Both the position numbers and the translations under genes were made by a program. This document shows positions 1 through 53,478 of a stretch of 53,478 nt of DNA, piece after piece; position 1 is the first letter of the stretch, and every line of letters begins with the position of its first letter. The stretch is from the NCBI GenBank assembly GCA_945881915.1, contig CAMCVW010000022.1, forward strand, positions 1-53,478. The letters run 5' to 3'. Under the pieces are notes generated by a model. The model saw only the letters and a program-made list of their open reading frames with translations, did no database searches and was not told the DNA's origin. The DNA comes from Thermoflexus hugenholtzii JAD2. Lineage in GTDB: Bacteria; Chloroflexota; Chloroflexia; Chloroflexales; Roseiflexaceae.

Positions 1-25
1 CTTCTGACGCTTCTCTGTAGGCTAG

Positions 26-280
26 TCAGCGCTCGCAGGCCACACCGTCTTTATCCCGATCACTTTTTATGTTCGCGCTATACAGCGCATTGCTATAGAA
101 CGGTTTGTACTTGGTCTTGCCGCCCACATTCGTCGCGCCCACACGCGCAACCCCACCTTTGTAGAACTTCTGCAGTTCGGTGCAATTTTTGTACGTCGTA
201 GCACGCTCTCCAGCGTGGATTAGCAGCGGTGTGACAGACAGCAGGCAGAGCAGGAGCATCACAGATACAACGGTTTTCAT
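26..280 (-). CDS. Small secreted excalibur-domain protein
   Basis: An 84-residue protein. It has a hydrophobic N-terminal signal segment (about residues 2-22, ending near HAGE). At the C-terminus is the motif DRDKDGVACE, which matches the DxDxDGxxCE calcium-binding core of excalibur domains. Two Cys (in KNCTEL and VACER) could form a disulfide outside the membrane. The start was chosen because GGGGAGGAA lies at ideal spacing before this ATG, while the longer upstream reading has no secreted-protein character. Excalibur domains occur in extracellular proteins, often beside nuclease or surface modules; here the domain stands alone. It is divergent from the glycosyltransferase gene at 521. The exact role is unknown. 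Confidence 0.85.
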   Translation of the reverse strand: MKTVVSVMLLLCLLSVTPLLIHAGERATTYKNCTELQKFYKGGVARVGATNVGGKTKYKPFYSNALYSANIKSDRDKDGVACER

Positions 281-319
281 CAGCGTTCCTCCCCATATCG
301 CAAACTCACGTCGCGCGTC

Positions 320-328
320 ATTGTAGCA
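320..328 (-). promoter_or_regulatory. Extended -10 promoter for the excalibur gene
   Basis: On the minus strand the sequence reads TGCTACAAT, an extended -10 element (TGn plus TACAAT). It lies about 40 nt before the ATG at 280. I see no convincing -35. The same TGCTAnnnT arrangement precedes several other genes in this window. Confidence 0.4.
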
Positions 329-482
329 CGTGCTATGTCGCCGCCCGGTGGCACTACCCCTCCTGCGGAATCCGGTCGAGTGGGCTCGGCAGTGGCCAAA
401 TGGGTATACGGAGCGTGCTTTCGCTCGCAGAAAAACCATACATGACAGTTTGGATACGACAAAACAATGCGAGCCGAATTCG

Positions 483-488
483 TATAAT
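483..488 (+). promoter_or_regulatory. -10 box before the GT39-like gene
   Basis: A perfect TATAAT lies 33 bp before the ATG at 521 in an AT-rich stretch. No good -35 is visible at 16-18 bp spacing, so the promoter is tentative. Confidence 0.35.
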
Positions 489-520
489 ATTAACAATATA
501 TTGGTCAATGAGGACTGTTC

Positions 521-2101
521 ATGTCGCAAGATAACACCCGCAAGACTACCGTCTTGTTTGCCATATGCGTTGCCCTGTGTTGTGCTCTTCTTTTGTTTTT
601 GACGCAATCAGCAATCGGCCTCACCTGGGATGAACCGGCGTATATGCAGGCTGCCAATTCGTATCACGAATGGTTCAGTCGCCTCTGGCAGGAACCACGG
701 TTGATGCTGACGCAACCGCTCATCGATGCGTACTGGTCGGCCAACCACGAACACCCCCCGCTGGTCAAATTGTGGTATGCACTGATTGGCACGCCGTTCG
801 CGGAGCAGTGGGGCGTCATCACTGCATATCGCACGGCAGCAATCCTGCTGTCGACGGGACTCGTTACCCTGGTGGCGGTCAGTGTGCTGCGGGCGATTGG
901 GTTGTGGAGCGCAGTCACGGCGACCATGCTGATGCTCGTGTTGCCACGCTTGTTCTTCCATCTGCACGTGGCAGCGCTCGATGTACCTGGGGCTTTTGCC
1001 TATATCGCAGGGGTGCTGCTGTTTTGGCACAGCCGCGATCGGCGCAGTGTGTGGTGGGATATCCTGTTCGGCGTCGTGTGGGGCTTGGGCATCGCCACCA
1101 AAATCAACGCTGCCTTTGTGCTCCCCACCGTCGGACTCTGGTGGCTCATCCACGACCGCCGCATATTCCTCCTGCGGCGCATCAGCATCGCGGGGGTCGT
1201 TGGAAGCGTCGTCTTCGTGATGAGTTGGCCGTGGTTGTGGGTCGATCCCCTTGGTCGTACCTGGGAGTATCTGCGCTGGATTACCGTCGATCACTGGCAA
1301 ATCCCACAGTGGTTCTTGGGCGCATCGCTGTTGCCGCCGCCCTGGTATTTTGGGTCGGTGATGGCACTGATGACCACGCCGGTGATTTACACCTTGCTCC
1401 TGCTGATTTTGCCGTTTATCGCACTGCCTGGGCAACGGTCGTATTTGACGCTCATCGCCATTGCCGCTGCGGTCCCCATCGCTGCCCTGATGGGCAGTTC
1501 GACCGTCTATGACAACGAGCGCTTGTTCATGGCGAGCTACCCACTTGTCGCGGTTCTGGCAGGGGTAAGCATGACGCGCATCGCCCAACTCTGGTCGCGT
1601 GGCGTAGCACTCGATCGGCGCATCTGGGCCGGCGTCATCGCCTGCGTGCTAGTCATACCGCTCGGGCAGTCGTACTCCCTGTGGCCGCATCTCTTGTCGT
1701 ACTACAGCACATCGATCGGGGGATTACATGGGGCACAGCGCCTCAGTATGGACCATACCTACTGGTCCGAGACCTACTACGACGCGCTGACCTACCTCGA
1801 TGCCAACGCTCCCGCCGATGCCACCGTCTGGATCGAGCCATGGAGCTACGATGTGCCACACACCTACCAAAAAGATGGCCGCATCCGCGCCGATTTGCGC
1901 TTCGTCAGTGACAACGGCGCCTCGGTATGGGGGATGACCACGACCCAAATGCCCATGTACGAAGCCGATTATGTCCTGGTCACCTACCGCTTTGCCAGCT
2001 GGACGCCGGCTACGCGCGCATTGGTCAAGGGGAACACCGCGCCGGTCTATGTCATTGAACGCAATGGCGTTCGGCTGGCGGAGCTGTATCGCAATCCCTA
2101 A
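521..2101 (+). CDS. GT39/PMT-like membrane glycosyltransferase (GT-C fold)
   Basis: A 526-residue polytopic membrane protein. After the first membrane segment (about residues 10-30) comes WDEPAY with D37-E38 in the first extracytoplasmic loop. NHEHPPLVKL follows near residue 75, the loop signature of GT39/ArnT-like enzymes that use polyprenyl-phosphate sugars. About ten further hydrophobic segments follow, then a soluble C-terminal domain from about residue 400. The enzyme would act on the outer face of the cytoplasmic membrane, transferring a sugar to protein, lipid or glycan; the acceptor cannot be told from sequence. GAGGA precedes the ATG. The gene stands alone on the plus strand, so no pathway context helps. 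Confidence 0.85.
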   Translation: MSQDNTRKTTVLFAICVALCCALLLFLTQSAIGLTWDEPAYMQAANSYHEWFSRLWQEPRLMLTQPLIDAYWSANHEHPPLVKLWYALIGTPFAEQWGVITAYRTAAILLSTGLVTLVAVSVLRAIGLWSAVTATMLMLVLPRLFFHLHVAALDVPGAFAYIAGVLLFWHSRDRRSVWWDILFGVVWGLGIATKINAAFVLPTVGLWWLIHDRRIFLLRRISIAGVVGSVVFVMSWPWLWVDPLGRTWEYLRWITVDHWQIPQWFLGASLLPPPWYFGSVMALMTTPVIYTLLLLILPFIALPGQRSYLTLIAIAAAVPIAALMGSSTVYDNERLFMASYPLVAVLAGVSMTRIAQLWSRGVALDRRIWAGVIACVLVIPLGQSYSLWPHLLSYYSTSIGGLHGAQRLSMDHTYWSETYYDALTYLDANAPADATVWIEPWSYDVPHTYQKDGRIRADLRFVSDNGASVWGMTTTQMPMYEADYVLVTYRFASWTPATRALVKGNTAPVYVIERNGVRLAELYRNP

Positions 2102-2834
2102 CGAATTGTCTTGCCCCCGGCACACGTTCATCATCGTGGCAGACAATCTCGATTGCGTGGTGCATCCTTCGGCCGCTTCATACAGAAGCGAACGCACGAC
2201 CGTCGCAGCGCCGAAGCAGCATCCCACTTCTGACAGGGTGCACCTGATGCGCATGTCGTGTTGCCACTGACTCCAGATGCGCAATTGGAATCGTGCCAAA
2301 ACGATGCCCATGACTACACGAGGAGTGCGGACTACGGACATCCTGCTCGACCGGATTAAGCCCAGACGACACCTCGCATAGATGCGTGCCGCCCACGAAG
2401 CAGCAGGATATACCAACGGTGAAGTGTTTGAATCGGGGTCGGGAGGAGTCGTGTGGAATGGAGACTTCCCCGCTACCGCCCTGATTGCACTGCATCGATT
2501 CCTCGACATCGCAATACATACACATGTCGACAAAGTGCGCACCTTGGTGCACATCGGTGTGACAGAATTCAATGACCTTCATACCAACGCGGTCGTACGC
2601 TGCAGAGCGTACGATCGCTTTTTGTGGCCGACAGAAATCATCGGGGATTTAGCGAGGTCGCGCGGCTGCGGTTTTCTGTGCCCCTGCGGACGAATCGGGG
2701 CAGAACACATGCCTTCGTGCGCTGCTTCGTTGATTGGTGCGCTGGGGTCAGCGCCTTTTCTCTCGAAAACGAGCCCGCTGGTGCCTATGGTGAACTGCTG
2801 TTGCGTGCGCATACAATCACCGCGGCACGAGGTG
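2102..2834. other. 733-bp gap without a convincing gene
   Basis: Open frames exist on both strands, but none has a ribosome binding site, a recognisable domain or a plausible composition; the inferred peptides are rich in Cys, His and Arg, as shadow frames are. The stretch holds several small inverted repeats, including a strong terminator-like hairpin at 2589-2623 and a weaker one at 2739-2759 (GCGCTG/CAGCGC followed by CTTTT). It could be a decayed gene or hold an undetected RNA; I cannot decide. Confidence 0.5.
2589..2623 (+). terminator. Rho-independent terminator-like hairpin in the gap
   Basis: Two 13-nt arms (2589-2601 and 2606-2618) pair with one mismatch around a GCAG loop, followed directly by TTTTT. 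It points along the plus strand but lies almost 490 bp after the nearest plus-strand gene. Confidence 0.6.
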
Positions 2835-3914
2835 TTACCCCTTCCACTCAATCGTTATGTCGAGCAAAACATCATCAGGCGATCCGCTGCGGGTGTACGG
2901 CAGTGCAGAAAGGTTGACACTGCACCCGACGCCATAGAACTGTGTCGACGCATCTTGCCAGGCTTGGTTGAAATCAGCCGACACGCCCGCTTTGGTCGGG
3001 ACATAGCGCATGATGGTATGCGTTTGGCGCTTCGCGTACAGACGCTGCAGATGGTCCGTCAGCGCTGCCACACCGATGAGGGTGTGATGGGCTTCGCTAT
3101 ACTGCAGACCGATGCGCTGTGGAATGGTACGCAAGAACGCACTGGCAGGGTGCTTTTTTTGGAGTGCGGTCGTGACGGCATCCTGATAGCGCGTGCGGGC
3201 TGCGGGGTAGGCCGGCTCGCCGACCTCTGGCGTGATACGGTGATCGCGTTGGATTTCTTCGTCGCTCAGCAAATAGTAGCTGTAGGCAGCATGGGTGGAC
3301 GGAGCGTCGCTTTGTGGGCTATCCCAGGTCACGTCGATGTGGTACCAGGTCCCGTCGAGGCTAATCATGTTCCAGCCATGGCGGACTTTGGTGACCATTG
3401 ACTCACCACTGACGATGCGCACCGGAATCCCCACTGCCTCGCACAAATAGGCATAGGCAGCAGCATAGCCGGCACAGACCGTTTGACCGCTGGCAAAGCC
3501 GTCGTAGGCGGTCGATTTGGTGCGGGTCTGATCATAGCGGAAGTGCTGGACGATCCAATCGTGGAGGACCAGCGCTTGTTCGTGTGGACTCATCGTCGGG
3601 GTAATCTGCTCGGCGATAATCCGCTGGACGTGTTCATGCACAATGGCCAGCTGGGCTGCCGTATCGCGGTACGTAATGGTCAGGCCAATGGTGAACGTCG
3701 TGCCGCGCTGGCTGCGTTCGACGAGGATGGACTCGACGGCACTACGCTCGACGTCACGGACGCCATTGAGCAGCGCACCCTGCAAATCGGGCAGGTTGAA
3801 GACGTTCTTTGCACCGTCGAATTGCCAACTCCCGATATCTATTCGTTGGCTGACTTGCTGATCCACCTGGGATTGCAGCTCGGCGAGCGAATGCACGACG
3901 GTTTTGCGCGTCAT
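2835..3914 (-). CDS. Transglutaminase-like domain protein
   Basis: A 359-residue protein. A transglutaminase-like core lies at about residues 105-215. The expected triad is visible: C147 in SGQTVCAGYA, H179 in VRHGWN and D194 in YHIDVTWD. This is the cysteine-protease-like fold of bacterial transglutaminase-core proteins, many of which act as peptidases rather than cross-linkers. No signal peptide or membrane segment is seen, so it may be cytoplasmic. Residues 1-100 and 240-359 are not recognised. The start ATG overlaps the stop of the M48 gene (ATGA), which indicates translational coupling. The C-terminus is the distal end of the operon. Confidence 0.85.
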   Translation of the reverse strand: MTRKTVVHSLAELQSQVDQQVSQRIDIGSWQFDGAKNVFNLPDLQGALLNGVRDVERSAVESILVERSQRGTTFTIGLTITYRDTAAQLAIVHEHVQRIIAEQITPTMSPHEQALVLHDWIVQHFRYDQTRTKSTAYDGFASGQTVCAGYAAAYAYLCEAVGIPVRIVSGESMVTKVRHGWNMISLDGTWYHIDVTWDSPQSDAPSTHAAYSYYLLSDEEIQRDHRITPEVGEPAYPAARTRYQDAVTTALQKKHPASAFLRTIPQRIGLQYSEAHHTLIGVAALTDHLQRLYAKRQTHTIMRYVPTKAGVSADFNQAWQDASTQFYGVGCSVNLSALPYTRSGSPDDVLLDITIEWKG

Positions 3915-5158
3915 GATACGGACAATCGACGAATGTGGGCGACTCGTTCGCTGGCCGGCGGATGACTGTAGTGCCAGGCGGCGTAGAGTGGGTCGGGGGT
4001 AAGGGTGCCGGCGTTTTCGCGGTAAATAGCGACCAACGCACCGGCCATGGCATCGACACTGGTGTGAGCAACGGCGTAGGCATCGGCTTCGAACTCGTGG
4101 CGCCGTGACCACCATGCCATGATGGGATCGAGCATGAAGGTACAGGCCGGCAAACAGACAACCGCCAAAATGAGGGCGACCGCCGTGCTGGGGGTTTGCA
4201 CACCCAATCCAGCAAACACCCAAGGCTGCTGGATGAGCCAACCCAACACCGCAAACGCAACGAACGATAGCACCGCCATGGCGATGACGAGCTTGGGGAT
4301 GTGGTGCTTTTTGTCATGACCGAGCTCGTGGGCCAATACGGCTTCGACTTGGGGTCCACTGAGTTGGGTCAGCAGGGTGTCGAAAAAGACGATGCGTTTG
4401 ACGGGGCCGATGCCGGTGAAGTAGGCGTTGCCGTGCCCGCTCCGTTTGGAAGCGTCCATGACAAACAATCCGGCACTGGCAAAGCCGGTCCGCTGGAGCA
4501 AGCCCTCGATGCGGGCGACCAAGTCGGGATCACTGAGGGGCGAAAAGCGGTTGAAGAGTGGCGCAATGTATGTTGGATAGATCCAGATAGCCAACAGCTG
4601 GATCAGATTGAGCAGGACCCAGCCATACAACCACCAACGCTCACCCATTGCGTCCATGACCCACAAAAACGCCGCCACAATCGGGCCACCTATCACAATG
4701 GTGAGCGCAGTAGAGGTCAGGAGGTCTGTCAGAAAGATCCGGGGAGTGGTTTTGTTAAAGCCGAAGCGCACTTCGGTCACGAATGTGCGGTACAGCGACA
4801 GCGGAATCCCTATGACCGTAGAGATCAATAGAAAGCCCAAAAAGACACAGACACCGGTCCACAGTGGGGACAAACCGAGGGTGGTTCCCCACTGCGTTAG
4901 TGACTCGATGCCGCCGCCGAGGGTCCAACCCAGCGTCACGATCAGACCAACGACCAAATCCACTCGTTCGAGCCGGCTTTTGGCATTGCTGTAGGCCGCC
5001 GCGTGTTGGTGGGTGGGTAGGTCAATCACCTGGGCAAAGTCGGCAGGTACCGCATCACGATGCAGTGCCACATGGCGTGACTGCCGGAGTGACAACCACA
5101 ACAACAGGACGGTACCGGTCAGTATGATGATGAGAAAAACGATGGTGGTGAGAGCCAT
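3911..5158 (-). CDS. Ste24/HtpX-like M48 membrane metallopeptidase
   Basis: A 415-residue integral membrane protein of the M48 family, closest in layout to Ste24 (CAAX prenyl protease 1 type). HELGH at 277-281 supplies two zinc His and the catalytic Glu, and HEFEADAYA (354-362) supplies the downstream zinc Glu. Membrane segments lie near residues 5-22, 68-85, 100-122, 150-170, 178-196, 290-308 and 322-342. Family members cleave membrane or misfolded proteins with the active site facing the cytoplasm or membrane. The start was chosen for AAAGG before the ATG. The stop overlaps the transglutaminase start by 4 nt, so the two products probably act together. The longer upstream reading runs through the 5280-5309 palindrome and is unlikely. 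Confidence 0.9.
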   Translation of the reverse strand: MALTTIVFLIIILTGTVLLLWLSLRQSRHVALHRDAVPADFAQVIDLPTHQHAAAYSNAKSRLERVDLVVGLIVTLGWTLGGGIESLTQWGTTLGLSPLWTGVCVFLGFLLISTVIGIPLSLYRTFVTEVRFGFNKTTPRIFLTDLLTSTALTIVIGGPIVAAFLWVMDAMGERWWLYGWVLLNLIQLLAIWIYPTYIAPLFNRFSPLSDPDLVARIEGLLQRTGFASAGLFVMDASKRSGHGNAYFTGIGPVKRIVFFDTLLTQLSGPQVEAVLAHELGHDKKHHIPKLVIAMAVLSFVAFAVLGWLIQQPWVFAGLGVQTPSTAVALILAVVCLPACTFMLDPIMAWWSRRHEFEADAYAVAHTSVDAMAGALVAIYRENAGTLTPDPLYAAWHYSHPPASERVAHIRRLSVS

Positions 5159-5279
5159 GGATGTACCTTTCGTAGTCCGTTTGAGTCGGGAGTGAGGCAC
5201 AGACGCTGTCGAATTCGCGTTTGTTGCACCCCACGAGGTAGTATAGCGGGTTGTGGTTGCTTTACTGGGGACAACGAGT

Positions 5280-5309
5280 CCACGCTCCCTGTGTACACAG
5301 GGAGCGTGG
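5280..5309. repeat. Perfect 30-bp palindrome between the zinc-ribbon and M48 genes
   Basis: The sequence equals its own reverse complement over 30 bp (arms CCACGCTCCCTGTG around TA). It lies 73 bp after the zinc-ribbon gene stop. Neither side has a T-run, so it is not a classic terminator. It could be an RNA hairpin that protects or attenuates the transcript, or a protein-binding site. Confidence 0.6.
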
Positions 5310-5382
5310 CGCAATCCATTCTTGGGTGCGTCGGGCGTAGGTCAACGAGAAAGCATGCCGTTGCGTGTCACGGTCTCTGCGT

Positions 5383-5892
5383 TTATTTCGAGAACGATAC
5401 CGCGCGTGGGCCTTTTGCACTTGCTGCGAGTTCTACGAAGACGACGTCAGACACGGCGATTTCTGTACGCTGTTGTGCAAACAGCGACGAATGGACATAT
5501 GCATCGATTGTTGTTTCGTCGATGCGAACAAACAGATACTGCCAGCTAGGGTCAATCCGGATGATGGTCGCTTGGACGATACCGGCAGGCAACGCGCCGC
5601 GATGCGCAGGACGCGTTGTGCTCGCAAATCCATCACCGCTACGATAGGTGTTCCGTGCAGGTTGAGGGATCACCGCTGCGCCGATTCGTCCTGCAGCGGT
5701 AACGTCTTGTGGGCATACCGATCCTTCTCGGCCGGCGTCTGTCTGCAACCCTTTGATGGCTCTGCGGCGCAGTGGGCATCGTACGGGCTCATTGGTGAAG
5801 CCTTTACTGGCATAAAATTCCTGTTCACCAGCACTAAACTCAAAGAATCCACCGCAGTCGCGACACGGCACCGTTTTGTCAATATACGTCAT
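5383..5892 (-). CDS. Zinc-ribbon protein with cold-shock-like C-terminal domain
   Basis: A 169-residue protein. Residues 4-40 match the probable zinc-ribbon family seen in many bacteria (CRDCGGFFEFSAGEQEFYAS, then GFTNEPVRCP), with C10, C13 and C39. The expected fourth ligand, normally Cys at position 42, is Arg here. Residues 105-169 resemble a cold-shock/OB fold (IVQATIIRID, YLFVRID, DAYVHSS, VVFVELAASAKGPRAVS), as in proteins that bind single-stranded nucleic acid. The linker at 45-100 is not recognised. The start was chosen for AAGGA before the second ATG. The gene lies 10 nt after the 202-aa gene, so they are probably co-transcribed. A role in RNA binding is inference. Confidence 0.75.
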   Translation of the reverse strand: MTYIDKTVPCRDCGGFFEFSAGEQEFYASKGFTNEPVRCPLRRRAIKGLQTDAGREGSVCPQDVTAAGRIGAAVIPQPARNTYRSGDGFASTTRPAHRGALPAGIVQATIIRIDPSWQYLFVRIDETTIDAYVHSSLFAQQRTEIAVSDVVFVELAASAKGPRAVSFSK

Positions 5893-5902
5893 GATCGTTC
5901 CT

Positions 5903-6511
5903 TCATACTTCATTCAATGATGAGCGAGCGAGAGTATGCGTCGGTATCGCACGCTCTAACAGGAGTTGCCACCCTGGTACTATGTGTTCGGTGGGGATGC
6001 GCCATCGGTGTTTGGGCCATGCTGCGATGCAGCGGTCACGATACTGCTGGCCGGATGTCGCCCGTATCCAATGCTCGTAGTGGATGACCCACGAAATGAG
6101 TTGGTTGTAGGCATCGTCGTGAGTCGCATGCGGTTCGCTGGCGATGTCTACATCATCTGGCAGATGTGGGTGCGCAGTGGCTGAGGGATGGCGAATCACA
6201 CGTGGAGCATATTCGAAGCGGTCGAGAAAAACCCCGCCAATCTCCTCCCAGCCCACATAGATACCGAATGCCCACAAACACAGCGTCGCACCGCGGTCTG
6301 CAGGCGTACAGTAGAGTGAACTACCCAATTGTGGGTTCTGTGGGCGGATCCGCTCGAGTCCATACGCACACAGTTGATTGCCGTGCTCGGCGCGAATATC
6401 ACAGCCAAACAACCAGCACTGCTGTGCAAGTAAGCGCATCGCATGCTGCTGTTCAGTCTTCGTCAAACAGACGGGAAAGTTCGTTTTCTGGACCTGCGGT
6501 CGTCTCGCCAT
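5903..6511 (-). CDS. Hypothetical protein of 202 aa
   Basis: I do not recognise this family. The protein is soluble, rich in Trp, His, Cys and Arg, and has no signal peptide. Short Cys-bearing stretches (QQCWLFGCD, SLYCTP) and a His/Asp-rich segment (residues 110-135) could bind metal, but no standard motif is present. The reading frame is intact, ends 10 nt before the zinc-ribbon gene, and follows the COG0523 gene after 99 bp on the same strand. The ribosome binding site is weak; TAGAAT about 9 nt before the ATG could be a -10 giving a near-leaderless transcript. Coding status is likely from context and length. Confidence 0.6.
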   Translation of the reverse strand: MARRPQVQKTNFPVCLTKTEQQHAMRLLAQQCWLFGCDIRAEHGNQLCAYGLERIRPQNPQLGSSLYCTPADRGATLCLWAFGIYVGWEEIGGVFLDRFEYAPRVIRHPSATAHPHLPDDVDIASEPHATHDDAYNQLISWVIHYEHWIRATSGQQYRDRCIAAWPKHRWRIPTEHIVPGWQLLLERAIPTHTLARSSLNEV

Positions 6512-6610
6512 GGGAAGTTCATTCTATTCAGACTGTGCACGAGACACAGTGACTACAGTCCGGACCTATGCGTCACGTTGTCGCATCGCTGCCACGTTGT
6601 GGCGAGACGG

Positions 6611-7843
6611 TTACGACTCCTCTTCTTCTCCGTCATCAGGAATCATCCAATCGCCGAACGGATCAGGGTATGCCAGCCATGTCTGCGGTCCGGCGGTGTA
6701 CTCTTCGTCAGTCAACAGACACGCATCGAGAGACTGCGTCAGTTCGCCGACATCGAGATGCATGCCGATGATGACGAGTTCTTGGCGGCAATCCCCCCAT
6801 GGTTCGACCCAATCGGCTTGGATGGCGGTCTGACTTTCGAGATCATCTGGCCAATCGCTCTTGTCGATACTCGCCCACCAAAAACCGCCGGGTTCTGTGT
6901 GTGCAAGCCCACCCGCTTGCGACCAGATGCCGACCGCATCGAGACGCGTTGCCAGCCAGAACAAGCCTTTGGAGCGCAACACCTCGCCCCAATCCTCGGC
7001 CATGAAATCCCACAGCCGCTGCGGGTGGAACGGTCGACGGGCCCGATAGACGAAGCTCCCGATACCGTATTCCTCGGTTTCGGGGATATGTTCCCCACGG
7101 AGCTCTTTGAGCCATCCTGGTGCAGCTGCAGCTGCGTCGAAGTCGAACAGTCCCGTATTGAGAATCGCCTGCACATCAATCGCGCACCGTTCTGCGCGCA
7201 TGATGCGTGCATCTGGGTTCAAACGCACAATGGCGGCTTCGAGACGACCAAGTTCATCGGGCGTTGCAGCATCGATTTTGTTAATGATGATGACATTGGC
7301 AAATTCGATTTGGTCGATGAGCAGGTCGACGACATTCCGCTCATCCTGCTCGTCAACAGCCACTCCTCGTGTGCGCAAATCATCGAGTGACACAAACTCG
7401 CGGAAGAACGAACCCGCATCGACCACCGTTACCATCGTATCGAGTCGGGCGATATCCCCGAGGCTGACCCCGTCTTCGTCTTCGAAGGTGAATGTCTCGG
7501 CAACAGGGAGTGGTTCTGAAATACCGGTCGATTCGATGATCAGGTAATCAAAGCGCTGTTCGCGGGCCAGCCGTGTCACCTCGATAAGCAAATCCTCGCG
7601 CAATGTGCAACAGATACAGCCGTTGCTCATCTCGACGAGCTGTTCGTCGACACGATGTAAAGCTGCACCACCACGACGCACCAGCTGGGCATCGATGTTG
7701 ACCTCGCTCATGTCGTTGACAATCACGGCCACGCGGAGCCCATGGCGATGATTGAGGATGTGATTCAACAACGTCGTTTTGCCGGCCCCCAAAAAGCCCG
7801 ACAGTACCGTGACCGGTAGCGGGGTGATCGCTTGTGGGTGCAT
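6611..7843 (-). CDS. COG0523 (CobW/ZNG1-like) metal-chaperone GTPase
   Basis: A 410-residue G3E-family P-loop GTPase. Walker A is SGFLGAGKTTLLNHIL (K22). The hallmark metal motif CICC is at 76-79. ESTGISEP follows at 104-111 and the guanine-specificity motif NKID at 188-191. A CobW C-terminal domain begins near residue 280 (GIGSFVYRARRPFHP). COG0523 proteins use GTP to load metal, often zinc under starvation, onto client enzymes in the cytoplasm. The C-terminus is acidic (DDGEEEES) rather than His-rich. The ATG begins one base after the stop of the 82-aa gene, so both share the promoter and Zur-like operators at 8115-8158. Zinc rather than cobalt or iron is inferred from the operator type. 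Confidence 0.92.
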   Translation of the reverse strand: MHPQAITPLPVTVLSGFLGAGKTTLLNHILNHRHGLRVAVIVNDMSEVNIDAQLVRRGGAALHRVDEQLVEMSNGCICCTLREDLLIEVTRLAREQRFDYLIIESTGISEPLPVAETFTFEDEDGVSLGDIARLDTMVTVVDAGSFFREFVSLDDLRTRGVAVDEQDERNVVDLLIDQIEFANVIIINKIDAATPDELGRLEAAIVRLNPDARIMRAERCAIDVQAILNTGLFDFDAAAAAPGWLKELRGEHIPETEEYGIGSFVYRARRPFHPQRLWDFMAEDWGEVLRSKGLFWLATRLDAVGIWSQAGGLAHTEPGGFWWASIDKSDWPDDLESQTAIQADWVEPWGDCRQELVIIGMHLDVGELTQSLDACLLTDEEYTAGPQTWLAYPDPFGDWMIPDDGEEEES

Positions 7844-7844
7844 G

Positions 7845-8093
7845 TTATTTGCCCTCACGGGGACAGCGTGCAGCACCATCCGTCGCCAACTCAGCCGCCG
7901 TACCAAGCAATTGATTGAAGCACTCACGGCGGTAATAGGTCTTGTTTGCACGATGCGGATCCATCACGACCATCATCTCGCGGTCGTTGAGGATGCGTGA
8001 GCCGCAATGGCTACAGTCGCGATTGGTGGCTTTGCCGGTCTTGTCACGTGCCGTGACGTCTGTCTTTGATTTGCCTTTGATCTCACGCGCCAT
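7845..8093 (-). CDS. Small four-Cys protein, first gene of the metal operon
   Basis: An 82-residue basic protein of no family I recognise. It has C27 and C30 in RDCSHCGSR, C58 in RRECFNQ and C77 in RCPRE, a possible treble-clef or zinc-ribbon arrangement. The N-terminal 25 residues are Lys/Thr/Arg-rich and probably disordered, and could bind RNA or ribosome. GGGGG precedes the ATG. The stop TAA is separated by one base from the COG0523 ATG. In many bacteria Zur operons pair a COG0523 protein with low-zinc paralogs of ribosomal proteins or zinc enzymes; this gene occupies that place but resembles none of them. It could be a client, a zinc sensor or a zinc store. Confidence 0.75.
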   Translation of the reverse strand: MAREIKGKSKTDVTARDKTGKATNRDCSHCGSRILNDREMMVVMDPHRANKTYYRRECFNQLLGTAAELATDGAARCPREGK

Positions 8094-8114
8094 AGTACCC
8101 CCTGAACACTGTAC

Positions 8115-8143
8115 ATGATATTGATAGTTACTATCAATATCAA
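8115..8143 (-). promoter_or_regulatory. Promoter of the 82-aa/COG0523 operon
   Basis: Read on the minus strand: -35 TTGATA (8138-8143; 5 of 6 consensus), a 17-bp spacer, and -10 TATCAT (8115-8120; 5 of 6). The spacer consists of the perfect operator 8122-8136 plus one base on each side. A start near 8108 would give a leader of about 15 nt with GGGGG as the ribosome binding site. The geometry predicts repression when the operator is occupied. Confidence 0.7.
8116..8142. promoter_or_regulatory. Fur-family (Zur-like) operator 1
   Basis: A perfect inverted repeat with 12-nt arms (TGATATTGATAG / CTATCAATATCA) around TTA. Its core TGATAGTTACTATCA (8122-8136) is a 7-1-7 palindrome, the architecture of Fur/Zur/Mur sites. 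It shares the TGATA-N5-TATCA ends of known Zur boxes in actinobacteria and cyanobacteria. Assignment to Zur rests on the downstream COG0523 gene. Confidence 0.7.
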
Positions 8144-8158
8144 TGATACTCACTATCA
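8144..8158. promoter_or_regulatory. Fur-family (Zur-like) operator 2
   Basis: TGATACTCACTATCA is a second 7-1-7 palindrome with one mismatched pair. Its centre (8151) lies 22 bp from the centre of operator 1 (8129), two helical turns, so two dimers could bind the same face. It lies just upstream of the -35 box, on the side toward the divergent aminotransferase gene. Confidence 0.6.
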
Positions 8159-8253
8159 ATACCAATGTCAAGTGGGTGTAACGAGGCAACGTTCTGTGCC
8201 TGCAGATCGAGCGAATTCTGTCATACTAGTGCCAACGAGACGGAGGAAAGACT

Positions 8254-9411
8254 ATGCAACACACTATGAGCGACCCGCTCGGCCTGCGCGCGGAGTTCCC
8301 CATCACCGAGAGTTGGAACTACTTGAACTGTGCGGCGATAGCGCCGTTGAGTCATGCCGCCCGCAACGCGGGCATTACCTTCATGGACGAGCGCATGTAT
8401 GAACCGTGGCCGGACCCAGCCCCGATGGGGTTGATCCGGCTGCGGCAACGCAAGGACCGTGTGCGGGCAGCGTTTGCCAAACTCATCGGCGCGCAACCCG
8501 GCGAGATTGGCTTGGTCGAGTCGACGAGCGCCGGCGAAAACATCGTGGCCCGGGCACTCGACCTCAAACCGGGCGACGAAATCGTCGTCGACGCATTGCA
8601 CTTCGAATCGAGTTATCTGCTCTACCGCCAATTGGAGCAGAGCCACGGCATCGTGCTGCGTGTGGTCGCACACAAAGAAGGCCGGATAGACCCCGAAGAC
8701 ATCGCAGCGGTGTGCGGGCAACGGACGCGGCTGGTGTCGTTGTCGTGGGTATCGAACCGTAACGGATTCCGCCACGACGTGGCTCAGATAGCAGCCATCG
8801 CCCACGCCCATGGCGCGTATTGTTATGTCGATGCGATCCAGGCGGTGGGCACATTTGTGATTGATGTGGCGGCAGCTGACGTCGATTTTTTGGCATGCGG
8901 GAGCTATAAGTGGCTGTATGCCAACTTCGGCGTGTCGTTTTTGTATGTGAAAAACAGCCTGCTCGATCGGATACCGTCGGACCGGTTCGGGCATACGCAT
9001 GTGGCAGCGGCGACCGAGGATCTGCAGTTTACGGTCAAAAGCGACGCCAGCAAGTACGAATACGCGGCGATTGCCCACACCTCGGTAGCACAGCTCGAAG
9101 GCGCGTTGAGCCTGTTTGAACGGGTGGGTATACATACCATCGAACGGCATGGGCTGGCGTTGGCGCAGCGGCTGTGGACGGGTCTTGAAGCAGCTGGCTG
9201 TGACATGTTCACGCCGCCACACACCCAATCAGCGATTGTGTCGATCTACACCCATGAGCATACTGCTGCGCTCGAAGCGGCACTCAAGCAGCACAAGATT
9301 GCGGCGTTGTTCCGCGAAAACAACACATCGCTGCGACTGGGCTGTGCGATGTTTAATACGGTGGACGAAATAGATCAGTGTGTTAGTGTGATACGTCGAG
9401 TAATGAAGTAA
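8254..9411 (+). CDS. Class V aminotransferase (cysteine desulfurase-like fold)
   Basis: A 385-residue PLP enzyme. STSAGEN at about 90-96 is the cofactor-phosphate region. D193 in YVDAIQAVG pairs with the pyridine nitrogen. K219 in ACGSYKW is the Schiff-base lysine. The C-terminal small domain includes ENNTSLRLGCAMFNT, as in class V enzymes. No desulfurase-type active-site Cys loop is evident, so kynureninase-, epimerase- or aminotransferase-like chemistry is equally possible. GGAGGAAAG precedes the ATG. A weak extended -10 (TGTCATACT, 8219-8227) lies upstream. The gene is divergent from the metal operon and shares its operator region. A decayed copy of its 3' third lies at 10283-10641. Confidence 0.88.
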   Translation: MQHTMSDPLGLRAEFPITESWNYLNCAAIAPLSHAARNAGITFMDERMYEPWPDPAPMGLIRLRQRKDRVRAAFAKLIGAQPGEIGLVESTSAGENIVARALDLKPGDEIVVDALHFESSYLLYRQLEQSHGIVLRVVAHKEGRIDPEDIAAVCGQRTRLVSLSWVSNRNGFRHDVAQIAAIAHAHGAYCYVDAIQAVGTFVIDVAAADVDFLACGSYKWLYANFGVSFLYVKNSLLDRIPSDRFGHTHVAAATEDLQFTVKSDASKYEYAAIAHTSVAQLEGALSLFERVGIHTIERHGLALAQRLWTGLEAAGCDMFTPPHTQSAIVSIYTHEHTAALEAALKQHKIAALFRENNTSLRLGCAMFNTVDEIDQCVSVIRRVMK

Positions 9412-9614
9412 TAGGAAGGAAAACGACGTAATAAGTAGTCGGTGTTCGCTCGTTCTTAGCTTATTTTTGGGCATGCACCACAAAATCGGTTCGGTGGAAT
9501 TTTGCAGTATATCGCTTCCTTTTACCTAGAGCAAAACGTCATGGAGCAGTGTGCACATATACGCTTTGCTTAAAACAAAACATAATTGGTTTATAGTTCA
9601 AATTTTTTATCGTG

Positions 9615-9620
9615 TATAAT
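9615..9620 (+). promoter_or_regulatory. -10 box before the lipoprotein gene
   Basis: A perfect TATAAT lies 38 bp before the ATG at 9659 within a strongly AT-rich segment (9560-9625) that contrasts with the flanking genes. TTATAG at 9591-9596 with an 18-bp spacer is the best but weak -35 candidate. Confidence 0.4.
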
Positions 9621-9658
9621 TTGGGATGTATAATTGTTTTTGTATGGAGAGGTTTCAG

Positions 9659-10210
9659 ATGAAACATCGGATGCTTTTGGTCGGGGGAATGACGTTATTG
9701 CTGCTGTTCAGCTCCTGTGGGAATACCGCTGCCGAACAACCCATGTCAGCACAACCAACAGCTGAGCAAATGACAACCGAAGAAAACGCACCAGCAGAAG
9801 AGGGTACAGAGCAGTCCTCCGTCGAGGAAGCACCTGCGGACAACACTGCCGAATCAGCAGGGAGCACTGCAGCACCTAAAAACGGTCCGTACATGCCATT
9901 GACTGCCGATGCCGACGTCCAAACAAAGAATCCCGTGAACGGTGAACCGTTCCCACAGACCGACATTCAGGTTATGTTCCTCTCGGATCTCGAAATCCCG
10001 GCAGCCCAAGAAGAATTGACTTTGCGATATGCAGAAGCTGGCTGGACTGTCACCGTTACAGAAGCTAAGGAATCGCTCGTCACCTTCACAGCAGCGCCGC
10101 CGCAGACAAGCACCTGGAAGGGTACCTGCACCATGGGTCTGCAAAAAGGCAGTCCAGAAGTCATGGGCACCCCAAAGTTGGTCATTAAAGGATTGTGCTA
10201 CGCCAACTAG
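9659..10210 (+). CDS. Secreted lipoprotein of unknown function
   Basis: A 183-residue protein. It has a signal peptide and lipobox (LLLLFSSCGN; lipidated Cys at residue 20). A low-complexity Ala/Glu/Thr/Gln linker (about 22-70) follows, then a compact C-terminal domain of about 110 residues with two Cys (KGTCTMG and GLCYAN) that may form a disulfide. No known domain is recognised. GGAGAGG at good spacing supports this ATG rather than the upstream one. The gene has its own promoter and a strong terminator, so it is a single-gene unit. It sits exactly between the full aminotransferase gene and the decayed copy of its 3' end. Confidence 0.8.
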   Translation: MKHRMLLVGGMTLLLLFSSCGNTAAEQPMSAQPTAEQMTTEENAPAEEGTEQSSVEEAPADNTAESAGSTAAPKNGPYMPLTADADVQTKNPVNGEPFPQTDIQVMFLSDLEIPAAQEELTLRYAEAGWTVTVTEAKESLVTFTAAPPQTSTWKGTCTMGLQKGSPEVMGTPKLVIKGLCYAN

Positions 10211-10233
10211 GAACGGTTGTGAATATTCTTCCC

Positions 10234-10266
10234 ACGCTGGTCGAGAATCGCTCGACCAGCGTTTTT
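10234..10266 (+). terminator. Strong terminator after the lipoprotein gene
   Basis: A 12-bp stem (ACGCTGGTCGAG, 10234-10245, pairing with 10251-10262) has a five-base loop and ends in TTTTT (10262-10266), 23 bp after the stop codon. Confidence 0.9.
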
Positions 10267-10282
10267 CTATGGCACGTCACTC

Positions 10283-10641
10283 CCTGCCATTGATCACACC
10301 TCGGACGCGCAACTCGAAGGCGCGTAGAGCCTGTTAGAACGGGTGGCATCGAAACCATCGAACGGCACGGGCTTGCTTTGTCACGTCGTCTGTGGACGCG
10401 GCTCGAGGCCGCGAGGTGTGAATTGTTTACCCCGCCGCAACATACCCAATCGGCGATTGTGTCGATCTATACCCATGAACACACTGCTGCGCTCGAAGCA
10501 GCGCTCAAGCAACACAAGATAGCGGCGTTGTTTCGCGAAAACAACACGTCACTGCGACTGGGCTGTGCGATGTTTAACACGGCCGAGGAGATTGATCAGT
10601 GTGTGGATGTTGTGCGCAAAGCAAGAACGGGGAAATTATGA
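10283..10641 (+). pseudogene. Decayed copy of the aminotransferase 3' third
   Basis: This stretch aligns with 9072-9411 of the intact class V aminotransferase gene. The last 65 codons are almost identical in protein (TQSAIVSIYTHEHTAALEAA, then LRLGCAMFNT), with many synonymous changes. The first part carries two in-frame TAG codons (GCGTAGAGCCTGTTAGAACG where the intact gene has GCGTTGAGCCTGTTTGAACG) and a small deletion near the next codons. The cofactor-binding domain is missing and no ribosome binding site is seen. The frame from about 10378 reads 87 residues but would be only a fragment of the small domain. Confidence 0.9.
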
Positions 10642-10740
10642 ATTATGAATTATGATACCTGATCTCTGATCTCTGATACCTGATCTCTGATTTCGGCTAC
10701 CCGTCTCGATTCTGACACCTAATCACTGATACCTGATATC
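10634..10740. repeat. Period-7 repeat tract
   Basis: Nine back-to-back heptamers fill 10634-10696: AATTATG three times, then ATACCTG, ATCTCTG, ATCTCTG, ATACCTG, ATCTCTG and ATTTCGG. After a 16-bp break, four more follow (10713-10740: TGACACC, TAATCAC, TGATACC, TGATATC). The stop codon of the pseudogene lies inside the first copies. It occupies the leader of the ABC ATPase gene, whose ribosome binding site begins just after it. Confidence 0.8.
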
Positions 10741-10754
10741 TCCCAAAGGATGTT

Positions 10755-11723
10755 ATGTCGCCCATCATTCATGTCGAACAGCTGCGCAAGTACTATGACG
10801 TCCCCATCCGGGATGCAGGGTTTGTGCAAGCGGTCAAGAGCCTCGTCAATCGGCAGTACAACACGGTCAAAGCCGTCGACGGCGTCAGCTTTGACATCGA
10901 ACCGGGCGAGGTCATCGGGTTCCTCGGACCCAATGGCGCCGGCAAGACTACCACGCTCAAAATGCTCTCTGGATTGCTTCACCCGACCAGTGGGAGCTGC
11001 ACAGTCCTGGGCTACACGCCGTTTGAACGCGACTATGCCTACCTGCGCCAGATGACGCTGGTCATGGGGCAGCGCAACAACCTGCTCTGGGACCTGCCGG
11101 CCGGCGATACGTTCGAACTGGCGCGCACCATATACAGCGTGGCAGATACTGATTACCAGCGCAACAAAGACGCCCTGGTCGAGCTCCTGGGCCTCGGCCC
11201 GTTGATGAGCAAACCCGTGCGCAATTTGTCACTGGGTGAGCGGATGAAGACCGAATTCGCGTTGTCGTTGATGCACAAGCCGCAGGTGTTGTTCCTCGAT
11301 GAGCCCACCATCGGCCTCGATATCACCGCCCAGAAGCACATCCGCCAATTCATCGGCGAGTACAACCAGCGCTATGGCGCGACCGTGCTGCTTACCAGCC
11401 ATTACATGGCCGATGTCGAGGCGCTGTGCAAACGGATTGTGATGATTAACCACGGTGTGGTGGTTTTTGATGGCGCACTGGCGGAACTGGTCAATCGCTA
11501 TGCACCGTCGCGCACCATGACGGTGCAGACGACGGCCACGCGGGCCGAGATGGCAGTATATGGTGTAGTCACCCACGACGACGACGGCACGATTACCATC
11601 AAGGTCGCCAAAGCGGATGTGCCGCGAGTGACGGGGGCGATTTTGGCAGCACACGAAGTGACAGATATCAGCATCAACGAACCACCCATCGAAGACGTCA
11701 TCGCCCAAGTCTACGGGCGCTGA
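10755..11723 (+). CDS. ABC-2 exporter ATPase (COG4586 type)
   Basis: A 322-residue ATPase. Walker A is GPNGAGKTT (59-67), the signature LSLGERMK (158-165), Walker B VLFLDEP (178-184), and H216 in LTSHYMAD is the switch His. The N-terminal extension before the core, with a long insert between strands (residues 12-40), is typical of COG4586, the partner of the two DUF990-type permeases encoded at 12569 and 13375. The exported substrate is unknown. AAAGGA precedes the ATG. The 3' end overlaps the convergent isomerase-like gene by 13 bp. That gene now separates the ATPase from its permeases, so the operon has been split. Confidence 0.9.
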   Translation: MSPIIHVEQLRKYYDVPIRDAGFVQAVKSLVNRQYNTVKAVDGVSFDIEPGEVIGFLGPNGAGKTTTLKMLSGLLHPTSGSCTVLGYTPFERDYAYLRQMTLVMGQRNNLLWDLPAGDTFELARTIYSVADTDYQRNKDALVELLGLGPLMSKPVRNLSLGERMKTEFALSLMHKPQVLFLDEPTIGLDITAQKHIRQFIGEYNQRYGATVLLTSHYMADVEALCKRIVMINHGVVVFDGALAELVNRYAPSRTMTVQTTATRAEMAVYGVVTHDDDGTITIKVAKADVPRVTGAILAAHEVTDISINEPPIEDVIAQVYGR

Positions 11724-12502
11724 GCCTGCTCCCATGCGGCGCGGATAGTGGTGACGGCTAGCGCGGTTTCGCCCTTCAGGTCTGCACCCATGCGCGCTTC
11801 GATGGCAATCGCGCTGCGGTAGCGCATGTGGGAGAGTGCAGTGAAGTACGCCGAAAAGTCATCGCCGGCGATCCCCGGGGCGGTCCGCTCGGCCCGTTCA
11901 GCGATGTGGGCGTGGCGAATCATCGCGGCGTGCGTCGTGATTTCGCTGGCTGGCTCGTCCTCGCGCAGCATGTGATAGATGTCGGTGAGGAGCTGTACCG
12001 CAGGATGGGCAACTGCTTTGACAATCGCAGCACCTTCGGCGAGGCTGTTGATATAGTTGCATTCGCCGCGATTGAGTGCTTCGACGACGATGGTGACGCC
12101 GTGATTGTCGGCGAGTGGGGCGTAGTGTCGTAACAGTTCGCTAAACTGCTCATCGGCAGCAGACACGCTCCAGCCCGCTGGCACTTGGCGCGAAGCACCA
12201 CTACCGATGACCATGGTGCGGATGCCGACCTGTTGGGCACGGGCAAAGGCTACCGCCCCGTAGTGCAACAGTCCGTCCCAGTCGACGTCTGGGCCGACAC
12301 ACTTGAGGTCGCCGGGCAGGAAGGCGTTGGCTGCAGTAACGGGCAACGGCGACGATTTGACGAGTGCAAGATTTGCTGCGAATGCAGCGGCATCAGCGCG
12401 GGGCATGAGCAGACGCTGGATGTTTTCTTCGATGAAGTCAATACCCGTGTCGGCGACCGTTGTGGCAAGCGATACTTCGGTACAGAGTCCGATGCGAATC
12501 AT
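11711..12502 (-). CDS. Sugar phosphate isomerase/epimerase-like protein (xylose isomerase-like TIM barrel)
   Basis: A 263-residue protein of the AP-endonuclease-2/xylose-isomerase-like TIM barrel family. The N-terminus IRIGLCTEV followed by GIDFIEENIQ, then VVEALNRGECNYINS, LTDIYHMLRED, IRHAHIAE and a late IAIEARM are the usual metal-site Glu/Asp/His positions. Such enzymes isomerise or epimerise keto-sugars or inositols in the cytoplasm; the substrate cannot be told. AGGAGAA precedes the chosen ATG. It lies on the opposite strand inside the ABC-2 exporter cluster, overlapping the ATPase 3' end, and looks like an insertion into that operon. Confidence 0.85.
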   Translation of the reverse strand: MIRIGLCTEVSLATTVADTGIDFIEENIQRLLMPRADAAAFAANLALVKSSPLPVTAANAFLPGDLKCVGPDVDWDGLLHYGAVAFARAQQVGIRTMVIGSGASRQVPAGWSVSAADEQFSELLRHYAPLADNHGVTIVVEALNRGECNYINSLAEGAAIVKAVAHPAVQLLTDIYHMLREDEPASEITTHAAMIRHAHIAERAERTAPGIAGDDFSAYFTALSHMRYRSAIAIEARMGADLKGETALAVTTIRAAWEQAQRP

Positions 12503-12568
12503 GGTGGTTCTCCTGTGTGGTAATGCTGTATTGTACGTCAGCAAGGCTGTCGTGTGAGAGGAGAGACG

Positions 12569-13372
12569 ATGCGCCAATTTTGGGAAATCTACCGCAAGCT
12601 GATACTCACCTCGACGCTCGAGATGCTTCAGTATCGCCTCGGGAATCTGTTTTGGCTGCTGGGCATGGTCTTTGAACCGATGATCTATTTGGTCATGTGG
12701 TCGGCACTCGCCACCGAAAAAGGCGGTTCCATCGCAGGCTATACCGCCGGCAATCTGGCAGCGTATTACATCGCCTGGACACTGGTCCGGCAGTGGAATA
12801 TTGCGCTGACACCGTACGGCTTTGAACAGCGTGTCCGTGAAGGCGGATTGACGCCGTTATTGTTGCGGCCGCTCCATCCGTTCCACTATGATCTGACGTC
12901 GTTTATCGCCATGCGCTTCGTCGGGACGTTGTACTGGATCCCTATCGGCGGTGCCTTGTGGTGGTTGTTTACGCCGGCGTTCCCGGGTGGATGGGTGACA
13001 GTGGGAATTTTTTGTGTGAGTCTGGTTCTCAGCTTTCTCATGCGCTTTGTGCTGGTCTATGCATTAGGCATGGTGTCGTTTTGGACGACACGTGTCAGTG
13101 CGATATTTAATCTGTACTTCGCCGTCGAGACGATTTTGTCGGGGAGGTTGGTCCCACAAGCGTTGTTGCCGGAGTGGGCGCAGCAGATAGCGAACGTATT
13201 GCCGTTCCGCTGGAGCTTCGGGTTCCCCATCGAGGTGATTATTGGCAAACTGACCCTGCCCGAGATGGTGCTCGGGCTGGGCATCCAACTCGGCTGGCTC
13301 GCGCTGGCGACGGTCCTGTTCGTCGTAGGCTGGAACGCAGGAATCAAGCGCTATAGTGCGGTAGGAGCGTAG
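12569..13372 (+). CDS. ABC-2 permease 1 (COG4587/DUF990 type)
   Basis: A 267-residue membrane protein with six hydrophobic segments (about residues 30-50, 60-82, 115-135, 143-172, 180-200 and 228-250). The cytoplasmic motif EGGLTPLLLRPLHPFHY between the second and third segments is typical of the DUF990 ABC-2 permeases that pair with COG4586 ATPases. GAGGAGAGACG precedes the ATG chosen here. The next permease starts two bases after its stop. It transports with the ATPase at 10755. Confidence 0.88.
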   Translation: MRQFWEIYRKLILTSTLEMLQYRLGNLFWLLGMVFEPMIYLVMWSALATEKGGSIAGYTAGNLAAYYIAWTLVRQWNIALTPYGFEQRVREGGLTPLLLRPLHPFHYDLTSFIAMRFVGTLYWIPIGGALWWLFTPAFPGGWVTVGIFCVSLVLSFLMRFVLVYALGMVSFWTTRVSAIFNLYFAVETILSGRLVPQALLPEWAQQIANVLPFRWSFGFPIEVIIGKLTLPEMVLGLGIQLGWLALATVLFVVGWNAGIKRYSAVGA

Positions 13373-13374
13373 TC

Positions 13375-14163
13375 ATGCGGAGATCAATAGTACTGGCGTG
13401 GCAATACCTGCGCCTGGCGGTGATGAACGAACTGCAATACCGCATCAACTTCGTCATTCAGATTTTCTTGACCGCGATTTCGCTGGTCACGGCATTGGTG
13501 GTACTGAGTCTGGTGTACGCACAAACAGATTCACTCGGCGGCTGGAGCAGGTATGAGCTCCAAGCGTTATTGGGCATTTACACCATCCTGTCTGGGGTCG
13601 TGCGCACGAGCATCCAACCGAATATCGAACGGCTGATGACAGACATCCAAAAAGGGACGTTCGATTATGTGCTCGTCAAACCCATCGACGCACAAGTACA
13701 AATCAGCATCCGCGAACTGCGTGTCTGGCATTGTATCGATATTGTTGCCGGTGCAGCCATACTCCTCGACGCGCTTTTTCGGCTCGAGGTATCTGTGACG
13801 TTCGGCGAGGTACTGTTGTTTGGACTAACGCTCACTCTGGGAATCGTCCTCATTTACACACTCTGGTTATTGATGGCCTGCATTGCGTTTTGGGTTATCC
13901 GTGTCGACAATATTTTCGAATTATTCGACAACATCGCCTCGGCGGGACGCCTACCCGTTGATATTTATCCACGCTGGATGCGCATTATTTTGACCTACAT
14001 CGTCCCGATGGCGTTTGCGGTCACCGTCCCGGCAGAGGTCATCATTGGCCGGATTAACTTGACCAATGTCGGTATCCAGGCGGCAGTGACGCTTGGGTTT
14101 TTTCTCGTCACACGCATCGTCTGGAACAAAGCAATGGTGCGTTACAGTGGCGCTTCTGCCTGA
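13375..14163 (+). CDS. ABC-2 permease 2 (COG3694/DUF990 type)
   Basis: A 262-residue membrane protein with about six membrane segments. The motif KGTFDYVLVKPIDAQ in the loop after the second segment corresponds to the LRP/VKP motif of the sister permease, marking the second half of a heterodimeric DUF990 exporter. AGGAG lies before the ATG, and the gap to permease 1 is two bases. Its last 22 bp overlap the convergent glycosyltransferase/methyltransferase gene. Confidence 0.88.
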   Translation: MRRSIVLAWQYLRLAVMNELQYRINFVIQIFLTAISLVTALVVLSLVYAQTDSLGGWSRYELQALLGIYTILSGVVRTSIQPNIERLMTDIQKGTFDYVLVKPIDAQVQISIRELRVWHCIDIVAGAAILLDALFRLEVSVTFGEVLLFGLTLTLGIVLIYTLWLLMACIAFWVIRVDNIFELFDNIASAGRLPVDIYPRWMRIILTYIVPMAFAVTVPAEVIIGRINLTNVGIQAAVTLGFFLVTRIVWNKAMVRYSGASA

Positions 14164-16094
14164 GGTTTGCGTGCTTTTGCGAAAATGATGACCCCAGGCC
14201 CCCGTTGGTCGATACGTGCGTCGTTCCGCAAATCCCACAATCGAAACACAGCTCGCACCACATTGAACGGATGCCACCAACGCCCGTCATTGGCACTGCC
14301 TGAGCGACGGTCTGCATAGGCGCGCCAGCGTTCGGGTAAAAGCTGCCGATCGAGCAACGGTTTGCCGATGCTATAGACGATGAAGTGTGCAAAAGGCACC
14401 GTCGCGCGCGTCTGCAGTTCTATCTCTTCGACCACAAAGCCCGCGCCGACGAGGAGTTCGCTGAGCTGCGCAGGCGTATACAAGCGCACATGATTGGACC
14501 AGATGGTGGCAATCCACGGATGCGCACGGAGCGGCGGCATTCCGAGCACAGCACGGATTCGCGAGATGGGGTCCCACCAGAACGGATAGTGCGCACAGGG
14601 CACACTGATGGCGAGAATCCCGCCTGGCGAGAGTAACCGATACAGCGTATGCAGCGCTTCGTCATCGGCGTAGATGTGCTCGAGCACTTCGCTGAACAAA
14701 ATCCGATCAAACGTCGCCGCCTCAAAAGGCAGCGCAGCCAGGTCGGCCAGCAGCACTGGCTGTGGCTGCGCCTCTCGCAGGCGTTGGATATCACGGTCCA
14801 CCCCGACAACGGTCGCAGGACACAGCGCACGGAGCAGTTGGACATAGACCCCTTGGCCACAGCCACAGTCCAGAATGGTGTGTGCGTCTGCGAGCTCGAG
14901 GAATTGCACGAGTGTGTGTGCGCGGCGCCGGTATGCCATATCGACTTCGTTGGCCAGGTGACGCGTCACGACCGCCTGCGTGGCAGGGTGAGGTGACTGT
15001 GCTGCGACGGTCTGCTGGAGCACCGCTCTGAGGGTTGCAATGCTTGCCAACGGGTCAAAGACACGTACCATCTGGACGGGGTCAGGCCGGGTTGGGAGGA
15101 TCGCGAGTGCCTGTTGGAGTGCGTGCCAATCGGTACAGTCAATGACGCGACCTGCGTCTGCCTGCCAGACGATCGAACGGAGGCCAGGGGTGTTGTGGAC
15201 GAGAATAGGCACGCCGCAGCGCAGCGCTTCGACGGCGAAACTGGGGAAGCAATCGCTGCGCGACGGCAGGAGCACCACATCACAACAGGCAAAAAACGCT
15301 GCCATGGCCGCTTCATCGCGGAGGAGTCCCAACGAACGGAAGGCCCCTTGCGGGGTGTCGGGGGCAGGTTCGTAGGGCATCTGTGGTGCCCCGACATGCA
15401 GCAAGAGCAGGGTGGGAAACGTCTCTTTGAGCGCTTCGAGGTGTGCAAAAACCCGATCAAAGCCTTTTTCGTGCACCATGCGACCGCCGATGCCGACGAC
15501 AAACGCGTCAGCAGGGATCCCGCGTACCTCGCGCGAACCTTCACTCGGGCACGGAACAATGGTGACCGGCGGGGTGATGACGCGGACACGCCAGCGCATG
15601 GGAGCGAGCCACCGCGAATGGTCGGCGTAGTCCGCACTATGCGTGCAGAGTGCATCTGCATGGGCGAACGCATGGAGCGCTGACTGGTGCATGAGGGACG
15701 TATACAACCGGTTGCGGAGCCCGTTGGGGAGGACCACGTCGCCGTGATGGACACACGAGTAGGGAACGTCGTGAAGCTGACAGAGCCAACCGACCAGACA
15801 CGCCTCGGGGAGCGGGGTGTGGATGATGACCACGTCGTGCAGTGGGATGAGGCGTGCGATAGTCGGCACGAACCCTGGTGCAACGACCGCACGGCTGATC
15901 GGCAGAAGGGTCGGGCAACGGACCACACGGACCCCGTTGAGGTCTTCGTCGAGCGCAGACGTGCGATCGTGCTGGCTACAGACGACCGTCACGTGGTCGC
16001 CCAGCGCTGCCCACCCTTCGGCGGCACGTTGCGCGTATTTGGTCAGCCCCGTCCAATGAGGCGCATAAAAACTCAGCACGACGAGTATCCGCAT
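14142..16094 (-). CDS. Glycosyltransferase family 4 - SAM methyltransferase fusion
   Basis: A 650-residue two-enzyme protein. Residues 1 to about 365 form a GT-B fold of the GT4 type: N-terminal LSFYAPHWTGLTKYAQ, donor-site GGRMVHEKGFDRV (203-215) and the E-x7-E region PSRSDCFPSFAVEAL (277-291). Residues 400-650 form a class I methyltransferase: motif I TILDCGCGQG (406-415), acidic residue in VVGVDRD (429-435), then FSEVLEHI and GGILAISVP. The protein would transfer a sugar from a nucleotide donor and methylate the glycan or an attached group. A start-proximal AGG is the only ribosome binding site, so the start is less certain, but the N-terminus is canonical. A weak hairpin terminator (16114-16139) separates it from the DUF4349 gene. 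Confidence 0.9.
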   Translation of the reverse strand: MRILVVLSFYAPHWTGLTKYAQRAAEGWAALGDHVTVVCSQHDRTSALDEDLNGVRVVRCPTLLPISRAVVAPGFVPTIARLIPLHDVVIIHTPLPEACLVGWLCQLHDVPYSCVHHGDVVLPNGLRNRLYTSLMHQSALHAFAHADALCTHSADYADHSRWLAPMRWRVRVITPPVTIVPCPSEGSREVRGIPADAFVVGIGGRMVHEKGFDRVFAHLEALKETFPTLLLLHVGAPQMPYEPAPDTPQGAFRSLGLLRDEAAMAAFFACCDVVLLPSRSDCFPSFAVEALRCGVPILVHNTPGLRSIVWQADAGRVIDCTDWHALQQALAILPTRPDPVQMVRVFDPLASIATLRAVLQQTVAAQSPHPATQAVVTRHLANEVDMAYRRRAHTLVQFLELADAHTILDCGCGQGVYVQLLRALCPATVVGVDRDIQRLREAQPQPVLLADLAALPFEAATFDRILFSEVLEHIYADDEALHTLYRLLSPGGILAISVPCAHYPFWWDPISRIRAVLGMPPLRAHPWIATIWSNHVRLYTPAQLSELLVGAGFVVEEIELQTRATVPFAHFIVYSIGKPLLDRQLLPERWRAYADRRSGSANDGRWWHPFNVVRAVFRLWDLRNDARIDQRGPGVIIFAKARKPQAEAPL

Positions 16095-16113
16095 ACCTGC
16101 ATTCTACACACAA

Positions 16114-16139
16114 ACACCGTCGGCTTGTGCCGACGGTGT
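16114..16139 (-). terminator. Hairpin between the DUF4349 gene and the GT4-methyltransferase gene
   Basis: An 11-bp perfect stem (ACACCGTCGGC / GCCGACGGTGT) with a four-base loop. On the minus strand it is followed by TTGTGTGTAG, a weak U-rich tail, and it lies 20 bp after the DUF4349 stop. Confidence 0.6.
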
Positions 16140-16159
16140 GGGAACGGATTCATAGAGTG

Positions 16160-17077
16160 TCATGCAATCGGCGGCGTCGCCTTGTTACGTTGCCAGCGCC
16201 GGATGAGGAAGCGCCCGAGGAACAACAACGGCAACCAGATGGGCGTCCAGACGGCGACACCGATGAAGAACGTGCCGATTCCTTGGGCGAAGTCAATCAG
16301 ACCACGCAGCGCGATTTTGGCATCTTCGAGCGGTTGCCACCCGTCGGGATTCACAATCGGTGTGGTGGGAATGGGATGAATTTCGACCGTCAAAGAAGAA
16401 AACTGCGATCCCTGGCGTAGATAGCGCATCCGTCCCGAGAGCTGCTCGATTTGGGATTGGACGTCTGTCAGGGCGCTGTTGACGGCGACGGCTGCTTCGA
16501 CGGTTTCGGCTTTTTTGAGGAGCTCGAGCAGTCGGTCACGGGAGGCTTCTTGGGCAATGAGCCGGCCCGACATGTCGATGTATTCTTCGGTGACATCGCT
16601 ACCCGACATGCTGCGCGACCAGACTTTGTCGGCGAGTTTTTCGACCAGGGTGATGGTCGCGTCGAGTTGCTCGCTAGGAATTTTGAGCGACATATAGATC
16701 ACGGCATCGGCATCGGTCCCATTGGTGGATGCGCTGAGCACGTAGCCTTTGGCATCAGTGACTGCCTTGCGGATTTGTTGGTCGGCAGCTGCGACATCGG
16801 CGACTTGGAATGCGAGTGATGCGTCGCGAATGACGAGCCGTTCACCGGGCGTGAGGGGTGCGGTCGAGCCAGAGCCGGCGACACCGCCGTCGACAGGAGG
16901 AACGCTGCGGTCGGCGGGCATGGCCTCGGCCATTGCTGGTGCTTCCATGAGTGCGCCGACAGCGGGTTCACTGCTGTACATCGCATCGGAACTCGTCATG
17001 CCGTCGGAACTCGCCTGACCCGCACTGCCACAGGCCATAAGGAACAAAAGCGCGACAATGATGGCTGATTTTTTCAT
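16160..17077 (-). CDS. DUF4349 lipoprotein
   Basis: A 305-residue lipoprotein (lipobox LLFLMACGS). The DUF4349 domain spans about residues 85-255, starting at RLVIRDASLAFQV and including the helical coiled-coil pair EEYIDMSGRLIAQEASRDRL and VQSQIEQLSGRMRYL. A membrane segment near residues 262-286 (TFFIGVAVWTPIWLPLLFLG) is followed by Arg/Lys-rich cytoplasmic residues, so the protein is anchored at both ends. The family function is unknown. GGAGGG lies before this ATG. It is divergent from dnaX. Confidence 0.88.
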   Translation of the reverse strand: MKKSAIIVALLFLMACGSAGQASSDGMTSSDAMYSSEPAVGALMEAPAMAEAMPADRSVPPVDGGVAGSGSTAPLTPGERLVIRDASLAFQVADVAAADQQIRKAVTDAKGYVLSASTNGTDADAVIYMSLKIPSEQLDATITLVEKLADKVWSRSMSGSDVTEEYIDMSGRLIAQEASRDRLLELLKKAETVEAAVAVNSALTDVQSQIEQLSGRMRYLRQGSQFSSLTVEIHPIPTTPIVNPDGWQPLEDAKIALRGLIDFAQGIGTFFIGVAVWTPIWLPLLFLGRFLIRRWQRNKATPPIA

Positions 17078-17187
17078 ATTCCCTCCAGTGGAATAGTGTG
17101 ACCATTCATGCCCGGCAAAGCGGGCTGTATATACGACGCAAAAGCAACAGAGAAAGTTCCGCGTCAGCAATCGCACGTACATCTGTA

Positions 17188-17193
17188 TATAAT
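17188..17193 (+). promoter_or_regulatory. -10 box before dnaX
   Basis: A perfect TATAAT lies 18 bp before the dnaX ATG; no good -35 is seen. It would give a very short leader containing GGAGG. Confidence 0.4.
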
Positions 17194-17210
17194 AGACCAA
17201 CGGAGGCAGT

Positions 17211-18944
17211 ATGGCGACGCAAGCACTCTATCGGCGCTACCGATCACAGACATTCGACGAACTCGTCGGTCAAGAACATATCGTCCGGACATTGCGCAAC
17301 GCAATCGTCGACGGGCGGATTGGCCATGCCTATATATTCACCGGTCCGCGTGGCGTTGGCAAAACCACTGTCGCGCGTCTGCTGGCCAAAGCAGTCAACT
17401 GTCTGGCCGAACCCGCAGAGCGTCCGTGTGGAACCTGTAGCATGTGTACGGCCGTTGCAGAAGGCAGTGCCGTCGACGTCATAGAAATGGACGCTGCATC
17501 GCACACCAGCGTCGACGACGCGCGTGAAATCATCGAGCGCGTCCAGTTCCGCCCTGCCATTGGCCGCTACAAAGTCTACATCATCGACGAAGTACATATG
17601 TTGTCCACTGCGGCATTTAATGCTTTGCTCAAAACCCTCGAAGAACCACCCAATCATGCCATGTTCATCTTGGCAACGACCGAAATACACAAAGTCCCCG
17701 CGACCATTCTGTCGCGTTGCCAACGCTACACCTTCAACCGGCACAACGTCGGCGACACCGTCGCCCACCTGCGTGAGATTGCCGTCCAAGAGAGTATCAC
17801 CCTCGAAGACGGTGCCGCCGAGGCCATTGCGCGGGCAGCCACGGGCAGTATGCGTGATGCACTGAGTATCTTCGACCAGCTGATGTCGTATGGAGGTGGG
17901 ACCATCACCCTCCAGCAGATCCAAGGATTGTTGGGTGTCACTGCCGCACAAGAGATCACGGCACTCACCGATGCGTTGCTCGATGCAGACGTCGGTGCAG
18001 CACTGTCAGTGGTGGCACGGGTCGCCGCCCAGGGTGCAGACATTCGTCAATTCAGCCGCGACATCGTCAATCACTTGCGGCTGGTGATGCTGGTCAAGGC
18101 GGATCCACAAGGCACCGAACTCGACGTCGCCGAGAGCGAAGCAGACAGCATCCGGAGCCAAGCACAGCGCGCCCAGATGGCCGGATTGGTCGCCTGGTTA
18201 CGGCGTTTGAGTGAGCTCGATTTTGAACTGCGCACGAGTCCCTATGGCCAGTTACCCCTCGAACTCGCTGTGGTCGAAGCAATCGCGGCCCCACGCCTGG
18301 CACCACAGAGCACACCAGTGCCAGCCGCTCGTCCACAACCGGCGACACCCACCCATACCCGCAGCGAACCCGTTCGGAGCAGTGAGCCAGCGCGTCCTCC
18401 CTTGGTCCAGCCCGTCCGATCCGAACCCGTCAGTGCGGACCCTGCGCCGGCAGAACCCGCCCGCGCACACGCTCCCGAACAACCCGTGAGCGCGCCTACA
18501 CGCACCACGGAGGAACGGTCAGACGCAGGAGCACCCGTGTTGGGCGAGCGCGTGCCGTTCATCGACGTGACTGATTTGACGGAGCGCTGGCCGGCGATTG
18601 TGCGTGATATCCGTGCCAAAAATCGCAATCTCGAGGCACTCATCAAATCGGGAATTCATCCGTTTGAGGTATCAGAGGACGCAGTCACGCTGAAAACCGA
18701 CACCGATTGGCTGTTGGCCAAAGTCCAAGAGCGCCCCAATATTCTGCTCATCGAGCAGATTTTGGAACGACACACCGGCAAAATCTATCGGATCCGCAGT
18801 GTCGCTGCAACCCAAAAGCGCGAGGCGACCAACGCCAAGCGCGAAATATTGCGCGATACCAGTAATATTCCCATTGTCAAAGCAGCCATGAACGTCTTTG
18901 ATGCCGATGTGGTCGGCATCGAAACGCCAGAGAAGGAAGATTGA
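17211..18944 (+). CDS. dnaX: DNA polymerase III subunit gamma/tau
   Basis: A 577-residue clamp-loader ATPase. It shows Walker A TGPRGVGKTT (44-53), a zinc module (C64, C73, C76, C79), Walker B/DEVH IIDEVHM (124-130) and the arginine-finger motif LSRCQRY (167-173). The AAA+ and collar domains run to about residue 365. A Pro/Ala/Glu/Arg-rich linker (365-450) and a tau-type C-terminal domain follow. No slippery A-run suitable for a programmed gamma frameshift is obvious. The protein loads the beta clamp at the replisome. It heads the conserved dnaX-ybaB-recR operon, with GGAGG before the ATG. Confidence 0.97.
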   Translation: MATQALYRRYRSQTFDELVGQEHIVRTLRNAIVDGRIGHAYIFTGPRGVGKTTVARLLAKAVNCLAEPAERPCGTCSMCTAVAEGSAVDVIEMDAASHTSVDDAREIIERVQFRPAIGRYKVYIIDEVHMLSTAAFNALLKTLEEPPNHAMFILATTEIHKVPATILSRCQRYTFNRHNVGDTVAHLREIAVQESITLEDGAAEAIARAATGSMRDALSIFDQLMSYGGGTITLQQIQGLLGVTAAQEITALTDALLDADVGAALSVVARVAAQGADIRQFSRDIVNHLRLVMLVKADPQGTELDVAESEADSIRSQAQRAQMAGLVAWLRRLSELDFELRTSPYGQLPLELAVVEAIAAPRLAPQSTPVPAARPQPATPTHTRSEPVRSSEPARPPLVQPVRSEPVSADPAPAEPARAHAPEQPVSAPTRTTEERSDAGAPVLGERVPFIDVTDLTERWPAIVRDIRAKNRNLEALIKSGIHPFEVSEDAVTLKTDTDWLLAKVQERPNILLIEQILERHTGKIYRIRSVAATQKREATNAKREILRDTSNIPIVKAAMNVFDADVVGIETPEKED

Positions 18945-18945
18945 G

Positions 18946-19251
18946 ATGAACCCACGTCAGATGCAACAGATGGCCATGAAAATGCAGCAGCAGATGGCCA
19001 AAATCCAAGACGAACTCAAAGACACAGAAGTCATTGGCAGCGCAGGCAGTTACGTGAGTGTCACCGCCAACGGCCAAGGTGACATTTTGGCTGTCAAAAT
19101 CGATCCCCAGATTGTCGACCCGAGCGATATCGACACCCTCCAGGATCTCGTATTAACCGCGGTCCAGGACGCCGCCACCAAAGCCAAAGCATTGTCCGAA
19201 TCACGGATGGGCGCAATCACCGGCGGCATGAAGATTCCAGGGTTGTTCTAG
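18946..19251 (+). CDS. ybaB: YbaB/EbfC family nucleoid-associated protein
   Basis: A 101-residue protein with the family layout: an N-terminal Met/Gln-rich amphipathic helix, a beta region (AGSYVSVTANGQGDILAVKI) and a helical C-terminus ending near GMKIPGLF. It forms a dimeric tweezers-like DNA-binding protein. The ATG begins one base after the dnaX stop, with GAAGG as ribosome binding site inside dnaX. Confidence 0.95.
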   Translation: MNPRQMQQMAMKMQQQMAKIQDELKDTEVIGSAGSYVSVTANGQGDILAVKIDPQIVDPSDIDTLQDLVLTAVQDAATKAKALSESRMGAITGGMKIPGLF

Positions 19252-19254
19252 GTA

Positions 19255-19866
19255 ATGAGCGATTCCTCCCTGTTGCTCGAGCCCGTCGCGCGCCTCATCG
19301 AAGAACTCGGTCGGTTGCCGGGTATCGGACCCAAAAGTGCATCGCGACTCGCGTTTTTCATCTTGCGTGCACCAGAATCCAAAGTCACGATGCTTGCAGA
19401 TGCCCTACTGGCGGTGAAGCATCAGGTTCGCCAGTGCATACGCTGCCACTACATCAGCGACCAAGAGTACTGTGCCGTCTGTCGCAACCCCGTGCGCCAA
19501 ACGGGCACGATTTGTGTGGTCGAAGATCCGTTGGATGCATTAGCTATTGAGCGTACTGGCAGCTTTAAGGGGAGCTACCACGTGCTCCACGGGCGGATTG
19601 CCCCGCTCGAGGGTATGGGCCGCGAAGACATCTTCTTTGACGATCTGCTCGAGCGCATCGGCGCAGAGTCGATCCGCGAGGTCATTGTGGCAACAAATCC
19701 CAACCTCGAAGGCGAAGCCACGGCTGCCTATCTGCAGCGGGAACTCAGTCCTCTGGGCACACGGGTGACGCGACTGGCACGCGGCTTACCCACGGGTGGT
19801 GATCTGGAGTGGGCCGATACCCACACACTCACCTCAGCACTCGAAGGCCGGCGCGAGCTATTCTGA
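19255..19866 (+). CDS. recR: Recombination mediator RecR
   Basis: A 203-residue protein of normal length. The helix-hairpin-helix LGRLPGIGPKSASRLAF spans about residues 18-34. A four-Cys zinc finger (CIRCHYISDQEYCAVC) lies near 61-76, followed by a TOPRIM domain (ICVVEDPLDALAIE, VIVATNPNLEGEATA). RecR loads RecA at gaps with RecFO. It starts three bases after the ybaB stop and ends the operon. Confidence 0.97.
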   Translation: MSDSSLLLEPVARLIEELGRLPGIGPKSASRLAFFILRAPESKVTMLADALLAVKHQVRQCIRCHYISDQEYCAVCRNPVRQTGTICVVEDPLDALAIERTGSFKGSYHVLHGRIAPLEGMGREDIFFDDLLERIGAESIREVIVATNPNLEGEATAAYLQRELSPLGTRVTRLARGLPTGGDLEWADTHTLTSALEGRRELF

Positions 19867-19884
19867 CGGTTATATTCCCCAAAA

Positions 19885-19918
19885 AACACCCCCTGCTGGT
19901 TTTCCAGCAGGGGGTGTT
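19885..19918 (-). terminator. Terminator shared by recR and the DUF3048 gene
   Basis: A perfect 15-bp stem with a TTTT loop. On the minus strand the stem runs into six T residues, a strong terminator for the DUF3048 gene ending at 19929. On the plus strand only TT follows, so it serves recR less well. Confidence 0.85.
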
Positions 19919-19928
19919 CGTTGAGCGC

Positions 19929-21035
19929 TTATGATTCGCTGATGTTGGCGAGATCCGGCACGGCCGAAATCCAGATTTGGCCCGCGGTGAACTGGACCTC
20001 GCTGCCGTCGGCAGTGAAGAACAACAGCGGGGCTTCGGCGGTTTTTTTGTCCCACGTGACATCAACCCGTAGTCCATCGTGGAAGAACACCCCGTTGCCC
20101 GAACCGATGACCTGTTGGTCGATGCGTGCCTTGGGGTCACCTTCGATGGGTGCTTCTTTGACCTGGATGATGACGACATTCTGCGTCGTCAATTGCGTCT
20201 GTGTGACGTCGTCGACTGTTGCTTTGCCATAGCGGGTCCGTGCGTAGAGGTTGGTGGCGGCGTCGTAGTACCAACCCACGGGCTGGTCGTCGTAGAGGAA
20301 GAAGTAGTCAATCGAGGCATTGGGACCGCGTTGTTCAACGGGAAGGGGTAAAGCGTATTGGTAGCCAACATCCGTGCGGGTCGGAGTGAGCTTCTCGGTT
20401 TCGGCATATTGCCGCATAATAGCGCCGTTGGTATAGAGATTGTGAGGAGCAAACCGCTCGGCAGTCTCGACACGGTAAAAGTACGCCGCTGTGTTGTCAC
20501 GGAGTGCGTCGACGTTGATAATTTCAGTCGTGCTTTCGGCGAGTTCGAGACCCGCGGGGGATCCCCCGGCATGACCGTAAATGGCGCCCATACCCATGGC
20601 CCACTGTACGAAGTAATGACGGGCGCTCCGAATCGGACCGAGTTGCCGGTTATCCATCGCCAATTCAGGCGGATAGACTGCCAAATAGCGTGTGATGCCG
20701 TATTCGGCGAGCGCTTCAATGACGATGGACGCACGATTCAGCCCGGATTGTGGGTATGCATCGGGATGGTTGTCGATCATCATTGCAAACGGTCTGCCGG
20801 TCACTTGGCCGCGAACCAGGGGGACGACGGTCAAGTCTTCGGGCAGCGTAATGGGGGTCAACGTGGGAATAACGGTCGGTTCGGCAGTGGCAGTGGCCAT
20901 TGGGGTGGCAGTAGCCGGCTCGACTGCAACGGTGGGAACGGGGGTTGAGATTCCCATAACAGAAGAGACGCAGCTGGTCAGCAAGACTGCGGCGAGGCTC
21001 AACGACGTGATAATTTTGGACGAAGCACGGTGCAT
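19929..21035 (-). CDS. DUF3048 (YerB-like) lipoprotein
   Basis: A 368-residue lipoprotein (lipobox AVLLTSC). A Thr/Pro/Ala-rich linker (about 28-62) is followed by the DUF3048 N-terminal domain (RPFAMMIDNHPDAYPQSGL, then GITRYLAVY and LGPIRSARHYF) and the C-terminal domain from about residue 240. YerB-type proteins are extracytoplasmic and implicated in cell-wall or surface processes; no enzymatic activity is established. AGGAG lies before the ATG. It is a single-gene unit with its own promoter and terminator. Confidence 0.92.
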   Translation of the reverse strand: MHRASSKIITSLSLAAVLLTSCVSSVMGISTPVPTVAVEPATATPMATATAEPTVIPTLTPITLPEDLTVVPLVRGQVTGRPFAMMIDNHPDAYPQSGLNRASIVIEALAEYGITRYLAVYPPELAMDNRQLGPIRSARHYFVQWAMGMGAIYGHAGGSPAGLELAESTTEIINVDALRDNTAAYFYRVETAERFAPHNLYTNGAIMRQYAETEKLTPTRTDVGYQYALPLPVEQRGPNASIDYFFLYDDQPVGWYYDAATNLYARTRYGKATVDDVTQTQLTTQNVVIIQVKEAPIEGDPKARIDQQVIGSGNGVFFHDGLRVDVTWDKKTAEAPLLFFTADGSEVQFTAGQIWISAVPDLANISES

Positions 21036-21066
21036 ACTTTACTCCTGATTCATTTTCTCTTTTGGC

Positions 21067-21075
21067 ATTGTAGCA
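21067..21075 (-). promoter_or_regulatory. Extended -10 promoter for the DUF3048 gene
   Basis: The minus strand reads TGCTACAAT, the same extended -10 as before the excalibur gene, about 32 bp before the ATG. No clear -35 is seen. Confidence 0.45.
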
Positions 21076-21161
21076 GGAGCATCTTGGCACCGGTATGATA
21101 GGATACTGACGAGTACGTTATGCACTGATTATGCTTTTCTATGCAAAAAAAGGACATTCTG

Positions 21162-21950
21162 ATGCGTTTTCACCGGGTACGCATGCATCATATCGACGAT
21201 CCGCAGTACCGCGCATATATCGCGGGTGTCATGGCCACCAAAACAAACCACAAAGCCATCCGACCAGAGACAAATCGATCCATTTTCGGTGCCGAGGCTG
21301 AAGAGGTGCTGCGAACCTGGTTGCAACAGTTCCATTCCCTCAGTCCCAACCGGTATGTGGAATATGACGAACGCGCGGGAACGCAGCTGATTCGCAAATA
21401 CCGTGAGCTCGATGGAGTCCACAGCTGCGATGCCACGCACATCCACATCTACGAGGTCAAAGCGAGTGGCCAATTACGCAGTATCAATCGTGGGTTGCGA
21501 CAGCTCAACGAGACACGGGCGATTCTTCGGCGCATCATCCCACATGTGGCATGTACGTTGCTGCTCGTCGATACGGGGATTATCACTGCGTCTGAGGTGA
21601 ACGCACTGATGCAGTCGGATGATCCGCCACACCACCAACCCGCCACCCTCGCGGATTTTCAACGCGACCATCCCGAGTTGCCGTTCTATGCATATACCGC
21701 ATACCAACCACGTACCGACGAAGCAACGGCGGTGGTGACGTTTGCCATAGCCGACATCGTCACGATGGCCGGCAGAGACGCTGACACGTTGCACCTCGAT
21801 TGGAGTGACGAGTTCGAAGACACGAACGACGACGAAGACGAACCGCAGGTTGAAAAAGGCTACACGTCACACGACGCAGTCATGGACGAAGAAGATTCCC
21901 CGTTTGCAGCGGCACTGCGCAAAGCAAACGACCGTCCGGGCAAACACTAG
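21162..21950 (+). CDS. Putative PD-(D/E)XK nuclease-fold protein with acidic tail
   Basis: A 262-residue protein of no named family I recognise. An N-terminal helix rich in Glu (GAEAEEVLRTWL, 43-54) precedes a central ELDG (82-85), a strand HIHIYEVKAS (93-102) and a Gln-bearing helix (INRGLRQLNE, 108-117). D84, E98, K100 and Q114 fit the core of PD-(D/E)XK enzymes, as in RecB-like and Holliday-junction nucleases. The C-terminal 55 residues are very acidic (EFEDTNDDEDE) and probably disordered. AAGGA at good spacing supports this ATG rather than one seven codons upstream. It is a single plus-strand gene whose end overlaps the convergent membrane-protein gene by 4 bp. The nuclease call is inference. 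Confidence 0.7.
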   Translation: MRFHRVRMHHIDDPQYRAYIAGVMATKTNHKAIRPETNRSIFGAEAEEVLRTWLQQFHSLSPNRYVEYDERAGTQLIRKYRELDGVHSCDATHIHIYEVKASGQLRSINRGLRQLNETRAILRRIIPHVACTLLLVDTGIITASEVNALMQSDDPPHHQPATLADFQRDHPELPFYAYTAYQPRTDEATAVVTFAIADIVTMAGRDADTLHLDWSDEFEDTNDDEDEPQVEKGYTSHDAVMDEEDSPFAAALRKANDRPGKH

Positions 21951-23731
21951 TGTGTCAATCCATCGATGCGTGGCTTTTGCCAGCCCAGCACGGCATCGAT
22001 CCAGAGCGCACCACTGACCCAGCCGATATATCCCACCACTAAGACCACCAACAGACGTGCAGCGAATCCTTTGCGCCACAACGGAGAGATACACCAGCCC
22101 AGTGCAACGGCGACCAGGGGTGCCCCCGTATAGAGGTAGCGCACCTGCGCACGAGTGACGAGTTCAACCCCGACAAACACCGTCACCACCGACAACCAAG
22201 GGATGGTCAAGCGCGGGTTGTGCCAGAGCAGAAGCAGCACCACAATGCCCGCAGCGACCAGCGGTAAGGGTGCTAGCCCGATGGTGAAGGCGACCTGCAT
22301 CTGATTTAGTATCTGCTGGCCCGATGGCTGTACAATCGTCGTCGCATTCGCACCCAGTGAGCCGAAGAATGACCAATACAACGGCGACACGGCTACACCA
22401 GCCAGCGCCGCGGGGAGCGTGCGTACCCACCACGATTTTTGGAATCGATCAGGTTCTGCCAAGCGAATTGCTGCATACCAGATGACCGCGATGAACGTTT
22501 CGCCGATGTGCGTGAGCGCAACGACGGCGAGCAACACACCTGCAACCCAGACTGCACGCCTACTACCGTGGATGGTCAAATAGGCAATCGCAAAGATCAC
22601 CACGTGTGCACAAATCTGCTGCATGAACGACCAATACAGCACACTGGTAGAGAGTGGCATGAGCAACACAAGCAAGGCTGCAATCAACGCCGTCCGCGGC
22701 GCAAATCGGACACGACGCAGGATGAACCAGACGACCAGCGCAACTGACGTTTCGGCGCAGATAATCAACAGATGCATCGCCAGGTGCGTGCCGAGCACCG
22801 AAGCGATCCCATCTGCAACGCGATAAAAGAGGGGAAGAATCACCGACTCACGCCGCCCAAATTCATATGGATGCGCACTCATTGTCCAGATTCCGCTCCG
22901 AAAATCACTCAACCGCCGCAAATGGATGCGGTAATCGTGCCCTTCGAAGCCTGGATAGCTGATACCCCACAGCCGTACTAACAAGAGCCCAGCCCAGCCG
23001 GTCATCAGTATGCGTGGGACCCAGCGCTGCAATCCCCAGACCGACACCGGCAAAAGTACTGCAATCCCCGCGAGCGTGAACATCCACGTCCCAGCTGCGC
23101 GCACATCAAGGAGCGGTGCCGAACTCGTGATGAGCGCTGCAATCACGGTAGCTCCCACCACCCCGCCCATTCCCCATCCCAATACGAGTGCTGATGTGAC
23201 GAGGCACGCCAAGATGACGAATACCGAGCCGAGCCAGAACAACGCAGGCAAACGGCCACCACTCTGTACCAGTGTTGCATCCGTGACGCGTACACCGAGG
23301 AGTCGCTCTTCGTTGGGGTCTGCGAAGGGAATAGTGTTGATTCGGAGCTCATGAGCACCGGTCCACGACGGTGTTGCCCCTATAACCTGATATATTCGCC
23401 TTTGTTGGTGGAGCACCTGCAGCCCATCTAGATACAACGCGAGCGGGGTTGGGCTGGCAGCGACGCTGACTCGCCAGAGTGCGTGTGTTGTCGCACGGAT
23501 ACTCTGTGCCTGAATGACTCCCAGGCCATTTGTCCATCGGTAGGTGGTCCCATCGGTGGCTGTTTCGGGCGCATAGAAGCCCTGGAGGAAGGGAGTAACG
23601 CGCCTATCTGACATCTGGAATTCAGTCGAATCTTCTAGATTTCGCGTCGCTGCGAGTCCCCAGATGACAAGTACCAAGAATCCAATCATCGGCAGCAGTA
23701 GCCGAGGTTTTTGCTGTTTGAGTGCCTGCAC
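21947..23731 (-). CDS. Polytopic membrane protein, possible GT-C glycosyltransferase
   Basis: About 594 residues with roughly 12 hydrophobic segments. After the first one (PMIGFLVLVIWGLAA) comes an extracytoplasmic domain of about 150 residues, probably beta-rich. The rest is membrane-embedded, with a loop carrying GFEGHDYRIHLRRL that resembles the acidic first loop of GT-C enzymes, though not decisively. The start is uncertain: I chose GTG at 23731 with a weak CGGAA. A GTG at 23764 that overlaps the AttH-like stop (TAGTG) is the alternative and would imply coupling. Either way it is the last gene of the ABC/AttH operon. Confidence 0.75.
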   Translation of the reverse strand: MQALKQQKPRLLLPMIGFLVLVIWGLAATRNLEDSTEFQMSDRRVTPFLQGFYAPETATDGTTYRWTNGLGVIQAQSIRATTHALWRVSVAASPTPLALYLDGLQVLHQQRRIYQVIGATPSWTGAHELRINTIPFADPNEERLLGVRVTDATLVQSGGRLPALFWLGSVFVILACLVTSALVLGWGMGGVVGATVIAALITSSAPLLDVRAAGTWMFTLAGIAVLLPVSVWGLQRWVPRILMTGWAGLLLVRLWGISYPGFEGHDYRIHLRRLSDFRSGIWTMSAHPYEFGRRESVILPLFYRVADGIASVLGTHLAMHLLIICAETSVALVVWFILRRVRFAPRTALIAALLVLLMPLSTSVLYWSFMQQICAHVVIFAIAYLTIHGSRRAVWVAGVLLAVVALTHIGETFIAVIWYAAIRLAEPDRFQKSWWVRTLPAALAGVAVSPLYWSFFGSLGANATTIVQPSGQQILNQMQVAFTIGLAPLPLVAAGIVVLLLLWHNPRLTIPWLSVVTVFVGVELVTRAQVRYLYTGAPLVAVALGWCISPLWRKGFAARLLVVLVVGYIGWVSGALWIDAVLGWQKPRIDGLTH

Positions 23732-23763
23732 ACAGATTCCGTTGTCTGTTTGAACCGCATCCA

Positions 23764-24927
23764 CTAACGGACGTCGGCATAGCCGGTCATTTCGAGGTAG
23801 CCTTCCCCACGCACCGGCACGCCACGCCGTGTGCCGCGCACATCCACAGCACCTTCCCAGTACCGCACGGTGACTTGGAGCTCTTGGTCTGCAACCAGCG
23901 GGGCAATGGCGAGTGTCAGTTCGAGCGGGGCAATTCGCGCTTCCCATTCTGCGGGGTAGCGGCCTTGGGTGTGCGGACTGAGCCATTCGCCCTTGGGTTC
24001 CCAGCTGATGTCGGATGCACGCAATGTGGTGAGCGTGCCATCGGTGTTGCGGACCGATCCCCCACTAAACGGGTCTGTCGTACCGTCCCGATTGCGCAGT
24101 TGATAGAGCATGATGTCACTACCGTCATCGAGATGCAGGGCAAACCAATCCCAGCCGACTTGATTGGTTCCTAACGCACTGGTACTCCATTCGCGGTCCA
24201 TCCAACTCAGCCCCGTCACGGGGATTGTTTTTTCGCCAATACGCAAAGACCCGGTGGTCTGCATGCGCGGCATCGAGTAATAGTATGATGCATTGCCTGC
24301 CTCTGCAGACTTCTGTGAGAGGCCAGCATCGCCCTGCAAGACGGTCGGCCCGCGTGCATCGAGCGTGACGTCGAGGGCGACATCGCCGTCGGCCACCTGG
24401 ATGCGCATCTGCCCCGGATTGTCAGCAGACGACGCCACTGACCAGTCGTCCATCCATACCTGAAACGGCTGTGCCTGCGCACCGGCCAAATCTAACCCTG
24501 CCCGGTTGAAGCGTTCACGCGCGATAAACGTCTGATTGGTTGCGTCGGTCACTGTAAAGTGTGCCATGTAGACCGCATCGGACTGCCATTTTGAGGCCGG
24601 TACCTGCTGACTCTGGCGTGGCAATCCGGTGCGAAAGAGGGTGAATTGGTAGCCATACCTGTTACCTTGTGTGTCGCGGAGATTGCCGGTGTAGTACCAC
24701 CATTCGACGGCGTAGTCGGGATGTGGACCGTGGTCTGCGGGGAACGAAAACTCCCGGGGTTGTTCCGCGCGCAGATATCCGGCAGTTGCCGGACGTGCCA
24801 TCCCTTCGGCAACCGTCAGGTACCCTTGCCCTGCGGTCGAACCTGCTGCTTGCACACCGCAAGCGGACAAAAACACCGCGAAGAGCCACCAGATGTGCGC
24901 GCGCCGCACGTGCGTGTGTGGGTTCAT
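23764..24927 (-). CDS. AttH/CrtC-like lipocalin-fold lipoprotein
   Basis: A 387-residue lipoprotein (lipobox VFLSACG, Cys23). HPDYAVEWWYYTGNL at 69-83 is the hallmark of the AttH/hydroxyneurosporene synthase-like family. Further family stretches include LFRTGLP, WQSDAVYMAHFTVTD and the central SWMDREWS. The two lipocalin-like halves bind a hydrophobic ligand. It starts one base after the permease stop and has GAGAGGAA before the ATG. With the FtsX permease and LolD-type ATPase it forms the attEFGH-like arrangement known from Agrobacterium and other bacteria. It is probably the external lipid- or lipoprotein-handling subunit. Confidence 0.9.
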   Translation of the reverse strand: MNPHTHVRRAHIWWLFAVFLSACGVQAAGSTAGQGYLTVAEGMARPATAGYLRAEQPREFSFPADHGPHPDYAVEWWYYTGNLRDTQGNRYGYQFTLFRTGLPRQSQQVPASKWQSDAVYMAHFTVTDATNQTFIARERFNRAGLDLAGAQAQPFQVWMDDWSVASSADNPGQMRIQVADGDVALDVTLDARGPTVLQGDAGLSQKSAEAGNASYYYSMPRMQTTGSLRIGEKTIPVTGLSWMDREWSTSALGTNQVGWDWFALHLDDGSDIMLYQLRNRDGTTDPFSGGSVRNTDGTLTTLRASDISWEPKGEWLSPHTQGRYPAEWEARIAPLELTLAIAPLVADQELQVTVRYWEGAVDVRGTRRGVPVRGEGYLEMTGYADVR

Positions 24928-24928
24928 C

Positions 24929-27463
24929 TTATTCCTCTCGCAATGCGACTGCTGGCGAGACACGCGCGATACGCCACGCCGGGTAGATACCCGCCAACAC
25001 CGCAGCAATGACCGCGGTCAGCGCAGCCTGTATATAGATTTCTGGTTGCATGGCAAACTGGAGCGTCCATCCAAACGAAATGCGATTGATGACGTAGATG
25101 AGCGCCAGCGCCATTGCAGTGCCCACCGGCACCGCAACGATGCCCGCCACTGCACCCATCAGACTCGTCTCGGTCAGGATCAACTGCCAGAGTTGGCGTG
25201 GATCGAGACCGATGGCTCGGAGCATCCCGAATTCACGCATGCGTTCGAGTTGCATGGCGGTCAAGGCTGCGAGAATTCCCACGAACGCCACGATGGTTGC
25301 CAATAATTGCAGCACGTTGGTAATGGCAAATGTGCGGTCAAGCACCTCGACCGAAGTCGCCCGCAACGCGGCATTGGAACGCACCAAGAGCGCCACATTG
25401 GGGAAGGTCGTGCGGACCGCTTCGACGAATGCCTCGGGATCTGTTCCTGGCGTCACGAAGACGCCCAGCGACGTCAGCGAGTCGTCTGCATACCAGCGTG
25501 CATACCGGTCGAGCGGCAGCATCACCACACCGAGTTCGGTACCATAGTCATAGAATATCCCCGCAATGGGCACTAGCCTATCCCCCGTTGTTGTTTGCAA
25601 GAGGAAGGTGTCACCGACATGCAGATCACGTTTGAGCGCCAGTGGTTCCGAGATGATAATCGCGTCGTTGGCAAACGCCGGCCAAATTTGGTCGGGATTC
25701 CCCTCTGCCCACAAAAATGTCTCGTAGTCCGCAGATGTGACATCCAGGGCAATCTGGAGCACCGGCGTACGGTCTGTCGGTAGCATCGAGCTGCGATAGC
25801 GACGAATACGCACCACCCCCGGCAAGTCTGCGATGCGATCCGCGACCCCAGCCGGCAACGCCGTATCGAGTCGGTTGGCGTTGAGCGCCGGGGCTGACAC
25901 AAAGACATCGGCACGGATGGTTGTCGTCAACCAATCCACCACCGTGACACGGAAGCTGGCCACCATTAACCCGACAGCGATAGTCACCGCCACCGCAATC
26001 ATCAGCGCGGCAATTGCCACCCCAGTCCGGCTCAACGACGTGATGACGTCACGCACCGCCATCCCGGCAATCAAACCACCAAAACGCACGGCTAAGGGAC
26101 GCAGCGCATGCATCAGCATCACCGTCGTCCACGGAGTAACCATCGCCGCACCGAGTGTCAAAAACAACAAGCCCGCATAGCTGAACCATATCGATGGTCC
26201 CAACCACATCACCACGCCACCGACGACGATGCCCAGCAGGCCAAGCGCAGCGATGTACGGCACGATGCGGGTCATCTGCTCTTCGTACGAAGAACGCCGC
26301 AGCACCGTACGAGGCGGCGTCCGGGCAGCCTCGAGGGTCGGGATGGCTAATGCCACACACGAAGCCACGATCCCCAATACCGCGCCTTTGAGCAACGGAA
26401 TCAAGCCGATGTGGATCTGCGTGACATTCACCACGAAATAGATATCGTTGATCGTGCGTGCCACCAATGCCAACAATCCCTGAGCCAAGCCAATCCCCAG
26501 ACCAAGTCCGACCACCGTACCGATGATGGCGATTGCGCTCCCTTCGACGAGCATCAACACCGCCACTTCGCGTTGCGACACGCCGATGCACCGCAAGGTG
26601 CCGAGTAACTGGCGACGCTGGACGACCGAGAACGTCATCGTGTTGTAGATTAAGAACATTCCGACGACCATTGCCAACAGACTGAGTGCATTCAGGTTTA
26701 TCTCGAACGACGCAGTCATATCGGTCGTGCTCTGGGCGCGTTGCGCAGGGGTGGTCATGCGGATGCCGGTGGGCAAGAAATCCCGCAATATGGCTCGTTC
26801 TGCTTCGGAATGCAATATTACGTCAATCCGGTCGATGAAGCCATCGCGTTGCAACCAACGCTGGGCGGTGCCGATATCGGTCAACACCACATCATTCAAC
26901 AACGCACTCGAACTGCCTGCATCGTCATTCAGCACGGCGACAACACGCATCGGGCGTTCTATGCCCGATACGCGCACGAGTAAGTCTCTGCCTGGCACGA
27001 CCCCCAACGCCGCTGCGGTTTTGGCACCGAGGATCACACTGTCTGGCTGCGTGAGGAGTGCCGCCATGCCATTTTGGAGGGGTGTACCTGCGACCGACAT
27101 TGCAGGTCGGAACGCCACTTCACTGAATGGATCAATGCCGAGAATAGTCAGGGTGCGGGTAGGTTGTTGGGTCGTGATTGCATAGCCTTCGATGAGCGGG
27201 GCGCTCATGCGAATGCCGGCATCGCGCCGGAGTGAAACAAAAAACGCTTCGGGGATACCCTCCGGACCGCCGATGAGCTGATCCGTCGCTTTGCCACTGA
27301 TGCTCTCGGTCGACGCCAGAAACGCCCTGCGGGCACTCTCGTTGGCAATGTCGATAGCAATCACCACCGCCACACCCATCGCAACCCCGATGATAGCCAA
27401 TAACGCCTGCCATGGGCGGCGGAGCGGCCAGCGTAACGTGCTCTTCCAGAGAATGGGAATCAC
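24929..27463 (-). CDS. FtsX-like ABC transporter permease (two FtsX halves)
   Basis: An 844-residue permease. The first membrane helix lies near residues 20-38. A MacB-type periplasmic domain spans about 40-260, followed by three helices with the FtsX signature (FSVVQRRQLLGTLRCIGVSQ near 285). A further central set of helices, a second extracytoplasmic domain and a final FtsX half (REFGMLRAIGLDPRQL near 750) follow. It is the long two-module type that works with LolD-like ATPases as a mechanotransmitter or lipid/lipoprotein extractor. The start is GTG, overlapping the ATPase stop as GTGA. Confidence 0.92.
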   Translation of the reverse strand: MIPILWKSTLRWPLRRPWQALLAIIGVAMGVAVVIAIDIANESARRAFLASTESISGKATDQLIGGPEGIPEAFFVSLRRDAGIRMSAPLIEGYAITTQQPTRTLTILGIDPFSEVAFRPAMSVAGTPLQNGMAALLTQPDSVILGAKTAAALGVVPGRDLLVRVSGIERPMRVVAVLNDDAGSSSALLNDVVLTDIGTAQRWLQRDGFIDRIDVILHSEAERAILRDFLPTGIRMTTPAQRAQSTTDMTASFEINLNALSLLAMVVGMFLIYNTMTFSVVQRRQLLGTLRCIGVSQREVAVLMLVEGSAIAIIGTVVGLGLGIGLAQGLLALVARTINDIYFVVNVTQIHIGLIPLLKGAVLGIVASCVALAIPTLEAARTPPRTVLRRSSYEEQMTRIVPYIAALGLLGIVVGGVVMWLGPSIWFSYAGLLFLTLGAAMVTPWTTVMLMHALRPLAVRFGGLIAGMAVRDVITSLSRTGVAIAALMIAVAVTIAVGLMVASFRVTVVDWLTTTIRADVFVSAPALNANRLDTALPAGVADRIADLPGVVRIRRYRSSMLPTDRTPVLQIALDVTSADYETFLWAEGNPDQIWPAFANDAIIISEPLALKRDLHVGDTFLLQTTTGDRLVPIAGIFYDYGTELGVVMLPLDRYARWYADDSLTSLGVFVTPGTDPEAFVEAVRTTFPNVALLVRSNAALRATSVEVLDRTFAITNVLQLLATIVAFVGILAALTAMQLERMREFGMLRAIGLDPRQLWQLILTETSLMGAVAGIVAVPVGTAMALALIYVINRISFGWTLQFAMQPEIYIQAALTAVIAAVLAGIYPAWRIARVSPAVALREE

Positions 27464-28155
27464 AACAGTATCCCGCGGTCGTCATCGACGAGGCGTCCTG
27501 CCTGAATGCGGACCACACGGTCGGCGCTGGCAGCGACTTCTCGACTGTGCGTCACCATCAGCAGGGCATGCCCGCGTTGCTGCGCCAACTGTGTGAGTAA
27601 CGCCAAAATCTGCTCACCGGTGTCACTGTCGAGATTCCCAGTAGGTTCATCTGCCAGAATCAATGGCGGCTGATGCACCAATGCGCGAGCAACTGCGACA
27701 CGCTGTTGTTCCCCGCCCGACAGGCGATCTGGTGCAGTGCCCGCTCGATCGGCCAAGCCGACGTCGTGCAACAGTGCCATCGCTCGATCGTGGGCCGGGC
27801 GACCGACAATACCGTTCAACTCCAGTGGCAACAATACATTTTCCAATACCGAAAGCGTCGGGACGAGGTTAAAAAACTGAAAGACAAAGCCGATGGACGT
27901 ACGGCGAAAATGCGTCCGTGCGGTTTCGTTCATGGCGTTCAAATCGTGCCCACCCACCAGTACGGTCCCTGCATCTGCTCCGTCGATACCGCTGATGATG
28001 TTGAGGAGCGAGCTCTTTCCAGAACCACTTTTGCCCACCAAGGCAACGCGTTCCCCGGCATGGATATGCATATCGACACCATGCAATACTTGCCGCCGTA
28101 CCGCTCCTTCGTCATACCACTTTTCGACTGCACGCAACGACACGATGGGAATCAT
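27460..28155 (-). CDS. LolD/MacB-type ABC transporter ATPase
   Basis: A 231-residue ATPase with Walker A GKSGSGKSS (41-49), Q-loop FVFQFFNLVPTLS, signature LSGGEQQRVAVARAL and Walker B LILADEPTGNLDS. These are typical of the LolD/MacB/FtsE branch, which drives FtsX-type permeases. GTGAGG precedes the ATG; a TTG one codon earlier is possible. Its stop overlaps the permease start by 4 bp. It is the first gene of the operon ATPase-permease-AttH-membrane protein. Confidence 0.93.
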   Translation of the reverse strand: MIPIVSLRAVEKWYDEGAVRRQVLHGVDMHIHAGERVALVGKSGSGKSSLLNIISGIDGADAGTVLVGGHDLNAMNETARTHFRRTSIGFVFQFFNLVPTLSVLENVLLPLELNGIVGRPAHDRAMALLHDVGLADRAGTAPDRLSGGEQQRVAVARALVHQPPLILADEPTGNLDSDTGEQILALLTQLAQQRGHALLMVTHSREVAASADRVVRIQAGRLVDDDRGILL

Positions 28156-28187
28156 CAACGCCTCACATCCATATGGAACCTCTTCTC

Positions 28188-28196
28188 AGCATAGCA
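28188..28196 (-). promoter_or_regulatory. Extended -10 promoter for the ATPase-FtsX-AttH operon
   Basis: The minus strand reads TGCTATGCT, an extended -10, about 33 bp before the ATG at 28155. The -35 is not clear. Confidence 0.4.
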
Positions 28197-28224
28197 CGCG
28201 GAGCCCGGAATAGCATGAATAGAC

Positions 28225-28260
28225 GATGAAGAGAGCGCAGTAAAATGCGCTCTCTTCATC
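28225..28260 (-). terminator. Hairpin after the VanW gene
   Basis: A perfect 15-bp stem (GATGAAGAGAGCGCA and its complement) with a six-base loop lies 27 bp after the VanW gene stop. The tail on the minus strand (GTCTATTC) is only weakly U-rich, so it may act with low efficiency or stabilise the transcript end. Confidence 0.6.
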
Positions 28261-28286
28261 ATTTCTTAGCATATCAATCGGTCGAT

Positions 28287-29681
28287 TTAGCGGACGATTG
28301 CACCTGCCGGCGGCACAACGTCAGGACCAAACATGACATAGTCATACCAGCGCGCGTAACTCGTTTTGAAGTCGTCCGTATGCATTGGGGTACCATCCGC
28401 GGCGGTCACTGCGCGTCGGTAACTCACATGCATCCCACCACGACCGTAGACAAGTTGGCTCGTGGTGCCAGACTTCATCGTGGCATCATACTGCCAGACC
28501 GGAGCACTCGGTTGCGTCACATGCGTGATAAATGGCCCTTCGAAGTGCACCACTCGTCCATCGGGTATTCCCCATAATTCGATGGTCAGACGCAACTGCG
28601 TAGGATCATTGCGTACGACGACCATCAACGGACCTTGACTATCATTGCGGAAGCGGAAGTCGGTCGTCGGTTCCATCACCGTCGCATCAAAACCCACAAT
28701 GTCTTCATAGGTCGACACCACATAGGTATGCGGGATGCGCAATGTAATGGGGAATCCGCCGTTGGCTGCGGTGCGGAAGATAGTCGTCGACACCTGACAA
28801 ATCCCACCTGCAAATACCTTCGCGAGTTGCCCACTGATGATTCCGTAGCCTTCCACAAAATCAGTGTCGGTGAAGTTACTGTTTGCTAAAAATGAAAACT
28901 CCGCGCCGGCTGGAATCACCACACCGTCGATCATCGCCGCACCTTTGGCAATGTTTGTCCGTTTGGCATAACCTGCACCCTTATACGTCGTCGTCGCTGA
29001 TGCAACTCGCTCCACACCCGGCATGGGGTTGGTATAAGGTCTGAGATGCGGATTTCGGTCGATATACGCACGCCCCAGATTACTCATCCGTACGGTCGTC
29101 GTATACCCGTCGAGATGCTCTTCGAATCGTACCCGTTCAAAGTACTGTACCTTGACCGTGACACCATCGAGATCGATGTAGTACGCTTCTGTTAATGGAT
29201 AGCCAAATATAGCCAGACCGCCACGCTTGTTCCAAAATGTCTCGAAGCTCCCGCTGAGGGTATGCTGGGTCACGGCGAAGTATGTGCCTACGCCGGCCGA
29301 TGCAGGTGCAAATGCAGGGCCACGCAGGGCCGGATCGATGGCATCGACGGCAGTTGCCCCCAAACGACTCAACATCACGGAACTCTGTTCATCATGGCCA
29401 AAGGGCACCTCGAAGCGCGCACGTTCGAAGTATTGCACCCGCAAGCCCCCGTCCGTGATGATGGGAGTAAGCGGATTGCCAAATACTTCGTATCCGCCGT
29501 TTTGTTCATAGAAGAGCCGAAACGTGCCATGCAAGTACTGCCCTGTTTCACCAATATAGAGCACACCGCTACTCGGCGTCTGAACGCCCGTTGCTGCTCG
29601 TGTTCGTGGCAATTGCCGTGGGTTCGCCGAGGCCGCCGTCAACCCCAACAGCGCCACGAGTACTAAAAATACGTTTCGCAT
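28287..29681 (-). CDS. VanW family protein with two N-terminal repeat domains
   Basis: A 464-residue secreted protein with an N-terminal signal peptide (FLVLVALLGLTAASA). Two homologous repeats follow at about residues 45-110 and 130-200, each with G-F-x-x-F-W/Y, a GG, FGxPLT, and a VQYFERxRFE strand. They resemble the LGFP-like modules common in secreted Chloroflexota proteins. The VanW domain spans about 240-400, with AKGAAMIDGVVIPAGAEFSF and the signature GGICQVSTTIFRTA. VanW proteins are extracytoplasmic and linked to vancomycin-resistance clusters, but their activity is not settled; a cell-wall role is plausible. GGAGGAA supports this ATG. Confidence 0.9.
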   Translation of the reverse strand: MRNVFLVLVALLGLTAASANPRQLPRTRAATGVQTPSSGVLYIGETGQYLHGTFRLFYEQNGGYEVFGNPLTPIITDGGLRVQYFERARFEVPFGHDEQSSVMLSRLGATAVDAIDPALRGPAFAPASAGVGTYFAVTQHTLSGSFETFWNKRGGLAIFGYPLTEAYYIDLDGVTVKVQYFERVRFEEHLDGYTTTVRMSNLGRAYIDRNPHLRPYTNPMPGVERVASATTTYKGAGYAKRTNIAKGAAMIDGVVIPAGAEFSFLANSNFTDTDFVEGYGIISGQLAKVFAGGICQVSTTIFRTAANGGFPITLRIPHTYVVSTYEDIVGFDATVMEPTTDFRFRNDSQGPLMVVVRNDPTQLRLTIELWGIPDGRVVHFEGPFITHVTQPSAPVWQYDATMKSGTTSQLVYGRGGMHVSYRRAVTAADGTPMHTDDFKTSYARWYDYVMFGPDVVPPAGAIVR

Positions 29682-30032
29682 TGATTCCTCCACAGAATCA
29701 TTCTGTCCTGATCTGTTCAGGGCGACTCCCGCACCTGCGCATCGCTATGGGCATGGTCCGCATCACGTCAGTGCAAGCTGGCTTCTCCGCATCAGATACA
29801 CCGCATGACGTCACGCTGTGTGCGTGCCACTATTCACTACACCAAATTACCCTCGTTGTGGGTATTACAATTCCCTTTCATTCACCTGATAGAGAGTATC
29901 TCACAAAAGACGTTGTTTTGTGTGAATACTTTACATTTACGCAACCTTCCCGTCCACTGTGTCATCGCATCGGACAGACCCGCAAAATAGCAGTAAAATA
30001 AAACACAACACATACACTGGACTGAGGAACTG
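29682..30032. other. Divergent intergenic region (351 bp)
   Basis: No gene is supported here; the open frames lack ribosome binding sites and family features. The 3' part is AT-rich and holds TAAAAT (29994-29999) with CGGACA 17 bp upstream (29971-29976), the best promoter candidate for the amidotransferase gene at 30033. A weak GATA-N5-TATC inverted repeat lies at 29887-29901. Confidence 0.45.
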
Positions 30033-30776
30033 ATGACAAAACCGATTATCGGGATGACGTCTGGGCAGACCAACACGAGTGATTGGTCGCCATTGCTCGT
30101 GGGTGTGCGTCGATCGTACATCGACGCAATCATTGCAGCGGGCGGCATCCCGATGCTGTTACCCCCGGTGAGAGCGCAACATACCGACATTTTGGATGCA
30201 TACTTTGCCCAGGTGGATGGCATCCTCATCCCCGGCGGAGGCGACATCCAGCCGCATTTGTATGGTGCCGACAAACACCCCAAAACCGACAACATCGACG
30301 CTCTGCGCGACGACTCCGAGCTCTATCTAGCGCGCAAATCCGTCGAAACCGGCAAACCCCTGCTAGGCATCTGTCGTGGGCTGCAGGTCATCAACGTTGC
30401 CTTAGGCGGCACGCTCATCCAAGATTTACCGGACGAAGTCGGTGGTGAATTGGCCCACAACGAATCAGCCACGCGCGAAGACTGGACGCATATGGCGCAC
30501 ACCGTGCGCCTCGAAGCCGACTCGCAGTTGGCGACGTTGCTCCAAACGGAATCAATTGCCGTCAATTCCTTGCATCACCAAGCCATCGGCACCGTGGGCA
30601 AGGGCGTCCGCCCCGTCGCCTGGACCAACGACGGCGTCATCGAAGCCATCGAAGGCACCGGCCCCAACTTTATGGTGGCCGTCCAATGCCACCCCGAGAC
30701 GTTGCGTGGCGAAGCCGACCCCCGTTGGCAAGCCATGTTCGACCGCTTCGTCCAACGCTGCCAGCGCGCGCGCTGA
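30033..30776 (+). CDS. Class I glutamine amidotransferase-like hydrolase (peptidase C26, PuuD-like), copy 1
   Basis: A 247-residue enzyme. The nucleophile is C114 in GICRGLQVIN; H220 and E222 lie in AVQCHPET. GGGDIQPHLYG (68-78) matches the gamma-glutamyl-gamma-aminobutyrate hydrolase family. These enzymes cleave gamma-glutamyl amides in polyamine breakdown or similar pathways; the true substrate is uncertain. GAGGAA precedes the ATG. It is the first gene of a three-gene operon, and a homolog is the third gene. Confidence 0.9.
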   Translation: MTKPIIGMTSGQTNTSDWSPLLVGVRRSYIDAIIAAGGIPMLLPPVRAQHTDILDAYFAQVDGILIPGGGDIQPHLYGADKHPKTDNIDALRDDSELYLARKSVETGKPLLGICRGLQVINVALGGTLIQDLPDEVGGELAHNESATREDWTHMAHTVRLEADSQLATLLQTESIAVNSLHHQAIGTVGKGVRPVAWTNDGVIEAIEGTGPNFMVAVQCHPETLRGEADPRWQAMFDRFVQRCQRAR

Positions 30777-30797
30777 CGAGCAATAAAGGAAGAGACG

Positions 30798-31253
30798 ATG
30801 GAACCATCATTCATTGCACTCCCCGCCTTCCGCATTATCGGAATGCACCTGCGTGCGACACCTATGACACCCGAAATTCCGGCGCTGTGGGATACATTCC
30901 AGCCCTACCTCGACACCATCCCGACCATTCGGCCAAACGTCAGCTATGGCGTCCAACAAAACATGGACTCCGTCGCCATGAAGTTTGACTACTGGTGTGG
31001 CCTCGAAGTGGCTGCCGCTACGGAAGTACCGGCAGGCTTGGTCGAGAAAATCATCCCCGCCCAAGAATACGCTGTCTTCCCCTGTACCATGATCACCATC
31101 GGCGAGACATTCGGCTACATCTTCGACACGTGGCTCAAAGCCTCCGGCTATACCCTCACCAGTGGCCCCTACTACGAACGCTATGGTGTAGAATTCGATG
31201 GCACGCCCGAAGCACCGCTGGACATCTATATCCCCATTACGCTGCACGCATAA
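30798..31253 (+). CDS. GyrI-like/effector-binding domain protein
   Basis: A 151-residue stand-alone GyrI-like (AraC effector-binding, SOUL-type) domain. Typical features are the N-terminal FRIIGMHLRATPM, the central YGVQQN, EVPAGLVEKIIPAQEYAVFPC near 75-95, and the C-terminal YYERYGVEFDG...LDIYIPI. Such domains bind small hydrophobic or cationic molecules. AAAGGAAGAG lies before the ATG. It sits between two C26 hydrolases, which suggests it senses or buffers their substrate or product (inference). Confidence 0.88.
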   Translation: MEPSFIALPAFRIIGMHLRATPMTPEIPALWDTFQPYLDTIPTIRPNVSYGVQQNMDSVAMKFDYWCGLEVAAATEVPAGLVEKIIPAQEYAVFPCTMITIGETFGYIFDTWLKASGYTLTSGPYYERYGVEFDGTPEAPLDIYIPITLHA

Positions 31254-31275
31254 CCACACACAGAAGGACTCATCA

Positions 31276-32010
31276 ATGACGAAGCGTCCCATTATCGGTA
31301 TTCCCACCTCGCTCTCGCACGACAGCTGGGGTTGTGAATTCCTCGGTAACTCGCAGACGTACATCCGCGCCATCGAGCACGCCGGCGGTGTCCCTTTGCT
31401 TTTGCCAACCTCCGAAAATCGCGAAGTCCTCGACGGCCTCTACGGCGTCATCGATGGGCTGTTGCTGGCGGGCGGCGTCGACATCCATCCCGATGCCTAC
31501 GGGCATGCGGCGCACCCCAAATTGGGCAGCAATAACCTCGAGCAAGACAGTGCCGAAGTCTATCTGACCAAGCGCGCAGCTGCCGACGGCAAGCCTATCC
31601 TGGGTATCTGCCGTGGCCACCAGATGCTCAACGTAGCACTGGGCGGGACGTTGTTCCAAGATATCCCGGCCGAAATCGCCGGCAGCCTCGATCACTCGTT
31701 CTCGGCCAACCTCAAAGACGGCAAAATCCTGGCCCACGATATCCAAATCGGCGAAGACAGTTGGCTGGCCGAAGCCCTCGAGCAGACCGTCATCAAGACC
31801 AACAGCATGCACCACCAATCGGTGCGCGATGTTGCGCCGTCGCTGCGGGTCGTCGGTACCACTGCCGATGGCGTCGTCGAGGTCATCGAATCGACCGGAA
31901 CGAACTTCGCCGTTGGCATCCAGTCCCACCCCGAGGAGCTCTGGAATACGACCGAGACCAAGTGGCAGAAGCTCTTCGACGCGTATATCACCGAAGTCCT
32001 CAAGCACTAA
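31276..32010 (+). CDS. Class I glutamine amidotransferase-like hydrolase (peptidase C26, PuuD-like), copy 2
   Basis: A 244-residue homolog of the protein at 30033, with nucleophile C112 in GICRGHQMLN and H218/E220 in IQSHPEE. It matches copy 1 along its length but is clearly diverged, so the duplication is old. AGAAGGA lies before this ATG; reading further upstream would overlap the GyrI gene in another frame. It is the last gene of the operon, closed by the terminator at 32023. Confidence 0.9.
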   Translation: MTKRPIIGIPTSLSHDSWGCEFLGNSQTYIRAIEHAGGVPLLLPTSENREVLDGLYGVIDGLLLAGGVDIHPDAYGHAAHPKLGSNNLEQDSAEVYLTKRAAADGKPILGICRGHQMLNVALGGTLFQDIPAEIAGSLDHSFSANLKDGKILAHDIQIGEDSWLAEALEQTVIKTNSMHHQSVRDVAPSLRVVGTTADGVVEVIESTGTNFAVGIQSHPEELWNTTETKWQKLFDAYITEVLKH

Positions 32011-32022
32011 TCTTCCCTTCCC

Positions 32023-32052
32023 AACGCCCTGCCAGGCTGGTAGGGCGTTTTT
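32023..32052 (+). terminator. Terminator of the C26 operon
   Basis: The 12-bp stem AACGCCCTGCCA / TGGTAGGGCGTT (one G-T pair) with loop GGC runs into five T residues, 12 bp after the stop codon. Confidence 0.88.
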
Positions 32053-32214
32053 CTATGGAAAAAGGATCACTCCCTGCGGTCCCCGCTGTGGATAACGATG
32101 CGGTCGGCGAAAACGGAGCCGACTCCAGCCGCGTTGCGCGGACAGCCACTTGGTTCCGCCCGCCTCGTGCCCGACCCGATGATGGACGGCCCTGGCCAAG
32201 AGCCGCTGTACCGC
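32053..32214 (+). other. Orphan interval between two plus-strand terminators
   Basis: About 160 bp lying after one plus-strand terminator and before another, without a supported protein gene. It contains nested complementary segments: GTCGGC/GCCGAC around a nine-base loop, GCGG/CCGC outside it, and GCTGT/ACAGC further out. A structured small RNA is possible, but no promoter is visible and no known RNA family is recognised. Confidence 0.35.
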
Positions 32215-32251
32215 AACGCCCCATGCATCGACGATGCACGGGGCGTTTTTT
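32215..32251 (+). terminator. Second plus-strand terminator
   Basis: AACGCCCC-A-TGCATC pairs with GATGCA-C-GGGGCGTT (one mismatch) around GAC, followed by six T residues. On the minus strand the tail is GCGG, so it cannot easily serve the gene ending at 32265. Confidence 0.75.
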
Positions 32252-32264
32252 GGCAGGCGCTGGG

Positions 32265-33167
32265 TTAGTTGAGCGCTGCAAGTGCCGGGGTCAGTTCTTC
32301 TTGGGTCAATCCGCCTTCGTAGCGGCCGACGATGACACCCTTGGAATTAATCAAAAACAACCATGGTTCAGACTGCAACTTCCAGGCGTAGTATGCATCC
32401 GAAACGCCGGCTTTGCGTTCTTCATCGGTCAGATTGCGACCTTCGTTCATTGCGGTTTGGAAGATTGCATTCTGCTGTGCAAACGAATCCCCAAACGGGA
32501 AGCGGTATATTTCGCTGTGAATGAAGGTAATTTCGGAGCCGAAGGTTTTGGCCAAATCGGCATATACCTTCACGCTGGGACCACACACCGCAGTCCGGCA
32601 AAATCCCGGTGTTGCAAAGAGCAACGCAATCGGCTTTTTGGCTGCGAGTGCATCGTCGAGTGACGTGGCATACAGGCTCGGTTCGGTGACTGCTGCAGAA
32701 CTCAGCTCTAAGGGATCGGTGACGGTCGCAGCCGTCAGTGTCTTGGCAGCTATTGCCAAATCGCCGATTTTGGGGGCAATGGCACGCTCGAGGACGGTGA
32801 GTTGGACATTGGCTTGTGCTGTTGTGCCAGCGATGGTGGTGTCGATTTGCACGCCGTAGTTCCCGGCCATGGCGAAGTCGAATGTCGCAACATAGACAGC
32901 GGCAGGTAATCCTTTGCCGAAATAGATTGCGGTGCTGGTGCCGATTGGTTTCGTTTTATCGATGTCGAGATTGAAGAACGTGGCAGTCACGACAGCTGTG
33001 GGATCGTTCAACGGTGAGCCATTTTGAATAATGCCAATGGGTAAGCGATTCGGGCCAACGACGGCTTCGGTGAATGCAAATACGGGGGTGACTTCGGTCG
33101 AGGCAACGGGGCTTTGGCTACAGGCCACCGACCAGAACGCAACCAACAGCAAGAACAGACGACGCAT
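32265..33167 (-). CDS. Lipoprotein with thioredoxin-like domain
   Basis: A 300-residue lipoprotein (lipobox FWSVACSQ). An N-terminal Ig-like/beta region of about 150 residues is followed by a thioredoxin-like fold from about residue 185 (KPIALLFATPGFCRTAVCGP). The Cys pair is spaced C-x4-C instead of the usual CxxC, so it may be a redox or metal-binding variant such as the Sco/peroxiredoxin branch. The C-terminal strands SEPWLFLINSKGVIVGRYEGG fit the fold. It acts outside the membrane. GGAGG lies before the ATG. It is a single-gene unit. Confidence 0.85.
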   Translation of the reverse strand: MRRLFLLLVAFWSVACSQSPVASTEVTPVFAFTEAVVGPNRLPIGIIQNGSPLNDPTAVVTATFFNLDIDKTKPIGTSTAIYFGKGLPAAVYVATFDFAMAGNYGVQIDTTIAGTTAQANVQLTVLERAIAPKIGDLAIAAKTLTAATVTDPLELSSAAVTEPSLYATSLDDALAAKKPIALLFATPGFCRTAVCGPSVKVYADLAKTFGSEITFIHSEIYRFPFGDSFAQQNAIFQTAMNEGRNLTDEERKAGVSDAYYAWKLQSEPWLFLINSKGVIVGRYEGGLTQEELTPALAALN

Positions 33168-33231
33168 GCTGACCTCCGGGTATAGACGACTTGGTATAAG
33201 TGTACACGACCAGCATCGCGTCAGGTACGGG

Positions 33232-33260
33232 TACACAAAAGCGCGTATGAATGGTATACT
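33232..33260 (+). promoter_or_regulatory. Promoter of the STAS/HATPase/SpoIIE operon
   Basis: TACACA (33232-33237) lies 17 bp before TATACT (33255-33260), which is preceded by TGG, giving an extended -10. It lies 47 bp before the ATG at 33307. Confidence 0.5.
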
Positions 33261-33306
33261 GACCAAACGCAGTTGTGTTCTCACTGCGAGGAAGGGAGAA
33301 TGCGAA

Positions 33307-33657
33307 ATGGAAATCACGCAGAAGCGCTTGAATCGCGTCGATTTGTTGCACGTCAGCGGTCGCCTCGATGCCATGCATGCCCCAGCACTCCGGAACAAAA
33401 TCGAAGAACTCTTCGCTGAAGGTCGCTACCGGATTGTCCTCGACTTCAGCGGTTTGGAGTATGTGGCCAGCCCTGGATTGCGCGTCCTCATCGAAGCCCG
33501 CAAAAAAGCACGTGACTGGAAGATAACCGACTTCGAAGGCGGCGATGTCCGATTGGCGAGTTTGCCCAACCGCATCCGTGAGGTCTTTGACCTGACCGGA
33601 TTCACGTCGTTGTTTGATATTTATGCCGATGCCACCGAGGCGGTCGGATCCTTCTAG
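33307..33657 (+). CDS. STAS-domain anti-sigma factor antagonist (RsbV/SpoIIAA-like)
   Basis: A 116-residue single STAS domain. The strand-loop LDFSGLEYVASPGLRVL contains S55 at the position of the phosphorylatable Ser (the usual SSGL is ASPGL). The family binds the HATPase kinase/anti-sigma factor and is switched by phosphorylation. AAGGGAG lies before the ATG. It is the first gene of a partner-switching operon; the HATPase fusion starts 17 bp after its stop. Confidence 0.92.
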   Translation: MEITQKRLNRVDLLHVSGRLDAMHAPALRNKIEELFAEGRYRIVLDFSGLEYVASPGLRVLIEARKKARDWKITDFEGGDVRLASLPNRIREVFDLTGFTSLFDIYADATEAVGSF

Positions 33658-33673
33658 TCGAACGAGTAGAGCC

Positions 33674-34420
33674 ATGCCACACGCGCACACCACATTCCCT
33701 GCGTCGTTGGACGCATTGGTGCAGATAAGCACTTTTGTGAACACTGCGACGCATCACTGCAAAATGAGTGAGCGTGAGGCATGGCACGTGCAACTCGCTG
33801 TCGACGAAGCTGCCACCAACATCATTCAGCATGCCTATGGTGAACAAGCGAACGGTACGCTCGCTCTCGCGTGGAACATCGACGCCGGGGTGTTGACGAT
33901 TACGCTGACCGACACCGGCAGCCCCTTTGAGCCCGAAACCATCCCTCAGCCAGATATTCACTCTACGTTCGAAGATCGGCAAGCAGGGGGATTGGGCATT
34001 TACCTGATGAACAAGCTGATGGACGAAGTCTCGTATCGCTTTACGGCAGACGGCAATGAGTTGACGCTGCGCAAACGATTCGCCGAAGCAACAGCCGTCG
34101 ACGTCCAGCACTTCACCATCGAGGGCAGACTCGATGCCCGCGGCACTGCGGTCGCACTCGAACCAGTCAGCGCGGCGGTCACCGCAGGGGCACGGACGGT
34201 TCTGCTCGACATGCACAAAGTGTCTTTTCTGAGTAGCAGTGGACTGCGTTCACTCTTGATGATTCGACGCGAACTCAATGCCCATCAAGGTACGTTGATG
34301 CTCATCGCACTGCAACCGCACGTCGAAGAAGTATTCACTATGACCGGTTTTTCGCAGGTATTCGAGCTCTTCGATACGAACGACGCAGCACATCTTGCCC
34401 TTCGTGAACGCGGGGAATAA
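33674..34420 (+). CDS. HATPase (RsbW-like) fused to a STAS domain
   Basis: A 248-residue fusion. Residues 5-137 are a serine-kinase-type HATPase: N-box LAVDEAATNIIQHAY (N49), DTGSPF (80-85) and GGLGIYLMN (105-113). Residues 142-245 are a STAS domain with FLSSSGLRSLL, keeping the canonical Ser (187-189). One chain therefore carries both the kinase/anti-sigma module and an antagonist module that are normally separate opposing proteins. The ribosome binding site is weak (GTAGAG). It lies between the free STAS gene and the SpoIIE phosphatase gene. Confidence 0.92.
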   Translation: MPHAHTTFPASLDALVQISTFVNTATHHCKMSEREAWHVQLAVDEAATNIIQHAYGEQANGTLALAWNIDAGVLTITLTDTGSPFEPETIPQPDIHSTFEDRQAGGLGIYLMNKLMDEVSYRFTADGNELTLRKRFAEATAVDVQHFTIEGRLDARGTAVALEPVSAAVTAGARTVLLDMHKVSFLSSSGLRSLLMIRRELNAHQGTLMLIALQPHVEEVFTMTGFSQVFELFDTNDAAHLALRERGE

Positions 34421-34492
34421 CGATACGCGTCGAAAGTTCCTTCACCTCATTCCATCCCCCCCACGACATATATCAAGAGGTATTGGTTCGTC

Positions 34493-37441
34493 ATGATCAA
34501 ACGTGAGCACTGGCTCATCGTGTACAGCATCAGTGTCGGCGTTCCGGGGTGCATCTGGTTGGCGTTCGCCACCCATGCACCGGCGGTACCGCTCTGGCAT
34601 GCGCTGGTCATTTGTGCCGTTGCCCTGTTGATCGAAAGCGTAGGATTCCGCGAACCACCTGCCGACCCACACACGTTGACCGGGATTATCATCCTCAGCG
34701 TGGCATTGGCAGGCCAACCATGGGTTGCTGCAATCATCGCCGGCATTGTGGGACTGACCATCGGTGTTGCACTGCCGTTTTTTGACCGGCGTCCACTCAA
34801 CGGCTATACCCTTGTCATTCGGCCCCTCGCACGTGCAGGAGTGCGTGTAGCGGCTATCCTACTGGGGAGCATCTTGGCGACTTGGGTGGGTGGATGGGTG
34901 GGCATTGCGGTACAGATTGTGCTCTACCCGTTCTTTATTATCTGCAACCGGGCAGCCCGAATGTGGCTCCACGACGGTATGACTGCCATTGTGCATTGGT
35001 GGCGCACGGCCACTATATCGATGTTGTTTGTCGAGATCATTCCCCTTCCGCTGGCGCTGCTCGGCGCAGGAATCTATGCCACTCCAGAATTGGGGATTGG
35101 ATACTTTCTCTTGTTTGGTGTGGCCCTCTTTGCGGCCAGCGTGGTGCTGAGTCAGGTCGGGATTAGTCTGCGCCAACAGCAGACGTCTACCAACGAACTC
35201 GCCATCCTCAATGCAACCAGCCGGGCCATCATCCGTTCGGAACTCGACGTCGATGCCTTGTGCGAACTCATCTACCGCGAGGCCGGCAACGTCCTCGATA
35301 CGTCTTCGTTCCACTTGGGCATCTTTGCACCACACAGTGATCGCTACACGCTCAAAGTGCGCGTGCAAGACAACATCAGGCTCGCGCCGCTGACGGTCGA
35401 CGTCCCGAGTGGTGACGGGATTATCGGCTGGATGCGCCAGACGGGTCGGTCATTACTGATTGCCGACTTCAAAAAAGAGATGGATTCGCTGCCCGCACGA
35501 CCGCGCTATCAGAGTGCCAATCCGCCCAATTCTGGTGTCTATGTGCCGCTGATTAGTGGGAATCTGGTCATCGGCAGCATTTCGGTGCAGAGTCACGAAA
35601 CCAATGCCTTCAAGGCCGACGACTTGCGGCGTCTGAGTCAGATTGCCGACCAGGCAGCAGTGGTCATCAGCAAAGCACGTACCTTCAACGAGGCGCGACA
35701 GCGGGCTGCACAACTGCAAGCAATTCAGGATGTCAGTGCGCACTTGTCGGTGATGCTGGAACCAGACGAACTGCTCCCCGAAGTGATGCGCCTCATTCGT
35801 GAACACCTCGGCTACCACCCCGTCCATTGCATTACCGTAAACGCACTGGGCACGTTGCAATATCGGGCGACCACCGCCGATGTCGATGCAGCGGCGTTCA
35901 TGGAGCATCTGCTCGACGACGACAAAACAGGTATCATCGCAGAAGTCGCCCGCAAAGGGCAGCCGGTACTGGTCAACGATGTGCACAACGACCCACGCTA
36001 CGTCGAAGACGATCCGCATACACGCAGTGAACTTGCGGTCCCGATGCGCTTTGCTGACCAATTAGTGGGGATTTTGGACGTGCAGAGTAGCGAGGTCTGG
36101 CGCTTCGACGAAACCGACGTCTTTGTGATGCAGACACTGGCAGATCAAGTTGCGCTGGCGCTCGAACGCGCCAAAGCGTTTAGTGCGCAGCGCGAAGAAG
36201 CCTGGCGGCTCAATGTCTTGTTGCAAGCAGCCGACGAGCTCAACCGGACCGGTGCAATGGGCGACTTGCTCAATACGGCGGTACGTCTGCCGTTGCGTCT
36301 ACTCGACTGTCGCCGCTGTTGCTACCTCACCTGGGACAAGCAAAAGCAACGCTACCTGGCAGCTGCTGCTGCCGGATTGACCCCACTCGAAGAAGACGAT
36401 TTGATTGGCCAATCATTCCCAGAATCACTCTTCGACATCCATAGTGAACAGGCAAACACCGTCCAACTCATCCAACTGGATGTCTCCCACATGCTCGGGC
36501 TGCATCCATTCGGCAACGAGCGCGTATTGGTGCTGGTCGCCCGTGGACGCAACAGTACACCGGGGATATTGCTGGCGGACTACGATTTGTCCGAGCGCGT
36601 CTTTGGCGACCGCGAGCGGCGGTTATTCACCGGCTTGGCTGGCCAAATCGGCAGTGCCCTCGAGAGTGCATTGCTCGAACAAGAAGCAGACAATGCCGCC
36701 CGCCTCGAAGAAGAACTACGCCTCGCCCGCGACATCCAGACGTCCTTGTTACCTGCTGCTGCGCCGCATGTGGCTGGCTGGGATGTGATGTGTCATTGGC
36801 GGGCTGCCCGCGTGATTGGTGGTGACTTCTATGATTATTGGCCACTGCGCGGGACGAATGGTGAGCAGTTATTTGGCTTCGTGATTGCCGATGTCAGCGA
36901 CAAAGGGATGGCAGCCGCGTTGTTTATGGCACTGTCACGCAGCCTGGTGCGTGCTGCTGCCCTCGACGGCTCGGATCCTGCCGCCGCGTTGACGCGGGCG
37001 AATCGATGGATTACCCGTGACTCCGAGTCGGGCATGTTCGTGACATTGTTTTATGGCATTCTCGATCTCAGCAATGGTGTTTTGCGCTACTGCTGTGCCG
37101 GGCATAATCCGCCCATTTTGCGCAGTCGCGATGGCTCGATTCGCGAGCTGTCGACACCAGGGATTGCACTGGGTGTCATCGAAGAAGCTGCACTGCATAG
37201 TGCGTCTACCATCATCAATCCGGGCGAAACGCTGGTATGCTACACCGATGGAGTGACCGAATCCTTTGATGAACACGAAGACCTCTATGGGGTCCCGCGC
37301 TTGATTGATGTGATTCAGCGTACGCACAACGACCCTGCTGCGCACATCGTCAGTGCCATTGCCGAAGACATCGCAGCATTCAGCGACGGTCGTATTTATG
37401 ACGATGTCACCATGTTGGTCATCCGCCGCAATGCAGGCTAG
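34493..37441 (+). CDS. Membrane sensor SpoIIE/RsbU-type PP2C phosphatase with GAF domains
   Basis: A 982-residue sensor. About six membrane helices lie in residues 8-215. GAF domains follow at about 245-395 and 410-560; 575-735 is probably a diverged third GAF. A helical linker (EEELRLARDIQTSLLP) precedes the PP2C phosphatase at 770-980, with GGDFYDYW, IADVSDKGMAAALFMA, CCAGHNPP, CYTDGVTES and DDVTMLVIR giving the metal-binding Asp residues. It would dephosphorylate the STAS proteins encoded upstream in response to a membrane or small-molecule signal. AAGAGG lies at longish spacing before the ATG. The stop codon runs into a heptamer repeat. Confidence 0.93.
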   Translation: MIKREHWLIVYSISVGVPGCIWLAFATHAPAVPLWHALVICAVALLIESVGFREPPADPHTLTGIIILSVALAGQPWVAAIIAGIVGLTIGVALPFFDRRPLNGYTLVIRPLARAGVRVAAILLGSILATWVGGWVGIAVQIVLYPFFIICNRAARMWLHDGMTAIVHWWRTATISMLFVEIIPLPLALLGAGIYATPELGIGYFLLFGVALFAASVVLSQVGISLRQQQTSTNELAILNATSRAIIRSELDVDALCELIYREAGNVLDTSSFHLGIFAPHSDRYTLKVRVQDNIRLAPLTVDVPSGDGIIGWMRQTGRSLLIADFKKEMDSLPARPRYQSANPPNSGVYVPLISGNLVIGSISVQSHETNAFKADDLRRLSQIADQAAVVISKARTFNEARQRAAQLQAIQDVSAHLSVMLEPDELLPEVMRLIREHLGYHPVHCITVNALGTLQYRATTADVDAAAFMEHLLDDDKTGIIAEVARKGQPVLVNDVHNDPRYVEDDPHTRSELAVPMRFADQLVGILDVQSSEVWRFDETDVFVMQTLADQVALALERAKAFSAQREEAWRLNVLLQAADELNRTGAMGDLLNTAVRLPLRLLDCRRCCYLTWDKQKQRYLAAAAAGLTPLEEDDLIGQSFPESLFDIHSEQANTVQLIQLDVSHMLGLHPFGNERVLVLVARGRNSTPGILLADYDLSERVFGDRERRLFTGLAGQIGSALESALLEQEADNAARLEEELRLARDIQTSLLPAAAPHVAGWDVMCHWRAARVIGGDFYDYWPLRGTNGEQLFGFVIADVSDKGMAAALFMALSRSLVRAAALDGSDPAAALTRANRWITRDSESGMFVTLFYGILDLSNGVLRYCCAGHNPPILRSRDGSIRELSTPGIALGVIEEAALHSASTIINPGETLVCYTDGVTESFDEHEDLYGVPRLIDVIQRTHNDPAAHIVSAIAEDIAAFSDGRIYDDVTMLVIRRNAG

Positions 37442-37510
37442 GTTACAGGTTACAGGTTACAGGTTACAGGTTACAGGTTACAGGTTACAGGTTGCAGGTT
37501 GCAGGTTGCA
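37441..37510 (+). repeat. Tandem heptamer repeat (GGTTACA x7, GGTTGCA x3)
   Basis: Ten perfect 7-bp units with one A-to-G change in the last three; the last base of the phosphatase stop codon is the first base of the array. It resembles the short tandemly repeated heptamers known from cyanobacteria. Copy number is probably variable. Confidence 0.95.
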
Positions 37511-37551
37511 GGTGGGGATTAGTATTTTCACTTATAATTCAAAATTCATCC

Positions 37552-37560
37552 TGCTATAAT
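37552..37560 (+). promoter_or_regulatory. Extended -10 promoter for the YczE-like gene
   Basis: TGCTATAAT is a perfect extended -10, 27 bp before the ATG at 37588 and 41 bp after the heptamer array. The array edge lies near where a -35/UP region would start. Confidence 0.55.
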
Positions 37561-37587
37561 ATCGCATCACCGTTTTTAAGGATTGCA

Positions 37588-38316
37588 ATGAATTTTTTTC
37601 GCCCGTCGCGCACCATCCCGACCACGACGTGGACTGCCACATCGCGCTGGGAATTGACCATCCCACGTTTTTTCATTCTCATCGGCGGGTTATTCTTGTT
37701 TGGTCTCGGTGAAGCGTTCTTCATCCAATCAAATTTAGGGAACTCACCCTGGGCGGTTTTTGCAGGCGGGCTGAGTAAAATAACAGGATTCTCCATTGAA
37801 TGGTGCACATTTGCCATAAGCTTGGGAGTGGTGTTACTGTGGATTCCGCTCCGCGAAAAATTCGGCATTGGTCCCATTGCAAACACCATTGTCGTCGCCT
37901 GGGCGATGGGTGTGTGTAGGAGCTTCATTCCCCTCAATGCACCTTTTGTAGGCTCTGATGAAGTCACATCATATGTCACCGGCGGAGTATTTTTGTTTTT
38001 GGGAATTATTTCGATCGGACTCGGATCTGCACTCTACATCACCTGTGGGCTCGGTGCTGGACCGCGCCAGGGCCTGATGGCAGCCTTGCATCGTATCACC
38101 GGCCAACCGGTGAGCAGGATTACCACAGCCCTCGAGGTGACCGTGTGCGTCATCGGGATTCTGCTGGGTGGTAAATTCTGGATCGGTACGATCCTGTTTG
38201 CGGTGTTGGTTGGTCAGTCAGTGGCGATCTGGTTCGGCGTCGTCGGTCGACTCGGTGCTATCAAGGACGCGAAGGATCATACAGACGACGAACCGGCTGC
38301 TGCAGTAGACGGCTAG
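37588..38316 (+). CDS. YczE/YitT-like membrane protein (COG2364)
   Basis: A 242-residue membrane protein. Five hydrophobic segments lie at about residues 28-48, 60-85, 92-112, 125-150 and 175-205. The conserved stretches are GLGEAFFIQSNLGNSPWAVF, PLREKFGIGPIANTIVVAW and GSALYITCGLGAGPRQGLM, typical of the YczE family. Function is not established; some members lie beside transcription regulators. AAGGATT lies before the ATG. Confidence 0.87.
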   Translation: MNFFRPSRTIPTTTWTATSRWELTIPRFFILIGGLFLFGLGEAFFIQSNLGNSPWAVFAGGLSKITGFSIEWCTFAISLGVVLLWIPLREKFGIGPIANTIVVAWAMGVCRSFIPLNAPFVGSDEVTSYVTGGVFLFLGIISIGLGSALYITCGLGAGPRQGLMAALHRITGQPVSRITTALEVTVCVIGILLGGKFWIGTILFAVLVGQSVAIWFGVVGRLGAIKDAKDHTDDEPAAAVDG

Positions 38317-38547
38317 ACGTTTCTTTCAGCGGCAGCCATCAATTCCCGGTGGCCGCGGGACTCGTCGCTAGAGTAGCCGATTGTACGCGGCGAGCATTGC
38401 GGGTAGCTTATGCTATAGGCTCTCAGAATTCAATTGTGCAGTGGGAAGATGATTCAAATCATGTCGATGCTTACGTGAACACATTACGTCACGTCTCGCC
38501 TACGGATGCGAAAATCTTTCGGCAGTGCGCACAGAAAGGTCAGACAT

Positions 38548-40041
38548 GTGCATCAACTCTTCAACAATCACTACCGCCAATACACAGTAATCGTGTTTAT
38601 GTGGGTTTTCTGCCTGTGTCTGTTGCATACGGACACATCCACGTCCGTCGCCGCAATCACTGCTCCCGATGTCTTGCAGCAACGTCAGGCAATGCATAGC
38701 AGTGCCGTCAACGACATCCAAGCAACGAGCACAGTACCTTACTACACGATAAACGGCACGGTCAATCCCACCACCCGGACACTCACTGCCGCTCAGACAA
38801 TTGTCTATACCAATCGCACGTCTGTTGCACTCGCAAACATCGGGTTGCGGCTCTATCCAAATCTCACCGATGTGGGTGGAACCTGCATACTCACGTCGGT
38901 CAAAGTCGACGGAAGTGCGGTCACTCCAACGTATGGTCCGCAGCGGTACTTCGTCACCGTGCCGCTCGCAAAGCCGTTAGCCGCTGGCAAAAGCGTCACC
39001 CTACAAATCAGCTTCACCACCACAGCGCCGACGAACGCCGATACGAATCTGTTCGGGACGCTCGTATGGGATGGCACAACACTGTCGTTGCCGTATGCAT
39101 ACCCCATGATTGCGTATCTGCGTGGCGGTGTGTGGGACACCGCGATTCCTGACTCGAAGGGAGACATCGTCACCAACGAGATGTCGCTGTATGATGTGAC
39201 GCTGCGTGGGCCATCGAGTGGGTACACGTTTGTATCTACGGGATCGACTGTATCGACGCAAACGGTAGGTTCGACGCAAACCGTGCGTATCTCTAGCGGG
39301 TTGCAGCGTGACTTCACGTTTGCGTTGACGAAACTCAGCAAAAAATCGCAAACCGTCGCCGGCACCACCATCAACGTCTACGGACCTGCGTCACGCGCAG
39401 CGGTGACCACGAGCGCACTCGCAGCTGCTGTTGCTGCGATTCCTATTTTCAATACGAACATCGGTCAATATCCTTACAAGGAACTCGACATTATCAGTGT
39501 CGACGCAGGCAATTTCTGGGGCATAGAATTCCCGGGATTCGTCCTCATCGAACAGGATCAGTACACCAATAATCCGAGCTTCGAGTCCCTCATCGTCCAC
39601 GAAGTGGGGCATCAGTGGTTCTACAATATCATCGGCAACGACGTCCAACGCGATGCCTTTGTGGACGAAGGGCTGACCAACTATACCGAGCTCCTGTATC
39701 AGCAGGCACGCAAACGACCAACCGACGCAGCGGGTACCATCAGATACTGGAAGGAAGACCTGGCAGCGTTGCGGGCAGCAGGCAACGATGCAGTGGTTGA
39801 CCAGCCGATGAGTGCAATGTCCGACGATCAATACAGCACGTTGGTGTATAGCAAAGCAGCGCTGTACATCCACGCAGTGCGCCTGCAAATCGGTGAAAAG
39901 GCGTTCAGCGCCGCACTCAAGAGCTACTACACTGCCAGCAAGTACCGCATCGTCGATGGCACGGCATTCCGGAGCGCTGCGCAGACTGCATGCAAGTGTA
40001 GCCTCACGACGCTGTACACGAAGTGGATTTTACAGAAGTAA
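38548..40041 (+). CDS. Secreted M1-family (aminopeptidase N-like) metallopeptidase
   Basis: About 497 residues. A hydrophobic signal segment (TVIVFMWVFCLCLL) is followed by an N-terminal beta saddle domain and a gluzincin catalytic domain. HEVGHQW (HEVGH at 351-355 from the GTG start) plus E374 in FVDEGLTNY give HEXXH-x18-E. NFWGIEFPGF lies where M1 enzymes carry GAMEN. The C-terminal helical domain is short, so it is a reduced M1 enzyme. The start is uncertain: I chose GTG with AAAGG at good spacing; ATG at 38506 is the alternative but has no ribosome binding site. Confidence 0.85.
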   Translation: MHQLFNNHYRQYTVIVFMWVFCLCLLHTDTSTSVAAITAPDVLQQRQAMHSSAVNDIQATSTVPYYTINGTVNPTTRTLTAAQTIVYTNRTSVALANIGLRLYPNLTDVGGTCILTSVKVDGSAVTPTYGPQRYFVTVPLAKPLAAGKSVTLQISFTTTAPTNADTNLFGTLVWDGTTLSLPYAYPMIAYLRGGVWDTAIPDSKGDIVTNEMSLYDVTLRGPSSGYTFVSTGSTVSTQTVGSTQTVRISSGLQRDFTFALTKLSKKSQTVAGTTINVYGPASRAAVTTSALAAAVAAIPIFNTNIGQYPYKELDIISVDAGNFWGIEFPGFVLIEQDQYTNNPSFESLIVHEVGHQWFYNIIGNDVQRDAFVDEGLTNYTELLYQQARKRPTDAAGTIRYWKEDLAALRAAGNDAVVDQPMSAMSDDQYSTLVYSKAALYIHAVRLQIGEKAFSAALKSYYTASKYRIVDGTAFRSAAQTACKCSLTTLYTKWILQK

Positions 40042-40070
40042 CTCCTCTTTGGTTCACCAAAAACTTTCAC

Positions 40071-40102
40071 AACACCCCTGCAATTCCTGGTGCGGGGGTG
40101 TT
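40071..40102 (+). terminator. Terminator after the M1 peptidase gene
   Basis: AACACCCC (40071-40078) pairs with GGGGTGTT (40095-40102) around an imperfect inner stem, then GTTTG. It lies 29 bp after the stop. Confidence 0.65.
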
Positions 40103-40322
40103 GTTTGTGATGAGGTTCTCACCTCTATCGCCGTAGTGCTTGGTACCGTCCATGATGCCGATGATTCTCCGCTCGGTACCATCATTTGCCATTTGATACA
40201 CCAACAGCTGGTATAGGATCGCAGATGCCCCAGAGTCTGTTGGTGTGTGGTTTGTATCGTGCACGTGCAATACGCACGAATCTGTTCCTGCCTGAGGGCA
40301 TTGTATGTCACGACGCATCCAC
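40103..40322. other. Gene-less convergent gap with inverted repeats
   Basis: No gene is supported. Two stem-capable repeats are present: GGTACCG/CGGTACC (40142-40148 and 40174-40180) and ACACCAACAG/CTGTTGGTGT (40198-40207 and 40237-40246). With the terminators on both sides, the whole gap of about 330 bp after the peptidase gene is non-coding. Confidence 0.5.
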
Positions 40323-40358
40323 AAAACACCCCCTCACATCTTGCGATGTGAGGGGGTG
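40323..40358 (-). terminator. Terminator of the giant-protein operon
   Basis: On the minus strand a perfect 14-bp stem (CACCCCCTCACATC and complement, loop GCAA) is followed by TTTT, 12 bp after the last stop codon at 40371. Confidence 0.85.
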
Positions 40359-40370
40359 AACCAGAGCGCG

Positions 40371-43300
40371 TTACGGAGCTGGGTACCCGGCCGGCAACGG
40401 CGTTTCTGTGCTGGGCACGGGGTATGCAGTGGCAGTGTTGGTCGGGATTCCGACGACGACCGCAGTCTGTGTGAGGCGTAGCGCGGTAGCTGTTTGATTC
40501 TCAAACCGCGCACCTGCCGTCATGGTCAGGATTGCGTACGTAGGCGATCGTCGTGCCATCAGCGTCCGCGTGATTGCGAGTGCGGTACGTGTCCGCGTCA
40601 TGCTTCTCGTCGGGCTGCGAAAGACCGTCGAAGTCGGCCGTGTCGGTGTAATCGTCGGTGATGACGTTACCGTTCTGGTGAAGGTCGGGGTACTGGTGTG
40701 TGTGCGTGTGAGCGTCGCCGAGCGGGTGTTGGTCTCGGTGGGCGGGACCGTCATCGTCAGTGTCGCAGGTATGCGCGTCCGTGTGAATTGCGTCGGTGTG
40801 CGGGTAAATGTCATTGTTGCAGTACGTACCCGGGTAGAGGTTGCTAAACTCAATGGGTCGGGCGTCTCGGTTGGGAGAGGAACGAGTCGTGAAGTTTCGC
40901 GGTACAACGCTGCTAGTTTTTGCGGAGAAAGCGCTTCCTGGTAGACATAGACATCATCTATTGGATACGTGAGCCAATAACAGAATGAAAAGTATGTGCA
41001 GTCTGGAGCGGACATACCAGGGACTTGCCCAATAACCAACGAAGGGCCGTAGCTCCAAGAGATCCCCGCAGATTCCCATACTACCTCACCGTCCATCGCA
41101 ATGGCGATACCTTCTGGTCTGACAACACAGCTAAACATATGCCATCCAGGAGTAATATCGATATTACCTAACCATGCCGCCGCTTCGTACTCGTGAGGTC
41201 CAGAATCGGCATGCTTCCTAGCGCACCACATTTTCCCTTCATGCATTCGCATCTCGAAGCCCGAACTATCGGCGTTGTAACGCGACGCGATGAGGCCATT
41301 TATTTGTGTCAACGTCACGCTGTTCTCAACGATGTTCATCCAAAGTGAGACCGTAAATGTGTTTGCATTAGGCGGCATCGAAAGACTGAGTCCATTCCCT
41401 CTCGCAAAATGCACATACCCGCCGTCGTGTGCATCGTCAGTCTCGAGGACGATGTTCGGACAAGCGTCCTTTGTTGAACAGACAAATTGCTGTTGTCCTG
41501 GATGAATCCCAGGGAACTGGATTGCAGCGAGTGACAGCGGATCGACGAAGATTCCAGTTGTCGTCACGACACTCGGCCAGTAGCGCACCGACGCAATGAC
41601 CCCATCGAGGCCATCCATCGTATCGGCTCTGCGCCCGATCACCAACGGGGAATTGGGTGCGCTGAAGCCGCCAGTAACGATGTCTTTGGCGATGACCATA
41701 TCATCCCGAATGAGAATACGTTCTCTCGTCGCGCTGTTGTATGAACAGGAGTAGCTATGCATGATGCCCTCACGTTCGAGTGTCAGCGGACTCCCACGTA
41801 AATCATCCCCATAGAAACTACAGTACGGTCGATTTTCTCGGTCGACACCAATCACCAGATAGCGCCGCACTTGCCCCGGCAACCCCGCACTCACCCCGAC
41901 ATCATGGTGGTACGGTCGATCACGGCGCATGAGTACTTCGATGGTGAAATTCCCGCTCAGATTAACCGGGGCGATGCTGGTGAGTTCGTCACCTTTTGCC
42001 TCGCGGAATTTGAGCGCAAAGAACGGAATTGAATTCATCTGATCGCGTTCATGCACGACTTCTGGACAAAACGGAGGACGGCAGCTGGCAGTCACACCAT
42101 TCGTGCGGGTGAATTGAAAATGTGTCGTCTGCGGGACAGAATCAAATGTATACGCGCCTACAAGATTATCATTCACACTCGCATTTGCGCCACGTGGGAC
42201 ACTCGTTGGGGTCACTACTGACCTCAGCGTAGCGGTGGGGAACACTTGCACCGTGTCGTCTGCAAGAATATGGACTTTCTCCATGCTAATATTTATCATC
42301 GATGCGCCGCTCTGGTTATTGATTGCATCCAATTGCGTTACACTGCCACTACCCACTGGGTCGCCCCACACCACTACTCTTCCATCAGAGCGGAGTGCAA
42401 CATTTTGTGTTTGTGAGACCTCAATGTCAATCACCTTGGACCGTGCATCCAATGGGATGTCGAGCTCTTCACCACGTGGCTGCCCTGTACCCCAGCCAAC
42501 GACCTCTCCTGTCTGTGTCACCCCAAGTCCATACGCGTAGTCTGTATAATAGCTTTGCGTTATCCAATCATATTCGTAGGTAGCTCCGAATCCAATGTCA
42601 ACGAGTGGGGGGTACGAGGCCGGTACGGCAATTGATGGATCGCTGGTCCATACCGACCCATCTTCAAACAGAAGTGCACAGAACTCATCAGTCACAGCCA
42701 CATCACGGATTGTTTTGGTGAAAGTCGGGAACGTACACTTCGGGGACCACACGCTGTTGTCGTAGTGCAGGATAATGGTATTAATTGCTGTGTCACCGGG
42801 GAAAGTAATATCCCAGGGTCTTTTGATTTTCGAATCGACATCAAATGCTTTGACGTTACTCAAAAGCTCCACAGGCATCCATTCGGTGTGTTCCGCCGAT
42901 TGTTGGTCCAGTGTTCCATTCGTATAGGGGCAGGTATCCCATACCCACAAGGTGTGGTCACGTTTGAGCATATAGCCTGCTTGTTGCGAGAATTTGACTT
43001 CCTCGACGTTTTCGTACCATGAGTCGGGAGGAGTACACGTAAACGTTCCATACAAATTCGTCAGAACAAATGGAGCAGGACCACAGCGTTCAGCCCACTC
43101 ATCCCAAACATACGTACATCCAGGATCGCCTTCGAGCGTCATCCGTCCCGTGTCATCGACGAAGGCTTTGAGCGAGCCCAAACCGCTCGCGATGAATGAG
43201 CGCGCCCCGACGGATTCTGTCACGCCATAAGACGTAGATTCATAGGCAATACTTCTCGCAGCAATCGGTTGTGCAGTTGGAACCACTACGAGAATACTCG

Positions 43301-45377
43301 TCGGTGACGGAGCATTTGCAGAGGTTGGTGTACGCGTCGCACCGTACCGAAAGGAAATATTGTCATCGTATGTTTCATCCCACAGATACACACTGAAGTT
43401 GTTTCCCAATGCCATCCCCGAAAAAATCGGGGGCACGACCAAAAACCCAAAATTGTAGTTATCCGAAACAGAAAGTCCCCAGCCGACTGGCCACCCTGCG
43501 TTGTTCACCGCAATAATCGACTTGCCGCCCGCTGCAATCTGCGTGTAGTGACCGACGGGAACCGTCGTCTGACCATGTTGCGCATCGCCAAAGACAGAAA
43601 CGGTCCCATTCGAAGCCAGCAGGACGGAGTTCTCGTCATTTGCTGCAATATCGACGAAATTTGCAGTCGAAGGAAGATTCAGTTGACCGTCTATGTTTTG
43701 TCCCCAACCGAATACGGTTCCATTCGAACGCAATGCAATCGTGTGAAACGCGCCGGCACTGACATTCACCACATTCGCTGCGTTTGGCACATTCAGTTGG
43801 CCAGTACTGTTGTCACCCCAGGCGACGACGCGACCCGTATTGAGGAGGGCGACCGAATGTCGCGCCCCTGCTGCTATGTGCACGACTCCGCTTAATCCTG
43901 TCGGAATGGTAGTCTGCCCATACGCATTGTTGCCCCAGGCAACAACCGTCCCGTTTGCACGCAGCGCCAGCATATGGGTACCGCCCGCAGCGAGCGCCAC
44001 CACACGCAGGGGATCGTCGACGGCGAACGGGCTTTGCAGTGACGCGGGGATGGTCATCTGTCCATAGAGATACGTCGTTCCGGGTTGCATCCATGCTTGA
44101 ACGCTGTTGTCATCTTTCACAATCGCTGCATAATCAGGACCTGCGACGACTTGCCGGGCGAGTCGCGCACACAACGGTATACAGGACCATATGTTCTCAG
44201 GATCCCGCATCACTCCTCGGGTATAAACCTTGCCTGTGAGTTTTTTGTCTTGTGCGGTCCGGATACTGAGGAATACCGCGGGTGTCGCTGTCAGCGTGGG
44301 CGTTACCAAACCCATGTCATTGACAATCAAAAGTCCGCTCGCAAGGCTTGGATTGAACGCAATCCCTTTGGTGAAAGAGGGAATTACCGGAGGTCCTGCT
44401 GACAGACTTCTGTACGTATATGCAACCGTGGATGTATTTTGTTTTCGAAAGACCGCTCCCAATCGTGTGGCTTGAAATTCCACAAGATTGACCATCGTAC
44501 CAATGACTGCACACGGACACCCTGGCTCTGACGCTATATATTCTCCTGCATTCAGCGCTTGTGCACCCCCAAAAACCACGACGCGTCCGTCACGCCGGAG
44601 CGCTGCAAAGAGTTGGCCACTCGCCCAGATTTTGACGATACTTGTCCCCGCCAAACTCGGAATAGTCTGCGCACGCCCCCAAATGTACGTCGTCCCATCT
44701 GAAGTGAGTGCCATCGAACTGCTTGCACCGGCTGCAATACTGACGACCGTCTTGGTGCTCAGTGCAGGTGGGATGGCTTTTTGTGCTGTGGCACCAACGA
44801 CAACAACGGTCCCATTGGCCCGCAACAGGAGCGTATGTTGATTGCCCGCTGCAATCATGACTACGTCAGTTGGAATACTCGTGTAAGTGGATGACGGGAT
44901 AACGGATTTATCACCCCAAAACACCACGGTGCCGGTATTTTTGAGGGCGACACTGAAGTTTTGCCCTACCGCTACCTGAACCACGTTGGACTTTGCGACA
45001 GCTGGTACATACAATTCGCCTCTGACGTTTGTACCCCAGCCAAACACCATTCCGGAACGCGTCAATCCGAGGGCATGGTGCGTACCAAGCACAATCTGCA
45101 CAACATCACTATTGCCTTGTTCTGGAATTTGTGCCAGCCGATAGGGATAATATCCCGCGGTCGTATCCACTGACCCGCCTTCGAAACGCTGCACACGTGC
45201 TGGGATCGGGAGCAAAAGCGCGGGCGTCGGCACAAAGGTCTTCGTGATAGTCGGGGTCTTCGTGATAGTCGGGGTCGTTGCAACACGGGGTACTGCACTC
45301 GCGATTCCTATTGGCATTGACAACCCAAAGAGGAAAGCGAGCACACAGCCTATTGCGAAAATATGTTGAATCTTCAT
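40371..45377 (-). CDS. Giant secreted RCC1-repeat/LamG protein with Thr-rich tail
   Basis: A 1668-residue protein with an N-terminal signal peptide (HIFAIGCVLAFLFGLSMPIG) and a short Thr/Pro linker (TPTITKTPTITK). Residues of about 65-1110 are mostly RCC1-like repeats with units such as VVAWGDNSTGQLNVP and AAGARHSVALLNTGRV, which form beta-propeller blades. Two LamG/concanavalin-like domains follow (about 1130-1330 and 1340-1490). A Thr/Arg/Pro-rich tail (about 1500-1668) has no visible anchor; such tails are often glycosylated stalks. A secreted adhesion or matrix role is likely. TAAGGAGG, overlapping the upstream stop, is an excellent ribosome binding site. It is co-transcribed with the giant gene upstream. 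Confidence 0.88.
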   Translation of the reverse strand: MKIQHIFAIGCVLAFLFGLSMPIGIASAVPRVATTPTITKTPTITKTFVPTPALLLPIPARVQRFEGGSVDTTAGYYPYRLAQIPEQGNSDVVQIVLGTHHALGLTRSGMVFGWGTNVRGELYVPAVAKSNVVQVAVGQNFSVALKNTGTVVFWGDKSVIPSSTYTSIPTDVVMIAAGNQHTLLLRANGTVVVVGATAQKAIPPALSTKTVVSIAAGASSSMALTSDGTTYIWGRAQTIPSLAGTSIVKIWASGQLFAALRRDGRVVVFGGAQALNAGEYIASEPGCPCAVIGTMVNLVEFQATRLGAVFRKQNTSTVAYTYRSLSAGPPVIPSFTKGIAFNPSLASGLLIVNDMGLVTPTLTATPAVFLSIRTAQDKKLTGKVYTRGVMRDPENIWSCIPLCARLARQVVAGPDYAAIVKDDNSVQAWMQPGTTYLYGQMTIPASLQSPFAVDDPLRVVALAAGGTHMLALRANGTVVAWGNNAYGQTTIPTGLSGVVHIAAGARHSVALLNTGRVVAWGDNSTGQLNVPNAANVVNVSAGAFHTIALRSNGTVFGWGQNIDGQLNLPSTANFVDIAANDENSVLLASNGTVSVFGDAQHGQTTVPVGHYTQIAAGGKSIIAVNNAGWPVGWGLSVSDNYNFGFLVVPPIFSGMALGNNFSVYLWDETYDDNISFRYGATRTPTSANAPSPTSILVVVPTAQPIAARSIAYESTSYGVTESVGARSFIASGLGSLKAFVDDTGRMTLEGDPGCTYVWDEWAERCGPAPFVLTNLYGTFTCTPPDSWYENVEEVKFSQQAGYMLKRDHTLWVWDTCPYTNGTLDQQSAEHTEWMPVELLSNVKAFDVDSKIKRPWDITFPGDTAINTIILHYDNSVWSPKCTFPTFTKTIRDVAVTDEFCALLFEDGSVWTSDPSIAVPASYPPLVDIGFGATYEYDWITQSYYTDYAYGLGVTQTGEVVGWGTGQPRGEELDIPLDARSKVIDIEVSQTQNVALRSDGRVVVWGDPVGSGSVTQLDAINNQSGASMINISMEKVHILADDTVQVFPTATLRSVVTPTSVPRGANASVNDNLVGAYTFDSVPQTTHFQFTRTNGVTASCRPPFCPEVVHERDQMNSIPFFALKFREAKGDELTSIAPVNLSGNFTIEVLMRRDRPYHHDVGVSAGLPGQVRRYLVIGVDRENRPYCSFYGDDLRGSPLTLEREGIMHSYSCSYNSATRERILIRDDMVIAKDIVTGGFSAPNSPLVIGRRADTMDGLDGVIASVRYWPSVVTTTGIFVDPLSLAAIQFPGIHPGQQQFVCSTKDACPNIVLETDDAHDGGYVHFARGNGLSLSMPPNANTFTVSLWMNIVENSVTLTQINGLIASRYNADSSGFEMRMHEGKMWCARKHADSGPHEYEAAAWLGNIDITPGWHMFSCVVRPEGIAIAMDGEVVWESAGISWSYGPSLVIGQVPGMSAPDCTYFSFCYWLTYPIDDVYVYQEALSPQKLAALYRETSRLVPLPTETPDPLSLATSTRVRTATMTFTRTPTQFTRTRIPATLTMTVPPTETNTRSATLTRTHTSTPTFTRTVTSSPTITPTRPTSTVFRSPTRSMTRTRTALAITRTLMARRSPTYAILTMTAGARFENQTATALRLTQTAVVVGIPTNTATAYPVPSTETPLPAGYPAP

Positions 45378-45387
45378 GATTGCCTCC

Positions 45388-48300
45388 TTATTTCTCTCGT
45401 GACGTAGCAGTGGTCGAATCCAAGGTGAGCAGGTACGGGGTATAGACACGGCTCGGTTGCAGTGAGCTCATCATGATGCCAGAGTACCTTCTGGAACCTT
45501 GGCTATTGTGTACCGTGATGGTGTAGCGGTACCGTCGACCTGGCATCAGTCCCTCGATTCGCATGACTCTCATAGTCGGATTTTGCGTTGCCTCGAACGT
45601 CGCGGTGTAGGTAGTGAGCGACGTATTCAGATTGACGAGCATCTGGGTGCTGTTGAGCCCAATCTGTGTCGCCCCGGTACAACACGAATCACGCAACTGC
45701 TGCGATCCCCACACGATGAGTTCACCGGACTTGGTGATCGCCGCACTGGCGTTCGCATTGGCAAAGACGGCTATGACATTCACTGCTGTCGACGGTATCG
45801 TTGTCTGGCCCGAAGTGTTGTCACCCCAAGCAATGACTGTGCCGGATTGGGTAAGCGCCAAGGTATGTGCAGAACCGACGGCAATCTGTGTAATGTCCAC
45901 AGTCGCGCTACTCGGTACTGTTGACTGGTTCGCGTCGTTTTTGCCCCAAGCGACGACTCCCCCATTGGCAGTCAGACCAACACTGAACCCATCACCCGCG
46001 CCGAGTTGCGTCAGGTTGTAGCGGGCCAAAGACGGAATCGTCGTTGCGCCGTTACTGCTATTCCCCCAGGCTACGGTTTTGCCGGAACGCAATACAGCGA
46101 GATAGTGATTCTTGCCGGCGGCAATATGCGTCGCCGGTCCTTCTACATCAACACCACTCACCGAACCTGTCGCATACGAAGTAATCACGCCGGTCGACGA
46201 GAGGGTCAAGAGGTTCCCTACATCATCCAGAGCGATTTGCGTGACATTTGCTATCGAACTGGGCAGAACCAGGGTAGAAGTATCCCCGGTGTTCCAGTTG
46301 ATCAGCGTTCCGTTTGGCAAGAGTCCTACCACTGCACCATCGTTCATCTCGAGCTGCGTGAATCGTTGATTCTGCGCCGCAGTAGGGATCGATGGTGCCA
46401 TTGTTTCTGCGGTGCCATCTGCATGACGGAGCAGCAACGTTGTCGTGCTCAAAGGCGCCGTTGCGTCTGAATCGATCGTGAATTGTGCTTCGAGGGTACT
46501 CTGGTCTGCGCCCGTGTCGAGATTGAATTGCAGAGAAGATGTACCAGCAGGGTGATTCGCTCCTTGGGTAATCCGCGATATCGCAGGAGCGGTCATGGTC
46601 GGAACTTGTATCGTGTATGCACCAGATGTTCGTGTGTTGCCGGCCAGATCGGTAGCACTCACTACGACAGAATAGGATCCCGTCGGCATGTCTATTGCGG
46701 TGAACGGCATACTCCATGTGTAGAGATTTGCTGCTCTGCCATGGATGAAGCGCAAGCGGCCGGCCGCTGGACTGGTGCTGATATTCGGTTCAATCGTCAC
46801 ACGCTTGATGAGCGTGGTCCGGGAATAGATGTCTGCTTTCATGCTGGTAACGAGCGAGCCATCCGTCACGGTTCCATCAAAAATGAGTGTGTTTTGCCCT
46901 GGCAGAATCTGCGTCGCCAGCTGATTGATTGCCAGCGCTGGTGCCACCGTATCGACGTTGAGGAAGAATGTATTCGATGATGACTGCAATCCGCCGGTGT
47001 CTTGTGCGTATGCAAAGAACTCGTGCCGTTCGTTGTCGATGTTACTCAAACCTTCTATAGGTATTTGCCAGAAAGAGTTCATCGGGCCTTGTGTCACGCT
47101 GGTGAAATTGAGCTTGACTGCAGTAATCGTCGCGCGTGTTGCATCTGCGACACGATCGCACGCCAAGAGCGTCCATGACCCGGCAACGGGCTCACCGATG
47201 ACCGCGCTCAGCAGGCGATCTGGTTTCGTGAGCGAGAGCGTGCTTGTCACAAGTGTCGAATTCGGCAATTCCAACGTGCCTGTGGATGCGTTATCCGAAA
47301 AACGGACACGGAGGTTATTCGTTGAACTTCGTGCCGAAGCCAAAAGCGGAACAACAATGCCGGAGGGCGATACGAGCGTCAAGTTCAATTGATCTGCACG
47401 GCTCGAGGTGGCAGTTACATCCACCGTCAGCGTGCTCACCCGCATGTTGTAGGCGGCCTGACTATCCAACGGAATGCTGGTGTACTCAGCCAAGTCAAGT
47501 GTAGAACACGGTTCCGCGTCAACCAGGGTGGATGTCGTGTTTTCGATTGCATTGACTGTGACAGTAGCAGGATTGCTTGTGGCTATGGCTACACTACAAA
47601 TACGATTTGTTTTGTTGCAGATATTGAGCAATGCACCAGAATCATGGTCGTACAGTAAACCCGAGAACTTCGACGTAGAGACAATTACCCCTCCGAGCAG
47701 CATGTTTCTCGTCGCAGTATCGAACAGAAAACCTGGTGCAAGGTAATTCGGATAGACATAGAACCATGCACTCCAGCTGCCGACTTGGTTATAGCGATCG
47801 ATACCACGGACCCGATATGCAATCAATTCTTTGGGAGCAGGGCTGACAAATCGACAAGTCCATTGTCCTGCGACGACTGCTCCACAATTCAGGAGCGTTC
47901 CTCCCAACGGGGTTGAAATTGGAACAACATAAACGGATCCACAGTCACTCACGTAACAGACCCTGGTAGAACCTACCGACGAGTGCTGGACCTGCACTTG
48001 TGACGCAGAATCGTCACTACTCTTGCCGCTCAACGCAGTCACTGCGGTACCACTTGTCAGCGTGCTTTGTTCCGACGTCGGAATGACTTCAATCGGAGCC
48101 GTACTATCGACTCGGACCGCTGCATTCAGCCATTCGAGGGTGCGACTGTTCGTTATGCCGGTAGCCGAACCGCTATCGGTCAGGCGAATTTCGATTTTGG
48201 CGAAATTCTTGGTGAGTTCGCTATCGACGCTACTTGGCTGTACTTTGTTCGGATCAATCACCGTGTTTATGACAAACGTCCGTGTCGTGCGCGCTGGGAT

Positions 48301-51300
48301 AGGTTGAATGGCAAGCACCACGTAATCACGTTTGCCACTTTCGGACACATCATGGTAGTCGTAGATCCCACCATTCACTATGCGTATTGGCTGCGTTGCT
48401 GCAGAATTCGGATCCGTCAACCATATCCCGCCATACGTCTGCACAAGGGCGTAGAGTGGTTTGGTGGCGGCATTTGTATTGTTTTGGAGTTTGAGTGTGT
48501 AGGCAACGGTCGAGTTCGGACCGACATTCGCGATTTGTTGTTGCGTTAGTTCATTGGAAAGTCCATCGATCAATGACGTACCAGCGGCTGTGCTGTCTTG
48601 GAACATGTTGACGGTTTGACACCACCCGTCATTCGGGATGGCAGCACAGATTGCACTGGTCTGCGCGACGATTTCGCCGATTGCATCAGGATCAGAGTTT
48701 GCAAACGAATCACCGATGGCACGCTTGGTTATCCCAACGGGCACACTGCTTAGGGTAGCGCTGAATGTGGTTGCATCAGGGTTGCCTGCTGCCGTCTTGG
48801 GGCAGACACCATCATTCAATGTGGGCCATGCGTAGCCGTTAAGCAACGGCGTAATCAGGATTTTTTGGTTCCCTTGCTCTGATTGAATCGGATTTGCCGT
48901 CGGGAAGGTGCTCCATGGGAGGAGTTTGTTCTCGGCAGTAGCAAATGCAACGGCACCAAAGCGATTACCGTTTGTATAGCCAATATCGGACTTATTCAGC
49001 CGGAGATCGGTATATTTGTTTTCGCCATCAACGGTGAATCGATAGGTCAGGTTGCTGTTTGTATCAACCCAGACGCTGCCATCCCAGCGCAATAACGAGG
49101 CGTTTATGTTATCACCTACATGAACCACATACTCGGCACCCTCAACCGTAGTCGCACGCTCCCCGCGCTGTGCAGCCAACAGCCGTTGCTGGAAGGAATT
49201 GACGTAAGCAGCAACCGTCGAAGTCGAAATCGTCCTGCCTGCTATATTGACTGGCAGAGTCAAGAACGACTCGCCAAGGCTGACACTTTCGGTGATACTC
49301 CGGGTAAACGATGCAGGACGGTACGGTTGAATTGATCCGCCTGCCGCGGTATCGAGGTAGACAAACAGGTCACCGTCGATATCCCAGTTTGCACCTTGCC
49401 AGTTCAAGCGCAGCGACGTGGCATCCCATGTCATGGCAAACTGCTGTGGCCCCTTTGCCCAGACACGCTCGTCTTTGCCCAATACGGCACAACCGTTGTT
49501 CAAAAATCCGCGATAGACAGGCCCACTCTCATCAATGAACGTATAGTCTGGAGTATTCGGGGCATCGACAAAGACCGTCGAGATAGGGGTAAGCGCACTA
49601 TTCCCCATTTTGTCGGTCAGCCGCATATTGCCATCAATCCGGCTTGCCTCGCGCATCGGCAATGTCACCCGTGCTCTGGCGAGCGGTGGCACCCCAATGG
49701 CGTTGGTAGAGGTATATGCCGTTGTGCCAGCACTAGTTTTCACCGTGTATTCGAGTTGATTGACACGCACTTCGGATGCGTCCGTTATGGAGCTCCACGC
49801 GACATGCATGTCTGCACCGGCGGGATTCGATATGACTGCTCCTTGTGCCAGTACAACCGGCTTCGCGGCTATTTTGGCATTGACAGCCAATCCGACTGCA
49901 ACCGGGGGAGTACGATCAAAGAGTACGGACAGCGGGGCAATGGTCGTACGACCTGCACGATCCGAAACAACGGCACGGATGGGCAACGCGGTGCCATCGG
50001 ATGCGTGTCGGTTGTAGAGTGCTCGCACCGTGACACCACTACCGGTTGTCTTGAGTGTGAATGGAACATCCAATTTGCTCAGTGTGTTGACCAGCTGGAT
50101 CGATTCGATTGCGGACTCATCGGTTATCGCAATGGTAAAGACCATGAAGTCATTGATGACACTCTCTGAGCCAATCACCGAGTCAATGAGCCCAACCACA
50201 GGTGCCGCGAGATCGACCGTCACTGGAAGCGGATTACTCACCAGGGTCTGAACTCCGGCGGTGAATTTTGCCTGAAGGGTGTGCGCTCCTGCGGGGATGT
50301 CACGGAGGAACGTTACTTCGACCGCCCGCAGTGTGTCGGTGATGATCACTGCTGATCCGCTCTGACTGCCATCGACCCACAACGAGACTTCAGTAATAGT
50401 ATCGACGTCAGATTCTGCTGCAACGACGATGGTCTGTCGTGTCGTGGAATAGCTGGTTGCCGGATTGACAATGCGGACTGAGGATTGGGTTGGCGGAGTC
50501 GTGCCCAATGCGCGTTGGGTAAACGACGCTGGTTGTACCGTTGTGCAGTTTTGCAGTCGGTCACAATTCATCGCGTTCAGTGCACGGTCCGAGACCGCGT
50601 AGCCGGTCAGTTTTGTTTCGGTTGGATGTTGTGACAGGACAACAACACCCGCCTGATTGGTGACGACGCGCTTCAGGTTTGCGACGTCCAATCTCGTATC
50701 AGACTTCAGAACCGGCATCAGACCGGTCACATCAATGATTGCCAATCGGCCCAGCGTGGGCACTTCACTGTCTACCCCCAACAGCAAGATATCCCCATTT
50801 GCTGCAGCGGTCATGTCGACCACACGGTACGCAGAAAATACATCATTATCAATTGGCGTCGTGTGCATGTAGCTCATTGACTCGGTCAATGTATCTTCCA
50901 GAACTGCCGACTGCAATTCAACACGCGCAATCAACGGTACGACACGCAGGGTGTTTGGAGAACTGAGGGCTACGCTCTCAGTCACAGGCTCGTCGTCGTC
51001 CAAAATGAGCAAGCGGTTATGGTCGATTTTGACTGCTTGGGCATAGCCGGGTGTGAGGAATCCACGCTCATAACTCAATGAACCAGAAGATTCGACACGC
51101 ATCACCGATACGCCTGCAGCGCCTTGAGCCAACGCTACGATATCGTTCTGCGCCGAAATCCCGTAATTGGTCGTACCTGTCAAGCTTGTCACACCAACTT
51201 GTGTGGGCATACGTGGATTCGTCACACTCACCAGCGTTATCTGTTGTGGAGAGGCGCTGTCCAACAACAACACAAATGTATCGTCGCTGCCGTTTGTCGT

Positions 51301-53478
51301 GATAGCAAAATCCAAGAATTGCAGAGCCGCTTCTTGGGGAATAGTCAATTCCCCCAGTTTACTCGGCTTGAGTGGATCGCGACTGATATCAAATATCGTG
51401 AGATTGGCTTGGGTTGCCGATTTACTGAGCGCGTAGAGCTTGGTATTCGCGGCGTTGACATGGAGTGCCTTCACAGAACCGGTCAACACAGCAGTACCGA
51501 CTTTTGCTGACGCAGTTTTGTTCGTGTCATACACATCGACTGCGTTCACATTCCCGACATACGTGTACGCCGTGCCATAATCGAGGGCGAGGGTCGAGGA
51601 CACAGTGGCAGTTGTTTGCCGGATGACCTCAGGTATATCGCTCAACATACAGGTGCCGGTGAGTCGGGTCTGGGACTGGATCGTACCATCGATGACACTC
51701 TCACGCGTGCGCGTCCAGAGCGACGCTGAACCAGCAGTGACCCGGTTGAGACGCGGACCACAAGGGGTCATCAGCTGCGCGGGATTGAGATTCCGGTCTT
51801 CGATGGTGACGGTGTATGCGCCCGTGCTCGACAACGTCTGTTGCATGCGCGGTGCTAAGGTGTCGATGTTGCCCGTCCAGAGAATGTGTTCGCCGTAGGC
51901 GGCTTGGGTATTTTGATTGTTGTCCGCAGTAAAGCTCTGCACACCGGCAGTCACTTCAATATCGGTTATTTGTGGAGCTTCCCAACTGTAGCCATCGATG
52001 CGTGGGGTGAGCGTACTGGTGCGCCAACGCATTGCCTGCAAGCGTTGCAGATCACTTGTTGACAGTGGTCGTCGATAGACACGGAGGTCGTCGATTGTTC
52101 CCACAAAGTTTGCACCAACCACGATTTGGGGCGTCTGCAGTACCTGTAGCTCATTGAGGGCGAAGTGTCCTACGCCGGATTGAACGACACGCACATAGCG
52201 ACCGCTGGTCTGGCCAGGTACCTCGATGGTGAATCTCCCACGGACAGGATCGGCAAAATCGCCGCTCCATACCGCAGCATTCTTGAGTTCCGTCTGCGTG
52301 GCCTGTATCGGCATTGCCGCGTTGAGTACATAGACACTATAGTTTCGCAGTGGCAGAGCCAACGAGACTGCATTATGAAGAACAATGCGGTCGAAGGTTT
52401 TTGCTGCGCCAAGATCGATTTCCATCATGGGTGATCGCATAAACGTCGTTGTTGAAGCGAAGTTCGACAAAATCCCATCATTCACTTCAGCCGCAGCTGT
52501 CCTTGGCGCCAACTTCCAAATTGTTTTCATCGTTGCAACCGCCCCGGCAGAAGACAACGCGATATTGGCGTTGAGCGTACTTGGAAATGCAATACCACCC
52601 AGTGACGTACTCTGCACGCTCACTTGCGTCCCATCAATCAACATCCGTGCTTGCGCGCCATCTGATGTTATGACAATCTGGTGTGTGCCGACACTCGGTT
52701 GTGCCGACGGTGCAAGTGTGATTCCTGCCATGGTGAATGTCGGCACGCCGGCGTTCAACAACAGCCGGTAGCGGTATCCATTTGCCGTTGCATCGACCAA
52801 CGTTGCCGTCTGCCCTGCAAGAGCAGTGTTATACCAGAGCGACATGCTCCATGGGGTGTTGTACGGAGTGAAGCTCGCGCCCTGCATATCACGATGGATG
52901 ACGCGGTCATTGCCGTCGAAGCGCAACGCACCGTTGCCAATGAAACCAGTAACAGATGTTAAATTGTCATTCGCACTCAGAAACACGCTGTCCTGGGGTA
53001 CATTTGAATCGTCGAGGCTAATGCGTCCAGGCTGGATGCTCATGTCGTCGAATGTTTCGTGATAGACCGTGCCATAGCCATAGGTGTACTGCGTCTTTTC
53101 GACAGTGCTTAGTACCCCGGAGAATACCGCGACATCGTCGACCGACACCCCGACTGCAGCAGGAGAAGGAGTTGCAGCGGTTTCGCTGAATGCACGCCTG
53201 CCTGGGGCACCGAGTGTCAATCCTGCATCATTCCAATGACCAGTCGCAGTGAATTGGGTTCCCGTGATTTCGTCAAGAGCAAACGTCAGTGTTTCTTGTG
53301 TGGGATTTGCCCAACTACTCGTCATGATTAAGCTATGCCAGGCAGAGTCATTGATCGGGAAGGAGTAGGTATCGCGACTGGTGCAGTTCATACGCACGAC
53401 GACACTTTTGGTTGGCTCGTCGTAGCCATACTCGACACAGAGCGAAGCTGCGGTGTTCGATTGGATGTTGAGGAATGC
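45388..53478 (-). CDS. Giant mosaic surface protein, N-terminus beyond the window
   Basis: Partial: the frame is open to the window edge, so at least 2696 residues are present and the start and signal peptide are missing. From the N-terminal side: LamG/concanavalin-like domains; a discoidin (F5/8 type C)-like domain (MEIDLGAAKTFDRIVLHNAV); a propeller-like region of short repeats; Ig-like domains (PVVGLIDSVIG, then AITDESAIESIQLV); and a proprotein-convertase P-like domain (VDVTATSSRADQLNLTLVSP). Further Ig-like modules, RCC1-like repeats (TVAWGNSSNGATTIPS, VIAWGDNTSGQTTIPS) and a fibronectin-III-like end follow. No protease or glycosidase active site is seen. It ends 10 bp before the next giant gene. 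Confidence 0.88.
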   Translation of the reverse strand, partial: AFLNIQSNTAASLCVEYGYDEPTKSVVVRMNCTSRDTYSFPINDSAWHSLIMTSSWANPTQETLTFALDEITGTQFTATGHWNDAGLTLGAPGRRAFSETAATPSPAAVGVSVDDVAVFSGVLSTVEKTQYTYGYGTVYHETFDDMSIQPGRISLDDSNVPQDSVFLSANDNLTSVTGFIGNGALRFDGNDRVIHRDMQGASFTPYNTPWSMSLWYNTALAGQTATLVDATANGYRYRLLLNAGVPTFTMAGITLAPSAQPSVGTHQIVITSDGAQARMLIDGTQVSVQSTSLGGIAFPSTLNANIALSSAGAVATMKTIWKLAPRTAAAEVNDGILSNFASTTTFMRSPMMEIDLGAAKTFDRIVLHNAVSLALPLRNYSVYVLNAAMPIQATQTELKNAAVWSGDFADPVRGRFTIEVPGQTSGRYVRVVQSGVGHFALNELQVLQTPQIVVGANFVGTIDDLRVYRRPLSTSDLQRLQAMRWRTSTLTPRIDGYSWEAPQITDIEVTAGVQSFTADNNQNTQAAYGEHILWTGNIDTLAPRMQQTLSSTGAYTVTIEDRNLNPAQLMTPCGPRLNRVTAGSASLWTRTRESVIDGTIQSQTRLTGTCMLSDIPEVIRQTTATVSSTLALDYGTAYTYVGNVNAVDVYDTNKTASAKVGTAVLTGSVKALHVNAANTKLYALSKSATQANLTIFDISRDPLKPSKLGELTIPQEAALQFLDFAITTNGSDDTFVLLLDSASPQQITLVSVTNPRMPTQVGVTSLTGTTNYGISAQNDIVALAQGAAGVSVMRVESSGSLSYERGFLTPGYAQAVKIDHNRLLILDDDEPVTESVALSSPNTLRVVPLIARVELQSAVLEDTLTESMSYMHTTPIDNDVFSAYRVVDMTAAANGDILLLGVDSEVPTLGRLAIIDVTGLMPVLKSDTRLDVANLKRVVTNQAGVVVLSQHPTETKLTGYAVSDRALNAMNCDRLQNCTTVQPASFTQRALGTTPPTQSSVRIVNPATSYSTTRQTIVVAAESDVDTITEVSLWVDGSQSGSAVIITDTLRAVEVTFLRDIPAGAHTLQAKFTAGVQTLVSNPLPVTVDLAAPVVGLIDSVIGSESVINDFMVFTIAITDESAIESIQLVNTLSKLDVPFTLKTTGSGVTVRALYNRHASDGTALPIRAVVSDRAGRTTIAPLSVLFDRTPPVAVGLAVNAKIAAKPVVLAQGAVISNPAGADMHVAWSSITDASEVRVNQLEYTVKTSAGTTAYTSTNAIGVPPLARARVTLPMREASRIDGNMRLTDKMGNSALTPISTVFVDAPNTPDYTFIDESGPVYRGFLNNGCAVLGKDERVWAKGPQQFAMTWDATSLRLNWQGANWDIDGDLFVYLDTAAGGSIQPYRPASFTRSITESVSLGESFLTLPVNIAGRTISTSTVAAYVNSFQQRLLAAQRGERATTVEGAEYVVHVGDNINASLLRWDGSVWVDTNSNLTYRFTVDGENKYTDLRLNKSDIGYTNGNRFGAVAFATAENKLLPWSTFPTANPIQSEQGNQKILITPLLNGYAWPTLNDGVCPKTAAGNPDATTFSATLSSVPVGITKRAIGDSFANSDPDAIGEIVAQTSAICAAIPNDGWCQTVNMFQDSTAAGTSLIDGLSNELTQQQIANVGPNSTVAYTLKLQNNTNAATKPLYALVQTYGGIWLTDPNSAATQPIRIVNGGIYDYHDVSESGKRDYVVLAIQPIPARTTRTFVINTVIDPNKVQPSSVDSELTKNFAKIEIRLTDSGSATGITNSRTLEWLNAAVRVDSTAPIEVIPTSEQSTLTSGTAVTALSGKSSDDSASQVQVQHSSVGSTRVCYVSDCGSVYVVPISTPLGGTLLNCGAVVAGQWTCRFVSPAPKELIAYRVRGIDRYNQVGSWSAWFYVYPNYLAPGFLFDTATRNMLLGGVIVSTSKFSGLLYDHDSGALLNICNKTNRICSVAIATSNPATVTVNAIENTTSTLVDAEPCSTLDLAEYTSIPLDSQAAYNMRVSTLTVDVTATSSRADQLNLTLVSPSGIVVPLLASARSSTNNLRVRFSDNASTGTLELPNSTLVTSTLSLTKPDRLLSAVIGEPVAGSWTLLACDRVADATRATITAVKLNFTSVTQGPMNSFWQIPIEGLSNIDNERHEFFAYAQDTGGLQSSSNTFFLNVDTVAPALAINQLATQILPGQNTLIFDGTVTDGSLVTSMKADIYSRTTLIKRVTIEPNISTSPAAGRLRFIHGRAANLYTWSMPFTAIDMPTGSYSVVVSATDLAGNTRTSGAYTIQVPTMTAPAISRITQGANHPAGTSSLQFNLDTGADQSTLEAQFTIDSDATAPLSTTTLLLRHADGTAETMAPSIPTAAQNQRFTQLEMNDGAVVGLLPNGTLINWNTGDTSTLVLPSSIANVTQIALDDVGNLLTLSSTGVITSYATGSVSGVDVEGPATHIAAGKNHYLAVLRSGKTVAWGNSSNGATTIPSLARYNLTQLGAGDGFSVGLTANGGVVAWGKNDANQSTVPSSATVDITQIAVGSAHTLALTQSGTVIAWGDNTSGQTTIPSTAVNVIAVFANANASAAITKSGELIVWGSQQLRDSCCTGATQIGLNSTQMLVNLNTSLTTYTATFEATQNPTMRVMRIEGLMPGRRYRYTITVHNSQGSRRYSGIMMSSLQPSRVYTPYLLTLDSTTATSREK

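Follow-up and report, generated by a model that had tools for sequence, protein, structure and literature searches.

Genes and operator sites at the locus

The window, that is, the whole stretch of DNA analysed (53,478 nucleotides from assembly GCA_945881915.1 of the family Roseiflexaceae, Chloroflexota; genome G000), carries on its minus strand a putative operon headed by genes for an 82-aa Cys protein and a ZigA-type COG0523 GTPase (Table 1). The zigA start codon lies 1 nt past the stop codon of the first gene, and the ZigA assignment is above the curated cut-off of its family. Two further genes follow close behind zigA and are probably included, although beyond zigA we infer the extent of the operon. 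The first of them encodes a protein with the motif QCWLWGCDIR and no Pfam match, whose relatives sit in the zinc loci of three other genomes (G005, G010 and G018). The second encodes a PF13451 protein.

A class V aminotransferase gene is the divergent neighbour. A partial duplication of this gene, 85% identical to its last 93 residues, is found at 10342-10641 of the window, about 0.9 kb downstream and behind a lipoprotein-like ORF (9626-10210).

Table 1. Features of the locus and the paralog of its first gene (positions in the window unless a contig is named).
Feature	Position	Strand	Remarks
-35 element TTGACA	8166-8171	-	same offset from operator A in 12 of the 13 promoters aligned
Operator A	8144-8158	strand-neutral	TGATACTCACTATCA (minus strand TGATAGTGAGTATCA); one mismatch to a perfect 7-1-7 palindrome
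-10 element TATCAT	8143-8148	-	overlapped by operator A
Operator B	8122-8136	strand-neutral	TGATAGTTACTATCA; perfect 7-1-7 palindrome
82-aa Cys protein (B form), operon gene 1	7845-8093	-	paralog of the shorter A form
ZigA-type COG0523 GTPase	6611-7843	-	NF038288, 640.3 bits against a cut-off of 600
Conserved protein, function unassigned, QCWLWGCDIR motif; likely gene 3	5903-6511	-	relatives in zinc loci
Probable treble-clef protein; likely gene 4	5383-5913	-	PF13451
Class V aminotransferase	8254-9411	+	divergent neighbour
A form, about 64 aa, housekeeping-type	G000:C16:27720-27917 (L195:1501-1692)		paralog of the B form

Upstream of the putative operon we found two inverted repeats of the 7-1-7 type typical of the Fur family, here called operators A and B, which are 22 bp apart from centre to centre. 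Both had been predicted, one as a perfect palindrome and the other with one mismatch, and both are present. Operator B had been placed within an inverted repeat with 12-nt arms; it in fact lies within a perfect palindrome of 27 bp (8116-8142) with arms of 13 nt.

Promoter assignment and recurrence of the module

We aligned 13 promoters of the family, anchored on the operator nearest the -35 element. TTGACN-17-TATCAT was found in 12 of these, and the conserved -10 element is made up of the operator's right half and one further T. In the window, the corresponding promoter would be TTGACA-17-TATCAT (8171-8143), which has 11 of 12 consensus matches in the promoter scan. Operator A is the site proximal to its -35 element and covers part of the spacer and five of the six bases of the -10 element. 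Operator B, 22 bp downstream, would span approximately +1 to +15 if transcription starts where the -10 element predicts. The seven znuA promoters, each from a different genus member, all show this 22-bp spacing as well; the distance to the second site is 28 bp in the orthologous B-zigA operon of G018 and 28-29 bp before the COG0523 genes of G003 and G004.

The original prediction had proposed a scan of the whole genome for the motif and a list of downstream genes. In our pattern search of G000, the tandem pair recurs at one other place only, at G000:C1:100501 and 100523, again 22 bp apart and directly before a znuA gene (PF01297, 281 bits) with ATPase and permease genes alongside (znuA-znuC-znuB). 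Within G000, the site thus also precedes genes for zinc uptake. A composite of -35 element, operator and -10 element, TTGAC-N8-TGATAGT-NN-CTATCAT, allowed up to two mismatches, was found in exactly these two places, before the zigA operon and before znuA. Two exact matches to TGATAN5TATCA elsewhere in G000 were rejected as chance: one, at C34:15329, lies inside a peptide-permease gene, and the other, at C9:64116, spans the zur stop codon and the next start codon, where its bases encode MHYH.

Distribution of the motif in related genomes

Within the Roseiflexaceae, the motif precedes zigA, the gene of the 82-aa Cys protein and znuA. TGATAN5TATCA with at most one mismatch is located no more than 65 nt from the start of nine of ten B genes and before five of six stand-alone zigA genes, and close before none of 66 control genes (19 A-form genes, checked within 70 nt of the start, 19 rpmB genes encoding zinc-ribbon L28, 15 zur genes and 13 other fur genes). 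A site with one mismatch does occur at -101 of a single A-form gene. Fisher's test gave p ~5e-14, with genes counted as independent despite their relatedness. Across 158 genomes of the class, the composite module was found at 41 places against 4 for a reversed control, and 23 of the 34 places inspected were at zigA, other COG0523 or znuA genes. The original prediction had staked itself on enrichment of the motif before zinc or metal genes in this genome and its relatives, and such enrichment was found. Together with the znuA parallel, this conservation supports its claim that the operator controls the Cys-protein/COG0523 operon, although the control itself is predicted from sequence.

In order-mates, the module is also the first element of such operons. 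In G026 it is followed by a treble-clef protein gene related to the PF13451 gene of the window, an rpmB paralog whose product lacks the zinc ribbon, rpmB(C-), and zigA, and in G039 and G041 it heads zigA-rpmB(C-).

Two further occurrences were observed. A near-identical zigA-type module in G012 (G012:C137:14268-14296; L299) has no zigA behind it, possibly because the gene was deleted or because the target is different. In genus g8, an ArsP_1-type permease gene adjoining zur has the motif across its start (L231:4309, L234:11019 and L151:1501), which suggests that the zinc regulon there includes a metal permease of an unusual kind.

The A and B protein forms and L28

The 82-aa Cys protein had no Pfam family at 0.01, and searches of Pfam, NCBIfam and PDB sequences yielded nothing convincing; its weak matches were DUF7576 (E 0.025) and LIM chains in the PDB (E 0.26). 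In a two-sequence AlphaFold model of low quality (mean pLDDT 58), the order of the elements is like that of a treble clef (CxxC knuckle, beta hairpin, then a helix with further ligands). An A-form paralog is encoded in G000 and in most of the Roseiflexaceae, and among the 158 class genomes both forms are confined to this family. The A form carries CxxC...YHHxxC, and the B form CxHC...YYRRxC plus a C-terminal CP, so that the His pair is lost. Three or four Cys are retained, and the B form is not simply metal-free. The operator is found before the B gene and not before the A gene. B therefore resembles a copy of A for times of zinc starvation, and the pair would apparently consist of a small zinc finger and its zinc-starvation paralog.

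The operons of B genes in relatives also contain rpmB paralogs in which both pairs of the CxxC...CxxC zinc ribbon are lost, and the B form is usually encoded together with such a zinc-free L28. The site therefore precedes zinc-independent ribosomal paralogs in these genomes. G000 has the zinc-ribbon form of L28 only, with no second L28, so that this genome either lost the L28 swap or never acquired it. In G018, a zinc-free L28 gene (L025:2775-2948) is found behind zigA; the corresponding interval of the window (6511-6611) has none.

It is possible, though we put it somewhat below an even chance, that the first gene of the operon encodes the zinc-starvation copy of an undescribed zinc finger, with the everyday A form (CxxC...HHxxC) being swapped for a Zur-controlled B form, without the His pair and with a C-terminal Cys gained, when zinc is short. 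The coupling of the B gene to the zinc-free L28 gene suggests a role on or near the ribosome.

Alternative readings of the site, its regulator and its targets

Palindromy alone is weak evidence, since the composition of the window alone predicts about four perfect 7-1-7 palindromes, whatever their sequence (4.2, with three present), and a chance palindrome or a DNA structure with no regulatory role might be suspected on that basis. The weight of the evidence lies instead in the same sequence recurring in the same arrangement. TGATAN5TATCA with at most one mismatch has six matches in the window against 0.77 expected, and a first-order model of the window predicts about 0.003 exact matches to TGATAGTNACTATCA in 3.09 Mb. 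The zinc operons of many genomes repeat the sequence, the spacing and the promoter register, a conservation pattern that refutes the chance reading and leaves it with a negligible probability. The pair of palindromes is best read as a tandem Zur operator. A different register on the promoter had been proposed, with TTGATA (8143-8138) and TATCAT (8120-8115) on the minus strand as the promoter and the perfect operator in its 17-bp spacer. These hexamers and their spacing do exist, matching 10 of 12 consensus positions, and both promoters could be active. The TTGATA promoter nevertheless has no counterpart in relatives, where G018 and all znuA genes have a ribosome binding site or start codon after operator B, and its hexamers are a by-product of the 22-bp repeat itself; the position of TTGACN-17-TATCAT is the one fixed relative to operator A. 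We therefore consider the TTGATA promoter unlikely and take TTGACA-17-TATCAT as the conserved promoter predicted for the window.

Zur is the likely ligand of the operator, as judged mainly from its targets, and the Fur-family type of the site that had been claimed is supported. G000 encodes one Fur-family protein (G000:C9, approximately 64129-64623, minus strand); a second homolog could be missing, as this draft is 98.6% complete. Where relatives have several Fur proteins, those encoded at zinc loci group in a single clade with the signature D(D/E)CHRY, to which the only G000 copy also belongs. No Fur-family protein was detected in G018 and G019, two site-bearing genus members, probably owing to draft gaps. 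Autoregulation of zur through the motif was rejected, as none of the 15 zur genes has the site. We also dropped any identification of Zur from protein models or PDB matches alone: with NCBIfam, Fur models score above the Zur model and the Fur, PerR and Zur models are all far below their cut-offs, and in the PDB the Fur structure 2w57 (60.8 bits) is slightly better than the Zur structure 2o03 (56.2 bits). A Fur, Mur or PerR protein that senses iron, manganese or peroxide, with the zinc genes as only part of its regulon, would fit this slight preference; in addition, 7-1-7 TGATA...TATCA boxes are common to the Fur family at large, and manganese SBP models also match the ZnuA-like protein. Such a regulator is nonetheless improbable, more so than the TTGATA promoter. 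The targets are zinc-specific, with ZigA above its cut-off and, above all, zinc-ribbon-less L28 paralogs adjoining the B gene in relatives; in other genera with at least two Fur proteins, it is the copy adjoining zinc genes that clusters with the G000 protein; and a separate DtxR-family regulator in G000 can take over iron or manganese. Regarding targets, the aminotransferase had been named as possibly repressed by the same operator, which lies 96 bp upstream of its start codon, and oligomers of Fur-family proteins are able to spread over DNA. Against this, no operator precedes its orthologs in G025, G022 and G023, even though the G025 ortholog (93% identical) retains the proximal promoter-like TTCTGTCATACTAGTGCCA, with nothing shared further upstream. 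In G018, a different gene precedes the retained operator and B-zigA operon, and no aminotransferase is adjacent. Control of this gene is about as doubtful as the TTGATA promoter; a zinc role for it was rejected on account of the three siteless orthologs, and it is most likely a bystander neighbour of a Zur-type operator.

Discussion

Our analysis indicates that 8115-8171 very probably combines the promoter of a zinc-starvation operon with a double operator through which Zur controls it. Under zinc sufficiency, Zur dimers carrying zinc would occupy both 7-1-7 sites, which at 22 bp, two helical turns, would lie on the same face of the DNA. With operator A over the -10 element of TTGACA-17-TATCAT and operator B over the predicted start region, RNA polymerase would be excluded, and the tight repression originally predicted is plausible from the geometry of the sites. 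As zinc falls, Zur would leave the DNA and the B-form gene, zigA and probably two more genes would be transcribed leftward.

To our knowledge, regulators have hardly been tested in this part of the Chloroflexota. The locus provides a candidate Zur operator model for it, comprising motif, spacing, promoter register and regulon, in a layout that can be traced across related Chloroflexota genomes. The corrected assignment of the sites to the promoter decides which bases should be targeted by mutation. Moreover, genes with no assigned function are marked as probable zinc-starvation genes, above all that of the small A/B protein, whose function, once found, could lengthen the list of zinc-saving swaps.

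A literature search for Zur in Chloroflexi or Roseiflexus, with RegPrecise Zur entries outside its scope, found no study. For the Chloroflexi collection of RegPrecise 3.0, predicted regulons for five genomes are reported, with Zur among the most widespread factors (PMC3840689), and this resource may already list the motif for cultivated relatives. Neither COG0523 genes under Zur control nor double Zur boxes are new. The Zur-linked COG0523 subgroup of Haas et al. (2009) comprises 68 cases from Firmicutes, Proteobacteria and Cyanobacteria (PMC2770081). Like that subgroup and ZigA of Acinetobacter baumannii, the window has a COG0523 gene behind predicted Zur sites, with a ZigA score above the cut-off; the Chloroflexota are not among the phyla named in that survey (PMC2770081).

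The closest parallels are found in two well-described systems. The COG0523 gene yciC of Bacillus subtilis has two Zur boxes, overlapping the -35 and -10 elements (PMC6103462). The window shares with yciC the COG0523 gene and the two-box promoter, but its boxes are at -10 and approximately +1 with none at -35, and its target is of the ZigA type, behind the gene of the 82-aa Cys protein and in a different phylum. Streptomyces coelicolor has a double Zur box at znuA, and its zinc-free L28 paralog (rpmB2) is a Zur target (PMC6103462). Two predicted Zur boxes at znuA and, in relatives, a zinc-free L28 paralog as putative target are found here too, whereas the sequence of the site and its promoter register differ and the zinc-free L28 is absent from G000, although present in its relatives. 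Judged from these comparisons, the lineage-specific element of the predicted operator is its register, -10 plus +1. Novelty is most likely to lie in the A/B protein pair.
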